NCBI RefSeq assembly: GCF_022524345.1
Contig: NZ_JAKWJU010000002.1
Coordinates: 4,998,501-5,062,500 of the forward strand
Direction of reading: 5' to 3'
DNA from: Streptomyces marispadix
GTDB lineage: Bacteria > Actinomycetota > Actinomycetes > Streptomycetales > Streptomycetaceae
Length of the DNA: 64,000 bases
Under the pieces are notes generated by a model. That model made no database searches. It was not told where the DNA came from and saw only the letters and a program-made list of their open reading frames with translations. A program made the translations under genes and the position numbers. Shown in pieces: positions 1-64,000 of this stretch. Each line of letters opens with the position of its first letter. Positions within the stretch are counted from its first letter, which is position 1.

Positions 1-564
1 ACGGCGGCGGCACCGGGACGGCACGATTTTCGCCCGCGGCCCCACGGAGCCCGGAAGTGACCGCACGCTGCCGGGACGCAAATCGCGCTGAGTGTCCCGG
101 AACCACCGCCTCCACGTCCCGCCCCCTCCTGCCCGCCGGCTGCTCTCCCCATCCGGCCCCACGGGCCGGTGTATCAGCGCCGCCGATGTCGGCCGGGTGC
201 AACGCCCCCTCGCCGACGTGCAGTTGGTGCTGAGCGGGACGGCGTCGGGCACTGCGGGAAAGACGCGGGACGGCGGGAGGGGCGGGTCGTGTAGGCGTGC
301 GTGTCCGGACACTCAAGCGTGATTTGCGGGCCACTCCCCGTGCGGTTCGAGGCCGGTATCCGTAAGTGTGGGCCGTAAATCATGCCGTCCGGACATGTGC
401 GCCGGAACGGCCCGCCCCGCACCCGCCACGTACGGAACGCGCACACGTCGCCGTACCCCGGCGCCCATCGCGCCCACCGCCGAAAACCACCGGCGGCACG
501 AGCCCGGTCGCGGGAGCCATAGGATTGGGGCGGAAAATCCAACACTCACCCAGAGGACCGCTGC
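1..564. other. non-coding stretch upstream of gatC
   Basis: I see no convincing gene. The open frames here are short, arginine- and proline-rich and have no ribosome binding site. The stretch holds a perfect 12-base palindrome GTGTCCGGACAC at 301-312 and a second copy of its core (GTCCGGAC) near 388. A gene may end to the left of the window. Confidence 0.5.
520..525 (+). promoter_or_regulatory. candidate -10 box for the gatC operon
   Basis: TAGGAT fits the Streptomyces housekeeping -10 pattern TANNNT and would start transcription near 532. That leaves a 33-base leader that carries the gatC ribosome binding site. No good -35 is visible, so this is a candidate only. Confidence 0.35.
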
Positions 565-861
565 ATGCCTGGCATCTCGCGCGAGGAGGTCGCCCACCTC
601 GCCCGGCTGGCGCGCCTGGAGCTGAAGGACGAAGAGCTGGATCACTTCGCCGGTCAGCTCGACGACATCATCGGTGCTGTCGCCACCGTCTCAGACGTCG
701 CCAACGAGGACGTACCGCCGACCTCCCACCCGCTGCCGCTCACCAACGTCATGCGCCCGGACGTCGTCCGTCCCGGCCTGACGCCCGAGCAGGCGCTCTC
801 GGGCGCCCCCGCGCAGGAACAGCAGCGATTCAAGGTGCCGCAGATCCTGGGGGAGGACTGA
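565..861 (+). CDS. gatC: Asp-tRNA(Asn)/Glu-tRNA(Gln) amidotransferase subunit C
   Basis: This is the small, non-catalytic subunit of the GatCAB complex. The complex converts mischarged Glu-tRNA(Gln), and in many bacteria Asp-tRNA(Asn), to the correct aminoacyl-tRNA; GatC wraps around GatA and helps assembly. The 98-residue product opens with the family signature [17 protein letters not shown] and ends with the typical FKVPQILG segment, a full-length match to the family. An AGAGGA ribosome binding site lies about eight bases before the ATG. It is first in an operon with gatA, 3 bases downstream, and gatB. No gene for glutaminyl-tRNA synthetase is needed where this complex exists. Confidence 0.96.
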
Positions 862-864
862 GCG

Positions 865-2358
865 ATGGCCGATCTGACCAGACTGACCGCGGCCGAGACC
901 GCGGAGAGGATCGCGAGCGGCGACGTCACCGCCGTTGAGGTCGCCGAGGCGCATCTCGCCCGTATCGACGCCGTCGACGAGAAGGTGCACGCCTTCCTGC
1001 ACGTCGACCGCGAGGGCGCGCTCGCCAAGGCCCGCGAGGTCGACGAGAAGCGTGCACGCGGCGAGCGGCTCGGCCCGCTGGCCGGCGTGCCGGTCGCGGT
1101 GAAGGACCTGTTCACCACGGAGGGCGTGCCCACGACGGTGGGTTCGAAGATCCTGGAGGGCTGGATCCCGCCGTACGACGCGACGGTGGTGCGGAAGCTG
1201 AAGGAGGCGGACGTCGTCATCCTCGGCAAGACCAACATGGACGAGTTCGCCATGGGCTCCTCCACGGAGAACAGCGCGTACGGGCCGACCGGCAACCCCT
1301 GGGACCTCACCCGCATCCCGGGCGGCTCCGGAGGCGGCTCCTCCGCGGCGATCACCGCGTACGAGGCGCCGCTGGCGATCGGCACCGACACCGGTGGTTC
1401 CATCCGCCAGCCCGCCGCCGTCACCGGCACCGTGGGCGTGAAGCCGACCTACGGCGGTGTCTCCCGCTACGGCATGGTCGCCTTCTCCTCCTCCCTCGAC
1501 CAGGCCGGGCCCTGTGCCCGCACGGTGCTCGACGCCGCGCTGCTGCACTCCGTCATCGGCGGCCACGACGAGCTGGACTCGACCTCCATCGACCAGCCCG
1601 TGCCGGACGTCGTCGCCGCCGCGCGCAACGGCGAGGTGTCGGGCCTGCGGGTCGGCGTCGTCAAGGAGTTCCGCGGCGAGGGCTACCAGGCGGGCGTGCT
1701 CCAGCGCGTCGACGAGACGGTGGAGCTGCTGCGGGAGCTGGGCGCCGAGGTCGTCGAGGTCTCCTGCCCGTCGTTCACCAAGGCGCTGGCCGCGTACTAC
1801 CTGATCGCACCCTCGGAGTGCTCCTCCAACCTCGCCCGCTTCGACGCGATGCGCTACGGGCTGCGCGTGGGCGACGACGGCACGCACTCCGCGGAGGAGG
1901 TCACGGCGCTCACCCGTGAGGCCGGGTTCGGCGACGAGGTCAAGCGCCGCGTCATGCTCGGCACTTACGCACTCAGCTCCGGCTACTACGACGCGTACTA
2001 CGGCTCGGCGCAGAAGGTGCGCACGCTCATCACCCGCGACTTCGAGCGCGCCTTCGCGGAGGTGGACGTCCTCGTCTCGCCCACGACGCCGACCACCGCG
2101 TTCCCCATCGGCGAGCGCGCCGACGACCCCATGGCCATGTATCTGGCCGACCTGTGCACCATCCCGTCCAACCTGGCCGGGAACGCCGCCATGTCCGTAC
2201 CGTGCGGCCTGGCCGAGGAGGACGGCCTCCCGGTGGGGCTCCAGATCGTCGCTCCGGCCATGGCCGATGACCGTCTCTATCGTGTCGGTGCGGCCCTGGA
2301 AGCCGCCCACCAGGCACGTTGGGGACACCCGCTGCTCGAGGAGGCACCGTCGCTGTGA
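865..2358 (+). CDS. gatA: Asp-tRNA(Asn)/Glu-tRNA(Gln) amidotransferase subunit A
   Basis: GatA is the glutaminase that releases ammonia from glutamine for the amidation carried out on GatB. The 497-residue protein is an amidase-signature enzyme of normal length. The Ser-cisSer-Lys triad is visible: Lys80 in GVPVAVKDL, cis-Ser155 in the GGSGGGSS loop and nucleophile Ser179 in [11 protein letters not shown]. The spacing of 24 residues between the two serines is as in characterised GatA. A GGGGGAGG ribosome binding site precedes the ATG. The stop overlaps the GTG of the next small gene, suggesting coupled translation. Confidence 0.97.
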
Positions 2359-2600
2359 GTGGAAAGCTTCAGAAGGCCAAGGGGTTCAAGAAGTCCCGGA
2401 CCGGGATGTACGTGTCCATCGCCGCCTCCCTCTTCGGGGCCGTAGGCACCATCAAGCGCGGCAGGGAGGCCCGTCGCGAGGGCGACACGCTCCAGTTGCT
2501 CGACGTCGCGGTGTCGGCGGCGGGCATCGTCACCGGTGTGGCGCTGCTCGTACGGGAGCTGCGGCGGCTCGACATCGACGATGTCCTCGCGGACGACTGA
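2355..2600 (+). CDS. small membrane protein of unknown function inside the gat operon
   Basis: The 81-residue product begins with GTG inside the gatA stop (GTGA overlap) and ends 14 bases before gatB, so it is almost certainly co-transcribed with the amidotransferase genes and translationally coupled to gatA. It has a basic start ([16 protein letters not shown]), a weakly hydrophobic stretch at residues 19-31, a second clearly hydrophobic segment ([17 protein letters not shown]) and an acidic tail. I recall a similar small gene at this place in other Streptomyces, but no function. Whether it has anything to do with tRNA amidation cannot be told from the sequence. Confidence 0.8.
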
Positions 2601-2614
2601 GAGGCGAAGTATCC

Positions 2615-4123
2615 GTGACCGTCACTGAACTGGTGCCGTACGAGGACGCGTTGGCCGCCTACGACCCCGTCATGGGGCTGGAGGTCCACGTCGAACTCGG
2701 CACCGCCACGAAGATGTTCTGCGGCTGCTCGACGACGCTCGGCGCGGACGCCAACAGCCAGACCTGCCCGACCTGTCTGGGTCTGCCCGGCGCGCTGCCG
2801 GTCGTCAACGCGACGGGCGTCGAGTCCGCCGTACGCATCGGTCTCGCGCTGAACTGCGAGATCGCGGAGTGGTGCCGCTTCGCGCGGAAGAACTACTTCT
2901 ACCCGGACATGCCGAAGAACTTCCAGACCTCCCAGTACGACGAGCCGATCGCGTTCAACGGCTACCTCGACGTGCAGCTTGAGGACGGCGAGGTCTTCCG
3001 CGTGGAGATCGAGCGCGCCCACATGGAGGAGGACACCGGCAAGTCGACGCACATCGGCGGCGCCACGGGCCGCATCCACGGCGCCTCGCACTCGCTGCTC
3101 GACTACAACCGCGCCGGCATCCCGCTGATCGAGATCGTCACCAAGCCCATCGAGGGCGCGGGAGAGCGCGCACCCGAGGTCGCCAAGGCGTATGTGGCCG
3201 AACTGCGGGAGCTGATCAAGGCGTTGGGCGTCTCCGAGGCCCGCATGGAGATGGGCCAGATGCGCTGCGACGTCAACCTGTCGCTGCGCCCCAAGGGCGA
3301 GAGCGCCTTCGGCACACGCAGCGAGACGAAGAACGTCAACTCGCTGCGCAGCGTGGAGCGCGCGGCCCGGTTCGAGATCCAGCGGCACGCGGCGGTGCTG
3401 GACGCGGGCGAGAAGATCGTCCAGGAGACCCGGCACTTCCACGAGGACCAGGGCACGACGACCTCCGGCCGCGTCAAGGAGGAGGCGGAGGACTACCGCT
3501 ACTTCCCCGAGCCGGACCTGGTGCCGGTCGCACCGTCCCGCGAGTGGGTCGAGGAGCTGCGGGCGGGGCTGCCCGAGCTGCCGCGGCTGCGCCGCAACCG
3601 GCTGCGGGAGGAGTGGGGCATCTCGCAGCACGAGATGCAGTCCGTGCTCAACGCCGGTGCCGTGGGGCTGATCGTCGCCACCGTCGACGCGGGCGCGCCC
3701 GCCGACCAGGCCCGTAAGTGGTGGATGGGCGAACTCGCCCGCCGCGCCAACGAGTCGGGCACCGATCTGGCGGATCTGCCCATCGGTCCCGAGGACGTCG
3801 CCCGGGTCTGTGAGCTGGTGCAGGAGGGCTCGCTCAACGACAAGCTCGCGCGGCAGACCATCGAGGGCGTGCTGGCGGGCGAGGGCACACCGGACGAGGT
3901 CGTGGAGAAGCGCGGACTGAAGGTCGTCTCCGACGAGGGCGCGCTCGGCGCGGCCGTGGACGAGGCGATCGCGGGCAACGCCGACATCGCGGAGAAGATC
4001 CGCGGTGGCAAGGTGCAGGCCGCGGGCGCGCTCGTGGGCGCGGTCATGAAGGCCACCCGGGGGCAGGCGGACGCCGCCCGTGTGCGTGAGCTGATCCTGG
4101 AGAAGCTCGGCGTCGAGGGCTGA
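2615..4123 (+). CDS. gatB: Asp-tRNA(Asn)/Glu-tRNA(Gln) amidotransferase subunit B
   Basis: GatB binds the mischarged tRNA and activates its side-chain carboxylate with ATP before amidation. The 502-residue protein starts with GTG ([12 protein letters not shown]), which matches the start of Streptomyces GatB; the frame is open much further upstream but that part is a shadow of gatA. The N-terminal catalytic core is recognisable from [11 protein letters not shown], and CGC followed by CPTC form the zinc-binding cysteine cluster. The C-terminal YqeY-like tail domain (residues about 355-500) is present. It closes the operon and is followed by a strong hairpin. Confidence 0.97.
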
Positions 4124-4193
4124 GCGGCGGCTCCGCCCGGGGGCCCGGCGAAGAGTCGTCCAGGGCCCGGGGCGCGGGCGACGGCATCCGAAG

Positions 4194-4226
4194 GTGAGGG
4201 GCGGTCCACTGAGGGCCGCCCCTCAC
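4194..4226 (+). terminator. hairpin terminator after gatB
   Basis: GTGAGGGGCGGTCC pairs with GGGCCGCCCCTCAC (14 pairs, one G-T) across a 5-base loop. No T-run follows, which is usual for Streptomyces terminators. Confidence 0.75.
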
Positions 4227-4561
4227 TCATGCTCGGGCGCCCCACCGCTTGTGTCCCGGGCGCTGCGCGGCCACGGTTCGGGCGCGCTGATTCGCGTTCG
4301 CACACGGTTCTGTGGATGTGCTGAGCGGGAGCACGTACGTGATGAGCTGCCGTGACGCCAAGCGCGGCGGCGCAATTGTGGTCATAGACACAAAGGTGGC
4401 AAAGGATCTTTCTCCGATGTCACGCTGCCAGAGCGGAACATCACAAGCGCATCACGATGTGCACGGTGCTCCGGATCGTCTGCCTCCCGCCCGCGCGTTC
4501 GGCACCGCGCGGATTCCGTTGCGGGATACCGCCCGCCCCCTCCCGAAAAGGTCGGACATCT
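4227..4561 (+). other. non-coding stretch upstream of the MMPL gene
   Basis: No gene seen. The stretch is less G+C-rich around 4375-4450 than its surroundings, which suggests the promoter of the MMPL gene lies there, but I cannot pick out a clear -35/-10 pair. Confidence 0.4.
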
Positions 4562-7117
4562 ATGACGGCTCTCGCCCGCTGGTGCCTGCGTCGCCGTCTG
4601 GCCGTGGTCCTGCTCTGGTGCGCCGTGCTGCTGGGCGTCGGCACCTCCTCGCTGCTGAGCGGAGCGTCCTTCTCCAACCAGTACGACGTGCCGGGCACCG
4701 AGTCCGGGCGTGCGAACACGCTGATCAGCGAGAGCTTCCCGGACCGCAAGGGCGACAGCGACACGATCGTGTGGCACACGGGCAAGGGCACCGACGCCTC
4801 GACCGACGACGTCCGCTCGCCGCAGGTCGAGAAGGCCATGGAGCGGACCCTCGACGACATCGCCGAACTGCCTGGAGTCGGCAAGGTCCAAAGCCCCTAC
4901 GGCGCTGCGGCAGGCGACACCGGCGGCTCGGACGCCCGCGCCTCGGACGCCGGTGGCACGGACTCCGGCGGTGCGGACGGACGTAATGCCTCAGGCGACG
5001 CCGCATCCGCCGGGGGCGACCGCGGCGGGCAGTCGGAACGAATCAGCCGCGACGGCCGCACCGCCTACGCCACCGTGACCTTCGACGCGTCCGTCGAGAA
5101 GCTCGACAAGAAGGACGTACAGCGCGTCGTCGACACCGCACAGCGCGCCGGCGAGGACGTGCCGGGCATGGACGTAGAGGCGGGCGGCCCCGGCATCGCG
5201 CTGACCGAGAAGGAGGACAGCCACATCAGCGAGGCCGTCGGCATCGCCGTGGCGGCCGTCGTGCTGCTGGTCGCCTTCGGCTCGCTGGCGGCGATGTCGC
5301 TTCCGCTGGTGACGGCGCTGGTCAGCGTCGGCACGGCGACCCTCGGCATCGGGCTGCTCAGCCATGTGATGACCGTGGCCGACTTCGCGCCGATGCTGGG
5401 CACGCTCATCGGGCTCGGCGTCGGCATCGACTACGCGCTCTTCATCGTCACCAGACACCGGCGCGGCCTGAAGGAGGGCATGTCCGTCGAGGCGGCGGCC
5501 GAGCGTGCTGTCGCATCGGCGGGACGTGCCGTCGTGTTCGCCGGGGTGACGGTGTGCATCGCGCTGCTGGGCATGCTCGTGCTGCGGCTCAGCTTCCTCA
5601 ACGGGGTGGCCGTGGCCGCGTCGCTCACCGTGGTGCTCGCCGTGCTGTCGTCGGTGACGCTCGTACCCGCACTGCTCGGAGTGATCGGCAAGCGTGCCCT
5701 CAGCGGCCGTGAACGGCGCAGGCTCGCGGAGCACGGGCCGGAGTTGCCCGCCGAACTGCACCGGGAGGGCGAGCACTCGGAGGACCCGGACGCAGAAGAG
5801 CCGCATGGACGCGGTACGGACGCGACGGGTACCGAGGCCACCGGTGCGCGGAAGCCCGGCGCCCGTGCGCGCGCCTCCGTCGCCGCCCGCTGGTCGTCCT
5901 TCGTGGCACGCCATCCGCGCCTGCTCGGCGGCATCGCCGCCCTGGTGATGGTGGTGCTGGCGGTGCCCGTCTCCGGGCTTCAGCTCGGCACGTCCGACCA
6001 GGGCAGCAATCCACGTACGACCACGACGCGGCAGGCGTACGACCTGCTCGCCGACGGATTCGGACCCGGCACCAACGGACCGCTCACGCTGGTCGGCGAG
6101 ATCGACGACGCCAAGGCCAAGCTCGACTTCGAGCAGCTTCCCGAGAAGCTGCGGGACGTCGAGGGCGTCGCCCATGTCTCGGGCAGCGAACTGAACGGAA
6201 ACGGCGGTACCGGAGTCATCACCGTCGTACCGGACAGCGCACCGCAGTCCGAGCGGACGTCGGAACTGGTCGAGGACCTCCGCAAGGACGTGCTCCCGGA
6301 GGCCACAGGCTCCAGCTCGCTCGACGTACAGGTCGGCGGTGTCACGGCCGCGCACGACGACTTCGCCTCCGTGATCCTCGGCAAGCTGCCGCTCTTCGTC
6401 GGCGTCGTGGTCTCGCTGGGCTGTGCGCTGCTGCTGGTCGCCTTCCGCAGCATCGGCATCCCGCTGAAGGCCGCGCTGATGAACGTGATGGCGGTGGCGG
6501 CCGCCTGTGGAGTGGTCGTCGCCGTCTTCCAATGGGGGTGGGGAAGCGGCCTGATGGGGCTGGGGGGCTCCGGGCCGATCGAACCGTTCCTGCCCGTGAT
6601 CATGGTGTCCGTCCTCTTCGGGCTGTCGATGGACTACCAGGTCTTCCTCGTCAGCCGCATGTACGAGGAGTGGCGTCTGACCGGCGACAACCGCAGATCC
6701 GTGCGGGTCGGGCTGGCCGAGACGGGACGGGTGATCAACTCCGCCGCGGTCATCATGATCGCCGTCTTCGGTGCGTTCGTGCTGAGCGGCGACCGGATCA
6801 TCGCGATGTTCGGCATCGGCCTCGCCGCGGCCGTCGCGCTGGACGCCTTCGTGCTGCGCACGCTGCTCGTCCCCGCCCTGATGCACATGCTGGGCAGCGC
6901 CAACTGGTGGCTGCCCCGGTGGATGGAGCGATGGCTTCCGCGCGTCAGCATCGAGCCGGAGGCCGTCCCCGAACCCGTGCCCGGTACGGAGCCGGAAACG
7001 GTGCACGGGACGGCGTCCGGAACGGTGCCGGACCCCGTCGGTGCCGGGCTTGGCGGAACGGTGCCCGCGCCCCGTGACGGGCTCTCATCGGACTCTCAGA
7101 AACGGCCCCTACGGTGA
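4562..7117 (+). CDS. MMPL-family membrane transporter
   Basis: An 851-residue RND-superfamily protein of the MmpL type, which in actinobacteria export lipids, siderophores or small molecules using the proton gradient. The first ~25 residues form a membrane helix. An extracytoplasmic domain holds a Gly/Ser/Asp-rich low-complexity insert at about 120-165. It is followed by a five-helix block containing the GLGVGIDYALFIVTRHRR motif. The second half repeats the plan, with GLSMDYQVFLVSRMYEEW as the equivalent motif. The paired GxxxDY motifs are the proton-relay signature. A charged cytoplasmic loop separates the halves. The ATG at 4562 was chosen because upstream codons look non-coding. The substrate is unknown. 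Confidence 0.92.
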   Translation: MTALARWCLRRRLAVVLLWCAVLLGVGTSSLLSGASFSNQYDVPGTESGRANTLISESFPDRKGDSDTIVWHTGKGTDASTDDVRSPQVEKAMERTLDDIAELPGVGKVQSPYGAAAGDTGGSDARASDAGGTDSGGADGRNASGDAASAGGDRGGQSERISRDGRTAYATVTFDASVEKLDKKDVQRVVDTAQRAGEDVPGMDVEAGGPGIALTEKEDSHISEAVGIAVAAVVLLVAFGSLAAMSLPLVTALVSVGTATLGIGLLSHVMTVADFAPMLGTLIGLGVGIDYALFIVTRHRRGLKEGMSVEAAAERAVASAGRAVVFAGVTVCIALLGMLVLRLSFLNGVAVAASLTVVLAVLSSVTLVPALLGVIGKRALSGRERRRLAEHGPELPAELHREGEHSEDPDAEEPHGRGTDATGTEATGARKPGARARASVAARWSSFVARHPRLLGGIAALVMVVLAVPVSGLQLGTSDQGSNPRTTTTRQAYDLLADGFGPGTNGPLTLVGEIDDAKAKLDFEQLPEKLRDVEGVAHVSGSELNGNGGTGVITVVPDSAPQSERTSELVEDLRKDVLPEATGSSSLDVQVGGVTAAHDDFASVILGKLPLFVGVVVSLGCALLLVAFRSIGIPLKAALMNVMAVAAACGVVVAVFQWGWGSGLMGLGGSGPIEPFLPVIMVSVLFGLSMDYQVFLVSRMYEEWRLTGDNRRSVRVGLAETGRVINSAAVIMIAVFGAFVLSGDRIIAMFGIGLAAAVALDAFVLRTLLVPALMHMLGSANWWLPRWMERWLPRVSIEPEAVPEPVPGTEPETVHGTASGTVPDPVGAGLGGTVPAPRDGLSSDSQKRPLR

Positions 7118-7123
7118 CGCACC

Positions 7124-7756
7124 ATGGCTACCGAGACGACCAAGACCGACAAGACCGAAGAGGCCGGCACCAAGCCGGAGACCGGCCTCGACAAGGACAC
7201 GACGACCGCGACGGCCGGGAGGGACTCCGCCGTCGCCGCCGCCGCTGAGGAGCCCCGCGCCGAGGCCCTCACGGACGACGACCACGACGGCTACGCCGAC
7301 GGCGGCTTCGCCGATGACGAGACCGGCACCGCCGTTCCCGTGCGCGGCGGACTGGGCGCGGGTGCCGCGGCCGTCGTCAGCGCCGGGCTGGGGCTCAGCT
7401 CCATCACCGGCACCTCGCTCAGCGAGATGCTGCGCGATCGCAAACAGCTCATCGGCCAGATCGAGAGCAGCGCCCAGGCCCCGCAGGGCGGCGGCGGTGG
7501 CGCCGACCAGATCAGCGCGCTCTACGGAGCCCCCTGGCACGCCACCGCGATCCTCAACGGGATCTTCGCGCTGCTCGCAGTCGTCGTCGGCGGTGTGCTG
7601 CTGGCGCTCGTCGCCAAGCGTGCCGAGACGCGTACCTGGGTCAAGGCCGTCGCGCTGGGCGGGCTGATCCTCGGTGCGATCGGGCTGCTCGTGGCGGGCG
7701 GCATGTATCTGGACCTCTTCGCGGCGCCGCCGAAGGTTCCCGGCCAGCCGTCCTGA
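7124..7756 (+). CDS. membrane protein of unknown function
   Basis: The 210-residue product has a Thr/Glu/Ala-rich, probably disordered first third (residues 1-80), then three hydrophobic segments at about 82-100 (GLGAGAAAVVSAGLGLSS), 145-163 and 175-200. It starts 6 bases after the MMPL stop. TACGGT at 7110-7115 ends 8 bases before the ATG and no ribosome binding site is visible, so it may also have its own leaderless transcript. I do not recognise a family with a known role. Its position suggests a partner or accessory of the exporter, but that is a guess. Confidence 0.8.
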   Translation: MATETTKTDKTEEAGTKPETGLDKDTTTATAGRDSAVAAAAEEPRAEALTDDDHDGYADGGFADDETGTAVPVRGGLGAGAAAVVSAGLGLSSITGTSLSEMLRDRKQLIGQIESSAQAPQGGGGGADQISALYGAPWHATAILNGIFALLAVVVGGVLLALVAKRAETRTWVKAVALGGLILGAIGLLVAGGMYLDLFAAPPKVPGQPS

Positions 7757-8203
7757 CGGGCCCCGGCTCTACGGCCCCCGGGACGTCGCATACGCACACG
7801 CACGTACGGACGCGCGCCCGTACACGTACAACCGAACACGGTCGAGCCGCCCGCGCCCCGCATCCACGGACCCGCGACGGGCGGCTCGGCCATGCCGGAC
7901 TGCCCGGTTCCGAACGTGGCGCGCAGCGCCCGGGCGTACGACCCGAGGACGGGACGGAATGCGGGGGGACATGCGTAAGGACATGCGTAAGGACATGCGT
8001 GAGTCCTCGCGTAAGTGCCCGCCTAAGGACCCGGCGGGCGGTCCCTCCGGCGTGGGGCCGCCGGGGTAAGACCTCCCCATCGGCGGCTAAGGCCCCCTTG
8101 GGTCTGAAGACGGGGCGGTTGCCCGATGTGCACCACCCCCCTGGGAGACGAACGTGGATACGGCACGAAGCAGTCCGATCCATCGACACCAGGGGAGTGC
8201 GAG
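7757..8203 (+). other. non-coding stretch with tandem repeats
   Basis: No gene is supported; the open frames are arginine/threonine-rich shadows. It holds the 12-base tandem repeat listed separately and ends in a strong AGGGGAG ribosome binding site for the next small ORF. Confidence 0.5.
7967..8002 (+). repeat. three tandem 12-base repeats
   Basis: GGACATGCGTAA occurs three times head to tail; the last copy ends in GA instead of AA. The repeat lies in the gap between the membrane protein gene and the small ORF at 8204. Confidence 0.85.
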
Positions 8204-8368
8204 ATGTACTACGGCCACGAGGCGGGGTTCCTCCGCATCGCCGAGCTGCGGCAGAAGGCCGCGGCCGAACGCCGGGCACGCGAGGCCGAGGAGAACGCCC
8301 ACCAGCACGTTGAGGGGCCCCGTCGGCCGGGGCGCCGAGCGGGCCGCTACTGGTTCCGTACCGCATGA
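8204..8368 (+). CDS. 54-residue protein coupled to a LuxR-type regulator
   Basis: A short ORF with an unusually good ribosome binding site (AGGGGAG, six bases from the ATG). Its TGA overlaps the ATG of the following regulator (ATGA), which implies translational coupling. The product is MYYGHEAGFLRIAELRQKAA followed by a highly charged Arg/Glu helix and a basic tail ending in RYWFRTA. No family is recognised. It could be a true small protein or an upstream ORF whose translation sets expression of the regulator. Confidence 0.6.
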   Translation: MYYGHEAGFLRIAELRQKAAAERRAREAEENAHQHVEGPRRPGRRAGRYWFRTA

Positions 8369-11300
8369 GCCGTACTCCCGCACGCGGCGAGGTGGTCGCG
8401 CTGCGGGACACCGACGGGCCGGACCGGCCGGAGCGGGCAGAACGACCGCAACGACCGGACCCGGCAGAGCGACCGGAGCAGCCGGAGCGGGCGTGGCGAA
8501 AAGCGGCTGACGCGATGTCCGAGGCTGGTGCGATGCTGGACGACGTGTCCAGTCACTCCACCGTCAGCCCCGTATTCGTCGGCCGCGGCGACGAGCTGAC
8601 GCTGCTCGACGAAGCGCTCGCCCGTGCCGACGCGGGCGAGCCGCAGGCGCTGCTGCTCGGCGGCGAGGCCGGGGTAGGCAAGACCAGGCTGCTGGAGGAG
8701 TTCCTGTCCGCCGCGGCCACCGCCGGAGCGGTCACCGCCGTCGGCGGCTGTCTCGAACTGGGCGCGGACGGGCTGCCGTTCGCACCCTTCGCCACCGCCC
8801 TCCGCGGTCTGCACCGCGCCCTGGGCGAGGCGGAGCTGTCGTCCGCGGTGGCCGGCAGGGAGGCGGAGCTGGCGCGTCTGCTGCCGGATCTGGCGCCCCC
8901 GCCCGGCAGCCCCGCCGCGGCTCTGGCGGAGGCGTACGACGAGGAGGACGGCCGCGCCCGGCTCTTCGAGCTCACCGCACAGCTCCTGGAGCGGCTGGCC
9001 TCGGGCCGTACGGTCGTGATCGCCCTGGAGGACCTGCACTGGGCGGACCGCTCCACCCGTGAACTTCTCGGCTATCTCTACCGCTCGGTGCACACCTCCC
9101 GGCTGTTGCTCCTCGCGACATACCGTTCCGACGACATCCACCGGCGCCATCCGCTGCGGCCCTTCCTGGCCGAGCTGGACAGGCTGCGCACCGTCCGCCG
9201 GGTCGAACTGCCGCGGCTGAGCCGCGTGGAGGTGCAGGCACAGATAGCCGGAATCCAGGGCGTGCCGGAGCCCGACCCCGAGCAGGCCCGCGTCATCTTC
9301 GAACGCTCCGAGGGCAATCCGTTCTTCGTCGAGGAGCTGACCGCCAACTCCTCGGCCTGCGGCATCAGCGACTCCCTGCGGGATCTGCTGCTGGTGCGCG
9401 TCGAGGCCCTTCCCGAGCCGGTCCAGCAGGTGCTGAGGATCGCCGCCCAGGGCGGCTCCGCCGTGGAACACGCGCTGCTCGCCGCCGTCTGCCGACTGCC
9501 CGAGGCCGAACTGCTGGACGCGCTGCGGATCGCCGTCGGTGCGAACGTGCTGCTGCCCACCGACGACGGCGACGGCTACCGCTTCCGCCACGCCCTTCTC
9601 CGCGAGGCCGTCAGCGAGGATCTGCTGCCCGGCGAGGCCGCGGGTCTCAACCGCCGCTATGCGCAGGCCCTGGAGGCCGACCCCTCGCTCGTACGTTCCG
9701 AGCAGTGCACGACGCGCCTGGCGCACTACTGGTACCACGGCCGGGACGCGGCGAAGGCGCTGCCCGCCGTGCTCGGCGCCGCGGTGGAGGCACGCCGCAG
9801 ACACGCCTTCGCCGAGCAGCACCAGCTACTGGAGCGGGCGATCGAGCTGTGGCACGAGGTCCCAGCGGAGATACGCGAACGGCTGCGGCCGATCGACGAG
9901 GCGGAGGTCTATCCGCGCCCCGGCGGCTGCCCCGGCGAACCGGCCGCGGAATCACTGTCGTTCATGGACCTGCTGGCCGAGGCCGTCGTCGCCGCACGCA
10001 CGGGAGGCGACGTGGAACGTGCCCTCGCCCTCACGCGGCGCGCCCTCGACCTGCTGGACGAGGAGACCGACTCCCTGCGCGCGGCCTGGTTCTGGGTCAG
10101 CCGCTCCAAGAGCGTCGAGGCGCTGGGCCGCGGCGACGGCTGGGACGAGATCGCCCGCGCCCAGGAGCTGGTGCGCGGTCTGCCGCCGTCGGCCGTCCAT
10201 GCGGACGTGCTGACCAGCGCCGCCGGCTGGGGCGTGATGCACCGGCCGGGGCCGGACGCCATGAGCACCGCCGTGAGAGCCGTCGAACTGGCCCGTGTCG
10301 TCGGCGCCACCACCATCGAGCTTCAGGCCCGTATCACCCTGGGCATCCTCATGGCCGAGTCCGGCGACCTGGACGCGGGCATCGCCGAGATGACGCAGGC
10401 ACGCGAACAGGCGCTGCGAGCGGGTGCGTTCGGAGTCGTCGGCCGGGCAGACATCAACATCGCCACCGAGCTGGAGTCCATGGGCCGCTCCAGCGAAGCG
10501 GTGGCGGCGGCCGTACGAGCGGCGGAGGGCGCGGCCACGCACGGACGTCCCGACATGTGCGGCTTCGCGCTCGGCAATCAGGCCGAGTCGCTGTACGCCA
10601 TGGGCGAGTGGGATCAGGCAGCCCGCATCACCGAGGAGGCCGCGACCGCCGCACGTTCGGCGGAGACCAGGGGCTTCGCCGCCTTGATGCGGGCTCATCT
10701 CCAGCTCGGCCGCGGCGACTTGGCGGCGCTGGAGACCACCGCGGCGGCGGCCCGCGAGGCGCTGGGCAGCCATGCCACGTCTGTGAACGCGGCCGTTCAG
10801 CTACGGCACTTCGCGCTCGAAGCCGCCGCCGGGCGCGGCGACTTCACGACCGTGAGGACCGAACTGCGGGCCGCGATCGAGGCGGGCTTCGCACCCGGTA
10901 CGCACCGCTACGCCTGGCCCCTGCTGCACGCCGGTGCCGTGCACGAGGCGGGCCTGCGGGGCCTGCCCGCCGCCGAGGAAGGCCGAGCCGAAGTGCTCGC
11001 CGATCTGCGCACGGCCGTACGGCGGCTGCCGCATCCCGCGCCCGTGTGGACGGCGTACTCGGCGCTGGTGACCGCGGAGATCGGCCGGGCGGAAGGGAGT
11101 TCGGAGCCCGACGCCTGGGAGGCGGTGACGAGGGCGTTCGAGGAGCTGGAGCGTCCGTACCATCTTGCGCTGGCGCGTCAGCGCTGGGCGGAGGCGCTGC
11201 TGGAGGCGGGTGCGCAGAGCCGGGAGGCGCGCGAGTGCGCGCACGGTCTGCTGGCGTCGGCCCATCAGGTCGCGGCGCGGCTCGGCGCGCAGCCGCTGCG

Positions 11301-11637
11301 TACGGAGATCGAGCAGCTCTCGGTGCGGGCGCGGCTTCCGGTCGCCCAGGCGGTGCCGGCCGCGACGGGGGAGTCCCATGCGGCGCCCGCGAGGTCGGGG
11401 GAGCCCGCGGACGCCTTCGGGCTGACCCGGCGCGAGCGCGATGTGCTGCACCTGGTGGCGGCCGGGCGCAGCAACAGACAGATAGCGGAGCAGCTCTTCA
11501 TCTCGCCCAAGACGGCGAGCGTGCACGTCTCCAACATCCTGGCGAAGCTGGGCGTGGACGGGCGGGGCGAGGCGGCGGCGATGGCCTACCGGCTGCGGCT
11601 GCTGACCGATGCGGACAGGCGGCCCGCGGCGGGCTGA
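8365..11637 (+). CDS. large ATP-binding LuxR-family (LAL) transcriptional regulator
   Basis: A 1090-residue regulator with an N-terminal AAA-type ATPase (Walker A GGEAGVGKTR at about residues 98-107; Walker B-like VIALEDLHWAD at about 215-225), a long middle region of TPR-like helices rich in Ala and Glu, and a C-terminal LuxR helix-turn-helix (LTRRERDVLHLVAAGRSNRQ... ISPKTASVHVSNILAKLGV). This is the MalT/LAL layout, in which ATP and an inducer control DNA binding. The start at 8365 is favoured by overlap with the preceding small ORF. An internal ATG at 8515, nearer to the first conserved motif, is possible; the 50 residues before it are Arg/Pro/Glu-rich. The target genes are unknown. Confidence 0.92.
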   Translation: MSRTPARGEVVALRDTDGPDRPERAERPQRPDPAERPEQPERAWRKAADAMSEAGAMLDDVSSHSTVSPVFVGRGDELTLLDEALARADAGEPQALLLGGEAGVGKTRLLEEFLSAAATAGAVTAVGGCLELGADGLPFAPFATALRGLHRALGEAELSSAVAGREAELARLLPDLAPPPGSPAAALAEAYDEEDGRARLFELTAQLLERLASGRTVVIALEDLHWADRSTRELLGYLYRSVHTSRLLLLATYRSDDIHRRHPLRPFLAELDRLRTVRRVELPRLSRVEVQAQIAGIQGVPEPDPEQARVIFERSEGNPFFVEELTANSSACGISDSLRDLLLVRVEALPEPVQQVLRIAAQGGSAVEHALLAAVCRLPEAELLDALRIAVGANVLLPTDDGDGYRFRHALLREAVSEDLLPGEAAGLNRRYAQALEADPSLVRSEQCTTRLAHYWYHGRDAAKALPAVLGAAVEARRRHAFAEQHQLLERAIELWHEVPAEIRERLRPIDEAEVYPRPGGCPGEPAAESLSFMDLLAEAVVAARTGGDVERALALTRRALDLLDEETDSLRAAWFWVSRSKSVEALGRGDGWDEIARAQELVRGLPPSAVHADVLTSAAGWGVMHRPGPDAMSTAVRAVELARVVGATTIELQARITLGILMAESGDLDAGIAEMTQAREQALRAGAFGVVGRADINIATELESMGRSSEAVAAAVRAAEGAATHGRPDMCGFALGNQAESLYAMGEWDQAARITEEAATAARSAETRGFAALMRAHLQLGRGDLAALETTAAAAREALGSHATSVNAAVQLRHFALEAAAGRGDFTTVRTELRAAIEAGFAPGTHRYAWPLLHAGAVHEAGLRGLPAAEEGRAEVLADLRTAVRRLPHPAPVWTAYSALVTAEIGRAEGSSEPDAWEAVTRAFEELERPYHLALARQRWAEALLEAGAQSREARECAHGLLASAHQVAARLGAQPLRTEIEQLSVRARLPVAQAVPAATGESHAAPARSGEPADAFGLTRRERDVLHLVAAGRSNRQIAEQLFISPKTASVHVSNILAKLGVDGRGEAAAMAYRLRLLTDADRRPAAG

Positions 11638-11667
11638 GTACGAGCGGGGCCAGGGCGTTACAGGCTG

Positions 11668-11699
11668 CGCCGGAACGCCGGAACGCCGGAACGCCGGAA
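11668..11699. repeat. four tandem copies of an 8-base unit
   Basis: CGCCGGAA is repeated four times without interruption in the short space between the convergent LuxR-type gene and the DUF6191-like pair. Confidence 0.85.
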
Positions 11700-11807
11700 C
11701 ACCCGGACGCTGGATCGCTGGATCGCCGGGCGCCTCGCAGCCCAACGGCCAGGTGCACAGGGGCAGTTCACCGGTGCGCGCAGGGGCAGTCCGGTGCGGG
11801 GACCGGC

Positions 11808-12068
11808 TCAGAGCAGGTCGGGCGGGTCTCCGCCGTCGCCCGCGTCCTCCGCGTCGGGGTCCTCCTCTATCTTCGGCCGAGCCGGAAGGATCGCGTGCTG
11901 CTCCTGGAGCGCGATGACGATCTTGCCGGAGCCGAGGTCGACCGGCCCGCAGCCCCGGTGGTTGCTGCCGTCGGCAGCGCCCTCGACGACGTATGTGTGG
12001 TCGAGCCGCTGCTTCTCGTGCTGAGCGTGCTGTAGTCCCGGATGGAAGATGTCGCCCGTAATGTCCAT
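11808..12068 (-). CDS. small DUF6191-like protein, second of a pair
   Basis: The 86-residue product is a paralogue of the gene just upstream: both share a short hydrophobic-acidic start, a stretch that reads (Q/R)RLxHT.VEEG in one and QRLDHTYVVEG in the other, and GPVDL.SG(K/Q)(I/V)(V/L)I. I recall this pattern as the DUF6191 family of Streptomyces, with no known function. The ATG at 12068 overlaps the previous stop as TGATG, with AGGAG six bases upstream; a GTG one codon earlier is also possible. The tail is acidic (EEDPDAEDAGDGGDPPD). Confidence 0.75.
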   Translation of the reverse strand: MDITGDIFHPGLQHAQHEKQRLDHTYVVEGAADGSNHRGCGPVDLGSGKIVIALQEQHAILPARPKIEEDPDAEDAGDGGDPPDLL

Positions 12069-12343
12069 CACCGGCTCCTGTCGCCGTCCTGATCGGTCCC
12101 GCCGGTCCCGCCGTTGTCGCCGCTCGCGCGCCCGGCCGTGCTTCCGGTCGTACGTCCGTCCTCGTACGGAACGGGGCCACGCTGCTCCGGCGGGCGGATC
12201 AGCACTTGCCCGGAGGTGAGGTCGACCGGGCCGTGCCCCGGATCGTTGCTGCCCTCTTCGACCCGGGTGTGCTCCAGCCGCCGCCGTTCGTCCTCGGTGT
12301 GCCGCCGGCCCGGGGAGAAGAGCTCCTCGATCAGATTGAACAT
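12068..12343 (-). CDS. small DUF6191-like protein, first of a pair
   Basis: The 91-residue product begins MFNLIEELFSPGRRHTEDER, the typical opening of DUF6191 proteins as I remember them, followed by GPVDLTSGQVLI. The remainder is a Gly/Asp/Thr-rich disordered tail. The ATG at 12343 was chosen over the longer open frame because GGAGGG lies five bases before it. It starts 44 bases after the sugar dehydrogenase stop, so the three minus-strand genes are probably one transcript. Function unknown. Confidence 0.78.
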   Translation of the reverse strand: MFNLIEELFSPGRRHTEDERRRLEHTRVEEGSNDPGHGPVDLTSGQVLIRPPEQRGPVPYEDGRTTGSTAGRASGDNGGTGGTDQDGDRSR

Positions 12344-12387
12344 CGGCCCTCCGCTCGGCGGTAGGCCGTGCACGCCACGTGCCCGGC

Positions 12388-13554
12388 CTAGCTCACCTTC
12401 AGCTTCAGGATACGGTCGTCGCCGCTTTCCGGACCTCCCCGTCCGTCCGTCTCGCTCGTCACCAGCCACAGGCCGCCGCTGCCGTCGGCCGCGACCGTGC
12501 GCAGGCGCCCGTACTCGCCCTCCAGGAACGCCTGCGGATCGGCGGCCTTGGTGGTGCCCTTCAGCGGGATGCGCCAGAGCCGTTCACCGCGCAGGCCCGC
12601 CATCCACACCGAGCCCTTGACGATCGCGATGCCGCTGGGGGAGGCGTCGGCCGTACGCCACTGCTCGACGGGGTCGGTGAAGCCGGACTCCCCGCCGCGC
12701 CCCTCGGCCTCGGGCCAGCCGTAGTTCTTGCCGGGGCGGATCAGGTTCAGCTCGTCCCAGGTGTTCTGCCCGAACTCGCTCGCCCACAGCCGCTTCTCGG
12801 AGTCCCAGGCGATGCCCTGCACATTGCGGTGGCCGTAGGTGTACCAGACGGAGCCGGACTCGGGGCTGCCCTGGCCGGGCGGTTCCCCCTCGGGCGTCAT
12901 GCGGAGGATCTTGCCGCCCAGCGACTTCTTGTCCTGGGCGAGGCCGCCCTCCCCGGACTCTCCCGTACCGGCGTAGAGCATCTTGTCCGGGCCGAAGGCG
13001 ATGCGCCCGCCGTTGTGGATCTCGCCCTTCGGGATGCCCTTGAGGATGGTGTCGGGGGCGCCGAGCTGTTCGCCGGAGGGCTTCTTGCGGTCGTAGATCA
13101 TGCGGACGATGCGGTTGTCGGACGCCGTCGTCAGATACGCGTAGACCATCTTCGCGTTGTCGGGCGGTACGGCGATGCCGAGAAGACCGCCCTCGCCGCT
13201 GGCCTGCACTCCCGGCACGGTGCCGGCCACGGTCTTCTTGCCGCTTCGCTCGTCGACGTGGACGATCCTGCCGTCGTCGCGCTGGGAGACGAGCAGGCCG
13301 CCGCCGGGCAGCGGCGCCAGCCCCCACGGCGACTTCAGGCGTGTGGCCACGGTGCGTTCCACCTTCACGGAGCCCTTCGCGGGCGCTGCCGAGGCCGTCC
13401 CCTCCGGAGCGGACTCACCGCTCGGCGAGGCCGGTTCGGACTTCTTCCCGCCCGAGGGGCCCCCGGAGTCGTCGGAGCAGCCCGCGGTCAGCAGCGCCAG
13501 GGCGACGAGCCCCGCCGCGGCGGCTCGTACGGACGGCAGATAGCGGCTTCGCAC
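12388..13554 (-). CDS. secreted PQQ-type sugar/aldose dehydrogenase lipoprotein
   Basis: A 388-residue lipoprotein: the N-terminus has two arginines, a hydrophobic core and the lipobox LTAGC, so it is exported and anchored at the outer face of the membrane. A 45-residue Ser/Pro/Lys linker follows. The rest is a six-bladed propeller of the glucose/sorbosone dehydrogenase family (PWGLAPLPGGGLLVSQRDDG, then VPGVQASGEGGLLGIAVPP, and GEIHNGGRIAFGPDKMLYAGTGE with its His). Family members oxidise sugars at a PQQ cofactor, though many homologues are uncharacterised. Substrate is unknown. The antisense open frame over the whole gene is a codon-bias shadow. Confidence 0.88.
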   Translation of the reverse strand: MRSRYLPSVRAAAAGLVALALLTAGCSDDSGGPSGGKKSEPASPSGESAPEGTASAAPAKGSVKVERTVATRLKSPWGLAPLPGGGLLVSQRDDGRIVHVDERSGKKTVAGTVPGVQASGEGGLLGIAVPPDNAKMVYAYLTTASDNRIVRMIYDRKKPSGEQLGAPDTILKGIPKGEIHNGGRIAFGPDKMLYAGTGESGEGGLAQDKKSLGGKILRMTPEGEPPGQGSPESGSVWYTYGHRNVQGIAWDSEKRLWASEFGQNTWDELNLIRPGKNYGWPEAEGRGGESGFTDPVEQWRTADASPSGIAIVKGSVWMAGLRGERLWRIPLKGTTKAADPQAFLEGEYGRLRTVAADGSGGLWLVTSETDGRGGPESGDDRILKLKVS

Positions 13555-13687
13555 GGTGGGCGCCTCCCGGTGTCGGTGTGCTGTGGCACAGCGTGAACGG
13601 TGGACTCAGCACACCACATCCGTAACGGCGCCGCCGGGCACAGCGGAACTTCCCGTACGTACGCGCGTACTGAGACGCACGGCAGCG

Positions 13688-13727
13688 GTGTGACGGACGA
13701 ACACACGAGGTGTGACGGACGAACACA
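13688..13727 (-). repeat. direct repeat upstream of the sugar dehydrogenase gene
   Basis: GTGTGACGGACGAACACA occurs at 13688-13705 and again at 13710-13727, i.e. spaced by 22 bases or two helix turns. It sits about 135-175 bases before the minus-strand dehydrogenase start, a plausible place for a regulator site. Confidence 0.7.
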
Positions 13728-13761
13728 TAAGGGGCCCAGGACGCGGCAGCCCTTGCGCCGG

Positions 13762-14784
13762 CTACTCCCAGGAACCCTGTGCCACGGGCAGGGCGTCCAG
13801 CTCCCCGAGGTCCGCGGGCGTCAGCCGCAGATCCGCGGCGGCGGCGTTCTCCACGGCCCAGCGCTCCTTCTTCGCACCCGGCAGCGGAACCACCTGCTGC
13901 CCCTGCGCCAGCAGCCAGGCGAGCGCCACCTGCGCCGGAGTCGCCTCACCGTGCCGCTCCGCGACGCGGCGGAGACCGGCCACCACGGGCTGGTTGGCGG
14001 CCATCATCTCGGCGGTGAAACGCGGGTGCCGGGCACGTACGTCCTCCTCCTCGAAGCCGCCGCCGGGTGTGAGGGTGCCGCTCAAGTACCCGTTGCCCAG
14101 CGGCATCGCGGCCATGAAGCCCACGCCGTGCGAGACGCACCACGGCAGCAGCGAATCCAGCGCCTCCCTGGACCAGACGGCCAGTTCGGCCTGTACGCCG
14201 CTCACCGGGAAGACGCTCTGCACCCTTTCGAGCTGCCGGATCGTAGCGGCGTGGATACCGGACCCGGCGGAGCGCCCGCGCTGGTCCGCACGGCCGCGCT
14301 GGTCGGCACGCGCCCCGACCGCGCAGAAGCCGAGCGCGCGTACCTTCCCCTCGGTGACCAGCTCCGACATGGCGCCCCAGGTCTCCTCGACGGGCACTTC
14401 CGGGTCGGCGCGGTGGAGTTGGTAGAGGTCGATGAAGTCCGTCTGAAGCCGCCGCAGCGACGCGTCGCAGGCTCTTTTCACATAGCCGGGGCGGCCGTTG
14501 GCGACGATGTGCTGCTCGCCCACGAGCAGGCCGCACTTGGTGGAGAGGAAGGCGTCGTGGCGGCGCTCCTTGAGTACTCGGCCGATCAGCAGCTCATTGG
14601 TGAACGGCCCGTACATGTCCGCGGTGTCCAGCAGCGTCATGCCCCGGTCCAGCGCGGCGTGGACCGTACGGAGCGACTCCTCGCCGCTCTGCTCCGACAT
14701 GGAGTACGCCCAGCTCATCGGCATGCAGCCGAGGCCGATCGCACCAACTCCCAGCGCTGCCGCGCCGATTGCCCTGCGCTCCAC
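13762..14784 (-). CDS. aldo/keto reductase
   Basis: A 340-residue NADPH-dependent oxidoreductase of the AKR superfamily. The catalytic Asp and Tyr are in LLDTADMYG, the Lys in LSTKCG and the His in LYQLHRADP. The C-terminal half shows the usual WLLAQG...PLPGAKK coenzyme-phosphate region. The GTG at 14784 (VERRAIGAAALG) was preferred to an ATG 29 codons upstream because AGGGGAG stands nine bases before it. An odd feature is a short duplication, RADQRGRADQRG, in the loop after GFCAVGA, absent from typical members. The substrate cannot be inferred. Confidence 0.88.
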   Translation of the reverse strand: MERRAIGAAALGVGAIGLGCMPMSWAYSMSEQSGEESLRTVHAALDRGMTLLDTADMYGPFTNELLIGRVLKERRHDAFLSTKCGLLVGEQHIVANGRPGYVKRACDASLRRLQTDFIDLYQLHRADPEVPVEETWGAMSELVTEGKVRALGFCAVGARADQRGRADQRGRSAGSGIHAATIRQLERVQSVFPVSGVQAELAVWSREALDSLLPWCVSHGVGFMAAMPLGNGYLSGTLTPGGGFEEEDVRARHPRFTAEMMAANQPVVAGLRRVAERHGEATPAQVALAWLLAQGQQVVPLPGAKKERWAVENAAAADLRLTPADLGELDALPVAQGSWE

Positions 14785-14896
14785 TGGACCCGACTCCCCT
14801 CTGACGGCCCCCAAACTAACCCGAGGCCCCGACGGCGGCGGACGAGGCACCCCGCCCGCAGCGCTCACCACGACCGCACCGCGCCCGCGTCACGGC

Positions 14897-14939
14897 ACGC
14901 TCCAGGGCCGGCCTCCGGCCGCCCGCCGCCTTGGAGCGT
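14897..14939. promoter_or_regulatory. nested inverted repeat between divergent genes
   Basis: ACGCTCCA at 14897-14904 pairs with TGGAGCGT at 14932-14939. Inside it GGCCGG (14906-14911) pairs with CCGGCC (14915-14920). It lies between the divergent aldo/keto reductase and hydroxyacid dehydrogenase starts, so an operator or an RNA hairpin are both possible. Confidence 0.45.
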
Positions 14940-14972
14940 CCCTGCGCCACGGTCACCGTCTAGCCTCTGACC

Positions 14973-15950
14973 ATGGCACCCTCAACGGCACCACAGGACT
15001 CCGGAGCACCGGACGCCTCAGACGTCTGGCTGCCCATTCCGCCCGCTCAGATCGACGGGCTCCCCGAAGGCCCCGCCTACCACTTCTGGGACGGCGACGA
15101 GGAGTTCCCGGCCGACCCGGCCCGCTGCGCGTTCTACGTCGTCCCGTATATGAAGGGCCAGGCCGTCGCCGTACGGCCGCTGGCGGAGATGCGCGGGCTG
15201 CGCGTAGTGCAGACGCTGACCGCCGGGATAGACCATGTCGCCGGTGCCCTGCCGGATCTGCCGCCGGGGACCGTGCTGTGCAACGCCCGCGGTGTGCACG
15301 ACGCCTCGACCGCGGAACTGGCGCTCGCGCTCACCCTGGCCGCGCTGCGCCGCCTCCCCACGTTCGTACGGGCACAGGACGCCGAGGAGTGGAGCCCCGG
15401 GGTCTATGACGCGCTCGCCGACAAGTCCGTGCTCATCGTCGGGTACGGGGCGATCGGTTCGGCGGTGGAGGAGCGGCTGGTGCCCTTCGAGGTGGCGGAG
15501 GTGGCCCGTGTGGCACGCACGGCACGCGAAGCGGCCCGCGGCCCCGTGCACGCACTCGACAGCCTGCCGCGGCTGCTGCCCCGCGCCGACGTGGTGATCC
15601 TCTGCACGCCCCTGTCCGAGGAGACCCGGGGACTGGCGGGCGCCGGTTTCCTGTCGCGGATGAAGGACGGGGCGCTGCTGGTCAACGTGGCGCGCGGGGG
15701 AGTGGTGGACACCGACTCCCTGCTGGCGGAGGTGAATTCGGGACGGCTGCGCGCGGCGCTCGACGTCACCGATCCCGAGCCGCTGCCGGCCGGGCACCCC
15801 CTGTGGCACGCGCCGGGAGTGCTCATCACCCCGCACGTGGGCGGTCCTACGACGGCCTTCCTGCCGCGCGCCAAGCGGCTGTTGCGCGATCAGCTCGGCC
15901 GCTGGGCGCGCGGTGAACCGCTTGAGCACACGGTGGCCGTGGCCCAATGA
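14973..15950 (+). CDS. D-isomer-specific 2-hydroxyacid dehydrogenase family protein
   Basis: A 325-residue NAD(P)-dependent dehydrogenase. The Rossmann motif is VLIVGYGAIGSAVEERL at about residues 150-166. The catalytic residues are recognisable: Arg in VNVARGGVVD, Glu in DVTDPEPLP and His in LITPHVGG. The fold is closest to glyoxylate/hydroxypyruvate-reductase-like members; the true substrate is unknown. TAGCCT at 14961-14966 ends six bases before the ATG and there is no ribosome binding site, so the mRNA is probably leaderless. Confidence 0.9.
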   Translation: MAPSTAPQDSGAPDASDVWLPIPPAQIDGLPEGPAYHFWDGDEEFPADPARCAFYVVPYMKGQAVAVRPLAEMRGLRVVQTLTAGIDHVAGALPDLPPGTVLCNARGVHDASTAELALALTLAALRRLPTFVRAQDAEEWSPGVYDALADKSVLIVGYGAIGSAVEERLVPFEVAEVARVARTAREAARGPVHALDSLPRLLPRADVVILCTPLSEETRGLAGAGFLSRMKDGALLVNVARGGVVDTDSLLAEVNSGRLRAALDVTDPEPLPAGHPLWHAPGVLITPHVGGPTTAFLPRAKRLLRDQLGRWARGEPLEHTVAVAQ

Positions 15951-16179
15951 TCCCCGGGCACGGGGGAGTTGCTCCCCGAGAGGCCCGGAGCCGCCCATAA
16001 GGCTTCCCCAAAGCACCGAAAAATACTCTCCGGAGGCGTACGAGCGCTCGCCGTATCCGCAACGTGCCTGGTCGTCACGTTCTGTATCGGAACTATGTCC
16101 CTCTGTGACGGTTCTGGTGTATCGTCCAAGAGGGGGGCGAAGGCGAATACGAGGGGGGCGACGGGCGAATGCGCGGCCA

Positions 16180-19100
16180 ATGGACGAACTGCCGGTGGAT
16201 GAAGCGCCGTACACAACGGACATGTTGCCGTCGGCCGGTCCCGGGCCGGGACCGGAGCGCGGGGATGTCCGTGTGCCTGTTCCGCGCCCGCGCGGACCGG
16301 AGGTACGAGAAGCCTCCGTCCCAGAGGAGGACCCGGTGATGCCGGGGGGCGCGGCCACGCGCCAGGGCCTTGTGCGTACCCCTGCCGGTGCGCCGGCCTT
16401 CGCTCCGCCGTCGACGCGGGCCGGTTCTCCGACCTGTGCCGAAGTGCCGCCGGGCGGCGGCCAGTTGAGGACTTCCGCAGCGGGCGGCGTGCCCGCTCCG
16501 GCGACAGCGTCCTCGGCGTCGCCGGTGCCGGCCGCCCGCGCCGCGTCCGTACGGGAGCGAGTGCACGACGGCGAGTTCGGCGCCGCCGGGCGCAGGGGCC
16601 CGAAGGACGGCTCATCCGCGGTCGCACAGGCTGGAGTCGGGGACGCAGCGGTCACGGCAGGCCCGGGGATGGGGCAGCCGAGCGCGCGGCCGGAAGTGCG
16701 GCCGGTAGCGCAGCCGGTGAGCGTGCTGCCGCAACTCCTGCTCGTCGTCCTCTGCGGCGGCTATGCGATCGGTGCCGCCTTCGGCTGGGGCTCACGGCAA
16801 CTGTCGCTGTTCATGGGCGACTTCGGGCTCAGCGCCGCCGGGGTGCTCGCCGCGGCCTCCTGCGTGCGCTACGCCCGCATGCACCGCGGTACCCAACTGG
16901 GCCCCGCCTGGCTGCTGTTCGGGCTCTCGTCGCTGATGGCCGCCGCAGGCAACGCCGTCTGGGGCTGGTACGAGGTGGTGCTGCACCAGCCCGTGCCCCG
17001 CCCCAGCGCCGCGGACTTCTGCTTCCTGCTCTTCGCGCCGCCCGCCATCATCGGCCTGCTCGTACTGGCCAAGAGGCCGGTGACGAGAGCCGGTTGGGTC
17101 TGCCTGGGCCTGGACTCCTGGCTGATCGGCGGTTCGCTGCTGACGCTCTCCTGGTCGCTTGCGCTCGTCCACACCGCGTACTGGGAAGGCGACTCGGTGG
17201 CGCGTGCGGCGCTGGCGCTGGCCTACCCTCTGCTGGACATCGTGCTGGTGAGCATGGTGCTCGCACTGCACTTCCGGCGCGCGGCCGCACACCGCTCCGC
17301 GGTCAACACCGCGATCGGCGCCCTGGCGCTGACCGTGCTGTGCGACGCGCTGTTCACCTCGCCGCTGCTCCGCGAGCACTACACCTCGGGGCAGTTGCTC
17401 GACGCCGGATGGTTCGCGGGTGCGCTCCTGCTCGCGTACGCGCCCTGGGTCAAGGGCGAGCGTGAGGCGCACCGGCACACCCAGGGCGCCACAGGCCGGG
17501 GGTGCGGCGCGGTCGGCGTGGACGGCCGCGTGGGCGGCGCCATGGCACCCGAGCGGGACGTCCTCCACGGCGACGACTCCCCGAGCCGTCCGATCGCGGG
17601 TTCGCTGGCCGCGCTCACGCCGTATCTGGCCGCCGCCGTCTGCACGTTGGGCATGCTCTACAACGCCGTCTCCGGTCGCGAGATCGACCGCGTGGTGCTC
17701 TTCACCACCTGCACGGTCGTGCTCGCCCTCGTCGTGCGGCAGGGCATCATGCTGCTGGACAACATCAGCCTGACCCAGGAACTGGCCCAGAAGGAGAACC
17801 ACTTCCGCTCCCTGGTCCAGGGCTCCAGCGACGTCATCATGATCGCCTCTCCGACGGGCATGCTGCGCTACGTCTCACCCGCGGCCGCCGGGGTCTACGG
17901 CAGGGACGGCGACGCCCTCATCGGCTCCGAACTCGCCGCGCTCATCCACCCCGAGGACCTCGCCCGCGTGCTGCACGAGCTGCGCCGCTTCCTCGCGACG
18001 CCGCCGCAGCAGATGCCTTCGACGCGGATCGAGTGCCGCTTCCGGCACGGCCGCGGCCACTGGCTGAACGTCGAGTCGACGGTCAACCGCTACCGCAGCG
18101 GCCTCATCTTCAACAGCCGTGACGTCACCGAACGGGTCCGTCTCCAGGCGCAGTTGCAGCACAACGCCTCGCACGACCCGCTCACCGACCTGCCCAACAG
18201 GGCGCTGTTCACCGAGCGCGTGCGCAAGGCCCTGGTCGGACGGCGCGGCGGGGACAGTGAGCACGCGGTGCTCTTCATCGACCTCGACGGCTTCAAGGCC
18301 GTCAACGACACCATCGGCCACCAGGGCGGGGACGAACTGCTCGTGGCCGCCGCCCGGCGACTCCAGGAGTCGGTCAGGGCCGGGGACACCGCGGCGCGCC
18401 TCGGCGGCGACGAGTTCGCGGTGCTCATCCTCGGCGACGGCAACCCCAGCACCCATGCCGCCGCCGAACGGGAGCTGCGCATCCACGAGATCGCCGACCG
18501 CCTGCGGGTGACGCTCTCCGAGCCCTACCGGGTGGAGGGCAGAGAGGTGCGGGTCGCGGCGTCCATCGGCATCGCCTTCGCCGAGCCCGGCATCTCGCCC
18601 ACCTCGCTGATGCGCAACGCGGACCTGGCGATGTACCGCGCCAAGCAGGCGGGCAAGGCGCGGGTCGAGCTGTACGCGCCGCACATGCAGGAGGGCACTC
18701 CGGCCGGGACGGCCGGGACGGTCGGCGCACCCGGGGCAGCCGATGCGAAGAGCACCTCCGGGAACGCCCCGAGAACCCCGGACGAGAACCGGCAGGGCAC
18801 CTCGCAGAGCGCTTCGCCGGAGATCTCGCGCAGCACGTCGCGGAGCACCTCGCAAGGCACCGAGCGCAGCGCGGCGACCCTCCCTCGTGAAGCCGCACCA
18901 ACGGCTCCCGTCGCGGCCCCGGGCGACCGGCCTGCCGGACGGGACGACCATGAACGCGGCGACGCCGTCGCGGCCGGACCGAGAAGCCGCGCCGTCGGCA
19001 CCGGCGACGCCCGGGAGACCGCGAGAGCGTCCGGTACCGCACCGGTGGCATCCCACACGGGTACGGCGCACACCACGGGCCCGGCGGCCGCGTTCCAGCC

Positions 19101-20271
19101 CGGCAGTGAGTTCACGCTGCTCCATCAGCCGGTCGTGGAGCTGGCAGGGGGCAGGATCACGGCGGTGACGGCCCATCCGAGAAGGCGCTCGGCGCAGGGC
19201 GTTCTGTTCACTCCGGCCGAGTTCACACGCGCTGCCGGGGCCGGAGGCAGCGGGCCTGGCGAAAGCCGTGACCCTGGCAGCGGCCCCGCCGGCAGCCCGG
19301 GCAGAGGCGACGTCGACGGCAGAGGCCCACGCGGGGACACCCGTCGCCGTGGTTCGGGGGCTCACATCGGGGCGCCGCCCCTCCCGGCCCCACCGGCCGG
19401 GCCCGGCCACCGGCTGCTCGCGGAGGCCCTACGGCTGGCCGTGGCGCGGCAGAGCGCGGGCTTCCATGTGCCCGTCTCCGTACGGCTGCCTGCCGCGTCA
19501 CTCCTGGAGCCCGCACGTGGCGGCGGCACCGTGGAGGCCGTGGCGGTACGGCACCAACTGCCCCCCGGCTCCCTGATCTTGGAGATCACGGGCGCGGACA
19601 CCCGCGTCGCCCTGGAGGAGCTGGAGGCGCGACTGAGCGCGCTGCGCAGCCATGGCGTCCGTATCGCGCTCGACGGCTTCGGCAGCGGACCGCTGGCGGT
19701 GTCGGCGCTGCGGAGGCTTCCGGTGGACATCGTGAGGCTCGAACGCGTACTCGTCGAAGGCGTGGTGGACTCCGGAAGACTGCGCAAGATCACCAAGGGT
19801 CTGCTGCGCATCGGCGCCGACCTCGGTCTCACGTCGGTCGCCGAGGGCATCGATCTGCCCGAACAGGCCGCATTGCTACGCGAGTTGGGATGCACCCAGG
19901 GTCAGGGTGCGCTCTTCTCCGACCCCCTGGACGAACACCGCTTACGGCACGTGCTCTCCCGCGGGGTTCTCCCCGTGCCCGACGAACGCGCGCCCGCGTG
20001 TGGTCAGCCCGCGCGCGGGCGTCCGCAGGTCCCGGGCCCTTCGGGAGGACCGCCGGGCGGCTCGGCGGGCGGCAGAGCCGGGCACTCCCAGGGGAGCCGG
20101 GGCGGAGGCCGCTCGGTCGTGGTGGCGGGGGCCCTGCCCGTACGGTTGCAGGAGCGGCGCGAGAGCATGCAGCCCTGGCTCGTGTCCGGGGACTCACGGG
20201 AGCCTGTGGACCCCGTCACACGGCCGTCGCCCCCCTGCTCGCATGCTGAGACGGGCGTCCCACCCACTTGA
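16180..20271 (+). CDS. membrane PAS-GGDEF-EAL cyclic-di-GMP protein with degenerate EAL
   Basis: About 1363 residues. A disordered N-terminus (to about 180) precedes a block of some nine membrane helices (about 180-430), a PAS domain (NHFRSLVQGSSDVIMIASPTG, about 540-645), a GGDEF domain (about 660-835), a Ser/Thr/Arg-rich linker and an EAL domain (about 970-1260). The diguanylate cyclase site GGDEF at 742-746 and the inhibitory RxxD site (RAGD, 733-736) are intact. In the EAL domain the EAL triplet is replaced by VTA in RITAVTAHP, DDFGTG by DGFGSG, and the KID-type motif by RLE, so phosphodiesterase activity is doubtful. The start is uncertain: ATG 16180 lacks a good ribosome binding site. 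An orthologue next to ilvB occurs in other Streptomyces (cdgE in S. venezuelae, if I recall correctly). Confidence 0.88.
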   Translation: MDELPVDEAPYTTDMLPSAGPGPGPERGDVRVPVPRPRGPEVREASVPEEDPVMPGGAATRQGLVRTPAGAPAFAPPSTRAGSPTCAEVPPGGGQLRTSAAGGVPAPATASSASPVPAARAASVRERVHDGEFGAAGRRGPKDGSSAVAQAGVGDAAVTAGPGMGQPSARPEVRPVAQPVSVLPQLLLVVLCGGYAIGAAFGWGSRQLSLFMGDFGLSAAGVLAAASCVRYARMHRGTQLGPAWLLFGLSSLMAAAGNAVWGWYEVVLHQPVPRPSAADFCFLLFAPPAIIGLLVLAKRPVTRAGWVCLGLDSWLIGGSLLTLSWSLALVHTAYWEGDSVARAALALAYPLLDIVLVSMVLALHFRRAAAHRSAVNTAIGALALTVLCDALFTSPLLREHYTSGQLLDAGWFAGALLLAYAPWVKGEREAHRHTQGATGRGCGAVGVDGRVGGAMAPERDVLHGDDSPSRPIAGSLAALTPYLAAAVCTLGMLYNAVSGREIDRVVLFTTCTVVLALVVRQGIMLLDNISLTQELAQKENHFRSLVQGSSDVIMIASPTGMLRYVSPAAAGVYGRDGDALIGSELAALIHPEDLARVLHELRRFLATPPQQMPSTRIECRFRHGRGHWLNVESTVNRYRSGLIFNSRDVTERVRLQAQLQHNASHDPLTDLPNRALFTERVRKALVGRRGGDSEHAVLFIDLDGFKAVNDTIGHQGGDELLVAAARRLQESVRAGDTAARLGGDEFAVLILGDGNPSTHAAAERELRIHEIADRLRVTLSEPYRVEGREVRVAASIGIAFAEPGISPTSLMRNADLAMYRAKQAGKARVELYAPHMQEGTPAGTAGTVGAPGAADAKSTSGNAPRTPDENRQGTSQSASPEISRSTSRSTSQGTERSAATLPREAAPTAPVAAPGDRPAGRDDHERGDAVAAGPRSRAVGTGDARETARASGTAPVASHTGTAHTTGPAAAFQPGSEFTLLHQPVVELAGGRITAVTAHPRRRSAQGVLFTPAEFTRAAGAGGSGPGESRDPGSGPAGSPGRGDVDGRGPRGDTRRRGSGAHIGAPPLPAPPAGPGHRLLAEALRLAVARQSAGFHVPVSVRLPAASLLEPARGGGTVEAVAVRHQLPPGSLILEITGADTRVALEELEARLSALRSHGVRIALDGFGSGPLAVSALRRLPVDIVRLERVLVEGVVDSGRLRKITKGLLRIGADLGLTSVAEGIDLPEQAALLRELGCTQGQGALFSDPLDEHRLRHVLSRGVLPVPDERAPACGQPARGRPQVPGPSGGPPGGSAGGRAGHSQGSRGGGRSVVVAGALPVRLQERRESMQPWLVSGDSREPVDPVTRPSPPCSHAETGVPPT

Positions 20272-20304
20272 CACGGAAAGTGCCCACGGGGGAGGGTCTG
20301 TGCC

Positions 20305-20346
20305 ATGCGCACCCGAATTCTCGTACTTGGTAAGCGCGTCGACTGA
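20305..20346 (+). CDS. ilvB leader peptide
   Basis: MRTRILVLGKRVD followed by TGA, with GGGGGAGGG eight bases upstream. The run Ile-Leu-Val-Leu and a later Val make it a branched-chain amino acid sensor: ribosomes would stall here when charged Ile, Leu or Val tRNA is short. The same leader is familiar upstream of ilvB in other Streptomyces. Confidence 0.85.
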   Translation: MRTRILVLGKRVD

Positions 20347-20385
20347 CCGGGTCCCCGTCAGGACCCGCGACCACAGCGACGCGCT
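20333..20385 (+). promoter_or_regulatory. pause/anti-terminator hairpin of the ilvB leader
   Basis: AGCGCGTCG (20333-20341, inside the last leader codons) pairs perfectly with CGACGCGCT (20377-20385). Nested inside, CGGGTCC (20348-20354) pairs with GGACCCG (20361-20367). A ribosome stalled on the Ile-Leu-Val codons would leave this structure altered and so affect the terminator that starts one base later. Confidence 0.65.
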
Positions 20386-20419
20386 CCCCTCGCCTGCCTC
20401 ACGGCACGGGGGGTTTTTT
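20386..20419 (+). terminator. rho-independent attenuator before ilvB
   Basis: CCCCTCG (20386-20392) pairs with CGGGGGG (20407-20413), and after a 2-base bulge TGCC pairs with GGCA around a TCAC loop. Six T residues follow at 20414-20419. A T-run terminator is rare in this G+C-rich DNA, which argues for a purposeful attenuator. Confidence 0.8.
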
Positions 20420-20529
20420 GTTGCACAAGCGCCGTGGCGAAGCCCCGCGGCGGCAGGTGCAGCAGCCACTCAGCACACCGACCGCATCGACACGAGCGTC
20501 AATCCTCACTCTCCGAGAAGAGATCACCG

Positions 20530-22398
20530 ATGACCGAGCAGTCCTCCGCGGCTCCCAAACCCCAGCCGCGGGCCCGTACCGTCGGACAGCCGAAGCCCGC
20601 ACCGGCCGAGATGACGGGCGCCCAGTCCCTCATCCGTTCTCTCGAAGAGGTCGGCGCCGACACCGTATTCGGCATTCCGGGCGGGGCGATCCTTCCGGCG
20701 TACGACCCGATGATGGACTCCGCACGCGTGCGTCACGTGCTGGTGCGGCACGAGCAGGGCGCGGGCCACGCGGCCACCGGGTACGCGCAGGCCACGGGCA
20801 AGGTCGGTGTCTGCATGGCCACCTCGGGCCCCGGCGCGACCAACCTGGTCACCCCGATCGCCGACGCGCACATGGACTCCGTGCCGCTGGTGGCGATCAC
20901 CGGCCAGGTCGCCTCCGGGGCGATCGGGACGGACGCGTTCCAGGAGGCCGACATCTGCGGCATCTCGATGCCGGTGACCAAGCACAACTTCCTGGTCACG
21001 AACCCGGACGAGATCCCGCGCACCATCGCCGAGGCGTTCCACATCGCCTCGACCGGCCGTCCCGGGCCCGTCGTGGTCGACATCGCCAAGGACGCCCTCC
21101 AGGGCCGTACGACCTTCGAGTGGCCGCCCGTCTGCGACCTGCCCGGCTACCGGCCGGTGACCAAGCCGCACGCCAAGCAGATCCGCGAGGCGGCCAAGCT
21201 GATCGCCGAGGCCAGGCGGCCCGTGCTCTACGTCGGCGGCGGGGTCCTCAAGGCCAAGGCCACCGCGGAGCTGAAGATCCTCGCCGAGCTGACCAACGCC
21301 CCGGTGACGACGACGCTGATGGCCATCGGCTCCTTCCCCGACAGCCACCGGCAGCACCTGGGCATGCCGGGCATGCACGGCAGTGTCGCGGCCGTCACGT
21401 CGCTTCAGAAGGCCGATCTGATCGTCGCGCTCGGCGCACGCTTCGACGACCGCGTGACCGGCAAGCTCGACTCGTTCGCCCCGATGGCGAAGATCGTGCA
21501 CGCCGACATCGACCCCGCCGAGATCGGCAAGAACCGCGCCGCGGACGTGCCGATCGTGGGCGACGCCCGCGAGGTCATCGCCGATCTCGTGGTGGCCGTG
21601 CAGGCCGAGCTGGGCGAGGCGCCCGAGGGTTCACCGGCCGCGACCGGATACGTGGACTGGTGGAAGCAGCTCGACCGCTGGCGCGAGACGTACCCGCTGG
21701 GCTACGACATGCCCGACGACGGCAGCCTCTCCCCGCAGCAGGTCATCCAGCGCATCGGCGAACTGGCCCCGGAGGACACCGTCTACGCCGCTGGCGTCGG
21801 CCAGCACCAGATGTGGGCCGCGCATTACATCGACTACGAGCGCCCCGCGACCTGGCTCAACTCCGGCGGCCTGGGCACCATGGGCTACGCCGTTCCCGCC
21901 GCGCTCGGCGCCAAGGTCGGCCGGCCGCAGAGCACCGTGTGGGCCATCGACGGCGACGGCTGCTTCCAGATGACCAACCAGGAGCTGGCCACCGCCGCGC
22001 TCAACGGCGTGCCCATCAAGGTCGCGATCATCAACAACGGCGCGCTGGGCATGGTCCGCCAGTGGCAGACGCTCTTCTACAACCAGCGCTACTCCAACAC
22101 CAAGCTGCATACGGGCCCCGGCGACGAGGATGTCCAGCAGCCCAACAAGGGCACCCGCTGCCCCGACTTCGTGAAGCTGGCCGAGGCGATGGGCTGCGTC
22201 GGCATCCGCTGCGAGGACCCGGAAGAGCTGGACTCGGTGATCGAGAAGGCCAACGCCGTCAACGACCGCCCCGTCGTCGTCGACTTCATCGTCCACGAGG
22301 ACGCGATGGTCTGGCCGATGGTGGCCGCCGGCACCTCCAACGACGAGGTCATGGCGGCGCGCGGCGTCCGTCCCGACTTCGGCGACGACGAAGAGTGA
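20530..22398 (+). CDS. ilvB: acetolactate synthase, large catalytic subunit
   Basis: Joins two pyruvates, or pyruvate and 2-oxobutyrate, to make the first common intermediate of valine/leucine and isoleucine synthesis. The 622-residue protein has the three thiamin-diphosphate enzyme domains: the catalytic Glu in [13 protein letters not shown], the FAD-binding middle domain, and the ThDP motif [19 protein letters not shown]...INN near residues 476-505. A ~35-residue Pro/Ala-rich extension precedes the conserved core, as in other Streptomyces. The ATG at 20530 follows a GAGAAGAGA stretch. It is governed by the leader and attenuator just upstream and co-transcribed with ilvN. Confidence 0.97.
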
Positions 22399-22435
22399 CC
22401 GAGGGTTCAGGGAACTTCCAGAGAAGGAACGACAG

Positions 22436-22960
22436 ATGTCCAAGCACACGCTCTCCGTCCTGGTGGAGAACACCCCCGGAATCCTCGCCCGGATCGCCGC
22501 CCTGTTCTCCCGCCGCGGCTTCAACATCGACTCGCTCGCCGTCGGCGTGACCGAGCATCCCGAGATCTCCCGCATCACGATCGTCGTGAACGTGGAGGAT
22601 CTGCCGCTGGAGCAGGTCACCAAGCAGCTCAACAAACTCGTCAACGTTCTCAAGATCGTTGAGCTGGACCCGGCCTCGGCCGTCCAGCGTGAACTCGTTC
22701 TGGTGAAGGTCCGAGCCGACAACGAGGCCCGCTCCCAGATCGTCGAGATCGTCTCGCTCTTCCGCGCCAAGACCGTGGATGTCTCGCCGGAGGCCGTCAC
22801 CATCGAAGCCACCGGCAGCAGTGACAAGCTCGACGCCATGCTCAAGATGCTGGAGCCGTACGGCATCAAGGAGCTGGTGCAGTCAGGGACCATCGCCGTC
22901 GGGCGCGGCGCCCGCTCCATCACCGACCGGAGCCTTCGCGCCCTGGACCGCTCCGCGTAG
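22436..22960 (+). CDS. ilvN: acetolactate synthase, small regulatory subunit
   Basis: The 174-residue regulatory subunit stabilises IlvB and confers feedback inhibition by valine. It opens with an ACT domain (MSKHTLSVLVENTPGILARI, then RRGFNIDSLAVG), followed by the C-terminal domain with AVTIEATGSSDKLDAMLKML. The length is normal. GAAGGA stands before the ATG and the gene begins 37 bases after ilvB, so the two are in one transcript. Confidence 0.97.
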   Translation: MSKHTLSVLVENTPGILARIAALFSRRGFNIDSLAVGVTEHPEISRITIVVNVEDLPLEQVTKQLNKLVNVLKIVELDPASAVQRELVLVKVRADNEARSQIVEIVSLFRAKTVDVSPEAVTIEATGSSDKLDAMLKMLEPYGIKELVQSGTIAVGRGARSITDRSLRALDRSA

Positions 22961-23022
22961 CGCGGCGCGCGCCCCGGCACCGCCGGCGCCCCCTGGACGC
23001 ATGTGCCGTACGGGCGTCGTAG

Positions 23023-24132
<1,110 letters not shown>

Positions 24133-24166
24133 GCGCTCCTCGCGCATAGCGCAGCCGGCGTACGCC

Positions 24167-24214
24167 GCCGCCCCGTCTCCCCGCCGCGAAACCGCCGCGA
24201 GGAGACGGGGCGGC
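24167..24214 (+). terminator. hairpin terminator after ilvC
   Basis: GCCGCCCCGTCTCC (24167-24180) and GGAGACGGGGCGGC (24201-24214) are perfectly complementary over 14 bases with a 20-base loop. Confidence 0.78.
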
Positions 24215-24305
24215 CGTCGTTCCGCCCCGCCCGCGCCGTGTGAGCGGCGCCGCGCCGACCTCCACGGGCCGAACCGCGAGTGCGCCGGGGGACGTCACGG
24301 AGGAC

Positions 24306-24929
24306 ATGGCAGTAACAGCGGTTCGCTACCTCTACCTCACGCGCCACGGCGAGGCCTCGCCGGACGACGGACGGCTGACGGAAACCGGTCGTCGCCAGGC
24401 CCTGCTGCTGGGCGAGCGGCTACGCCGCAGCCCGCTCTCCTCGGTCTTCCACGGCCCGCTTCCGCGAGCGGCGGAGACCGCCGGACTGATCCGCGGCCGG
24501 ATCGGCGACGTTCCCCTCCAGGTCTCGGAGCACGCCGGAGATCACATCCCTTACGTACCGGGCAGAGACGAACTTCCCGCGGAATCGGCCGACTTCATGC
24601 TCGGCCGCCTCGCGGAGATCCCGGCCCGGCAGCTTCGGGAGGGACCCGAGCAGGCCCGGCGTGCGCTCGCGGCCTTCACCGGACCGGCCGAGGGTGACGA
24701 GCCGCGCCACGAACTCGTCGTCACTCACGCCTTCCTCATCGGCTGGCTGGTGCGCGACGCCCTCGACGCACCCGAGTGGCGCTGGATGGGCCTCAATCAC
24801 GCCAACGCGGCGCTGACCGTCGTCCGTTACACGCCGGGACGCCCGGCCTCGCTGCTCCTCTTCAACGACACGGGGCATCTGCCCCCTGCGCTCCGCCGTA
24901 CGGGCCGGCCCCGTGAGATCGACGTATGA
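24306..24929 (+). CDS. histidine phosphatase (phosphoglycerate mutase-like) family protein
   Basis: A 207-residue member of the histidine phosphatase superfamily: LYLTRHGEAS carries the phospho-accepting His, and the second catalytic His is in ELVVTHAFLIGWL. The substrate is unknown; family members act on phosphorylated metabolites or proteins. The ATG at 24306 was chosen because the RHG motif normally sits about ten residues from the start; its ACGGAGG is only three bases away, so a different start is possible. Confidence 0.82.
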   Translation: MAVTAVRYLYLTRHGEASPDDGRLTETGRRQALLLGERLRRSPLSSVFHGPLPRAAETAGLIRGRIGDVPLQVSEHAGDHIPYVPGRDELPAESADFMLGRLAEIPARQLREGPEQARRALAAFTGPAEGDEPRHELVVTHAFLIGWLVRDALDAPEWRWMGLNHANAALTVVRYTPGRPASLLLFNDTGHLPPALRRTGRPREIDV

Positions 24930-25125
24930 GCCGCGGGCGGCGCCGCGACAGCGGCCCGGTGCGTGAACCTCCCCGCCCGCGAACGCGGTTCGGACCGTCG
25001 CGGCTGGGGATGATGGCTGCGGTGAGACGGCAGGCGCATGGCGACGCCGATCGGTGGGGCAGCCGTGACCGGTTCGGCCTCTCCGACGATGCCTACGACG
25101 TATCGACCGACCCCGGGAGCAGTTC

Positions 25126-27771
25126 ATGAACGTCGCGGGACGCCACGTTCCCATCGGGAGCACCGATCACCGACTGGACGCGCTGCTGGGGCGGTTGACG
25201 CTCGAAGAGCGGGTGCGGGTACTCACCGGCGAGACCCTGTGGACGCTGTACCCGCTGCCGTCCGCCGGGCTGCGGACCCTCACGCTCTCCGACGGGCCGA
25301 TCGGCGTACGCGGCAGAGGCCGGGCACCGACGACTTCCGCGCAGATGCCCGCGCCGTCCGCGCTCGCCGCCACGTGGGACGAGGAACTGGCCCGCGAGTC
25401 GGGCCGGTTGATGGCCGCCGAGGCCCACGCGAAGAACGCCGACGTGGTGCTCGCGCCCGTGGTCAACCTCCAGCGGACTCCGCTCGCCGGGCGCCACTTC
25501 GAGTGCTTCTCCGAGGATCCGCTGCTCAGCGGCCGTATGGCCGTCCAGTACGTGGCGGCGCTCCAGGGGCAGGGTGTCGGCGCGTGCGTGAAGCACTTCG
25601 TCGCCAACGACTCCGAGACCGAACGTACCTCCTACGTCTCGCGGTTGACGCCCCGCGCGCTGCGCGAGGTCTATCTCGCCCCCTTCGAACGGGTCGTGAA
25701 GGAGGCCGGGGTGTGGATGGTCATGGCCGCCTACAACGGACTCGTCGTGGCGGCTCCCGGGGAGCGGGGTGAGCCGGGAGAAGCACCCCCGGTCGAAGTA
25801 CCCCCGGCGGAAGCACCCGGTGCCGCGCCCGCGACCGAGCACCGCTGGCTGCTGCGTGAACTCCTCAAGGATGAATGGGAGTTCGACGGTGTCGTGGTCA
25901 GCGACTGGCTCGCCACGAAGAGCACCGCCGCCTCCGCACGGAACGGACTCGACCTCGTGATGCCGGGCCCCGGCGGCCCCTGGTCCGAGGGAGACGCCCT
26001 GCTCGAAGCCGTACGCACGGGCGAGGTGCCGCAGGAGGACGTGGACGACAAGGTGCGCCGCATACTGCGCCTTGCCGAACGCGTGGGAGCCCTGAGCGAC
26101 CCCGACGGCCCCTTCGCGGTCTCAGCGCCCGCGGCGGGCGCCGGCGCGGAGCATCCGCCCGGCGGCGGGCCAGGCGAAGAGCAACCGTCAGGCCACGGTC
26201 CCGCCACCCGGGACCTGCTGCGCCGCACGGCCGCACGAGCCACCGTCGTACTGCGCAACGAGGGCGGTCTGCTCCCGCTGCCGCCCGCCACCTCCCGCAT
26301 CGCGCTGATCGGCGCCAACGCCCTCGACCCCTTCGTACAGGGCGGCGGCAGCGCACATGTGACACCGCCCCATCTGAGCCGCCCGCTGGACGCGTTGCGC
26401 GAGGCGTTCCCCTCGGCCGAGGTCACCGCACACCGCGGCGGCCGCACGCTGCGGCACGCTCCCCTCGTAGCGGCGGACGCCCTGGCCGGCGGCTGCGTCG
26501 AACTGACCGTCCACGACGAGGCCGGGCGGCAGCTCGCGGCGCTGACCCGCACCGCCCCCTGGGACGGCACGCTGCGTCCCCCTCGTGAGCTGCCCGAGGG
26601 CGCCGCATACGTACGGGCCGAGGCGCGCCTGCGGCTGGAAGCGCCCGGCGAGCATCTGCTGGAGGTCGCCCCCGTCGGCGCCCACCGCGTCGAGATCGAC
26701 GGCGACCTGCTGAGCGAGAGCACCCACCGCGTGGCCGAGGAGGTCCTGCTCGACGCGTCGGCGGGCCACCCGGAGGGCCATGTCCGCCGCGTCGCCGTCG
26801 AGGAGCCCGGCCGGGAGGTGACGGTGTCGGCGACGGCGCAGGTCGTCGAGGTCGGCTCGTTCGGCCGCTTCGCACGCCTGGAGCTGCGCCATCTCCCGCC
26901 GGAACCCGGCACGGACGCGGAGATCGAGGAGGCCGTGGCGGCGGCCCGCCAGGCGGAGACGGCGGTCGTCGTCGTGGGCACCAACCCCGAGGCGGAGTCC
27001 GAGGGCTGGGACCGTACGGACCTGTCGCTTCCCGGCCGCCAGCACGAGCTGGTCCGCAGGGTCGCCGAGGCCAACCCCCGCACGGTCGTCGTGGTCAACG
27101 CGGGTGCGCCCGTGCTGCTGCCGTGGCTGGAGGACGTACCCGCGGTGCTGTGGTGGTGGCTGCCGGGCCAGGAGGCCGGGGGCGCCCTCGCCGATGTGCT
27201 GACAGGCGCCTGCGAACCGTCCGGCCGGCTGCCGTGGACGCTGCCCGCCGCCGCGGAGGACGTCCCCGTGCCGGACGGCGTGCCGTGCGACGGTGTCGTC
27301 GACTACGCCGAGGACCTCGACGTCGGCCACCGCGGCTGGGACCGCCTGGGACGCGAGCCCGCCCGCGAATTCGGCTTCGGCCTCGGCTACGCGGACTGGT
27401 CCTACGGCCGGCCTTCCGCCGGGGCCTGGCGCGAGGGCGAGCCGCTGGAGGTCGCGGTGCCCGTGACGAACACCGGCGGCCGTTCCTCCCGCGAGGTCGT
27501 CCAGGTCTATCTGGAACCGCCGCGGGGAGCCGGTGGCCCGCGTCGGCCGCTGCGCTCCCTCGCCGGGTTCACCGTCGTCGAGGCGGCGCCCGGCGAGACC
27601 GTGCGCGCCGCCGTCGCCGTGGAGCCGCGTGCCTTCCAGGTGTGGGACGAGGGCTCCGGCTCCTGGCACACCCCCGAGGGCGAGTACCGGCTGCTGACGG
27701 CACACTCCAGCCGCGACGTCCGGGGAGAGGTGAGCGTGCGTGCCGGCGCGGGCGCCCGCGCCCCCGGGTGA
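25126..27771 (+). CDS. family 3 glycoside hydrolase (beta-glucosidase-like)
   Basis: An 881-residue enzyme without a signal peptide, so probably cytoplasmic and acting on imported oligosaccharides. The N-terminal GH3 barrel has LTLSDGPIGVRG, the KHFVAND segment and the nucleophile Asp260 in GVVVSDWLATKST. The second GH3 domain follows (IALIGANALDPFVQGGGSAHV) with a PA14-like insert around 450-600, and a fibronectin III-like end (EVVQVYLEPP). A ~30-residue Pro/Glu/Ala-rich insert at about 209-238 interrupts the catalytic barrel where relatives have a short loop. GGGAG precedes the ATG. Substrate unknown. Confidence 0.9.
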   Translation: MNVAGRHVPIGSTDHRLDALLGRLTLEERVRVLTGETLWTLYPLPSAGLRTLTLSDGPIGVRGRGRAPTTSAQMPAPSALAATWDEELARESGRLMAAEAHAKNADVVLAPVVNLQRTPLAGRHFECFSEDPLLSGRMAVQYVAALQGQGVGACVKHFVANDSETERTSYVSRLTPRALREVYLAPFERVVKEAGVWMVMAAYNGLVVAAPGERGEPGEAPPVEVPPAEAPGAAPATEHRWLLRELLKDEWEFDGVVVSDWLATKSTAASARNGLDLVMPGPGGPWSEGDALLEAVRTGEVPQEDVDDKVRRILRLAERVGALSDPDGPFAVSAPAAGAGAEHPPGGGPGEEQPSGHGPATRDLLRRTAARATVVLRNEGGLLPLPPATSRIALIGANALDPFVQGGGSAHVTPPHLSRPLDALREAFPSAEVTAHRGGRTLRHAPLVAADALAGGCVELTVHDEAGRQLAALTRTAPWDGTLRPPRELPEGAAYVRAEARLRLEAPGEHLLEVAPVGAHRVEIDGDLLSESTHRVAEEVLLDASAGHPEGHVRRVAVEEPGREVTVSATAQVVEVGSFGRFARLELRHLPPEPGTDAEIEEAVAAARQAETAVVVVGTNPEAESEGWDRTDLSLPGRQHELVRRVAEANPRTVVVVNAGAPVLLPWLEDVPAVLWWWLPGQEAGGALADVLTGACEPSGRLPWTLPAAAEDVPVPDGVPCDGVVDYAEDLDVGHRGWDRLGREPAREFGFGLGYADWSYGRPSAGAWREGEPLEVAVPVTNTGGRSSREVVQVYLEPPRGAGGPRRPLRSLAGFTVVEAAPGETVRAAVAVEPRAFQVWDEGSGSWHTPEGEYRLLTAHSSRDVRGEVSVRAGAGARAPG

Positions 27772-27929
27772 CGCTCCGCGCCCGTGCGTACGTGATCGTT
27801 TACGGGGAGGGGCAGCCCGCACCGCTCGTACGTAGCTACACTGCACGCACAAGCCGAGCGCGCCACAGGCTCACAGCGTCGTGCGTCTGCCCTGCGCCGC
27901 CGCCCCGCGGGGATGACCCCCTCCACCGT

Positions 27930-27955
27930 CTACGGCCGCCGGGACGCGGCCGTAG
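27930..27955 (+). promoter_or_regulatory. hairpin in the serA leader region
   Basis: CTACGGCCG (27930-27938) pairs perfectly with CGGCCGTAG (27947-27955). It may act as a terminator for the GH3 gene or be part of the serA leader. Confidence 0.4.
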
Positions 27956-27988
27956 CTCCCCGCCGCTGCCCGCAGCGAGGATGATCCT

Positions 27989-28019
27989 CCCCCTTGGCCT
28001 TCGGCCTGGGGGTGCCCCC
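27989..28019 (+). repeat. palindromic element just before serA
   Basis: Five C, TT, GGCC, TTC, GGCC, T and five G form a hairpin (27989-28012); the same G-run can instead pair with a second C-run at 28015-28019. Elements of this type recur in Streptomyces genomes as I remember them. It ends 15 bases before the serA start and so could limit access to the ribosome binding site. Confidence 0.5.
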
Positions 28020-28033
28020 AAACTGGAGACCAC

Positions 28034-29623
28034 GTGAGCAAACCTGTAGTACTGATCGCCGAAGAGCTCTCGCCCGCCACCGTCGACGCACTGGGCCCGG
28101 ACTTCGAGATCCGGCACTGCAACGGCGCCGACCGGGCCGAACTCCTCACCGCCATCGCCGACGTGGACGCGATCCTCGTCCGCTCCGCCACCAAGGTCGA
28201 CGCCGAGGCGGTGGCAGCGGCAGGGAAACTCAAGGTCGTCGCCCGCGCGGGCGTCGGGCTCGACAACGTCGACGTCCCGGCCGCCACCAAGGCGGGCGTG
28301 ATGGTGGTGAACGCTCCCACCTCCAACATCGTCACCGCCGCCGAACTCGCATGCGGCCTGCTGATCGCCAGTGCCCGCAACATTCCGCAGGCCAACACGG
28401 CGCTGAAGAACGGCGAGTGGAAGCGCAGCAAGTACACCGGCGTGGAGCTGAGTGAGAAGACCCTCGGCGTCGTCGGCCTCGGCCGCATCGGCGTGCTCGT
28501 GGCACAGCGGATGTCGGCGTTCGGGATGAAGGTCGTCGCCTACGACCCGTTCGTGCAGCCCGCCAGGGCGGCGCAGATGGGCGTGAAGCTGCTCTCGCTG
28601 GACGAACTGCTGGAGGTCTCCGACTTCATCACCGTCCATCTGCCCAAGACCCCGGAGACGCTCGGCCTGATCGGCGACGACGCGCTGCACAAGGTCAAGC
28701 CGAGCGTCCGCATCGTCAACGCCGCCCGCGGTGGAATCGTCGACGAGGACGCCCTGGCCTCGGCGCTCAAGGAGGGCCGGGTCGCGGGCGCGGGCCTCGA
28801 CGTCTACTCCAGCGAGCCGTGCACGGACTCGCCGCTCTTCGAGTTCGACCAGGTGGTGTGCACGCCGCACCTGGGTGCCTCCACCGGTGAGGCGCAGGAG
28901 AAGGCGGGCATCGCGGTCGCCAAGTCGGTGCGTCTGGCGCTGGCGGGCGAGCTGGTGCCCGACGCCGTCAACGTGCAGGGCGGCGTCATCGCCGAGGACG
29001 TGCGTCCCGCGCTGCCGCTGGCCGAGGGCCTGGGCCGTATCTTCACCGCGCTCTCCGGCGAGGTCGCCGTCCGCCTCGATGTCGAGGTGTACGGCGAGAT
29101 CACCCAGCACGATGTGAAGGTTCTCGAACTCTCCGCTCTCAAGGGCGTGTTCGAGGACGTCGTCGACGAGACCGTCAGCTACGTCAACGCGCCGCTCTTC
29201 GCGCAGGAGCGCGGCGTGGAGGTGCGGCTGACCACCTCCAGCGAGTCCAGCGAGCACCGCAACATGGTGACCGTGCGCGGCACCCTCAGCAGCGGCGAGG
29301 AGGTCTCCGTCTCCGGGACGCTCGCGGGGCCGAAGCACCAGCAGAAGATCGTCGCCGTCGGGGAGCACGACGTCGACCTGGCGCTCGCCGAGCACATGGC
29401 GTTCTTCCGCTACGCCGACCGTCCCGGCATCGTCGGCACGGTGGGCCGCATCCTGGGCGAGGCGGGCATCAACATCGCCGGCATGCAGGTCGCCCGTTCC
29501 ACGGCGGGCGGCGAGGCGCTGGTGGCGCTGACCGTCGACGACAACATCCCGGCCCCGGTGCTCGCCGAGATCAAGGGCGAGATCGGGGCGACGTCCGCCC
29601 GCAGCGTCGACCTCTCCGACTGA
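28034..29623 (+). CDS. serA: D-3-phosphoglycerate dehydrogenase
   Basis: First committed step of serine synthesis: oxidises 3-phosphoglycerate to 3-phosphohydroxypyruvate with NAD. The 529-residue protein is the long form found in actinobacteria: catalytic and NAD-binding domains (LGVVGLGRIGVLVAQRM; Arg in NAARGGIVDEDAL; His in VCTPHLGASTGEAQ), an intervening (ASB) domain and a C-terminal ACT domain (HMAFFRYADRPGIVGTVGRI) that usually binds serine for feedback inhibition. It starts with GTG behind TGGAGA. Confidence 0.97.
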   Translation: MSKPVVLIAEELSPATVDALGPDFEIRHCNGADRAELLTAIADVDAILVRSATKVDAEAVAAAGKLKVVARAGVGLDNVDVPAATKAGVMVVNAPTSNIVTAAELACGLLIASARNIPQANTALKNGEWKRSKYTGVELSEKTLGVVGLGRIGVLVAQRMSAFGMKVVAYDPFVQPARAAQMGVKLLSLDELLEVSDFITVHLPKTPETLGLIGDDALHKVKPSVRIVNAARGGIVDEDALASALKEGRVAGAGLDVYSSEPCTDSPLFEFDQVVCTPHLGASTGEAQEKAGIAVAKSVRLALAGELVPDAVNVQGGVIAEDVRPALPLAEGLGRIFTALSGEVAVRLDVEVYGEITQHDVKVLELSALKGVFEDVVDETVSYVNAPLFAQERGVEVRLTTSSESSEHRNMVTVRGTLSSGEEVSVSGTLAGPKHQQKIVAVGEHDVDLALAEHMAFFRYADRPGIVGTVGRILGEAGINIAGMQVARSTAGGEALVALTVDDNIPAPVLAEIKGEIGATSARSVDLSD

Positions 29624-29722
29624 GGCGGCGGTGCGGCGCAGTGCGGCGCGCTGTACTTTGCGGCGTGGGCGCGTAGCGGCGTAAAGACGTTGCGGCGCAA
29701 GGGCGTTGGAGCGTAGAGAAGG

Positions 29723-29758
29723 GTGCGCCCGGGTCGTGGGGACACGGCCCGGGCGCAC
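29723..29758 (+). terminator. hairpin terminator after serA
   Basis: GTGCGCCCGGG (29723-29733) pairs perfectly with CCCGGGCGCAC (29748-29758), with an inner CGTG/CACG stem closed by GGGA. Confidence 0.78.
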
Positions 29759-29867
29759 TCGCGTCGGGACGGCCGGCGAATCACCGGCCGCCGGCGACCG
29801 CCGGATCACCGAGCGCCGCCGACCATGCCGCCGACCATCGACGACCACCGAAGGGACCGGGACCACC

Positions 29868-30374
29868 GTGACCGAGGAACGGACCTCTCCGCCGCTGACC
29901 GGCGGGGAGCGCGAGACGCTGCGGGCCTTCCTCGACTTCCACCGGGAGACACTCGCCATGAAGTGCGAGGGCCTGAGCGACGAGCAGTTGCGCCTCGCCG
30001 CGTCGCCGCCGTCGACGCTCTGTCTGCTCGGCCTCGTACGGCACATGGCGGAGGTCGAACGGGCCTGGTTCCGGCGCACGATCGACGGCGAGGACGTACC
30101 GCTCGTCTGGTCCGGCGAGGGCGACTTCCAGGCGGCCTACGACGCGAGCCGGTCCACTCGCGCCGAGGCGTTCGCCGCCTGGGAGGCGGAGGTCGCCCAT
30201 GCGCGGCGCATCGAGGCGGAGGCCGGGTCGCTCGACGTCACCGGCCTCAACGCCCGCTCCGGCGAGGAGGTTTCGCTGCGCCTGGTGATGCTGCACCTCA
30301 TCCACGAGTACGCCCGGCACAACGGCCACGCCGACCTGCTGCGCGAGGCGATCGACGGCACCACCGGAGCCTGA
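29868..30374 (+). CDS. DinB/DUF664 family protein
   Basis: A 168-residue four-helix-bundle protein of the DinB superfamily, DUF664 branch. The metal-binding histidine pattern is visible in LVRHMAEVERAW and LHLIHEYARHNGHADLLRE. Relatives include thiol-dependent (mycothiol) transferases, but DUF664 members are mostly uncharacterised. The GTG at 29868 is preferred to an ATG far upstream because the intervening codons are arginine-rich and non-coding in character; AAGGGA lies 10-12 bases before it. Confidence 0.85.
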   Translation: MTEERTSPPLTGGERETLRAFLDFHRETLAMKCEGLSDEQLRLAASPPSTLCLLGLVRHMAEVERAWFRRTIDGEDVPLVWSGEGDFQAAYDASRSTRAEAFAAWEAEVAHARRIEAEAGSLDVTGLNARSGEEVSLRLVMLHLIHEYARHNGHADLLREAIDGTTGA

Positions 30375-30418
30375 GTGGGGCGTCTCGGGCGGGACTTGGG
30401 CCTGAGAGGCCGGGGCCG

Positions 30419-31285
30419 TCATGGAGACGCCGGGCGTCCCGGCGGCGTCCACACGTACTGGGTCACGGTCGTGACCGTGCGGAAGCCAAGCCGCCGCAGA
30501 ACGGGAAGGCTCTCGTCCGAGGCGTCGACCTGAAGATGCGGCACGCCTCGCTCGGCGGCGATACGGGCACGCTCGGCGACCAGCGCCCGGTAAAGGCCAC
30601 GGCCGCGCCACGCGGGCAGCGTCGTACCGCCGCGCAGCCCGGCGTAGTTCAGCTCCGGCCACATGAACATCCAGGCGGCGCAGACGACTTGGGGCTCACG
30701 GCCGCCCTGGTGATGCTCGGCGACGAGGACGACGGCGTCGTCCGGCGCCGCCTCGACCCGTGCGATCAGGAAGTCAGCGAGCCAGCCCAGGTCCATGTCC
30801 CAGACGGCGGCCTCCATGGCCGCGATGCGGCGCATGTCCCCGGCGCCGCTGACGCGGCGCACCACGACTCCCTCGGGCGGCGCACTGACCGAAGGCACCG
30901 GCCGCGCCGCCAACTCCTCGCTCCCGCCCACGAGTACGGCCATGCTGCGAGCGGCGGCGAAGCCCGCCGCCCGCAGCCGCCCGGCCAGTTCCGGCGGCCG
31001 GTCGTGGGCGTGGGTCCGCCACTCCACGGTCTCTCCCCGCGCCGCGAACCGGTCCCGCTGCCTTGCGATCAGCCGGTCGAGTTCACCGCCGCGCAGCCCG
31101 GGGTCGCGCGGCCCGAACACAAACCCACGGAAGCCGCCGACCGCACGGATGAGCGGGCCGTCTTGCTCATATGTCACCCCCGGCGAAGGGGCGGGGGGCG
31201 CTCCGCGCATCGACTCGTCGTAGAGGGCGAGCAGTTCGCGGTCTGCGCCGAGGCTGCCGCCGCCGTGGCCGTCCGTCATCCTCAC
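30419..31285 (-). CDS. GNAT-family N-acetyltransferase
   Basis: A 288-residue protein with a single recognisable GNAT domain in its second half: acetyl-CoA pyrophosphate loop in LPAWRGRGLYRALVAERARIAAERG (Arg-Gly-x-Gly/Ala type) and the terminal LRRLGFRTVTTVTQYVW. The first ~130 residues may form a second, degenerate GNAT-like domain. The substrate is unknown. ATGs at 31285 and 31279 are both possible starts. It is convergent with the DinB-type gene, 44 bases away. Confidence 0.85.
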   Translation of the reverse strand: MRMTDGHGGGSLGADRELLALYDESMRGAPPAPSPGVTYEQDGPLIRAVGGFRGFVFGPRDPGLRGGELDRLIARQRDRFAARGETVEWRTHAHDRPPELAGRLRAAGFAAARSMAVLVGGSEELAARPVPSVSAPPEGVVVRRVSGAGDMRRIAAMEAAVWDMDLGWLADFLIARVEAAPDDAVVLVAEHHQGGREPQVVCAAWMFMWPELNYAGLRGGTTLPAWRGRGLYRALVAERARIAAERGVPHLQVDASDESLPVLRRLGFRTVTTVTQYVWTPPGRPASP

Positions 31286-31329
31286 GACGCTACGCAGTCC
31301 GCGCGGCGCGGGCAGCCCGTCTCGCGGAC

Positions 31330-31368
31330 CCCCTACGAACCCCCTACGACGAACCCCCTACGACGAAC
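31330..31368. repeat. three short tandem repeats
   Basis: CCCCCTACGA(CGA)A is repeated three times (11, 14 and 14 bases) in the gap between the acetyltransferase and the metallopeptidase genes. Confidence 0.75.
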
Positions 31369-31468
31369 CTCGTACGCGGGGTCTTTTGCGCCGGATCTCC
31401 TGCGCCGGACCCGTACGCCCGGCCGGAGAGAGCCCCGGCCGGGCGCACCTCTCTCAACCGCCCTCAGG

Positions 31469-33001
31469 TCAGGTGCAGTTGTGAGCCGTGCTGCTGCTGG
31501 AGCCGATCACGACGTCGATGCCGCCCGGCGCCGTCAGATGCGCCGCGTTGACGGTCAGCCCGCCGTCGTCGGTCGTGATCCGCTCGTTGACGACGAGCTT
31601 GGCGCCCACGACCCCGAGATCGACCTCGAGGTTGGGTGTGTCACCGGTATCGACGCTCTCACCGAGCACGGTCAGCTCCAGATCGACGCTGCCGGACGAG
31701 GCCTCGCAGGTGCTGGTGGAGGTCGACCGAACGCCGGAGAGCCCCACGACCGGCAGGCCCGGCAGCTCGATCCCGGCCTTCGCCAGGGTCGCGGTCGCCG
31801 TGACCTTGCCGGGCCCCGTCTTCGTCGTCACCTCGGCGCACAGGGCGTCGGCGGACAGCACCAGGGCCCGTATGTTCTGCGCGCAAGGCGGCGACTTCGA
31901 CTCCTCTCCGGCCGTACGGACCTCTCCCGTGTCCGGGGTCGGTTCGACCGAGACCGGCAGCCCCAGCGGGGCGTTTGCCGACAGCCCGAAGGCGCGGCCG
32001 GAGACGTACTCCAGCTTCAGCTTCGCCGACTTCTTCGACGCCTCGTACTCGTCGTCACCCGCGAACCTCGCGGTCACCGGGACGGTGCCGTCCTCCGTCA
32101 ACTTCTGCCGTACAGGGTCGATTTCGCAGCTCGCCCTGCCGTCCGAGCCGGTCTTGCCGTCGCACTTCTGCTTGCTGTCGCCGGTGCCCAGGGTGAAGCC
32201 GACGGTCCGTCCGTCGACGGGATCGCCGTCCTCGTCGGTGAGTTCGGCCGCGAGCTTCGCAGGGGAGCCGTTCGAGGCCGACTTCGCCCCGGTGTAGGCG
32301 AGTTCGGTCTTCTTCGGTTCCTGCGGCTCGTCGGGGTCGTCGCCGTCGCAGCCGTTGGTGCTGGTCAGGAACTCCTTCCCCTCCTCGTACGGATACGGGT
32401 AGAGCTTCTTGCCCTCCAGCTCGATCTTCTGGAGCCTGCCGTCGAGCTTCACCTGGTAGTGGAGGTGCGGGGACAGATCGCTCCCGTTGCCGGTGGTGTC
32501 GCCGACCTTCCCTATCTGCTGGCCCTGCTTCACCTTCTCGCCGTCCTTCACCGTCTGCTTCTGAAGGTGGAAGACGCCGCTCACCCAGCCGCCGCCGTGA
32601 TCGATCTCGACGTACTTGCCCCCGCCGTCGGAGTCCGTGGCGACGTGGGCCGTGCCGCCGGCCGAGGCGAGCGCGGGGAGCCCGAGGTCGCCGTCCGGTC
32701 CGCTGCCCGTGTTGAAGTCCAGCGCCAGATCGCCCTCCCCGTGGCCTTCATACGTGGCGTAGGTCCACTTCGTTCCGCATTCGAAGGGCGCCTTGAAGTC
32801 GGGTGCGTCCAGCGTGACTTGAGCACCTGACGACCCGTACGGCCCTGACGCACTTGACGATCCGTACGCACCTGACGACCCGGCCGGGCCGTACGTTCCG
32901 GCCGTCGCGGCGTCGGCCGTCGCGGCGGGGCCCGCGGCGAGCGCCGCCACCGTGATCAGGGCCGTCAGCGTGCCGCGCACGCCCCAGCCGGTGCTGCGCA
33001 T
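31469..33001 (-). CDS. secreted M23-family metallopeptidase
   Basis: About 510 residues. An N-terminal signal peptide (MRSTGWGVRGTLTALITVAALAAGPAATADA) is followed by a Gly/Tyr/Ser-rich repeat region. The M23 domain follows: zinc ligands His and Asp in HGEGDLALDF and the last His in SPHLHYQV, as in lysostaphin-type peptidoglycan endopeptidases. Next come an Ig-like domain (LAAELTDEDGDPVDGRTVGF) and a long C-terminal region with several Cys and Thr/Ser-rich strands, typical of secreted Streptomyces proteins with choice-of-anchor ends. Activity is therefore likely in the cell wall. GAGGAGG is 24 bases before the ATG, so a non-standard start slightly upstream (TTG at 33010) is possible. Confidence 0.85.
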   Translation of the reverse strand: MRSTGWGVRGTLTALITVAALAAGPAATADAATAGTYGPAGSSGAYGSSSASGPYGSSGAQVTLDAPDFKAPFECGTKWTYATYEGHGEGDLALDFNTGSGPDGDLGLPALASAGGTAHVATDSDGGGKYVEIDHGGGWVSGVFHLQKQTVKDGEKVKQGQQIGKVGDTTGNGSDLSPHLHYQVKLDGRLQKIELEGKKLYPYPYEEGKEFLTSTNGCDGDDPDEPQEPKKTELAYTGAKSASNGSPAKLAAELTDEDGDPVDGRTVGFTLGTGDSKQKCDGKTGSDGRASCEIDPVRQKLTEDGTVPVTARFAGDDEYEASKKSAKLKLEYVSGRAFGLSANAPLGLPVSVEPTPDTGEVRTAGEESKSPPCAQNIRALVLSADALCAEVTTKTGPGKVTATATLAKAGIELPGLPVVGLSGVRSTSTSTCEASSGSVDLELTVLGESVDTGDTPNLEVDLGVVGAKLVVNERITTDDGGLTVNAAHLTAPGGIDVVIGSSSSTAHNCT

Positions 33002-33302
33002 TGCGGTCAACCTGGAAATGAGTCCTCCTCGGTCAGGCGCCGGCAGCCCCGAGGGCACCGGCACTGGTCGTGCGTCGGCGTGTGCCGACACGAACTGCCG
33101 TGCTGGAGAACGGGGGGCGTCACGGCGGTCCGACCGTAGGGAAGGGCCTCGTCGGACGGACAGGAGTTTCGACGGAGCCCGAAAGTCGGTCACCCGCAAG
33201 ACGGGCAGCCGCCGAGCGAGCACCCGCGAGGCGAGCACTCGCTGGGCGAGCGCCGGAAAGGCGGGAAGCGCAGGGCCAGTTGAGGCCGGCGCCTCGCTCA
33301 CC
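33002..33302 (-). other. gap between the M23 peptidase and PucR genes
   Basis: The open frame that reaches upstream of the peptidase through this stretch is arginine-rich and has no start signal, so it is not coding. It contains GCGAGCAC-type short repeats near 33215-33260 and presumably the promoter of the peptidase gene. Confidence 0.4.
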
Positions 33303-34541
33303 TCACAGCCGTGCCGCCTTCAGTGCCATGTGCAGCAGCAGCCGCGCGGAGCCCTCGTCGAGATCGAGTCCGGTGAGGGCCTCGATCCTGGAGAGCCGGT
33401 AGTAGAGCGTCTGCCGATGGATGCCCAACGCGGCTGCGGTACGCCCCGCTTGACCCGCGTGATCGAGGAACTCCTCGGCGGTACGGGCGAGTTCGGCGTG
33501 CACGGGCCGCAGCAGCGCCGCCGCGGCGGGGTCGGCGCACGCGCCCGGGGGCAGCGCGGTGAGCAGCCGGTACGGGCCTATCGCGGCCCAGTCGGCGACC
33601 GGGCCCAGCCGTTCAGGTTCCGCCGTCGCGGCCCGTGCCGCGGCCAGCGCCTCCCGCCAGGCCGCCACGGCGTCCGAGAGGCCCCGGCGTGGTGCGCTCA
33701 CGCCCGCGGCGGCGGGGGAGCGGTGCATGCGGACGAGCTGTGCCGCAGCCGTACGGGAGGACTCGGCCGCCTCCGCCGAGCGCAGTCGCACCAGAGCGGC
33801 GACCGCCGGTGCCCCGTCCGGGCCCGGCGCCCGCCCGGCCCCCGGCACCGTGAGCACGCAGCGTGCCAGAACATTCGGCGGCACGGGCGCGGGCGCACCC
33901 CCGGCCCCGGGCCCGGCCGACTGCCCCAGGTCCCGCTCACCAGGGCCCCCGTTCTCGCCTCCCGGCCGTCGGGGGACCACCGCCACCACCGCCAGCGGAC
34001 CGGCCGCCGCCGACCCCAGGCGTTCGCGCAGTTCGGCCGCAGCCTCCTCGCCCGCGCCCCGGTCGTCCGCGGCGAGCAGCGTCCGCAGCAGCTCGCCCGT
34101 ACGGGCCTCGGCGTGCGCCTCCGCCGCCAGCAGCGCGCCGATGCGTGAGGCCACCGCCATCGCCGACGCCAGCCGTGGATCGCCCAGATCGAGCGCGCCG
34201 TCGTCCATCAGCCAGATGTATCCGTGTACGAAGCCCCCGTGCCGTACGGGAAGGCAGATGCGGCCGTGCTCGACGCCGGCCGACGGTTCCGGGTCGATAC
34301 GTACGGGCCCGGTGGCCCGGGTGATGCCGAAGCTCTCGAACCACGTCCGTACCTCGGCGCTGGAGCGGCGTCCCAGGATCGAGCGCCTGCGGACCGGGTC
34401 CAGCGCGGGCTCGGCGCCTTCCCCGTCGCCTTCGTGCGCGCCGAAGGCGATCAGCGCGAAGTCGCGGCTCTCCAGCGTGGCCGGGGTGCCCAGCAGCGCG
34501 CAGACCTCGTCGACGAGTGCCTGGTAGTCGTCCTCGCGCAT
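33303..34541 (-). CDS. PucR/CdaR-family regulator, probable regulator of proline catabolism
   Basis: A 412-residue regulator. The N-terminal part (MREDDYQALVDEVCALLGTPA) resembles a GAF-like sensory domain; the C-terminus is the PucR helix-turn-helix (TAAALGIHRQTLYYRLSRIEALTGLDLDEG). The middle contains a Pro/Gly-rich low-complexity linker. It is divergent from proline dehydrogenase, an arrangement I recall as conserved in Streptomyces, so it very likely senses proline or a product and activates the put genes. Which ligand it binds cannot be read from the sequence. Confidence 0.88.
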   Translation of the reverse strand: MREDDYQALVDEVCALLGTPATLESRDFALIAFGAHEGDGEGAEPALDPVRRRSILGRRSSAEVRTWFESFGITRATGPVRIDPEPSAGVEHGRICLPVRHGGFVHGYIWLMDDGALDLGDPRLASAMAVASRIGALLAAEAHAEARTGELLRTLLAADDRGAGEEAAAELRERLGSAAAGPLAVVAVVPRRPGGENGGPGERDLGQSAGPGAGGAPAPVPPNVLARCVLTVPGAGRAPGPDGAPAVAALVRLRSAEAAESSRTAAAQLVRMHRSPAAAGVSAPRRGLSDAVAAWREALAAARAATAEPERLGPVADWAAIGPYRLLTALPPGACADPAAAALLRPVHAELARTAEEFLDHAGQAGRTAAALGIHRQTLYYRLSRIEALTGLDLDEGSARLLLHMALKAARL

Positions 34542-34707
34542 CGCTCTTCCCGCCGCTGCATCCGTTGCCGGTTCGCCGCCGTGTTCGCCGTGACCGCCGC
34601 TGTGACCGCTGCCGTGTCCACTGCGGGGGGCCGCCGTATCCCGTCGTAGCTGGTGCCGTTCCGGCCCTTACGCCGCTTCCGTCCCCCGCGGCCTCACCAT
34701 TCTCGTA

Positions 34708-34748
34708 CAGATGTCTGAGATCTGGGACACGGATGCGTGACAGCTGTC
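34708..34748. promoter_or_regulatory. candidate operator palindromes for the PucR regulator
   Basis: CAGATGTCTGAGATCTG at 34708-34724 is a CAGAT/ATCTG inverted repeat with 7 bases between. GACAGCTGTC at 34739-34748 is a perfect palindrome. Both lie immediately upstream of the candidate put promoter, and no regulator other than the PucR gene is divergent here. Confidence 0.45.
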
Positions 34749-34750
34749 GA

Positions 34751-34779
34751 TGGTCCCGTGACGGCGCGATCCTTAGATT
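34751..34779 (+). promoter_or_regulatory. candidate promoter of the proline catabolism genes
   Basis: TGGTCC at 34751-34756 and TAGATT at 34774-34779 are 17 bases apart. The -10 fits TANNNT; the -35 is poor, as expected for a promoter needing an activator. Confidence 0.45.
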
Positions 34780-34899
34780 CAGGGTGGCTTCCGACGCCGC
34801 GGCGCCTGCTCCTCACGCCCGTTCGTCTCCCGTCGAACGGGCCGGACGGCCAGCCGCACGACGCCAGGAGCGCGAAGCAGAACGCCAGTGGAGGTGCCC

Positions 34900-35829
34900 G
34901 TGTTCGGACCAGTGCTCCTCGCCGCCGCACGCAGTGACGGCATCCGCCGTCTCGTCTCGACCGCCCGCGTGACCCGGCCCGTCGTCGACCGTTTCGTGGC
35001 GGGCGAGGGGCTGGAGACGTGCCTGGAGACCGTACGGTCGCTGACCGCCCGCGGCCTCGACGTCACCCTCGATCACCTCGGCGAGGACACCACCGACCGC
35101 CTGGAGGCGAAGCGCAACCGCGACGCCTATCTCGCGCTCGCGCACGCGCTCGCCGCCGAGGGCCTGGGCGCACGGGCCGAGATGTCGGTGAAGCTGACGG
35201 CCTTCGGACAGGCGCTGCCCGGCGGCGGCCACGACATCGCGATCGCCAACGTACGGCCGGTTGTCGAGGCGGCGGCCGAGGCGGGAACGACCGTCACGCT
35301 GGACATGGAGGACCACACCACCGTGGACTCCACCCTCGCCGTGCTCGACGAGCTTCGCGCGGGCTTCCCGCAGACCGGCGCGGTGCTCCAGTCCTATCTC
35401 TTCCGCACGGAGGACGACTGCAAGGCCCTCGCCGGGCAGGGCTCGCGCGTACGGTTGGTGAAGGGGGCATACAACGAACCGGCCTCGGTCGCCTACCAGC
35501 GCAAGGCCGATGTGGACCGTGCGTATGTGCGCTGTCTGAAGATCCTGCTCTCCGGCAGCGGCTATCCCATGGTCGGCACGCACGACCCGCGCATGGTCGC
35601 CGTCGCACAGGAGCTGGCACGCCGACTGGGCCGCAAACACGACGAGTTCGAGTTCCAGATGCTCTACGGCATCCGCGAGAGCGAGCAGCTACGGCTCGCG
35701 TCCGAGGGCCACAGGATGCGCGTATACGTTCCCTACGGCACCGACTGGTACGGATACTTCATGCGGCGCCTCGCGGAACGTCCGGCCAACCTCGGATTCT
35801 TCCTCCGCTCGCTCGCCACCCGCGGCTGA
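34900..35829 (+). CDS. proline dehydrogenase
   Basis: Oxidises proline to pyrroline-5-carboxylate with FAD, feeding electrons to the membrane. The 309-residue, stand-alone (not PutA-fused) enzyme shows the barrel landmarks SVKLTAFGQAL, TVTLDMEDHT, VRLVKGAYNEP, PMVGTHDPRM, FEFQMLYGIRE and the substrate-binding YGTDWYGYFMRRLAERP near the end. The GTG at 34900 is preferred to one four codons earlier because GGAGG lies six bases before it. The next enzyme of the pathway starts 41 bases downstream. Confidence 0.95.
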   Translation: MFGPVLLAAARSDGIRRLVSTARVTRPVVDRFVAGEGLETCLETVRSLTARGLDVTLDHLGEDTTDRLEAKRNRDAYLALAHALAAEGLGARAEMSVKLTAFGQALPGGGHDIAIANVRPVVEAAAEAGTTVTLDMEDHTTVDSTLAVLDELRAGFPQTGAVLQSYLFRTEDDCKALAGQGSRVRLVKGAYNEPASVAYQRKADVDRAYVRCLKILLSGSGYPMVGTHDPRMVAVAQELARRLGRKHDEFEFQMLYGIRESEQLRLASEGHRMRVYVPYGTDWYGYFMRRLAERPANLGFFLRSLATRG

Positions 35830-35870
35830 ACGCTTTGACAGTGCCCTCATACGAAGGAGAGACGCCAGCC

Positions 35871-37502
<1,632 letters not shown>

Positions 37503-37579
37503 CGCCGCATGTGAGCGCGTGCGCACGCGAGTACGGGAGTACGCGCCTGCGTGAGAAACGCACCGCGTGAGTACGCACC

Positions 37580-37603
37580 GCGTGAGTACGCACGTACTCA
37601 CGC
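37580..37603 (+). repeat. near-perfect palindrome after the put genes
   Basis: GCGTGAGTACG and CGTACTCACGC are complementary over 11 bases with a 2-base centre. A direct copy of the left arm, with CGCACC in front, lies just upstream at 37560-37575. Confidence 0.6.
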
Positions 37604-37607
37604 AGGC

Positions 37608-37646
37608 CCGCGGCCCGGCACCGACCCTCACGGTGCCGGGCCGCGG
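37608..37646 (+). terminator. strong hairpin terminator after the put genes
   Basis: CCGCGGCCCGGCACCG (37608-37623) and CGGTGCCGGGCCGCGG (37631-37646) pair perfectly over 16 bases with a 7-base loop. Confidence 0.82.
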
Positions 37647-37705
37647 CATGCTCCCGGACCCAGTCCAGAGGAAGGACGCCCGACGGTCCTGCTAGCGTCG
37701 CCCGC

Positions 37706-38407
37706 ATGGCGATCCGTGCCGTCCTCTGGGACGTCGACGACACCCTCTTCGACTACACCGGCTCCGACCGGGCGGCCGCCCTGAGGCACATCGAGGCCGA
37801 GCGACTGCTGGACCGCCACCCCTCGCCCGAGGCCGCACTCGCCCGCTGGCAGGAGGTCATGGAGGAGCAGTTCGACCGTTTCGTCTCCGGCGAGCTGAGC
37901 TTCCTCGACCACCGCAGGGAGAGGGCGCGCGGCTTTCTCGGCGCCGACCTGACCGATGAGGAGGCCGACGCCTGGTTCGGCCGCTACGTCGCCCTGTACG
38001 AGCAGGCATGGACGCTCTTCCCCGACGCCGTGCCCGCACTCGACGCGCTCACGCCCGGCTACCGGCACGGCGCGCTCTCCAACTCCTCGACTGCCAACCA
38101 GGAACGCAAACTGAGCCTCCTGGGCATCCGCGACCGCTTCGAAGTCGTGCTCTGCGCGGACGGAATCGGCCATGCCAAGCCCGCTCCGGAGGCGTTCCGC
38201 GCGGGCTGTGACGCGCTGGGCCTGCGGCCCGACGAGGTCGTCTACGTGGGAGACCGCCACGACATCGACGCACGCGCCGCCGACGAGGCAGGACTGCACG
38301 GCGTCTGGATCGACCGCGCGGGCACCGCGGCTCCCGCCGTCACCGCTGCCGTACGCAGGATCAGCGGCCTCACCGAGCTGCCCGCACTGCTCGCCGCCCT
38401 ACTGTGA
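37706..38407 (+). CDS. HAD-superfamily hydrolase
   Basis: A 233-residue haloacid-dehalogenase-type phosphatase. Motif I is DVDDTLFD (nucleophile Asp9), motif II is the Ser in LSNSS, motif III the Lys in HAKPAPEAF, and motif IV the acidic pair in YVGDRHDID. The cap is the helical C1 type between motifs I and II. The substrate is not deducible. TAGCGT at 37693-37698 ends seven bases before the ATG with no ribosome binding site, so the transcript may be leaderless. Confidence 0.9.
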   Translation: MAIRAVLWDVDDTLFDYTGSDRAAALRHIEAERLLDRHPSPEAALARWQEVMEEQFDRFVSGELSFLDHRRERARGFLGADLTDEEADAWFGRYVALYEQAWTLFPDAVPALDALTPGYRHGALSNSSTANQERKLSLLGIRDRFEVVLCADGIGHAKPAPEAFRAGCDALGLRPDEVVYVGDRHDIDARAADEAGLHGVWIDRAGTAAPAVTAAVRRISGLTELPALLAALL

Positions 38408-38748
38408 CGCGGCTGGCGGGGGCGGCCGGCTCCGGTCCGTAGCCGCCCTCAGCCGTTCCGTAGACGGTCCGGCCGAGCTGCCGCCTTCTGTCCATGGCCT
38501 GAATCGAGTGGTGTTCGTCTCAGATAGTAGGAAGGCCAACTATTTGGCGAGACATCACGGCTCCCGGGTTCTACCTTTGTGGAAGCCGAACGTCTCGCTC
38601 ATCCAGCGAAGGCGGAAGAGGCCCGGCGCCCGAGCGCAGGCGACCCCTGCGACCCTGACGCGCCGTCCGCCCCCGCCCATTCCGGCATCACTGGCAGCCC
38701 CCACCTTCCCTTCTCGAATGCCCTTGTGTGCAGAAGGAGTTGCTGATC
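38408..38748 (+). other. intergenic region upstream of a small basic ORF
   Basis: Contains a less G+C-rich patch (38505-38580) with an imperfect inverted repeat: GTCTCAGATAGT at 38518-38529 against ACTATTTGGCGAGAC at 38540-38554. It probably carries the promoter for the small ORF. The longer open frames through it are arginine-rich shadows. Confidence 0.4.
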
Positions 38749-38880
38749 ATGGATGAGACCGCCCGCCGTCGCGTCCGGCACGCCGCCCGTACCAACCGCG
38801 ACGCCGACCGCCGCAACGCCGCGGCCGCTCTTCAGCGCGCCCTCGACCGCCGTGACAACGGCGGCGCCACGGGCCACTGA
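38749..38880 (+). CDS. 43-residue basic protein upstream of leuB
   Basis: ATG at 38749 follows AGAAGGAG at nine bases, a near-ideal ribosome binding site. The product starts MDETARRRVRHAARTNRDAD and continues with an Ala/Arg/Leu-rich helix and a Gly-rich end (GGATGH). Codons have G or C at nearly every third position, as in real genes here. About a quarter of residues are arginine, so an RNA- or DNA-binding role is conceivable but not shown. The family is not recognised with certainty. It is too short for most gene callers. Confidence 0.62.
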   Translation: MDETARRRVRHAARTNRDADRRNAAAALQRALDRRDNGGATGH

Positions 38881-39012
38881 TCCACGACGGCCCGATCGCC
38901 CACGTCCGGTCCGCTCACGTCCTGGCCGTACTCGCGCATCCCGTACATGCCGGCTCCGCGCCACAGCGGGTCCGGCATGTGGACGGCCCATGTCGGGTCC
39001 TGGGACGGCAGG

Positions 39013-39018
39013 TAAGGT
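39013..39018 (+). promoter_or_regulatory. candidate -10 box of a leaderless leuB transcript
   Basis: TAAGGT ends six bases before the leuB ATG, placing the transcription start at or next to the start codon. The -35 region (TGTCGG, 38991-38996) is weak. Confidence 0.45.
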
Positions 39019-39024
39019 CGCCGC

Positions 39025-40062
39025 ATGTCTCGCAGCATCAGCCTCGCAGTGATCCCCGGTGACGGAATCGGCCAGGAGGTCGTGGCCCAGGGTCTGAAGG
39101 TCCTGACCGCGGTCCTTCCCCAGGACGTGAAGCTGGAGACGAAGCAGTACGACCTGGGCGCGGCGCGCTGGCACGCCACCGGCGAGACCCTCACGGACGC
39201 GGAGCTGGAGCAGTTGCAGCAGCACGACGCGATCCTGCTCGGCGCCATCGGCGACCCGAGCGTGCCCTCCGGAGTGCTGGAGCGCGGCCTGCTGCTCAAA
39301 CTCCGGTTCGCCTTCGACCACTTCGTCAATCTGCGGCCCTCGAAGCTCTTCCCGAACACCGGGACGCCGCTGGCGGGCCGCCCCGACATCGACTTCGTGG
39401 TCGTACGCGAGGGCACCGAGGGCCCCTACGTCGGCAACGGCGGCAGCATCCGCACCGGCACGCCCGCGGAGGTCGCCAACGAGGTCAGCGTGAACACCGC
39501 GTACGGCGTGGAGCGCGTGGTCCGCGACGCCTACGAGCGTGCACAGGCCCGCCCGCGCAAGAAGCTGACCCTCGTCCACAAGAACAACGTGCTGGTGCAC
39601 GCGGGCCACCTCTGGAAGAACCTCTTCGACAAGATCGGCGAGGAGTATCCGGAGGTCGCCACCGACTATCTGCACGTGGACGCCGCGACGATCTTCCTCG
39701 TCACCGATCCCGCGCGCTTCGACGTGATCGTCACCGACAACCTCTTCGGGGACATCCTCACCGACCTGGCAGCCGCCGTCACCGGCGGCATCGGCCTCGC
39801 CGCGTCCGGGAACATCAACCCGACCGGTGAATTCCCGTCCATGTTCGAGCCGGTCCACGGCTCCGCCCCCGACATCGCGGGCACCGGCAAGGCCGACCCC
39901 ACGGCCACGGTGCTCTCCGTCGCGCTGCTGCTGCGCCACCTCGGCTACGAGGCCGAGGCCGCCCGCGTCGAGGACGCCGTCACGGCCGACCTGGCCGAAC
40001 GCCCCTCCGCCCGCACGACGGACGAGACCGGCGACGCACTCGCCGCGGCCGTATCCGGCTGA
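39025..40062 (+). CDS. leuB: 3-isopropylmalate dehydrogenase
   Basis: Oxidatively decarboxylates 3-isopropylmalate in leucine synthesis; in organisms with citramalate synthase the same enzyme also works on the isoleucine precursor 3-methylmalate, relevant since that gene is in this window. The 345-residue protein is the actinobacterial type. [12 protein letters not shown], the substrate/NAD segment [17 protein letters not shown], and the metal ligands in [17 protein letters not shown] are all present. It is flanked by its own terminator. Confidence 0.96.
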
Positions 40063-40076
40063 CCCGGTCCAGGTTC

Positions 40077-40100
40077 CGGCCGGGCATCGGTGCCCGGCCG
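40077..40100 (+). terminator. hairpin terminator after leuB
   Basis: CGGCCGGGCA and TGCCCGGCCG pair perfectly over 10 bases with a TCGG loop. Confidence 0.8.
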
Positions 40101-40203
40101 CTGGGCCAGTGAGGGGTCGGGGTGCCACCATCCATCCAGGGGCCGCCCACCCGGACTCCCCCGTCGGGCCCTCCCGCGTGATAATCGAACGCGGGGCTGA
40201 CGC

Positions 40204-40231
40204 TTGAGGGAAAGCTCGGACGTCCTAGTAA
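40204..40231 (+). promoter_or_regulatory. candidate ilvE promoter
   Basis: TTGAGG at 40204-40209 and TAGTAA at 40226-40231 are 16 bases apart, giving a start near 40238 and a leader of about 52 bases. A separate hairpin (CCCGCGT/ACGCGGG, 40173-40195) sits just upstream. Confidence 0.45.
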
Positions 40232-40290
40232 CGAGACGGGGGCGTACGGGAGCGCGGTCCGCCACGACACACAGTGAAGGACGCGCTCAC

Positions 40291-41394
40291 ATGACGACGC
40301 CTCGAATCGACTTCGACCTCAAGCCCTCCTCGCAGCCCCTGCCCGCCGCGGAGCGCGAGGCGGTGCTGGCGAACCCCGGCTTCGGCCGTCATTTCACGGA
40401 CCACATGGTCACGATCAAGTGGACCGAGGGCCGCGGATGGCACGACGCCCGGCTCCAGCCGTACGCGCCGCTCCAGCTCGATCCAGCCAACATGACGCTG
40501 CACTACGCACAGTCGATCTTCGAAGGGCTGAAGGCATACCGGCAGGCGGACGGCTCCGTCGCCGCCTTCCGGCCCGACGCCAACGCACGGCGCTTCCAGC
40601 GCAGCGCCCGCCGGCTCGCCATGCCGGAACTGCCCGTGGAGACGTTCATAGAGGCGTGCGAACTGCTCGTGCGCCAGGACAAGGAGTGGGTCCCGGGGAC
40701 GGGCGAGGAGTCGCTGTACCTGCGGCCCTTCATGTTCGCGACCGAGGTCGGCCTGGGCGTGCGGCCCGCCAACGAATACCTCTTCATGCTGATCGCCTCG
40801 CCCGCCGGCTCGTACTTCCCCGGCGGGGTCCGGCCCGTCTCCGTCTGGCTGTCCCAGGAGTACGTGCGTGCGGCGCCCGGCGGCACGGGCGAGGCCAAGT
40901 GCGCGGGCAACTACGCCGCTTCGCTCGTCGCACAGGCGGAGGCCGCCGAGCAGGGCTGCGACCAGGTCGTGTGGCTGGACGCGATCGAGCGCCGCTTCAT
41001 CGAGGAGATGGGCGGCATGAACCTCTACTTCGTCCACGGCTCGGGGAAGGACGCGAGGATCGTCACACCCTCGCTCACCGGCACGCTGCTGCCGGGCATC
41101 ACCCGGGACTCGCTGCTCACCCTCGCCGGCGACCTCGGCTACGCCACGGAGGAGACCAGGCTCACCGTCGACGACTGGCGGGACGGCAACGCCGACGGCA
41201 CCATCACCGAGGTCTTCGCCTGCGGGACGGCCGCCGTGATCACGCCCGTCGGCGAGGCCAAGTGCGCCACCGGCGCATGGAAGGTCGGCGACGGGCAGCC
41301 CGGCGAGATCAGCATGCGGCTGCGTGAGGCGCTGCTGGCGGTGCAGACGGGCCGCGCGGAGGACCGGCACGGCTGGATGCGGCCCCTGGCCTGA
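40291..41394 (+). CDS. ilvE: branched-chain amino acid aminotransferase
   Basis: Performs the last step of isoleucine, leucine and valine synthesis and the first step of their breakdown, transferring an amino group with glutamate. The 367-residue fold-type IV PLP enzyme has its PLP lysine in [15 protein letters not shown], the substrate-side [10 protein letters not shown] and the phosphate-binding [10 protein letters not shown]. The ATG at 40291 is preceded by GAAGGA at 11 bases; the upstream extension of the frame is non-coding. It is monocistronic, with a hairpin downstream. Confidence 0.96.
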
Positions 41395-41419
41395 CGTGCC
41401 CCTTCGGCATGAACGCCCG

Positions 41420-41460
41420 CGGGCGGTCCACGACGGGAAGCCCCCGCCGCGGACCGCCCG
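41420..41460 (+). terminator. hairpin terminator after ilvE
   Basis: CGGGCGGTCC (41420-41429) and GGACCGCCCG (41451-41460) are perfectly complementary, with a 21-base loop. Confidence 0.72.
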
Positions 41461-41527
41461 CCGCGTCCGCTTTCCGGATGGTGAGACACGTTGCGGACGC
41501 GGGGGCGGTATGTGCAAGACTCCCCCC

Positions 41528-41578
41528 GTGTCCTCGTTCGCCATGATTATCGGCAGCAGGCGCGCCGGTCCTCAGTGA
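41528..41578 (+). CDS. putative leader peptide of the citramalate synthase attenuator
   Basis: The frame reads VSSFAMIIGSRRAGPQ then TGA, with GTG at 41528 or ATG at 41543 as start. Two adjacent isoleucine codons (ATT ATC) are notable because the downstream enzyme leads to isoleucine. No ribosome binding site is visible; a TATGTG box at 41509-41514 could give a leaderless or nearly leaderless transcript. Inference rests on its position before the switchable hairpins and T-run terminator listed next. Confidence 0.5.
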   Translation: MSSFAMIIGSRRAGPQ

Positions 41579-41610
41579 CCGGCTGCCGCGGAAAGACCCG
41601 TGCGGCAGCC
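41551..41610 (+). promoter_or_regulatory. mutually exclusive hairpins of the citramalate synthase leader
   Basis: Form 1: GCCGGTC (41564-41570) with GACCGGC (41577-41583), extended by CGGCA (41551-41555) with TGCCG (41584-41588); it lies over the leader codons. Form 2: GGCTGCCGC (41581-41589) with GCGGCAGCC (41602-41610), perfect over 9 bases. They share 41581-41588, so only one can form at a time, as in amino acid attenuators. Confidence 0.6.
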
Positions 41611-41639
41611 GTCACCGTGTCCCAGACCCGCGCGCCAGA

Positions 41640-41666
41640 CCTCTCGCACCCGCGAGAGGTTTTTTT
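41640..41666 (+). terminator. rho-independent terminator upstream of citramalate synthase
   Basis: CCTCTCGC pairs with GCGAGAGG across a 4-base loop and is followed by seven T residues. It lies 129 bases before the ATG and after the ilvE terminator, so its job is most simply premature termination of the next gene's transcript. Confidence 0.82.
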
Positions 41667-41795
41667 GGTTTCCGGCCCACCCGCAGCCGGGAGCAGCGGG
41701 GCGAAGAGGAAGCAGAACGAGCGAGGCGGAGCCCGGCAATACGGATCTCCCTTCATCGCCCAGGAGCACAGCATCCACCAGGAGCCACAGCAGCC

Positions 41796-43406
41796 ATGAG
41801 CACGGACGCCCCGGCCGCCCCGGACGACAACTTCCACATCTTCGACACCACACTGCGCGACGGTGCCCAGCGCGAGGGCATCAACCTCACCGTCGCCGAC
41901 AAGCTGACGATCGCCCGCCATCTCGACGAGTTCGGCGTCGGCTTCATCGAGGGCGGCTGGCCGGGCGCCAACCCGCGCGACACCGAGTTCTTCGAGCGGG
42001 CCGGAAGGGAGATCGACTTCCGGCACGCACAGCTCGTCGCCTTCGGCTCCACCCGTAAGGCAGGCGTGGCCGCCGCCGACGATCCGCAGGTCAAGGCGCT
42101 GGTGGACTCCGGTGCCCCGGTCGTGACGGTCGTGGCGAAGTCGCACGACCGGCACGTCGAGCTGGCCCTGCGCACCTCCCTGGAAGAGAACCTGGAGATG
42201 GTGCGCGACACCGTCACACACCTGCGTGAGCAGGGCCGCCGGGTCTTCGTCGACTGCGAGCACTTCTTCGACGGCTATCTCGCCGACGCCGCCTACGCGA
42301 AGCAGGTCGTACGCGCCGCTCACGAGGCCGGCGCCGACGTCGTCGTGCTCTGCGACACCAACGGCGGGATGCTGCCCGCGCAGATCCAGGCCGTGGTGCG
42401 CACCGTCCTCGCCGACACCGGGGCCCGCCTCGGCATCCACGCTCAGGACGACACGGGCTGCGCCGTCGCCAACACCCTCGCCGCCGTCGACGCGGGCGCC
42501 ACCCACGTGCAGTGCACCGCCAACGGCTACGGCGAGCGCGTGGGCAACGCCAACCTCTTCCCGGTCACGGCCGCGCTCCAGATCAAGTACGGCAAGCAGG
42601 TGCTGCCCGAGGGCTCGCTGGAGGAGATGACGCGCATCTCCCACGCGATCGCCGAGGTCGTCAACCTCGTGCCCTCCACTCATGAGCCCTACGTCGGCAC
42701 CTCGGCGTTCGCGCACAAGGCCGGACTCCACGCGTCCGCGATCAAGGTCGACCCGGATCTGTACCAGCACATCGAGCCCGAACTCGTCGGCAACACCATG
42801 CGGATGCTCGTCTCCGACATGGCCGGACGTGCCTCCGTCGAGCTGAAGGGCAGGGAGCTCGGCTACGACCTGGAGGGCGACCGCGACCTCGTCGGGCGGA
42901 TCGTGGAGCGCGTGAAGGCCCAGGAGCTGAAGGGCTTCACCTACGAGGCGGCGGACGCCTCCTTCGAACTGCTGCTCCGCGACGAGGTCGACGGACGTCC
43001 CCGGCGCTTCTTCCGGCTGGAGTCCTGGCGCACGATCGTCGAGCAGCGCCCCGACGGCGACCAGGCAAACGAGGCCACGGTCAAGCTGTGGGCCAAGGGC
43101 GAGCGGATCATCGCCACCGGCGAGGGCAACGGACCGGTCAACGCCCTGGACAGGGCACTGCGCAGCGGGCTGGAACGGCTGCATCCGGAGCTGGCCAAGC
43201 TGTCCCTCGTCGACTACAAAGTCCGCATCCTGGAGGGCGGCCACGGCACGGACTCCACGACCAGGGTGCTGGTCTCCATGAGCGACGGGCGCGCGGAGTG
43301 GGCGACGGTCGGCGTGGCCGACAACATCATCTCCGCCTCGTGGCAGGCGCTGGACGACGCGTACACATACGGGCTGCTGCGGGCGGGCGTCGAACCGCAC
43401 GAGTAA
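41796..43406 (+). CDS. cimA: citramalate synthase (2-isopropylmalate synthase family)
   Basis: A 536-residue member of the isopropylmalate/homocitrate synthase family, of the CimA type that joins pyruvate and acetyl-CoA to citramalate for threonine-independent isoleucine synthesis. The barrel begins FDTTLRDGAQREGINL; the metal site is in HAQDDTGCAVANT and the CTANGYGERVGNANL segment is typical of CimA. The C-terminal regulatory domain, which in this family binds the end product, spans about 400-530. The CimA assignment over other family members is from motifs remembered, not tested. CAGGAG lies 12 bases before the ATG. Confidence 0.9.
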   Translation: MSTDAPAAPDDNFHIFDTTLRDGAQREGINLTVADKLTIARHLDEFGVGFIEGGWPGANPRDTEFFERAGREIDFRHAQLVAFGSTRKAGVAAADDPQVKALVDSGAPVVTVVAKSHDRHVELALRTSLEENLEMVRDTVTHLREQGRRVFVDCEHFFDGYLADAAYAKQVVRAAHEAGADVVVLCDTNGGMLPAQIQAVVRTVLADTGARLGIHAQDDTGCAVANTLAAVDAGATHVQCTANGYGERVGNANLFPVTAALQIKYGKQVLPEGSLEEMTRISHAIAEVVNLVPSTHEPYVGTSAFAHKAGLHASAIKVDPDLYQHIEPELVGNTMRMLVSDMAGRASVELKGRELGYDLEGDRDLVGRIVERVKAQELKGFTYEAADASFELLLRDEVDGRPRRFFRLESWRTIVEQRPDGDQANEATVKLWAKGERIIATGEGNGPVNALDRALRSGLERLHPELAKLSLVDYKVRILEGGHGTDSTTRVLVSMSDGRAEWATVGVADNIISASWQALDDAYTYGLLRAGVEPHE

Positions 43407-43408
43407 GG

Positions 43409-43440
43409 GCCCGGCTTGTACGGGAGGAGCGGGGCCGGGC
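43409..43440 (+). terminator. weak hairpin after citramalate synthase
   Basis: GCCCGGC (43409-43415) pairs with GCCGGGC (43434-43440), starting two bases after the stop codon. Confidence 0.45.
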
Positions 43441-43615
43441 GCACGAGCGGGCCTGCGTGCGGGTGCGCCGGGCCGCTCCGACCCGGGTTCGTCCGAATCG
43501 GCTGAGCCCGATCCCGCTGAGTCCGATCCCGCAGAGCCCAAGTTGGCTGAGTCCGGGGCCCTGCGCCTTGCGGCCCCGCTGCCGCCAACTCCCGTGCCGG
43601 GCCCGGGTAATGCGT

Positions 43616-43644
43616 TTGTGGGCCTCACGGGACCGCACTACGTT
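43616..43644 (+). promoter_or_regulatory. promoter for a leaderless gene
   Basis: TTGTGG (43616-43621), 17 bases, then TACGTT (43639-43644), which ends six bases before the GTG of the next gene. This is the clearest leaderless promoter in the window. Confidence 0.6.
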
Positions 43645-43650
43645 GCCGGG

Positions 43651-44307
43651 GTGGATCTCTTCTCACGCTCCTGGGCTGCGCTGCGCACGGCGGTCGCGGC
43701 ACTCCCCGACGAGGACTTCGAGCAGCCGTCCGGCTGCACCGGCTGGCTCGTAAGGGACCTCGTCTGCCACCTGGTCATCGACGCACAGGACGTGCTGATC
43801 ACCCTCGTCACGCCTGCCGAGTCGGAACCGACCGTCGACGCGCTGACCTACTGGGACGTCGGGCACCGGCCGCCGACCGGTGAGGACCCGCTCGATGCGC
43901 TGACCGTGCGGCTGGCCGCCGCATACGAGCAGCCGGGGCTGCTGAGGTTCCACCTCGACGACGTGGGTTCCGCCGCCGGGCGGGCCGCCCGGCTGGCCGA
44001 TCCCGGGCTGCGGGTGAGCACCCGGGACGAGGTGCTGACCGTGGGCGACTACCTCACGGCGTACGTCATGGAGTGGACGCTCCACCACCTCGATCTGGCC
44101 GCGCACCTGCCGGAGGTGACGGGGCCGCCGGCGGAGGCGCTGGCCCGTTGCCGCGCGATGCTGGAGGAGATCGCCGGTGCCGCGTTCCCCGCGTCGTTCA
44201 CCGACGAGGACGCGCTGCTGATCGGCACAGGGCGACGTGAGCCGACCGACGCGGAGAGGGCCGAACTGGGCGCTATGGCAACGAAGTTGCCGCTCGTCCT
44301 CGGCTGA
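43651..44307 (+). CDS. mycothiol-dependent maleylpyruvate isomerase-like protein
   Basis: A 218-residue protein with an N-terminal DinB-like four-helix domain of the MDMPI type: WAALRTAVAALPDEDFEQPSGCTGWLVRDLVCHLV carries the first conserved His, and the third helix has MEWTLHHLDLAAHL with the metal-binding histidines. Such proteins use mycothiol in isomerase or transferase reactions, but most members have no assigned substrate. The GTG at 43651 was chosen because the conserved domain begins there and a -10 box ends six bases before it; the 36 upstream codons are low in character for coding. Confidence 0.82.
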   Translation: MDLFSRSWAALRTAVAALPDEDFEQPSGCTGWLVRDLVCHLVIDAQDVLITLVTPAESEPTVDALTYWDVGHRPPTGEDPLDALTVRLAAAYEQPGLLRFHLDDVGSAAGRAARLADPGLRVSTRDEVLTVGDYLTAYVMEWTLHHLDLAAHLPEVTGPPAEALARCRAMLEEIAGAAFPASFTDEDALLIGTGRREPTDAERAELGAMATKLPLVLG

Positions 44308-44332
44308 CCGGCTCGAATGCCCGGGGTGCGAT

Positions 44333-44370
44333 CGGCTGCCGAACGCCCCGGAGGGGATGATCGGCAGCCG
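44333..44370. terminator. two-way terminator between convergent genes
   Basis: CGGCTGCCG (44333-44341) and CGGCAGCCG (44362-44370) pair perfectly over 9 bases in the 119-base space between the isomerase-like gene and the P450 gene. Confidence 0.68.
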
Positions 44371-44426
44371 ACCCGCTGCGACCGCTACGTCTGGGCCGAC
44401 CGGTTCGTCTGGGCCGAACGGTACGT

Positions 44427-45713
44427 CTAGGCCCGTCCGAGGCGGACGGGCAGGCTCTGCCTTCCGTTGCTGATGAAACTCGGCACCGGCGCCAACTCCT
44501 CGTCCGCCACGGCCAGTTCGAGACCGGGATGGCGCCCGAACAGTTCGCGCAGCGCGATCGTCGCCTCCAGCCGGGCCAGCGGCGCACCGATGCAGAAGTG
44601 CGGTCCGTGGCCGAAGGAGAGATGGCGTTCCCGCCGCCGGGGATCGCGCTGCCGTGTGACGTCGAAGCGGCCCGCGTCCGGCCCGTGCGTGCGCGGGTCC
44701 CGTCCCGCCGCCGAATAGCCCGCGAGTACGGGGATGCCCGCTTCGATGTACGTACCGCCGACGCTCAGGCCCTCGGTCGGATAGCGGAACGGGAAGAAGC
44801 CCACGGGGCCGTCGTAGCGCAGCGTCTCGTCGACGACGTCCAGCCACGAGGCCGATCCGGCCCGCACCAGGGCGAGTTGGTCCGGGTGGGCGCACAGGGC
44901 GCGCACGGCGTTGACGATCAGATTCAGGGTCGTGCCGTGGCCGGCGACGAGCAACTGGAGGAGGGTGCCGGTCAGTTCGCTCTCGCTCAGCCTGTCGCCG
45001 TCCTCCTCGCGGACGGCGATGAGCGCACTGGTCAGGTCGTCCCCGGGCGCCTTCCGCCGGGACTCCACGACGTGGGCCAGGATGGCGGCCGTCTCGCGGT
45101 TCGCGGCGAGCACCTGCTGCGGGCGGGGCGTGGTGCTGACCAGCACACGGGAGAGCGCGTGCAGCCGGTCGCGCAACTCGCTGTCGACGCCCAGGAGTTC
45201 ACAGATGACGCTCATCGGCAGCGGGTAGGCGAAGTGCTGCCGGAGATCGACCGTGCCGTCCTTCGCGGCGACTTGGGGGAGGCGGACGAGCAGCCCGGAG
45301 ACGAGTTCCTCGATGCGCGGACGCAGCCGTTCCACCCGGAGCGGTGTGAACGCCCTGCTGAGCAGGCCGCGCAGGCGCCGGTGTGCCTCACCGTCGGCGG
45401 TCGTCATCCCGTCGACGGTCGCGATCGCGGTCAGCGGCCAGCCCTCCGGCACCCGGCCCTCGCGCAGGGCGGCGAAGTGGCAGGCGTCCTTGGCGACCCG
45501 GGGGTCGGCGAGGAAGTCCCTCAGCTCCTCGTGCCCCGTGACCGCCACCGCTTCCACTTCACCGGGCAGCGTCACCGGTACGGCGGGGCCCCTTGCGCGC
45601 AACTGCTCGTTGACGGCGTGGAGTTCGGCCCCCGTGGGGTCCATACGGTGCGGCGGCTGGGGCGAGGGCGGGGGCGTTGCCTCGACGTCCGTTGCCTCTG
45701 TTGCCTCGCTCAT
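44427..45713 (-). CDS. cytochrome P450
   Basis: A 428-residue soluble bacterial P450 (CYP105/107-like in general layout). The heme loop is FGHGPHFCIGAPLAR with Cys374; the I-helix oxygen motif is LLVAGHGTTLNL and the K-helix ExxR is ETLRYDGP. No ferredoxin gene is adjacent, so its electron donor is elsewhere. The ATG at 45713 has CAGGAG 11 bases upstream; an in-frame ATG eight codons earlier is also possible. The substrate is unknown and no biosynthetic cluster surrounds it. Confidence 0.93.
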   Translation of the reverse strand: MSEATEATDVEATPPPSPQPPHRMDPTGAELHAVNEQLRARGPAVPVTLPGEVEAVAVTGHEELRDFLADPRVAKDACHFAALREGRVPEGWPLTAIATVDGMTTADGEAHRRLRGLLSRAFTPLRVERLRPRIEELVSGLLVRLPQVAAKDGTVDLRQHFAYPLPMSVICELLGVDSELRDRLHALSRVLVSTTPRPQQVLAANRETAAILAHVVESRRKAPGDDLTSALIAVREEDGDRLSESELTGTLLQLLVAGHGTTLNLIVNAVRALCAHPDQLALVRAGSASWLDVVDETLRYDGPVGFFPFRYPTEGLSVGGTYIEAGIPVLAGYSAAGRDPRTHGPDAGRFDVTRQRDPRRRERHLSFGHGPHFCIGAPLARLEATIALRELFGRHPGLELAVADEELAPVPSFISNGRQSLPVRLGRA

Positions 45714-45894
45714 CGTCGAAAGTGCTCCTGGTGCCATGGTCGATCGGCGGGCGAAAGTCGCGTACGCGCGAAGAATCCGCCTGACTGCCCCTCACTGCAA
45801 GGGGGTTGCAGGCCAAGGCACGGGAAGCGCGGCCGGGGACCCGGGGGAGAGGTCCGTAACAGCGGTCAGTGGGAAGGATGTACGGAGAATTCCA

Positions 45895-45923
45895 TTGCCG
45901 GGTGATCGAGGGGCTGCTAGACC
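45895..45923 (+). promoter_or_regulatory. candidate promoter of the polysaccharide lyase gene
   Basis: TTGCCG at 45895-45900 and TAGACC at 45918-45923 are 17 bases apart, giving a leader of about 40 bases before the GTG. Confidence 0.45.
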
Positions 45924-45970
45924 ATCGGACGACCCGAGAGGTCTATGCCACTTCGAGAGGGGTACTTCCT

Positions 45971-48508
45971 GTGCCGTCCACGCCGAAATGGCCCAGACGC
46001 GTCGTCCTGGCCGCCTCCGCCGCAGCAGCAGCCACCGCCCTCAGCGTCGCGACCCCCGACTCGGCCAGGGCGCTGGGCCGTTGGGCCGCTCGGGCAGCCG
46101 CGGCCGACGACTTCGCCGCACTGCGCCGTCGCTGGCTGGACCTGACGCTCGGGACCGGTTTCGACCCGTACTCCGAGCCGTACGCCTCCAGACTCGCGGA
46201 GACCGGCCGCCAGGCGGCCACGCTGCTGGAGGAGATGCACCCCACCGACGACTCGCTCTTCCCCGGCTACCCCTTCGACCCGCCCTCCGGGATCACGCAG
46301 TCCTACCAGCGGCTCGCCACCATGAGCATCGCGTACGTCCAGCCCGGCACGGGCCACACCGGCGACGCCGAACTGCTCGACGCCGTACGCACCGGCCTCG
46401 CACACGTACACGAGCGCGTCTACCACGCGGGCACCGAGCCGTACGGCAACTGGTGGGAGTGGCAGATCGGCAGCCCCCGCCTGCTGCTGGACGTGACCGC
46501 GATGCTGTACGACGAGATCACGGACGAGCAGCGCGCCCGATACCTCGCCGCCGTCGACCACTTCCTTCCCGAGTCGGTCTTCGACGACTACTCCGGCCGC
46601 TCCACCGGCGCCAACCGCGTCGACTTCTGCCGCGTGTACGCGGTGCGCGGCATCCTCGGCGAGGCGCCCGCCAAGATCGCGGTGGCCACCGACGGGCTCT
46701 CGCCGGTCTTCCCGTACGTCACCGAGGGGGACGGCCTCTACGCGGACGGCTCGTTCATCCAGCACACCTGGGTCGCCTACTCCGGTACGTACGGCTATGT
46801 GCTGCTCGACGGCCTGGGGAGGCTCTTCAGCCTGCTGGACGGCACGAGTTGGGAGGTCACCGACCCGGGACGGCGGATCATCCTCGACAGCGTCGAGAAC
46901 GCCTACGCGCCGCTCCTCCACGACGGGCTGATGATGGACAGCGTCAGCGGCAGGGCCGTCTCCCGTGGCGTGCTGAAGCAGGACACCAAGCGGATACGGC
47001 AGAGCGACCACACGCGCGGCCACCAACTCATCGCCGCGGTCGCGCTGTTGGGGACGAGTGCCGGCGAGGCCGAGCGGCGCCGCTGGAACGCGATGGTGCG
47101 CGGCTGGATCGAGCGTGACACCGAGCTGCCGGTGCTGAACGACCCGCAGTTCGACGTGGCGGATCTGGCGCGGCTGCACGCGGTGGCCGACGAGGCGGGG
47201 GAGACGGCCGCCGAACCGGTGGGGCACCGCGTCTTCCCGGCGATGGCGAGGGCCGTGCACCGCCGCTCCGGCTGGTGCGCCAACGTCGCCATGGCCTCCG
47301 ACCGCATCGCGTACTACGAGGCGGGCAACGGGGAGAATCCGCGCGGCTGGCACACCGGTTCAGGGATGCTCTACTGGTGGAGCGGTCCGCGGACGCTCGG
47401 CCAGTACGCCGACGACTTCTGGCCCACCGTCGACTGGTACCGGCTGCCCGGCACCACAGTCTCCACCAAGCGCCTCCCCGACAACGCGGGCGGCGAATGG
47501 GGCGAGCCGAAGCCCGCCACCGCATGGGCGGGAGGCGCCACGGACGGCGAGTTCGCGGCGGTCGGCCAGCATGTGAAGGGCCTGGAGAGCACCCTCACCG
47601 CGCGCAAGTCCTGGTTCTTCGTCGACGACGCCGTCATTTGCCTCGGTGCGGGCATCGGCTGCGAGGACGGTACGGAAGTCGAGACCGTCTTCGACAACCG
47701 CAGCCTCGGCGCCCCCGGGGCGGCAGGGGCGCCCGCGTTCACGGTGGACGGCCGCCGGGAGAGCACCGTTCCCTCGGGGCGGTCCGAGGCCGCGCGACCC
47801 CGAGTCGTGGAGGGTGCCCGCTGGGCTCATCTCGAAGGCCACGGCGGCTGGGTCTGGCCCGAGGGCACGCGGCTGCGGGCGCTGTGCGAGGACCGCACCG
47901 GCGCCTGGTCCGACATCAACGCCGGCAGCGTCACCGACCCTGTCACCCGGCGCTATCTGACCCTCTGGACCAGCCACGGCACCGACCCCCGTGACGACGG
48001 CTACGTATCTCTGCTGATGCCGGGGGCGGACGCGGGCCGTGTCGCCGCGCGGGCCGCCGACAGGCGCTGGCTGACCGTCGAGGCCAACGACGCGGACGTA
48101 CAGGCGGTGACGGTGCCTTCCCTCGGGTTGAGCGCCGCGAACTTCTGGTCGGCGGGGACGACTTGGCGTGGTGCGGAAGACTCCGCGGGGGCCGGTACGG
48201 CCGTGCATGCGGGCGGACTCACCTCGACCGCCCCCTCCAGCGTCCTGGTACGCAGTGGGGCGGGCCGCCGTGGCGCTCGTGATGCCCCTGACGCCCGTGG
48301 CGTACGGGGCGGACGCACGGCTACCCTCCACATCGCCGAACCGCCCCGTACCGGCGAGCAGTTCGAGGTGACCTGGCACCGTCCCGTACGCGAGGTGATC
48401 TCCGCCGACGACGCCGTGGAGGTGCTCGGCACGGGCCGTTCTCTGCGGCTGCGTGTGACACCCGGGACGGGCGGGATGAGTGTGAGCTGTGTGGTGCGGC
48501 TGCCCTGA
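45971..48508 (+). CDS. secreted family 8 polysaccharide lyase
   Basis: An 845-residue enzyme of the hyaluronate/chondroitin/xanthan lyase family (PL8), which cleaves uronic-acid polymers by beta-elimination. The N-terminus (MPSTPKWPRRVVLAASAAAA) has a twin-arginine-like export signal. The alpha/alpha toroid carries the catalytic set: Asn in GRSTGANRVDF, His in FIQHTWVAYSGTYGY with the Tyr nearby, and Arg in SRGVLKQ. The beta-sheet C-terminal half begins near residue 400. The GTG at 45971 was chosen because the signal peptide starts there and GAGAGGGG precedes it. Which polymer is cut cannot be told. Confidence 0.9.
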   Translation: MPSTPKWPRRVVLAASAAAAATALSVATPDSARALGRWAARAAAADDFAALRRRWLDLTLGTGFDPYSEPYASRLAETGRQAATLLEEMHPTDDSLFPGYPFDPPSGITQSYQRLATMSIAYVQPGTGHTGDAELLDAVRTGLAHVHERVYHAGTEPYGNWWEWQIGSPRLLLDVTAMLYDEITDEQRARYLAAVDHFLPESVFDDYSGRSTGANRVDFCRVYAVRGILGEAPAKIAVATDGLSPVFPYVTEGDGLYADGSFIQHTWVAYSGTYGYVLLDGLGRLFSLLDGTSWEVTDPGRRIILDSVENAYAPLLHDGLMMDSVSGRAVSRGVLKQDTKRIRQSDHTRGHQLIAAVALLGTSAGEAERRRWNAMVRGWIERDTELPVLNDPQFDVADLARLHAVADEAGETAAEPVGHRVFPAMARAVHRRSGWCANVAMASDRIAYYEAGNGENPRGWHTGSGMLYWWSGPRTLGQYADDFWPTVDWYRLPGTTVSTKRLPDNAGGEWGEPKPATAWAGGATDGEFAAVGQHVKGLESTLTARKSWFFVDDAVICLGAGIGCEDGTEVETVFDNRSLGAPGAAGAPAFTVDGRRESTVPSGRSEAARPRVVEGARWAHLEGHGGWVWPEGTRLRALCEDRTGAWSDINAGSVTDPVTRRYLTLWTSHGTDPRDDGYVSLLMPGADAGRVAARAADRRWLTVEANDADVQAVTVPSLGLSAANFWSAGTTWRGAEDSAGAGTAVHAGGLTSTAPSSVLVRSGAGRRGARDAPDARGVRGGRTATLHIAEPPRTGEQFEVTWHRPVREVISADDAVEVLGTGRSLRLRVTPGTGGMSVSCVVRLP

Positions 48509-48565
48509 GCTGCGTCTTGTGCGGAGGCTACAGCCGCCCGGGGCCACTGGCGGGACCTTGCCACC

Positions 48566-48588
48566 GGGCTGTGGGAACCCCACAGCCC
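48566..48588 (+). terminator. hairpin terminator after the lyase gene
   Basis: GGGCTGTGGG and CCCACAGCCC pair over 10 bases around a 3-base loop. Confidence 0.78.
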
Positions 48589-48715
48589 AGTGCGTCCCAC
48601 ATGTGAGACTTCCCTGCCCACAGCCTGCGCTTCGGCGCCGTTCTGTCCAGCGCGACCATGAATCGTGCCCGGACACTGTCTGAATCTGACGAGGATGAAA
48701 GACCCCGCCGTTTCG

Positions 48716-48721
48716 TAGGGT
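48716..48721 (+). promoter_or_regulatory. candidate -10 box of a leaderless accB transcript
   Basis: TAGGGT ends six bases before the ATG and no ribosome binding site is present. Confidence 0.45.
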
Positions 48722-48727
48722 CTATAC

Positions 48728-50362
48728 ATGACCGATCAGACCCAGCCGTCGCAGCAGGCGCAGCAGGCCACGGAGTCCGTGGCGGCGCCCGGGGCAGCGG
48801 AGCCGGAGGCCCGCGACGCACGGGGGCGTGTGGCGGAGCTGCGTGCCCTGCGTGAGAAGGCTCTTGAGGGTCCCAGCGAGCGGGCGACGCAGGCTCAGCA
48901 CGCCAAGGGGAAGCTGACCGTACGGGAGCGGATCGAACTCCTGCTGGACGAGGGCACGTTCCGTGAGGTGGAGCCGCTGCGCCGGCACCGGGCCACGGGC
49001 TTCGGACTGGAGGAGAAGAAGCCGTACACCGACGGCGTCGTCACCGGCTGGGGGCTGGTGCACGGGCGGACGGTGTTCGTCTACGCCCATGACTTCCGCA
49101 TCTTCGGCGGCGCGCTGGGGGAAGCGCACGCCACGAAGATCCACAAGATCATGGACATGGCCATCGCGGCCGGTGCTCCGCTGATCTCGCTCAACGACGG
49201 TGCCGGTGCCCGTATCCAGGAGGGCGTCTCGGCGCTGGCCGGTTACGGCGGCATCTTCCAGCGCAACACCAAGGCGTCCGGGGTGATTCCGCAGATCTCG
49301 GTGATGCTCGGCCCGTGCGCGGGCGGTGCCGCCTACTCCCCGGCGCTGACGGACTTCGTGTTCATGGTCCGCGACACCTCGCAGATGTTCATCACCGGCC
49401 CCGACGTGGTGCAGGCGGTGACCGGCGCGCAGGTCTCGCAGAACGGCCTGGGCGGCGCGGATGTGCACGCCGCGACATCGGGCGTGGCTCACTTCGCCTA
49501 CGACGACGAGCAGACGTGCCTGGAGGAGGTGCGCTACCTGCTGTCGATGCTGCCGTCCAACAACCGGGAGAACCCACCGGCGGAGGAGAGCACCGACCCG
49601 GCCGACCGGCGCGGCGACGTACTGCTCGACCTGGTTCCCGCAGACGGCAACCGCCCGTACGACATGCACAAGGTGATCGAGGAACTCGTCGACGACGGGG
49701 ACCTGTTGGAGATCCATGAGCGGTGGGCCACGAACCTGATCGTCTGCCTGGCCAGGATGGACGGCCAGGTCGTCGGGATCATCGCCAACCAGCCGCAGTC
49801 GCTGGCGGGCGTGCTGGACATCGAGGCGTCGGAGAAGGGCGCCCGCTTCGTCCAGATGTGCGACGCGTTCAACATTCCGCTCGTGACGCTGCTGGACGTG
49901 CCGGGCTTCCTGCCGGGTGTGGACCAGGAGCACGGCGGGATCATCCGGCACGGCGCCAAGCTCCTCTACGCCTACTGCAACGCGACGGTGCCGCGGATCT
50001 CGGTGGTGCTGCGCAAGGCGTACGGCGGTGCGTACATCGTGATGGACTCGCAGTCCATCGGCGCGGATCTGACCTTCGCGTGGCCGACGAACGAGATCGC
50101 GGTCATGGGCGCCGAGGGCGCGGCGAATGTGATCTTCCGCCGGGAGATCGCCGCCGCCGACGATCCGGAAGCGATGCGCGCGCGGATGGTCAAGGAGTAC
50201 AAGGCCGAGCTGATGCATCCGTACTACGCGGCCGAGCGCGGCCTCGTCGACGACGTCATCGACCCGGCCGAGACGCGTGAAGTCCTCGTCCGCTCCCTCC
50301 AGATGCTCCGCAGCAAGCACGCCGACCTGCCCTCACGCAAGCACGGCAACCCCCCTCAGTAG
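48728..50362 (+). CDS. accB: acyl-CoA carboxylase carboxyltransferase (beta) subunit
   Basis: Transfers carboxyl groups from a biotin carrier to acetyl-, propionyl- or butyryl-CoA, making malonyl- and methylmalonyl-CoA for fatty acid and polyketide synthesis. The 544-residue protein has both crotonase-like domains (GGALGEAHATKIHKIMDMA, SLNDGAGARIQEG; then PGFLPGVDQEHGGIIRHGAKLL). Ile437 in GGAYIVMDS is the residue position that distinguishes AccB from PccB of S. coelicolor, where it is Asp, so the broader AccB specificity is expected. The biotin-carrying alpha subunit is not in this window. The epsilon subunit follows. Confidence 0.94.
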   Translation: MTDQTQPSQQAQQATESVAAPGAAEPEARDARGRVAELRALREKALEGPSERATQAQHAKGKLTVRERIELLLDEGTFREVEPLRRHRATGFGLEEKKPYTDGVVTGWGLVHGRTVFVYAHDFRIFGGALGEAHATKIHKIMDMAIAAGAPLISLNDGAGARIQEGVSALAGYGGIFQRNTKASGVIPQISVMLGPCAGGAAYSPALTDFVFMVRDTSQMFITGPDVVQAVTGAQVSQNGLGGADVHAATSGVAHFAYDDEQTCLEEVRYLLSMLPSNNRENPPAEESTDPADRRGDVLLDLVPADGNRPYDMHKVIEELVDDGDLLEIHERWATNLIVCLARMDGQVVGIIANQPQSLAGVLDIEASEKGARFVQMCDAFNIPLVTLLDVPGFLPGVDQEHGGIIRHGAKLLYAYCNATVPRISVVLRKAYGGAYIVMDSQSIGADLTFAWPTNEIAVMGAEGAANVIFRREIAAADDPEAMRARMVKEYKAELMHPYYAAERGLVDDVIDPAETREVLVRSLQMLRSKHADLPSRKHGNPPQ

Positions 50363-50394
50363 CAGCCACCCCTCGGTAAGAGACCCAGTAAGGG

Positions 50395-50631
50395 ATGAAG
50401 ACTTCGATGAATGCAACCGACACGTCAGGCAGTTGCCTCGTCCGCGTGGAGAAGGGCGAGGCCAGCGAGGAGGAACTCGCCGCCGTCACCGCCCTGTTGC
50501 TCGCCCGTGCCGCCGCGTCCGCCCGGCACGCGCAGATTCCGGCCGCGCACAGCGCGGGCAGCGGCAAGGCCCGCTGGCGCCGGCTGGAGCGTGCCCGCGG
50601 CTTCCGCGCACCGCACAGCTGGCAGGGCTGA
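50395..50631 (+). CDS. accE: acyl-CoA carboxylase epsilon subunit
   Basis: A 78-residue subunit unique to actinobacterial acyl-CoA carboxylases; it binds AccB and raises activity of the complex. The core VRVEKGEASEEELAAVTALLLARAAA and the terminal RRLERARGFRAPHSWQG are the family hallmarks. ATG at 50395 has AAGGG directly adjacent, too close to serve it, so the second ATG at 50407 is a realistic alternative start. It lies 32 bases after accB. Confidence 0.9.
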   Translation: MKTSMNATDTSGSCLVRVEKGEASEEELAAVTALLLARAAASARHAQIPAAHSAGSGKARWRRLERARGFRAPHSWQG

Positions 50632-50696
50632 CAGAACCGGCAGGGCTCGACAGGCCTTGCAGGTACGGCAGGGCACAGAGCCACGGAGAAACGGAA

Positions 50697-50727
50697 ACGG
50701 CCTCCCGGTGTACTCACGGGAGGCCGT
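50697..50727. terminator. hairpin terminator after accE
   Basis: ACGGCCTCCCG and CGGGAGGCCGT pair perfectly over 11 bases with a 9-base loop. It also lies just after the convergent small ORF on the other strand and could serve both. Confidence 0.82.
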
Positions 50728-50756
50728 TGTGCTGCGTCTCGGGCCGCGGCGGCCCG

Positions 50757-50972
50757 TCAGCCGGCGTACATGTCCACGAGCCCGTCCTCGCCTGCGAGTT
50801 CGTCATCGAGGACCGTGCGCCCGGGATTCGCGGTCTGTGCGGGAAGGCCGTCGAGGCTCTCGGCCTCTTCTTCGGCGACGGCCCTCGTGGTCAACTCGTC
50901 CGCGTCCTGGAGGTGAGCCAGGGTGGTGCGGCTCGGGTTGGCCGTATTGCGCATGATAAGGGTGGTCTTCAC
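50757..50972 (-). CDS. small acidic protein with an internal repeat
   Basis: The frame gives 71 residues from GTG at 50972 (VKTTLIMRNTANPSRTTLAH) or 65 from ATG at 50954. GAGG lies about 11 bases before the GTG. The protein is strongly acidic in its middle (AVAEEEAESLDGLPAQ) and holds two copies of one motif: NTANPSRTTL near the start and QTANPGRTVL further on. It ends GLVDMYAG. Small size, an acidic leader-like middle and a repeated motif are reminiscent of peptide precursors, but no modifying enzyme is nearby. Family not recognised. It is convergent with accE and ends before a shared hairpin. Confidence 0.6.
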   Translation of the reverse strand: MKTTLIMRNTANPSRTTLAHLQDADELTTRAVAEEEAESLDGLPAQTANPGRTVLDDELAGEDGLVDMYAG

Positions 50973-51550
50973 GCTCGACCGCACCTCGCACTTTCCAATT
51001 GGCTTGCTGTTCCGCTGAGTTGCCGCTCGACTTGTCGTTCCGCGGCGTTCTGTAAACCAGGCTAGGGCGCGTTTTCCTTCCCGTACGTGACACGGACAAC
51101 GCAGAGCGTGTGAGTTTCCTCACCGGAGCAGGGGCGAAAGGGACTTACGTGATGAGCCGCTCCGAGGGCCGAAGCGGACATCGGGGCCAGATGTGAAGTT
51201 ACGTCCTCGCGCCTGATAAGGCTGGGGCGTGAAGGGCCGGCGGCTCGTGGAGGAAAAGTCCGGAATCACGGTAAGTGCTCTGCACGGAAAGTGACGGACC
51301 GACGCCGGAGCGTCACTTGGTCTCCCGTGTTCTCCACAGCCCTTGTTGGAGATCCTGCACTGTGCTGGAATTCCACGGACCGCTGCGGGAAACAACCGGC
51401 GCGCAGGGGCGCAGAGCAGCGCCGCGCGGCGGGTAAGGGGACGCGCGCCGGTCACTTCACGACCGCCCGGGGGGCCTTGGGACCCCCACGACTCGATACC
51501 GTCCCGCCGTCCCAAGCGGAGGGGCGCCTGGTCCAGAGGTTGCGACGCTA
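50973..51550. other. non-coding stretch upstream of the first conservon
   Basis: No gene is supported. It holds the promoters of the small minus-strand ORF and of the conservon. An 8-base inverted repeat AAGTGACG (51289-51296) and CGTCACTT (51311-51318) may be an operator. The open frame entering the first cvnA from 51343 has the arginine-rich look of a shadow. Confidence 0.45.
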
Positions 51551-51609
51551 GTGCAGGGACGTTTCAAGAGGGATGGCAGCGCTGCGCGGGGGATCCGGAG
51601 CCGCGCGGA

Positions 51610-54600
51610 ATGACGGACCGCGGATCCACACCCCAGCGCGCCCAGCAGAGCGGCCCCACGGCCGCCGTGCATGAAGAGGACGGCGCGGCGACGAATCGTC
51701 CGGCCGTGAAGAGCGACGCCAAGGGCGCCGAGCAGCGGCTCAGGACGCCTCCCGGGCCGGGCTCGCGTGCCGCCCTGCGCAACTGGCGCATCAGTACGCG
51801 GCTGGTGTCGCTGCTCGCTCTCCCCGTGGTCGCGGCAACGACCCTGGGCGCCCTGCGTATTCAGGACTCCCTCGGGAACGTCGACCAGCTCGACAACATG
51901 AAGCTGCTCACGGAGATGACCGAGCAGGCGACCGAACTCGCCTCGGCGCTCCAGGAGGAGCGCGACCGCTCGGCGGGTCCGCTGACCGCCACCGGGGACT
52001 CCAAGGACGACACCGTCGTCGGCCCGCGCGAGAAGACCGACCAGTCGTTCCAGGCGTTCAAGGAAGCCACCGCCGACATCGACGGCAGCGACCGGTCGAT
52101 GGCGGGCGTGCAGTCCACCGTCCTGGACATCACCCGGCAGCTCACCGCGATCAAGAACATCCGTGAACGGGCGTACGACAACCCCTCGTCGGTCTCCCAG
52201 ACGGTCAACAGCTACAACCAGCTCATCGATTCGCTGCTGTCCCTGTCCCAGGACATGGCGCAGGCGACGAACAACTCGGAGATGATCCAGAGCACCCGTG
52301 CCCTGGCCTCGTTCTCCACCGCCAAGGAGTACGCCTCCATCCAGCGCGCGATCATCTCCGCCGGTCTCGCGCGCAAGGGCGGCCCCGAACTCTCCGAGAG
52401 CGACAGGCTGTACGCCAAGACGGCCGCGGAGAGCGAGAGCGCCTCGCTCGGCAGCTTCAACCAGATCTACGGCGAGGAGCGTGCCTCCGCGCTGACGAAG
52501 CCCCTCGACGGCGGCGTCGTCAACATCACGCTGGCGGACAAGTACCGCGACCGCGTGCTGAACAACCCCGACGGCATCAAGAGCGAGAACCGCTCGTACC
52601 CCGACTGGTACGACCAGGACCGCTCCAAGATCGACGAGATGGGGAAGATCGAGTCCACGCTGCTGTCGCAGATGGAGCAGCAGGCGCGCGAACTGCGTTC
52701 CGACGCACAGCGCGAGGCGTTCATCAACGGCGCCGTGATCCTCCTCGTCCTCGGCATCTCCCTCGTCGGCGCCTTCGTCGTCGCCCGCTCCATGGTCCGC
52801 TCGCTGCGGCGCCTCCAGGACACCGCTCAGGACGTCGCCCGCAAGCGGCTGCCGGAGCTGGTGCGCCAGATGTCGGAGTCCGAGCCGCAGGACGTGGACA
52901 CCTCCGTCGAGTCCGTCGGCGTACACAGCCGGGACGAGATCGGAAAGGTGGCCTCCGCGTTCGACGACGTCCACCGCGAGGCCGTCCGGCTCGCCGGCGA
53001 GCAGGCCCTGCTGCGGGGCAACGTCAACGCGATGTTCACCAACCTCTCGCGGCGCAGCCAGGGCCTCATCCAGCGTCAGCTCTCGCTCATCTCCGAGCTG
53101 GAGTCCCGCGAGGCCGACCCGGACCAGCTCTCCTCCCTGTTCAAGCTGGACCACCTCGCGACCCGCATGCGCCGCAACGGCGAGAACCTGCTGGTCCTCG
53201 CCGGCGAGGAGCCGGGCCGCCGCTGGACCAGGCCCGTCCCCCTCGTCGACGTGCTGCGTGCCGCGGCCTCCGAGGTGGAGCAGTACGAGCGGATCGAGCT
53301 GAACTCCGTACCGGCGACCGAGGTCGCGGGCCGCGTCGTCAACGACCTCGTGCACCTGCTGGCAGAGCTGCTGGAGAATGCCACGTCGTTCTCCTCGCCC
53401 CAGACGAAGGTCAAGGTCACCGGTCACGCACTGCCCGACGGCCGCGTGCTGGTCGAGATCCACGACACCGGCATCGGCCTCTCCCCGGAGGACCTCTCGG
53501 CGATCAACGAGCGGCTGGCCAGCCCGCCGACCGTCGACGTCTCGGTCTCCCGCCGCATGGGCCTGTTCGTGGTCGGCCGCCTCTCGCTGCGCCACGGCAT
53601 CCGCATCCAGCTCCGCCCGTCCGACTCGGGCGGCACGACGGCACTGGTGATGCTTCCCGTGGACGTCGCCCAGGGCGGCGCCCAGAGCCCGCAGGGCGCC
53701 AAGGGCAAGCCGGGAGCGTCCGGCGGTCCCGGCGGCGGCCCCAGCGTCCCCAAGGGCGCCGGTCTCGCGGCGGCGCTCCAGCGCGGTCCTGGCGGCGGCC
53801 CCGGCGGCGGAGCGCCCAAGCTCCCCACCCGCCAGGTCGGCGGCGGCGAATCGCGGCCCGCGCTTCCCGGTTCGGACGTCCCGGTGGGCGCCGGTTCCGG
53901 CCAGGGCGACGGCGGCGCACCGGCCACTGACTTCTTCTCAGACAGCGGCCAGGGCAAGGGCGGACAGGACCGCCAGGGCCCGGGTGCCGGGCGGCCGAAC
54001 CGCCAGATCCCGCCGCTTCCGCAGCGCACCGGCCCGGCGGGTGCACTGCCGGGCGGCGGCGCGGCAGGCGGCCAAGGCGGCTCCGACACGGGCGAGTTCG
54101 AGCGTCCCGACTGGGGCGGCTCCTCCGGCCCGTGGGAGCGGGAGAGCCAGTCGACGGGCGAGTACGCGGCGCCGCAGTCCGGTTCGGACACCGGCGAGTT
54201 CGCCCGCCCGCAGTCCTCCTCCGACACGGGCCAGTTCGCGCGGCCCCGCTCGGGTTCGGACACCGGCGAGTTCCCGCGTCCGCAATCGCCTTCCGACACG
54301 GGCGAGTTCAAGCGCCCCGAGCCCGGAGGGCCCAGCGACACCTCGCAGTTCATGCGGCCGCAGGAGTGGAGCCAGCCGCGTCCGAGCTGGGCGAGCGCCT
54401 CCGGTCCCGCCGAGGACGGTCCGCGCGGTCACGACGAGTCGGACTCCAGCGAGACCGGCGAGTTCGCCCGCCCCGGATACACCGGCGCGTCCAGCGGCGG
54501 CCAGGGCGCCGCGCCGGGCCGTGAGCAGCAGGACGAGCAGGCCCAGGACGGCCAGGAGACCTCGTACGACCCGGACTTCGGCATACCGACAGGTCCGCCG

Positions 54601-54915
54601 CGGCGGCGGCCGACGCACCGACGCCGATCTTCGAGTCGATCGAGTCCAACTGGTTCCGTGCTTCGGCGTCGGCACCCCCGCCGCCCGCGCAGCGGGAGTC
54701 GCCCGAGGCGGAGCGCCCCTCCTCCCCGCACGCACCGCGGCCCGGGCAGCCGGCCTCCGCCGTGCCGCCGATGCCGCAGCGCCACGCGTCGAACTCGTCG
54801 CACGCTGCGCACTCGTCGCACGGCGGCGAGACCGGCGCGCACTGGGGCGCCTCGCCCAACGACGAGCGATGGCGCCGCGCGGAGCAGGTCCGCCAGCCCG
54901 CCGCGGGAGGAGTGA
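51610..54915 (+). CDS. conservon sensor kinase-like protein CvnA, first copy, frame broken
   Basis: Component A of a conservon, a membrane complex in which a kinase-like protein signals with Roadblock, DUF742 and GTPase partners. A membrane helix (LVSLLALPVVAATTLGALRI), a nitrate-sensing-type extracytoplasmic domain, a second helix (AVILLVLGISLVGAFVVARS), HAMP, a putative phospho-His in LFKLDHLATRMRRNGENLL and an HATPase domain (LVNDLVHLLAELLENATSF, EIHDTGIGLSPEDL) precede a long disordered tail with FxRP repeats. Near 54600 the frame changes to arginine-rich nonsense; the true tail continues one frame over to 55130. The 5' end is also suspect: the expected start VQGRFKRDGSAA (GTG 51551) is in another frame. 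Confidence 0.8.
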   Translation: MTDRGSTPQRAQQSGPTAAVHEEDGAATNRPAVKSDAKGAEQRLRTPPGPGSRAALRNWRISTRLVSLLALPVVAATTLGALRIQDSLGNVDQLDNMKLLTEMTEQATELASALQEERDRSAGPLTATGDSKDDTVVGPREKTDQSFQAFKEATADIDGSDRSMAGVQSTVLDITRQLTAIKNIRERAYDNPSSVSQTVNSYNQLIDSLLSLSQDMAQATNNSEMIQSTRALASFSTAKEYASIQRAIISAGLARKGGPELSESDRLYAKTAAESESASLGSFNQIYGEERASALTKPLDGGVVNITLADKYRDRVLNNPDGIKSENRSYPDWYDQDRSKIDEMGKIESTLLSQMEQQARELRSDAQREAFINGAVILLVLGISLVGAFVVARSMVRSLRRLQDTAQDVARKRLPELVRQMSESEPQDVDTSVESVGVHSRDEIGKVASAFDDVHREAVRLAGEQALLRGNVNAMFTNLSRRSQGLIQRQLSLISELESREADPDQLSSLFKLDHLATRMRRNGENLLVLAGEEPGRRWTRPVPLVDVLRAAASEVEQYERIELNSVPATEVAGRVVNDLVHLLAELLENATSFSSPQTKVKVTGHALPDGRVLVEIHDTGIGLSPEDLSAINERLASPPTVDVSVSRRMGLFVVGRLSLRHGIRIQLRPSDSGGTTALVMLPVDVAQGGAQSPQGAKGKPGASGGPGGGPSVPKGAGLAAALQRGPGGGPGGGAPKLPTRQVGGGESRPALPGSDVPVGAGSGQGDGGAPATDFFSDSGQGKGGQDRQGPGAGRPNRQIPPLPQRTGPAGALPGGGAAGGQGGSDTGEFERPDWGGSSGPWERESQSTGEYAAPQSGSDTGEFARPQSSSDTGQFARPRSGSDTGEFPRPQSPSDTGEFKRPEPGGPSDTSQFMRPQEWSQPRPSWASASGPAEDGPRGHDESDSSETGEFARPGYTGASSGGQGAAPGREQQDEQAQDGQETSYDPDFGIPTGPPRRRPTHRRRSSSRSSPTGSVLRRRHPRRPRSGSRPRRSAPPPRTHRGPGSRPPPCRRCRSATRRTRRTLRTRRTAARPARTGAPRPTTSDGAARSRSASPPREE
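54082..54474 (+). repeat. repeats coding for SDTGEFxRP in CvnA
   Basis: Seven copies of a (G/S/P)SDTG(E/Q)F(A/E/K/P/M)RP unit lie in the disordered tail of the first CvnA (SDTGEFERP, SDTGEFARP, SDTGQFARP, SDTGEFPRP, SDTGEFKRP, SDTSQFMRP, SETGEFARP), with one degenerate relative (STGEYAAP). Confidence 0.85.
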
Positions 54916-55130
54916 CGACTTCGGGCTTGCCGCGGCGCGTGCCCAGGGCCAATCTGGTTGCGGGCACCGCCCAGCAGCAGTCCTCCGCACAAGCAGGACC
55001 CCAGGTTTCGCGTGCACCCGATGACGTCCGCGGCAGGCTGACGAACCTCCGTCGCGGCATCCAACAGGGCCGACAAGCCGGTACGACGAACGGCCGCGGC
55101 ATAGGCCCCCATTACCAGCAGGAGCGTTAG
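54600..55130 (+). pseudogene. out-of-frame C-terminal end of the first CvnA
   Basis: In this frame the sequence reads AADAPTPIFESIESNWFRAS and later NDERWRRAEQVRQPAAGGVT, TSGLPRRVPRANLVAGTA and VSRAPDDVRGRLTNLRRG, ending in YQQER. The second CvnA has the same end in its single intact frame (NDERWSRAGRLRD, SGLPRRVPRANLVAGTA, VRGRLSNLHRG, YDQER). One base appears to be missing in the GC-rich tract at about 54594-54608. It ends directly before cvnB. Confidence 0.85.
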
Positions 55131-55553
55131 TTGAGTCCGATGAGCCAGGCGGCGCAGAATCTGAACTGGTTGATCACCAACTTCGTGGACAACACCCCAG
55201 GTGTGTCGCACACGGTGGTGGTCTCCGCGGACGGCCTCCTTCTGGCCATGTCCGAGGGATTCCCGCGCGACCGTGCCGACCAGTTGGCGGCGGTCGCTTC
55301 CGGGCTGACCTCTCTGACCGCGGGTGCCTCCCGGATATTCGAGGGAGGCCCCGTCAACCAGACGGTGGTGGAGATGGAGCGCGGCTTCCTCTTCATCATG
55401 TCCATCTCCGACGGCTCGTCGCTGGCCGTCCTCGCCCATCCGGAGGCTGACATCGGTCTCATCGGATACGAGATGGCACTACTGGTAGACCGCGCGGGAA
55501 CCGTCCTCACCCCTGACGTACGCGCTGAACTTCAGGGGAGCATCCTCAACTGA
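55131..55553 (+). CDS. conservon Roadblock/LC7 protein CvnB, first copy
   Basis: The 140-residue Roadblock/LC7-domain protein is the B component, thought to modulate the GTPase CvnD. It is recognisable from SQAAQNLNWLITNFVDNTPG and VVVSADGLLLAMSEGFPRD. It begins with TTG immediately after the shifted CvnA stop, with GGAG six bases upstream; the second conservon has GTG at the equivalent place, supporting this start over the ATG three codons in. It differs from the second CvnB at only 4 positions. Confidence 0.93.
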   Translation: MSPMSQAAQNLNWLITNFVDNTPGVSHTVVVSADGLLLAMSEGFPRDRADQLAAVASGLTSLTAGASRIFEGGPVNQTVVEMERGFLFIMSISDGSSLAVLAHPEADIGLIGYEMALLVDRAGTVLTPDVRAELQGSILN

Positions 55554-55627
55554 TCTGAAAGCTCCCCCTACATGAGCCACCTCAGTCCGTTATCAGACCC
55601 CGACCTCATGCCTCGTCCGGAGGAGCC

Positions 55628-56038
55628 ATGACCCCGCCAGCCTCGCCCGGCCCGTACGGTGCCCCATACCAGCACGCACCGTACGGAGGTGAGGGCGACC
55701 AGCCGCTGGTGCGCCCTTATGCGATGACGGGTGGCCGAACCAGGCCGCGGTACCAGCTCGCCATCGAAGCACTGGTGAGCACGAGCGCCGACCCGGTCCA
55801 ACTTCAGGGTCTGCTCCCGGAGCACCAGCGCATCTGCCACCTGTGCCGTGAGGTCAAGTCGGTCGCGGAGGTCTCCGCCCTGCTCGCGATACCGCTGGGC
55901 GTGGCCCGGATCCTGGTCGCCGATCTCGCCGAGGCCGGAATGGTGGCCATCCACCAGCCCGGCGGCGGCTCCGAGCCCGGCGGCGCGCCAGATGTGACGT
56001 TGCTCGAAAGGGTGCTCAGTGGACTTCGCAAGCTCTAG
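55628..56038 (+). CDS. conservon DUF742 protein CvnC, first copy
   Basis: A 136-residue DUF742 protein with a short Pro/Gly/Tyr-rich start and the conserved core QPLVRPYAMTGGRTRPRYQL, ICHLCREVKSVAEVSALL and PLGVARILVADLAEAGMV, which resembles a winged-helix fold. In conservons it is the C component, between Roadblock and GTPase. GGAGGAG precedes the ATG. Its end overlaps the cvnD start by 20 bases, so translation is coupled. Confidence 0.93.
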   Translation: MTPPASPGPYGAPYQHAPYGGEGDQPLVRPYAMTGGRTRPRYQLAIEALVSTSADPVQLQGLLPEHQRICHLCREVKSVAEVSALLAIPLGVARILVADLAEAGMVAIHQPGGGSEPGGAPDVTLLERVLSGLRKL

Positions 56039-56639
56039 CCCGCAGGCGGGCCAGATGGTGGGTTACGGAGCAGGAGCCCCGGCCCCGAGCCGTTCGACGA
56101 CCTCCGCGAAGATCGTGGTGGCCGGCGGCTTCGGCGTGGGCAAGACGACCTTCGTCGGTGCGGTCTCCGAGATCAATCCGCTCCGTACGGAAGCGGTGAT
56201 GACGTCGGCGTCCGCGGGCATCGACGATCTGACTCACACCGGCGGCAAGACCACCACGACGGTGGCCATGGACTTCGGCCGCATCACGCTGGACGACGAC
56301 CTGATCCTGTACCTGTTCGGTACGCCCGGGCAGGATCGTTTCTGGTTCATGTGGGACGACTTGGTCCGTGGCGCCATCGGCGCGGTGGTCCTCGTCGACA
56401 CCCGGCGTCTGGCGGACTGCTTCCCTGCGGTCGACTACTTCGAGAACTCGGGCCTGCCGTTCATCATCGCGCTGAACGGCTTCGACGGGCATCAGCCCTA
56501 CACGCCCGAAGAGGTACGTGAGGCACTTCAGATCGGGCCCGACGCCCCGATCATCACGACGGACGCCCGGCATCGCGCCGAGGCGAAGAGCGCACTGATC
56601 ACGCTCGTCGAGCACGCTCTGCTCGCCAGGCTGAAGTGA
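56019..56639 (+). CDS. conservon GTPase CvnD, first copy
   Basis: A 206-residue Ras-like small GTPase, the output part of the conservon. The P-loop is GGFGVGKTTF, the G3 region is LFGTPGQDRFWFMW, and the G4 position reads ALNGFDG rather than the usual NKxD, as I recall for this family. The GTG at 56019 lies inside the cvnC end. An N-terminal extension of ~28 residues (Gly/Ala/Pro-rich) is longer than in the second copy; from STTSAK onward the two differ at about 8 positions. Confidence 0.93.
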   Translation: MDFASSSPQAGQMVGYGAGAPAPSRSTTSAKIVVAGGFGVGKTTFVGAVSEINPLRTEAVMTSASAGIDDLTHTGGKTTTTVAMDFGRITLDDDLILYLFGTPGQDRFWFMWDDLVRGAIGAVVLVDTRRLADCFPAVDYFENSGLPFIIALNGFDGHQPYTPEEVREALQIGPDAPIITTDARHRAEAKSALITLVEHALLARLK

Positions 56640-56644
56640 GCGCG

Positions 56645-56677
56645 GCGCCCGGCCGGTCGAGCCGCCGGCCGGTGCGC
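56645..56677 (+). terminator. hairpin terminator after the first conservon
   Basis: GCGCCCGGCCGG pairs with CCGGCCGG-T-GCGC (12 pairs, one bulged T) with an 8-base loop, starting six bases after the stop. Confidence 0.72.
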
Positions 56678-57160
56678 TGAGCGATGCGCGGGCCGAGCAA
56701 TGCGCGGGCCGGGTACGCGGGTTCGAGGTTCGGTGCGCGGACCTGGCGTGCGGGCCGGTGTTCAGGCCCGATCGCCCAGGCTTGCACGCCGGTTCGAGCC
56801 GGGGCCCGAGCCGGGTCCGACGAGCCGGAGCCGGGCGGCAGCGGACCGCCCGGCTGTCCCCGTGCGTTCTTGAGCTCTGTTTGAGGTTCATAACGTTTCG
56901 ACAGTGAATTACGCCGGCGTGAACACGGCTGGCGAGCAAAAGGCTTCACTCTGCTCACAAATCCTGGACCATTCGCACCTCTTGACCCCCTATGCCCTTT
57001 TTCGGAGGGCTGTCGGGCGCTCGTACCGGCCTCGCTGAAGTGTTTGGCTGACGCCGCCCTGACGTGCTGAAATGCGCTGAACTCAGCAGTAGCGAGTTGG
57101 CACGTCGCCGGCCCGTGGACGTCGTTTACGGACACCGGGGGTCAAGAGGTGAGGAGTCGC
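56678..57160 (+). other. intergenic region before the second conservon
   Basis: No gene is supported. The first part has short repeats (ATGCGCGGGCCG at 56683 and 56700). From about 56865 to 57010 it is clearly richer in A+T, with TTGAGC, TTGAGG and TTGACC hexamers, so the promoter of the second conservon likely lies there; no matching -10 is compelling. Confidence 0.45.
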
Positions 57161-60100
57161 GTGAGGCGAAGCAAGACGGGCGCTGCGACAGGTCCCCGGG
57201 TGGAGTCGCGAGGCAACTTCACGCCGCCGTCGCGGGTTTCGGTGACATCCGACCTGTCCGACGGGCCGGGGGGCGGCCGCAGAAGCCGCTTCGCGGTACG
57301 CAACTGGCGGGTGCGTACGAGGCTTTACGCGATCCTCCTCATCCCCGTGGCAGTGGGCCTCGTCTTCGGCGGCTTCCGCGTCAACGACTCGATAGGCACC
57401 TGGAACGAGGCCGAGGACGCACAGCGCACCGCCGAACTCGTCCGCGCCGCCGCCACTTACGGCAACGCCATCATCGACGAGCGCGACCGCACCGCGGCAC
57501 CGCTGCTGGCGGGGCGCCGTAACGATCCGGCAGTGGACCGGGCCCGCAAGGTCACCGACCGGGCCAAGAAGGACTTCGACCGCGCCGCGGAGGCCATGCC
57601 GGACAAGCCGGGCCTCAAACGGCGTCTCGCGGTCTTCCGCAAGGTCGAGCCCAAACTGGGCCCCCTGCGCGCGACCGCCTACAGCCAGCGCCTCGGGGGC
57701 GTGCAGACCGAGGAGGGCTACGTCGAGGTCCAGCACCCGCTGATGGAGTTCTCCAACGAACTCGGCTTCGGCACCGGCAACATCACCTCCTACGGCCGCA
57801 CCGTCTACTCGGTGTCCCTGGGCAAGGCCGCCCAGTCGCTGGAGCGTTCCATCGGCATGCACCTGCTGCTGCGTCCCGGCCCGGACAAGGCCGACACCAA
57901 GCGGCAGCACACCGCGCTGACCTCCTACGCGTATCTCGAACGCATCGCCATGGAGGAGTACGTCGGCGGCGGCCGTCCCGCGGACGTGAAGCTGCTCAAG
58001 CAGGAGACCGCCAAGGCAGCCGCCGAGGGCAAGACCCGCGCGGCCAAGGCGAAGGCCGAAGCGACCGCGGCGGGCAAGGAGTTCGTGCCGCCGCCGCCGA
58101 CGGAGCAGGCGATCCCCCTGATCGTCTCCGGTGCGAAGGAGAAGGCGCTCGCCGCCAAGGGAGTCACGCCCGAGAGCTGGTTCGCGACGAGCACCGGCAA
58201 GTTCGACGCCTACCGTGCCGTCGAGAAGGAACTGGCCGACAAGGCCGTGGACGAGACGGCGCAGATCTCCGACGACGCCGCACGCGACGCCCTGATCAAC
58301 GGCCTCATCGTCCTGGTCGCCCTGCTGATCGCCTTCTTCCTCGCCGGCATGATGGCCCGCTCGATGAGCCGCAGCATGGGCAGTCTGCGTACCGCCGCCT
58401 TCGACATCGCCGAACAGCGACTGCCGATGCTCGTCGACCAGCTCTCCCGTACCGACCCCGGACGTGTCGACACCCGCGTCGCGCCCATCCCGATCGACAG
58501 CACCGACGAGATCGGCGAAGTCGCCCGCGCCTTCGACCAGGTGCACCGCGAGGCCGTGCGTCTCGCCGCCGAACAGGCGCTGCTGCGCGGCAACGTCAGC
58601 GCGATCTTCACCAACCTCTCCAGCCGCAATCAGGGCCTCATCGAGCGTCAACTGGGCCTGATCTCCGACCTGGAGAACAACGAGGCCGACCCGGACCAGC
58701 TCGAAAGCCTCTTCCGGCTGGATCACCTGGCGACCCGTATGCGCCGCAACGGCGAGAACCTTCTCGTGCTCGCCGGCGAGGAGCCGGGCCGTAGCTGGAA
58801 CGAGCCCGTGCCGCTGGTCGACATCCTGCGCGCGGCCTCCTCCGAGGTGGAGCACTACGAGCGCATCGAGCTCTCCGGCATCCCCGAGACCGAGATCCAC
58901 GGCCAGGTCGTCAACGACCTGGTGCATCTCCTCGCCGAACTCCTCGAGAACGCGACATCGTTCTCGTCCCCGCAGACCAAGGTCGACGTCACCGCGACCC
59001 GGCTGCCCGACGAACGAGTCGTCATCGAGATCCACGACAAGGGCGTCGGACTGACCGCGGAGGACTTCGCGGACATCAACCACAAGCTCGCCAACCCGCC
59101 GACGGTCGACGCCAGTCTGGCCCGCCGCATGGGCCTCTACGTCGTCGGGCGTCTCGCCGACCGCCACGGCATCCGCGTCCAGCTACGGCCCTCCGGCGAG
59201 CAGATCGGCACGACGTGCCTGGTCATGCTGCCCGAGGGGATCACGCAGGGCGGCGGCGGAGAGGAAGAGGGCTACGAGGACTTCACCGTCTCCCGCATCA
59301 TGCCGGAGGCGCCCCTGCCGCCCGCTCCGCCCGAGCAGTCGGCGTACGGACGCGGGCAGTTGCCGTCGCCGCGCTCCGCAGGCGAACTCGGCTACGGGGG
59401 CAGCGGATACGACGTCCCCGACGACCTCTCCTCGCTCGGTCCCGTGAATCCGGCCGGGCGCGCGCAGTTCCGCGACGAACGCCGTGAGGCGCTGGAGTAC
59501 GGGGGCCGCGACGAGCCGGGCCACCCGGGCGAGGTGCCCGACGGCACGGGAGAACCGCGGCCGTGGCAGGACGCCTTCGGTGCCCGCGACGCCGGGGAGG
59601 CCCAACAGGACGGCGGCGCACGGCAGTTCCCGCAGAGCGGCGACTCCCGGGAGCCCGGGGGCCGGCAGGGGCTCCCGTCCCGGCCGCACTTCCCCGACAG
59701 CCTGTCGTTCCCCGGTTTCACCGGGGAGCAGCGTGAGCAGGAGCCCGACCAGCGGCGACAGGAGCCGGAACAGCCGCGTACGCAGCCGGGCCTCCCCTCG
59801 CGTCCCCTCTCTCCCTACGGGGAGCCACAGCAGCCGACGGATCGCCAACTGCCTCCGCAGGCCGAGCAGTTGTCCTCCGGCGGTACGTCCTACGCCTCCC
59901 CGGACGCAGAAGCGGAATCCGGTACGGGCGTTCACGAGAATGGGCGTGACCGCGTAGGCTTCGATCGTCCGGGCCCCGCCCCGAGCAGTTATCGCACCAC
60001 GACCGGCGCCGGTCTGCCGCGCCGGGAGGCGAAGCGATCACGGCAAGTGGGCGGACCGGCTGAGCAACACCAGCAGCACCAGCCTCAACCGGAACCTTCC

Positions 60101-60400
60101 GAGGATTGGCGCAACGCCAACGACGAGCGCTGGAGCCGGGCCGGCCGGCTGCGTGATCCGCAGTCCAGTGGGATCACTTCATCCGGCCTTCCCCGGCGGG
60201 TGCCCAGGGCCAACCTGGTCGCGGGCACCGCCGAAGCGAACCCCCCGGGAGGCCCCATGGTCTCCCGCGCACCCGAGGACGTCCGCGGCAGGCTGAGCAA
60301 CCTCCATCGCGGAGTTCGCCGAGGGCGCGGTGCGGGTGACGCCTCCCAGAATGACCGACAGGGCTTCGGCCCCGGCAGCACCTACGATCAGGAGCGTTAG
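57161..60400 (+). CDS. conservon sensor kinase-like protein CvnA, second copy
   Basis: A 1079-residue intact CvnA. The two membrane helices are at about 55-75 (LYAILLIPVAVGLVFGGFRV) and 380-400 (LINGLIVLVALLIAFFLAGM), flanking an extracytoplasmic nitrate-sensing-type domain. HAMP follows, then the putative phospho-His in LFRLDHLATRMRRNGENLL and the HATPase domain (LVNDLVHLLAELLENATSF, EIHDKGVGLT). The last ~380 residues are disordered, rich in Pro, Gln and Arg, ending with SGLPRRVPRANLVAGTA and a basic tail. GTG at 57161 sits behind GAGGTGAGGAG; another GTG four codons earlier is possible. The catalytic half is close to the first CvnA, the sensor half is not. Confidence 0.92.
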   Translation: MRRSKTGAATGPRVESRGNFTPPSRVSVTSDLSDGPGGGRRSRFAVRNWRVRTRLYAILLIPVAVGLVFGGFRVNDSIGTWNEAEDAQRTAELVRAAATYGNAIIDERDRTAAPLLAGRRNDPAVDRARKVTDRAKKDFDRAAEAMPDKPGLKRRLAVFRKVEPKLGPLRATAYSQRLGGVQTEEGYVEVQHPLMEFSNELGFGTGNITSYGRTVYSVSLGKAAQSLERSIGMHLLLRPGPDKADTKRQHTALTSYAYLERIAMEEYVGGGRPADVKLLKQETAKAAAEGKTRAAKAKAEATAAGKEFVPPPPTEQAIPLIVSGAKEKALAAKGVTPESWFATSTGKFDAYRAVEKELADKAVDETAQISDDAARDALINGLIVLVALLIAFFLAGMMARSMSRSMGSLRTAAFDIAEQRLPMLVDQLSRTDPGRVDTRVAPIPIDSTDEIGEVARAFDQVHREAVRLAAEQALLRGNVSAIFTNLSSRNQGLIERQLGLISDLENNEADPDQLESLFRLDHLATRMRRNGENLLVLAGEEPGRSWNEPVPLVDILRAASSEVEHYERIELSGIPETEIHGQVVNDLVHLLAELLENATSFSSPQTKVDVTATRLPDERVVIEIHDKGVGLTAEDFADINHKLANPPTVDASLARRMGLYVVGRLADRHGIRVQLRPSGEQIGTTCLVMLPEGITQGGGGEEEGYEDFTVSRIMPEAPLPPAPPEQSAYGRGQLPSPRSAGELGYGGSGYDVPDDLSSLGPVNPAGRAQFRDERREALEYGGRDEPGHPGEVPDGTGEPRPWQDAFGARDAGEAQQDGGARQFPQSGDSREPGGRQGLPSRPHFPDSLSFPGFTGEQREQEPDQRRQEPEQPRTQPGLPSRPLSPYGEPQQPTDRQLPPQAEQLSSGGTSYASPDAEAESGTGVHENGRDRVGFDRPGPAPSSYRTTTGAGLPRREAKRSRQVGGPAEQHQQHQPQPEPSEDWRNANDERWSRAGRLRDPQSSGITSSGLPRRVPRANLVAGTAEANPPGGPMVSRAPEDVRGRLSNLHRGVRRGRGAGDASQNDRQGFGPGSTYDQER

Positions 60401-60401
60401 T

Positions 60402-60824
60402 GTGAGCCCGATGAGCCAGGCGGCGCAGAACCTGAACTGGTTGATCACCAACTTCGTGGACAACACCCCAGGTGTGTCCCACACGGTGGTGGTCTCCGCG
60501 GACGGACTTCTGCTCGCGATGTCCGAGGGCTTCCCGCGCGACCGCGCCGACCAGTTGGCGGCCGTCGCGTCCGGGCTGACCTCACTCACAGCCGGAGCCT
60601 CCCGGATCTTCGAGGGCGGCGGCGTGAACCAGACGGTTGTGGAGATGGAGCGAGGATTTCTCTTCATCATGTCCATCTCGGACGGTTCCTCACTCGCGGT
60701 TCTTGCACACCCAGAGGCCGACATCGGCCTCGTGGGGTACGAAATGGCACTTCTCGTCGATCGCGCCGGTACGGTCCTGACCCCGGATCTCCGTGCCGAA
60801 CTGCAAGGAAGCCTGCTGAACTAG
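60402..60824 (+). CDS. conservon Roadblock/LC7 protein CvnB, second copy
   Basis: A 140-residue Roadblock/LC7 protein differing from the first copy at four positions (Pro/Gly, Ile/Val, Val/Leu, Ile/Leu). It starts with GTG one base after the CvnA stop, with GGAG nine bases before. As in other conservons it is expected to bind the GTPase and CvnA. Confidence 0.93.
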   Translation: MSPMSQAAQNLNWLITNFVDNTPGVSHTVVVSADGLLLAMSEGFPRDRADQLAAVASGLTSLTAGASRIFEGGGVNQTVVEMERGFLFIMSISDGSSLAVLAHPEADIGLVGYEMALLVDRAGTVLTPDLRAELQGSLLN

Positions 60825-60960
60825 TTCTCAACCGGCAGACAGGCAGTGCGCGTTGCGCCCGAGCGCCATAAAGTGCGGAGGTGCGGAGCCCGCTGACGGT
60901 GGCGCCGGATCAGGACGGAACAATGTGTGGCCCGCACGTCCGTGAGTCGGAGGAGGAGAC

Positions 60961-61632
60961 ATGACAATGCCCCCAGGCGGCCCGTCGTCGTACGGCAACG
61001 GTCATGGGAACGGGCGGCCGAAGCGTTTCAACTTCCCCTCCACGCCCAGCCGGCATGCCGCTCCGCAGCAGCCCGGAGACCAGCCGCAGGGGCAGGCTCA
61101 GCCACCGCAGCAGCAGCCGCCACCGCCGCCGCGGCGCCGGCAGCCGTCCCGTTACGACGAGGGGCTCTACGACTCCTCGCGCTACGGGGAGTACGAGCGC
61201 CGCCAGTTCGAGCAGTCGCCGCCGCCGCGCATCCAGCCCGTGCAGCCTCAGCCGCGCAAGGAGCCCGCCCCGAGCGGGCGCAGCGAGCAGCAGCCGCTGG
61301 TGCGCCCGTACGCCATGACGGGTGGACGGACCCGTCCCCGGTACCAGCTCGCCATCGAGGCGCTGGTGCACACCTCGGCCGAACCCGCCAGGCTCCAGGG
61401 CCAGTTGCCCGAGCACCAGCGGATCTGCCGCCTGTGCTACGAGATCAAATCGGTAGCTGAGATCTCGGCACTTCTCACCATTCCCCTCGGCGTCGCCCGT
61501 ATCCTCGTCGCCGACCTGGCCGAAGCGGGTCTCGTCGCCATCCACCAGCCTGGCGGCGACGACGCCAACTCCGACGGCCAGCCAGACGTGACACTGCTCG
61601 AAAGGGTGCTCAGTGGACTTCGGAAGCTCTAG
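60961..61632 (+). CDS. conservon DUF742 protein CvnC, second copy
   Basis: A 223-residue DUF742 protein. The conserved core (QPLVRPYAMTGGRTRPRYQL, ICRLCYEIKSVAEISALL, PLGVARILVADLAEAGLV) is nearly the same as in the first copy, but a ~110-residue Gln/Pro/Arg/Tyr-rich extension precedes it. GGAGGAG stands before the ATG. The last 20 bases overlap cvnD. Confidence 0.93.
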   Translation: MTMPPGGPSSYGNGHGNGRPKRFNFPSTPSRHAAPQQPGDQPQGQAQPPQQQPPPPPRRRQPSRYDEGLYDSSRYGEYERRQFEQSPPPRIQPVQPQPRKEPAPSGRSEQQPLVRPYAMTGGRTRPRYQLAIEALVHTSAEPARLQGQLPEHQRICRLCYEIKSVAEISALLTIPLGVARILVADLAEAGLVAIHQPGGDDANSDGQPDVTLLERVLSGLRKL

Positions 61633-62197
61633 CGGCGGCGCTGCTGCCCGTTCCACCACCTCCGCGAAGATCGTGGTGGCTGGCGGATTCGGTGTGGGCA
61701 AGACGACCTTCGTCGGTGCCGTGTCGGAGATCAATCCGCTGCGCACGGAAGCCGTGATGACGTCGGCGTCGGCGGGTATCGACGATCTGTCGCACACCGC
61801 CGACAAGACCACCACCACGGTGGCCATGGACTTCGGCCGCATCACCCTCGACCAGGACCTGATCCTCTACCTGTTCGGTACGCCCGGTCAGGACCGCTTC
61901 TGGTTCATGTGGGACGACCTGGTGCGAGGCGCGATCGGTGCCGTCGTCCTCGTCGACACCCGGCGTCTCGCCGACTGCTTCCCGGCCGTCGACTACTTCG
62001 AGAACTCCGGCCTTCCCTTTGTGATCGCGCTCAACGGCTTCGACGGGCACCAGCCCTACACCCCCGAGGAAGTGCGCGAGGCCCTCCAGATCGGCCCGGA
62101 CGCCCCGATCATCACCACGGACGCGCGCCACCGTGCGGACGCGAAGAGCGCGCTGATCACGCTGGTCGAGCATGCGCTGATGGCACGGCTGCGCTGA
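61613..62197 (+). CDS. conservon GTPase CvnD, second copy
   Basis: A 194-residue GTPase with the same P-loop, GTPGQDRFW and ALNGFDG motifs as the first copy. The N-terminus before STTSAK is only about 13 residues. It is the last gene of the second conservon and is followed by a strong hairpin. Confidence 0.93.
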   Translation: MDFGSSSGGAAARSTTSAKIVVAGGFGVGKTTFVGAVSEINPLRTEAVMTSASAGIDDLSHTADKTTTTVAMDFGRITLDQDLILYLFGTPGQDRFWFMWDDLVRGAIGAVVLVDTRRLADCFPAVDYFENSGLPFVIALNGFDGHQPYTPEEVREALQIGPDAPIITTDARHRADAKSALITLVEHALMARLR

Positions 62198-62255
62198 TAC
62201 GCCTCCCGGCGGGCAGCCGTGGGTCCGGCCCACGTCGTCTCCGGGCGCGCACCGC

Positions 62256-62293
62256 ACGACCAAGAGCCGGACCTCGGGTCCGGCTCTCGTCGT
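62256..62293 (+). terminator. hairpin terminator after the second conservon
   Basis: AGAGCCGGACC (62263-62273) pairs perfectly with GGTCCGGCTCT (62277-62287); ACGAC/GTCGT outside can extend it. Confidence 0.82.
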
Positions 62294-62780
62294 GTTCTCA
62301 CCCCATGGGGGCCCGCACCCCAACTACCACGTGGCACACGTCAGTTCGGGCATACGGCCCGACATTGACGGCATGCCCGCACGGGCCCCTGGGCGGAGCC
62401 CGGTCCGCCTGCCCGCGCCCCGGGGCACCTCTCTCCCGCCGCGACGGCGCTCGTCCACGACGAGCGGGCCCGGCAGTTGGGCACGGCGCTGTCCGATGGC
62501 GGGGCCGCGGCGGCCGGTCATGTTGCGCGATGCCGGGTACCCGCTTGCCCGCCGCAGGCGCCCCGGGCTAGGCGCAGCCCCCACCGTGGCCTGCCCGTGC
62601 CGAAGGCGCGCCCCGCAGGTCCGCCCCGCACGTCCCGGCCGGGAGCTGGCCGGGGGCGAGGCCCGGGCCCGGGGCGGGAGCCCCGGCGGGGAAGACGGGG
62701 GCGGAGCCCCCGCCGCCCCGCATCGCATACGCTGGGGCGTCGTCACCCCGTCCGGCCATATCCGAAGGGCAGCCCGACCC
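62294..62780 (+). other. very GC-rich non-coding stretch upstream of the FAH-family gene
   Basis: No gene is supported; the open frames are arginine-rich. It contains several short palindromic GC elements (for example GGGGGCGGAGCCCCCGCC near 62697-62715) of the kind scattered through Streptomyces genomes. TACGCT at 62728-62733 is a possible -10 for the next gene. Confidence 0.45.

Positions 62781-64000
<1,220 letters not shown>

Follow-up and report, generated by a model that had tools for sequence, protein, structure and literature searches.

The stretch of DNA analysed here (the window, 64,000 nucleotides of Streptomyces marispadix) places a region with a very short reading frame and several potential hairpins between the end of ilvE, near 41394, and cimA, the gene for citramalate synthase at 41796-43406, the order being that read in the window. 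The question raised by this locus is whether the region controls the gene behind it and, if so, what is sensed and by what structural step transcription would be stopped or allowed to continue. As argued below, there is a strong likelihood that 41528-41667 is an isoleucine-coded, widely conserved and ribosome-controlled attenuator before cimA, and the leader, lying ahead of the gene whose product begins isoleucine synthesis in Streptomyces and in most of the related bacteria examined, is very probably a switch letting cimA be copied only when isoleucine is short. This answer is based on computation, with the frame, its Ile codons, the compensatory changes in two helices (called P1 and the terminator here), the geometry under an assumed ribosomal reach and the linkage to cimA in many families all established in this way. 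How P1 stops the terminator is the least certain step.

As the preliminary description of the locus had supposed, the downstream gene encodes citramalate synthase, with the product scoring 618 bits against the equivalog model TIGR00977, for which the cut-off is 450. Its homologue in S. coelicolor presumably bears the gene name SCO5529. In front of it, a scan for terminators over 41300-41900 gave a sole one on the forward strand, at 41637-41662, with a stem of 11 pairs and seven T residues at 41660-41666, and one weak match on the opposite strand. The covariance model that we call R1, built from cimA leaders only, matches 41546-41667 with an E value of 1.8e-14, while Rfam, its T-box and other families included, gave no match at the gathering score anywhere in the 64-kb window. 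The features are collected in Table 1.

Table 1. Features of the cimA leader region and of the sister leader before ilvB, in positions of the window.
Feature	Position	Strand	Detail
Sister leader before ilvB, MRTRILVLGKRVD then stop	20305..20419	+	P1 20333-20341 / 20377-20385, T run 20414-20419
Upstream motif CGGATGGTGAGAC, ~40 nt before leader start, possible regulator site	41475..41487	+	
-10-like element AAGACT, 6 nt before GTG	41516..41521	+	NANNNT conservation
Leader ORF VSSFAMIIGSRRAGPQ, GTG start, probably leaderless	41528..41578	+	stop TGA 41576-41578
Sensor codons ATT ATC (Ile Ile)	41546..41551	+	
P1 5' arm GGCGCGCCGGTC, one C-C mismatch in helix	41559..41570	+	pairs with 41625-41636 (fold)
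Inner helix of P1 rod (9-bp hairpin of the preliminary description)	41580..41610	+	41580-41589 with 41600-41610 (fold)
P1 3' arm GACCCGCGCGCC, ends 0 nt before terminator	41625..41636	+	fold
Intrinsic terminator	41637..41666	+	stem 41637-41647 / 41652-41662, T run 41660-41666
cimA, citramalate synthase, 536 aa	41796..43406	+	TIGR00977 equivalog match

Consider firstly the close relatives. We compared 81 loci of the Streptomyces type, namely the window's own copy and the best 80 of a larger number of matches in a CimA protein scan, all from Streptomyces or close allies and with two distant paralogues of 33-35% identity (L002 and L003) excluded; 38 of the 81 make up the set A2. The leader is present in all 81, and a DNA search for it matched 36 of 36 genomes of the same genus, with the own genome not counted. 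The start codon is GTG in 80 loci and ATG in one. The distance from the start to the Ile codons, taken to the codon preceding the first of them, is 15 nt in 80 loci and 12 nt in one, so that the sole length difference in this part amounts to one whole codon. The first Ile codon is ATT in all 81 loci and never ATC, whose constancy could reflect a constraint on nucleotides rather than on the codon. At the second position ATT occurs in 52 loci, ATC in 22, ATG in six and ACC in one, giving Ile in 74 of the 81. Behind the Ile codons, by contrast, the frame is altered in 10 of the 81 loci and in one further locus (L006) stops directly after MIIG, and the whole frame is 51 nt long in 70 loci, 57 nt in 10 and 27 nt in one. 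Since the frame is kept up to the Ile codons and not behind them, the frame appears to matter as far as these codons and the letters of the RNA to matter after them.

It is also noted that in 78 of the 81 loci the start codon is preceded, at a distance of exactly 6 nt, by a hexamer of the form NANNNT, with CAGACT being present in 47 loci. A simple sigma-70 scan of the region found no promoter, and the assignment of the -10-like element is based on conservation across the 81 loci, in which the spacing of the hexamer suggests a leaderless transcript at the cimA leader. Further upstream the pattern CG[CGT]ATnnTGAGA[CT] is present in 76 of the 81 loci, lying 56-57 nt from GATTA in 74 of those. The motif CGSATNNTGAGAC is met in the window both at 41475-41487 before cimA and at 20240-20252 before ilvB, and its exact form CGCATNNTGAGAC occurs three times genome-wide, one of them before ilvB, with no occurrence of the reversed control. 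Judged from its sequence and positions, it is possibly a regulator site shared by cimA and ilvB.

We then turn to the hairpins. All of the pieces that were described before are in the sequence, i.e., the frame VSSFAMIIGSRRAGPQ, the pairing CGGCAG...CTGCCG over the leader codons, the pairing CGGCTGCCG...CGGCAGCCG at about 41580-41610 and the terminator stem, and the reading of the region as an Ile-coded leader followed by a terminator has held, with both parts present before cimA in all of the 81 Streptomyces-type loci and detected in 16 of the 22 families sampled besides. The switching proposed with these pieces, by contrast, does not survive the comparison. The hairpin over the leader codons, taken to be a competitor, is kept in only 7 of the 81 loci and is rejected in that role. 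The 9-bp hairpin does exist, but it is not the working helix, being merely the inner part of a long rod that folding predicts to consist of P1 and this inner helix, with the terminator directly after it; the letters of the inner helix differ between relatives, its covariation having been judged by eye. In addition, no base is common to the second hairpin (41580-41610) and the terminator (41637-41662), and freeing this hairpin, as had been supposed, cannot avert termination through pairing. Of the three hairpins described before, the terminator is thus the only one left in a functional role. As for P1 itself, GCGCGCCGGTC of its 5' arm and GACCCGCGCGC of its 3' arm are exact in all 81 loci, because of which its pairing had to be tested outside the Streptomyces-type loci.

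For that purpose we used 80 regions upstream of cimA from 22 families outside the genus, hand-picked for spread among the matches listed; a cimA match at E <= 1e-100 is present in 236 of 296 genomes drawn from the class. A fixed rule was applied, demanding a terminator, a helix with 7 or more net pairs whose end lies 0-6 nt upstream of the terminator, and a short frame with at least two Ile codons close before the helix. The rule fired in 53 of the 80 regions, in 16 of the 22 families, and in none of 80 reverse complements, 79 stretches further upstream and 800 dinucleotide shuffles, so that the arrangement is more than chance. With the condition on the frame dropped, the terminator and abutting helix were found in 59 of 80 regions versus 1 of 80, 3 of 79 and 50 of 800 in the same controls. 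The strict rule missed 10 leaders that are visible by eye (L172-L175, L187, L199, L210, L213, L216 and L217), some of which have one Ile codon beside Thr codons; leaders added by eye enter no count. No leader was seen by eye in the other 17 of the 80 regions (L168, L170, L194, L198, L200-L202, L204-L209, L221 and L223-L225), which belong mainly to the families f20 and f27.

In the 53 detected leaders the dimensions are narrowly held. The gap from P1 to the terminator, counted from the outermost G-C pair, is 0-4 nt, within the 6 nt that the rule permitted, and P1 begins 7-12 nt behind the start of the last Ile codon, the distance being 8 nt in 32 leaders. The P1 loops have 3-18 nt, of which those of 19 leaders have 3-5 nt. 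The leaders contain 66 ATT and 56 ATC codons, and Ile makes up 125 of their 499 residues, the rule itself having demanded two Ile codons. A hexamer of the form seen in Streptomyces lies 6-8 nt before an in-frame start in 44 of the 53, with a control value of 0.096 at random positions, the count being biased upward because the start was chosen to favour the hexamer.

The compensatory changes were examined in the set A1, consisting of 40 of the 53 leaders from 15 families. In P1 and the terminator 94.2% of the 773 cells are paired, dropping to 38-54% when the structures are slid. Of the 20 pairs 13 change on both sides in some sequence, giving 68 double-change cells versus 17.1 in shuffled sequences; by four of five measures of covariation none of 500 shuffles was as high, and by the remaining one, which counts the pair types, 50 of 500 were. 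RNAalifold alone arrives at the same two helices, and in P1 the four opening pairs, GCGC, are invariant. The comparison with relatives that the preliminary description had proposed has thus come out in its favour as regards the Ile codons, conserved in relatives, and the compensatory changes, which fall in the P1 and terminator stems.

Evidence of another kind comes from leaders before other genes. In the window, R1 finds the cimA leader and then, with an E value of 8.6e-8, a leader before ilvB, the next match having an E value of 0.42. Among the class genomes 228 of 296 have R1 matches at E <= 0.1, and 58 of 149 phylum genomes, some of them members of the class, have matches at E <= 0.01, leaders of ilvB and other genes being included in both counts. 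In all of the 104 genomes that have both an R1 and a cimA row among the matches listed, the R1 match is found 15-202 nt upstream of cimA, a tally that takes one R1 row per genome, leaves out a second row of G152 and includes the genomes on which R1 was trained. The tandem layout was also found in 40 of 50 regions upstream of ilvB by a rule looser than the fixed cimA rule and with no shuffled control, where the helix was oddly placed in two (L277 and L380) and some of the 10 misses ended short of the leader (e.g., L252).

The genes behind 45 R1 loci, 40 of which were fetched from other classes or as not known to precede cimA and five of which came directly from the phylum-wide matches, were compared by tblastn and gave 14 CimA, 16 IlvB, 3 LeuB, 2 LeuA and 2 LeuS (one leuS, of L337, falling below the full-length cut-off as the gene is cut), i.e., 37 branched-chain genes, and eight with none. 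The codons of the leaders differ with the gene: cimA leaders carry Ile, ilvB leaders combine Ile, Leu and Val (e.g., LVLI), and those of leuA and leuS carry Leu, with the leuA leaders reading MSQNLLLT and MQIHIVVEELLLR, each followed by a stop codon. The three leuB leaders have Val and Ile codons but lack Leu codons. The citramalate route to isoleucine makes use of LeuB as well, so that these codons need not contradict sensing, yet there is no match of codon to gene name. That the codons mostly change with the gene on one and the same fold is the best indirect evidence for codon sensing.

Some of the R1 loci deserve separate mention. Two of them, L342 and L344 (family f21, genus g69), have additional Ile-run leaders of the same build, and the genes behind them gave no match to CimA, IlvB, LeuA, LeuB, LeuS, IlvC, IlvE or SerA. 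At L317 a leader VLLIT, then a stop, precedes a long frame resembling prephenate dehydratase, and at L332, in another class, the match lies before a gene for an aminotransferase of class V, the leader there lacking branched-chain codons in the vicinity of P1. L328 is truncated at a contig end, and the weak rows L349-L351, with E values of 0.0009-0.006, look like chance.

Now we consider how the leader may work. If the ribosome is assumed to reach 12 nt beyond the start of the A-site codon, the 5' arm of P1 in the 53 leaders is covered to a median of 0% (at most 15%) when the ribosome stands on the first Ile codon and to a median of 100% (at least 67%) when it stands on the stop codon. The distance from the stop to the terminator is at least 21 nt in all 53, with the ribosome on the stop falling short of the terminator. 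Because the ribosome masks the 5' arm of P1 at the stop and not at Ile, P1 is the ribosome-gated part, and the physiology then demands that P1 favours read-through. Based on this geometry, the expression of cimA would be matched to the supply of charged tRNA-Ile in the following way, in which the start of transcription, the translation, the stalling and the sign of the response are steps that we infer. The transcript would start at or near the GTG and be translated at once. When isoleucine is ample, the ribosome would pass the Ile codons onto the 5' arm of P1 and block P1, the terminator would fold and transcription would end at about 41666. With charged tRNA-Ile scarce, the ribosome would wait on ATT ATC with its front edge just short of P1, P1 would form and RNA polymerase would read into cimA.

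The remaining step is how P1 acts on the terminator. With the ribosome stalled on Ile and the 3' arm of the terminator still unmade, the 5' arm of the terminator is paired in folding to 0.05 in the other families (median of the 52 of the 53 leaders that were scored, maximum 0.34) and likewise to 0.05 in the Streptomyces-type loci (median of 81, maximum 0.07). By the same calculation E. coli thrL, trpL, leuL and hisL give 0.72-1.0, although the hisL control separates the states poorly, its arm being also sequestered (0.78) with the ribosome at the stop. Thus, with the 5' arm free in the stalled state, a shared-base antiterminator is rejected, folding having found none in the 52 and 81 cimA leaders where the four E. 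coli controls were positive. In the full RNA the terminator still forms beside P1 in folding (median 0.99 of 81), so that the blocking step rests on geometry. Given the constant gap of 0-4 nt and a GCGC foot that does not vary, we propose that P1 interferes with the final stage of terminator closure. Ending so close before the terminator, P1 would sterically keep the lower part of the terminator stem from closing within the polymerase. To this blocking by abutment, a model derived from folding and spacing, we give about even chances of being right. The LEU pseudoknot was also considered as a model and rejected; as published, it belongs to leuA and has its base stem at the Shine-Dalgarno box.

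By contrast, the leader may be a classical attenuator of the trp type, in which an antiterminator on a terminator strand, for example pairing of the P1 loop with the right side of the terminator, was missed. This is the usual design, and pairing of the P1 loop to the terminator is the antiterminator proposed for the nearest published motif, ilvB-II of Corynebacterium (PMC10272879), which also consists of P1 and a terminator; by eye, leader GGTC could moreover pair with terminator GACC in Streptomyces. If this explanation is true, the terminator 5' arm would be expected to be sequestered during stalling as in the E. coli leaders, which is inconsistent with its being left free in the cimA leaders, and in 19 of the 53 leaders a P1 loop of 3-5 nt has no bases to offer to the right side of the terminator, so that those leaders cannot form the published pairing. 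We therefore regard the trp-type explanation as unlikely.

The possibility that the region gives a small RNA or a constitutive terminator, with the Ile codons being incidental, is less probable still. The near-invariance of GATTAT as letters in the 81 loci would fit it, and P1 with the terminator alone would give a stable RNA of about 140 nt, but then the frame would not be kept up to the Ile codons and not after, both ATT and ATC would not be used in the 53 leaders of other families, Ile would not make up a quarter of their residues (even allowing for the two Ile codons that the rule demanded), and the codons would not differ between genes on the same fold. Least credible of all is the control of cimA by a metabolite riboswitch or a T-box. 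Structure in the leader of a biosynthetic gene is what such an element would present; the window, however, has no Rfam family at the gathering score, the P1 loops of the 53 leaders range from 3 to 18 nt with no common pocket seen, and the frame and the ribosome spacing would stay unexplained. It should also be noted that, against the ribosome-controlled attenuator itself, there are only two Ile codons, with Met or Thr replacing the second in 7 of the 81 loci. The constancy of the first codon as ATT, the 17 of 80 regions in which no leader was seen by eye, and the leaders whose codons do not fit the gene behind them count against it as well.

It is useful to compare the cimA leader with the known systems. 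With the E. coli trp, thr, leu and his leaders it shares the end-product codons, the terminator before the gene and the decision by ribosome position, and a frame rich in product codons with an intrinsic terminator between it and the gene is indeed present. It differs from them in that the ribosome-gated helix merely abuts the terminator rather than yielding, in folding, an antiterminator that shares the terminator strand, and in that the start is probably leaderless. With the actinobacterial ilvB attenuators (PMC10272879 and PMC13236596) it has in common a short frame with regulatory codons, and with ilvB-II also P1 followed by the terminator; codons, P1 and an adjacent terminator, with a gap of 0 in the window, are the ilvB-type tandem-hairpin layout, and the finding of the window's ilvB leader by a model built from cimA leaders points to kinship. 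The differences are the gene, cimA, and the runs of Ile rather than Ile, Leu and Val. As judged by folding, the cimA leader is of the ilvB-type build and is set apart from the classical kind by the lack of the shared-strand antiterminator.

The experimental data published for such leaders point in two directions. In reporter experiments on the ilvB1 attenuator of M. tuberculosis, changing the LVVI codons to AAAA led to the loss of induction (PMC13236596). In S. coelicolor ilvB, on the other hand, changed regulatory codons reportedly had no effect (cited in PMC1262725), and this counts against simple codon sensing because the sister leader before ilvB in the window has the same layout. The RNA-seq reannotation of S. 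lividans (PMC8079986) lists eight attenuators, alaL, ilvL, thrL, trpL1, trpL2, leuL1, leuL2 and metL, of which ilvL (MRTRILVLGKRVG) is nearly identical to the window's ilvB leader peptide; these and the actinobacterial attenuators of Seliverstov 2005 (PMC1262725) resemble the cimA leader in having short leader peptides, several of them leaderless. The cimA leader is absent from that table of eight, which speaks against the attenuator. In the main texts, cimA and citramalate are absent from PMC1262725, citramalate from PMC8079986 and from the 2024 survey of 50 genomes (PMC11109978), and citramalate and isoleucine from the study of transcript ends in S. griseus (PMC8914203). A literature search that covered few subscription papers found, among the entries listed and as judged by titles and openings of abstracts, no paper on a leader or attenuator of cimA, in agreement with the preliminary description, which knew of none, and no abutting hairpins in leader-peptide attenuators as judged from the entries listed.

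If the attenuator is real, the committed step of the threonine-independent route to isoleucine would have its own isoleucine sensor, in Streptomyces and in most of the families sampled beyond the genus (16 of 22), which is relevant to antibiotic producers drawing on branched-chain precursors. Taking the kin leaders together, we tentatively suggest, with somewhat less than even confidence, that there is one modular chassis for branched-chain genes across several classes, where P1 blocks the terminator by abutment and the GCGC clamp resists closure, and, under the same reservation, that its principle, blocking by an abutting helix with no shared base, is one not used in textbook attenuators. The old puzzle of actinobacterial ilv leaders that switch without an evident antiterminator would then become directly testable through the spacing of P1 and the terminator.

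Finally, we note some minor observations. In family f11 (L172-L175) the leaders end in one Ile codon and then a Thr codon in four of four cases (e.g., CITT before the stop), and, as read from these codons, threonine, a precursor of isoleucine by the other route, may also be sensed there. In family f20 (L204-L207, L223 and L225) there is no attenuator, and another conserved block, GGTGAACC or GGCGAACC...GTCGCGCG...CCGG...GCGTG, lies upstream of cimA, perhaps a different leader. In two Streptomyces genomes, genes at 2126-2818 (+) of L119 and 1199-1903 (-) of L121 encode proteins of 231-235 aa that by eye resemble the C-terminal regulatory part of CimA with an ACT-like part, and these genes have an Ile leader of their own (in L119 it reads MLHRLIIS...) together with a terminator of the same type. 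At 1576-1905 (-) of L118 a gene of 110 aa, ACT-like by eye, stands behind a near copy of the cimA terminator, with no leader frame recognised upstream of it. Between the terminator and the start of cimA, at 41670-41795, there are further pieces conserved among relatives, a CCGGT...CCGG repeat in many of them and AGGAGCC or AGGAGTC before the start.
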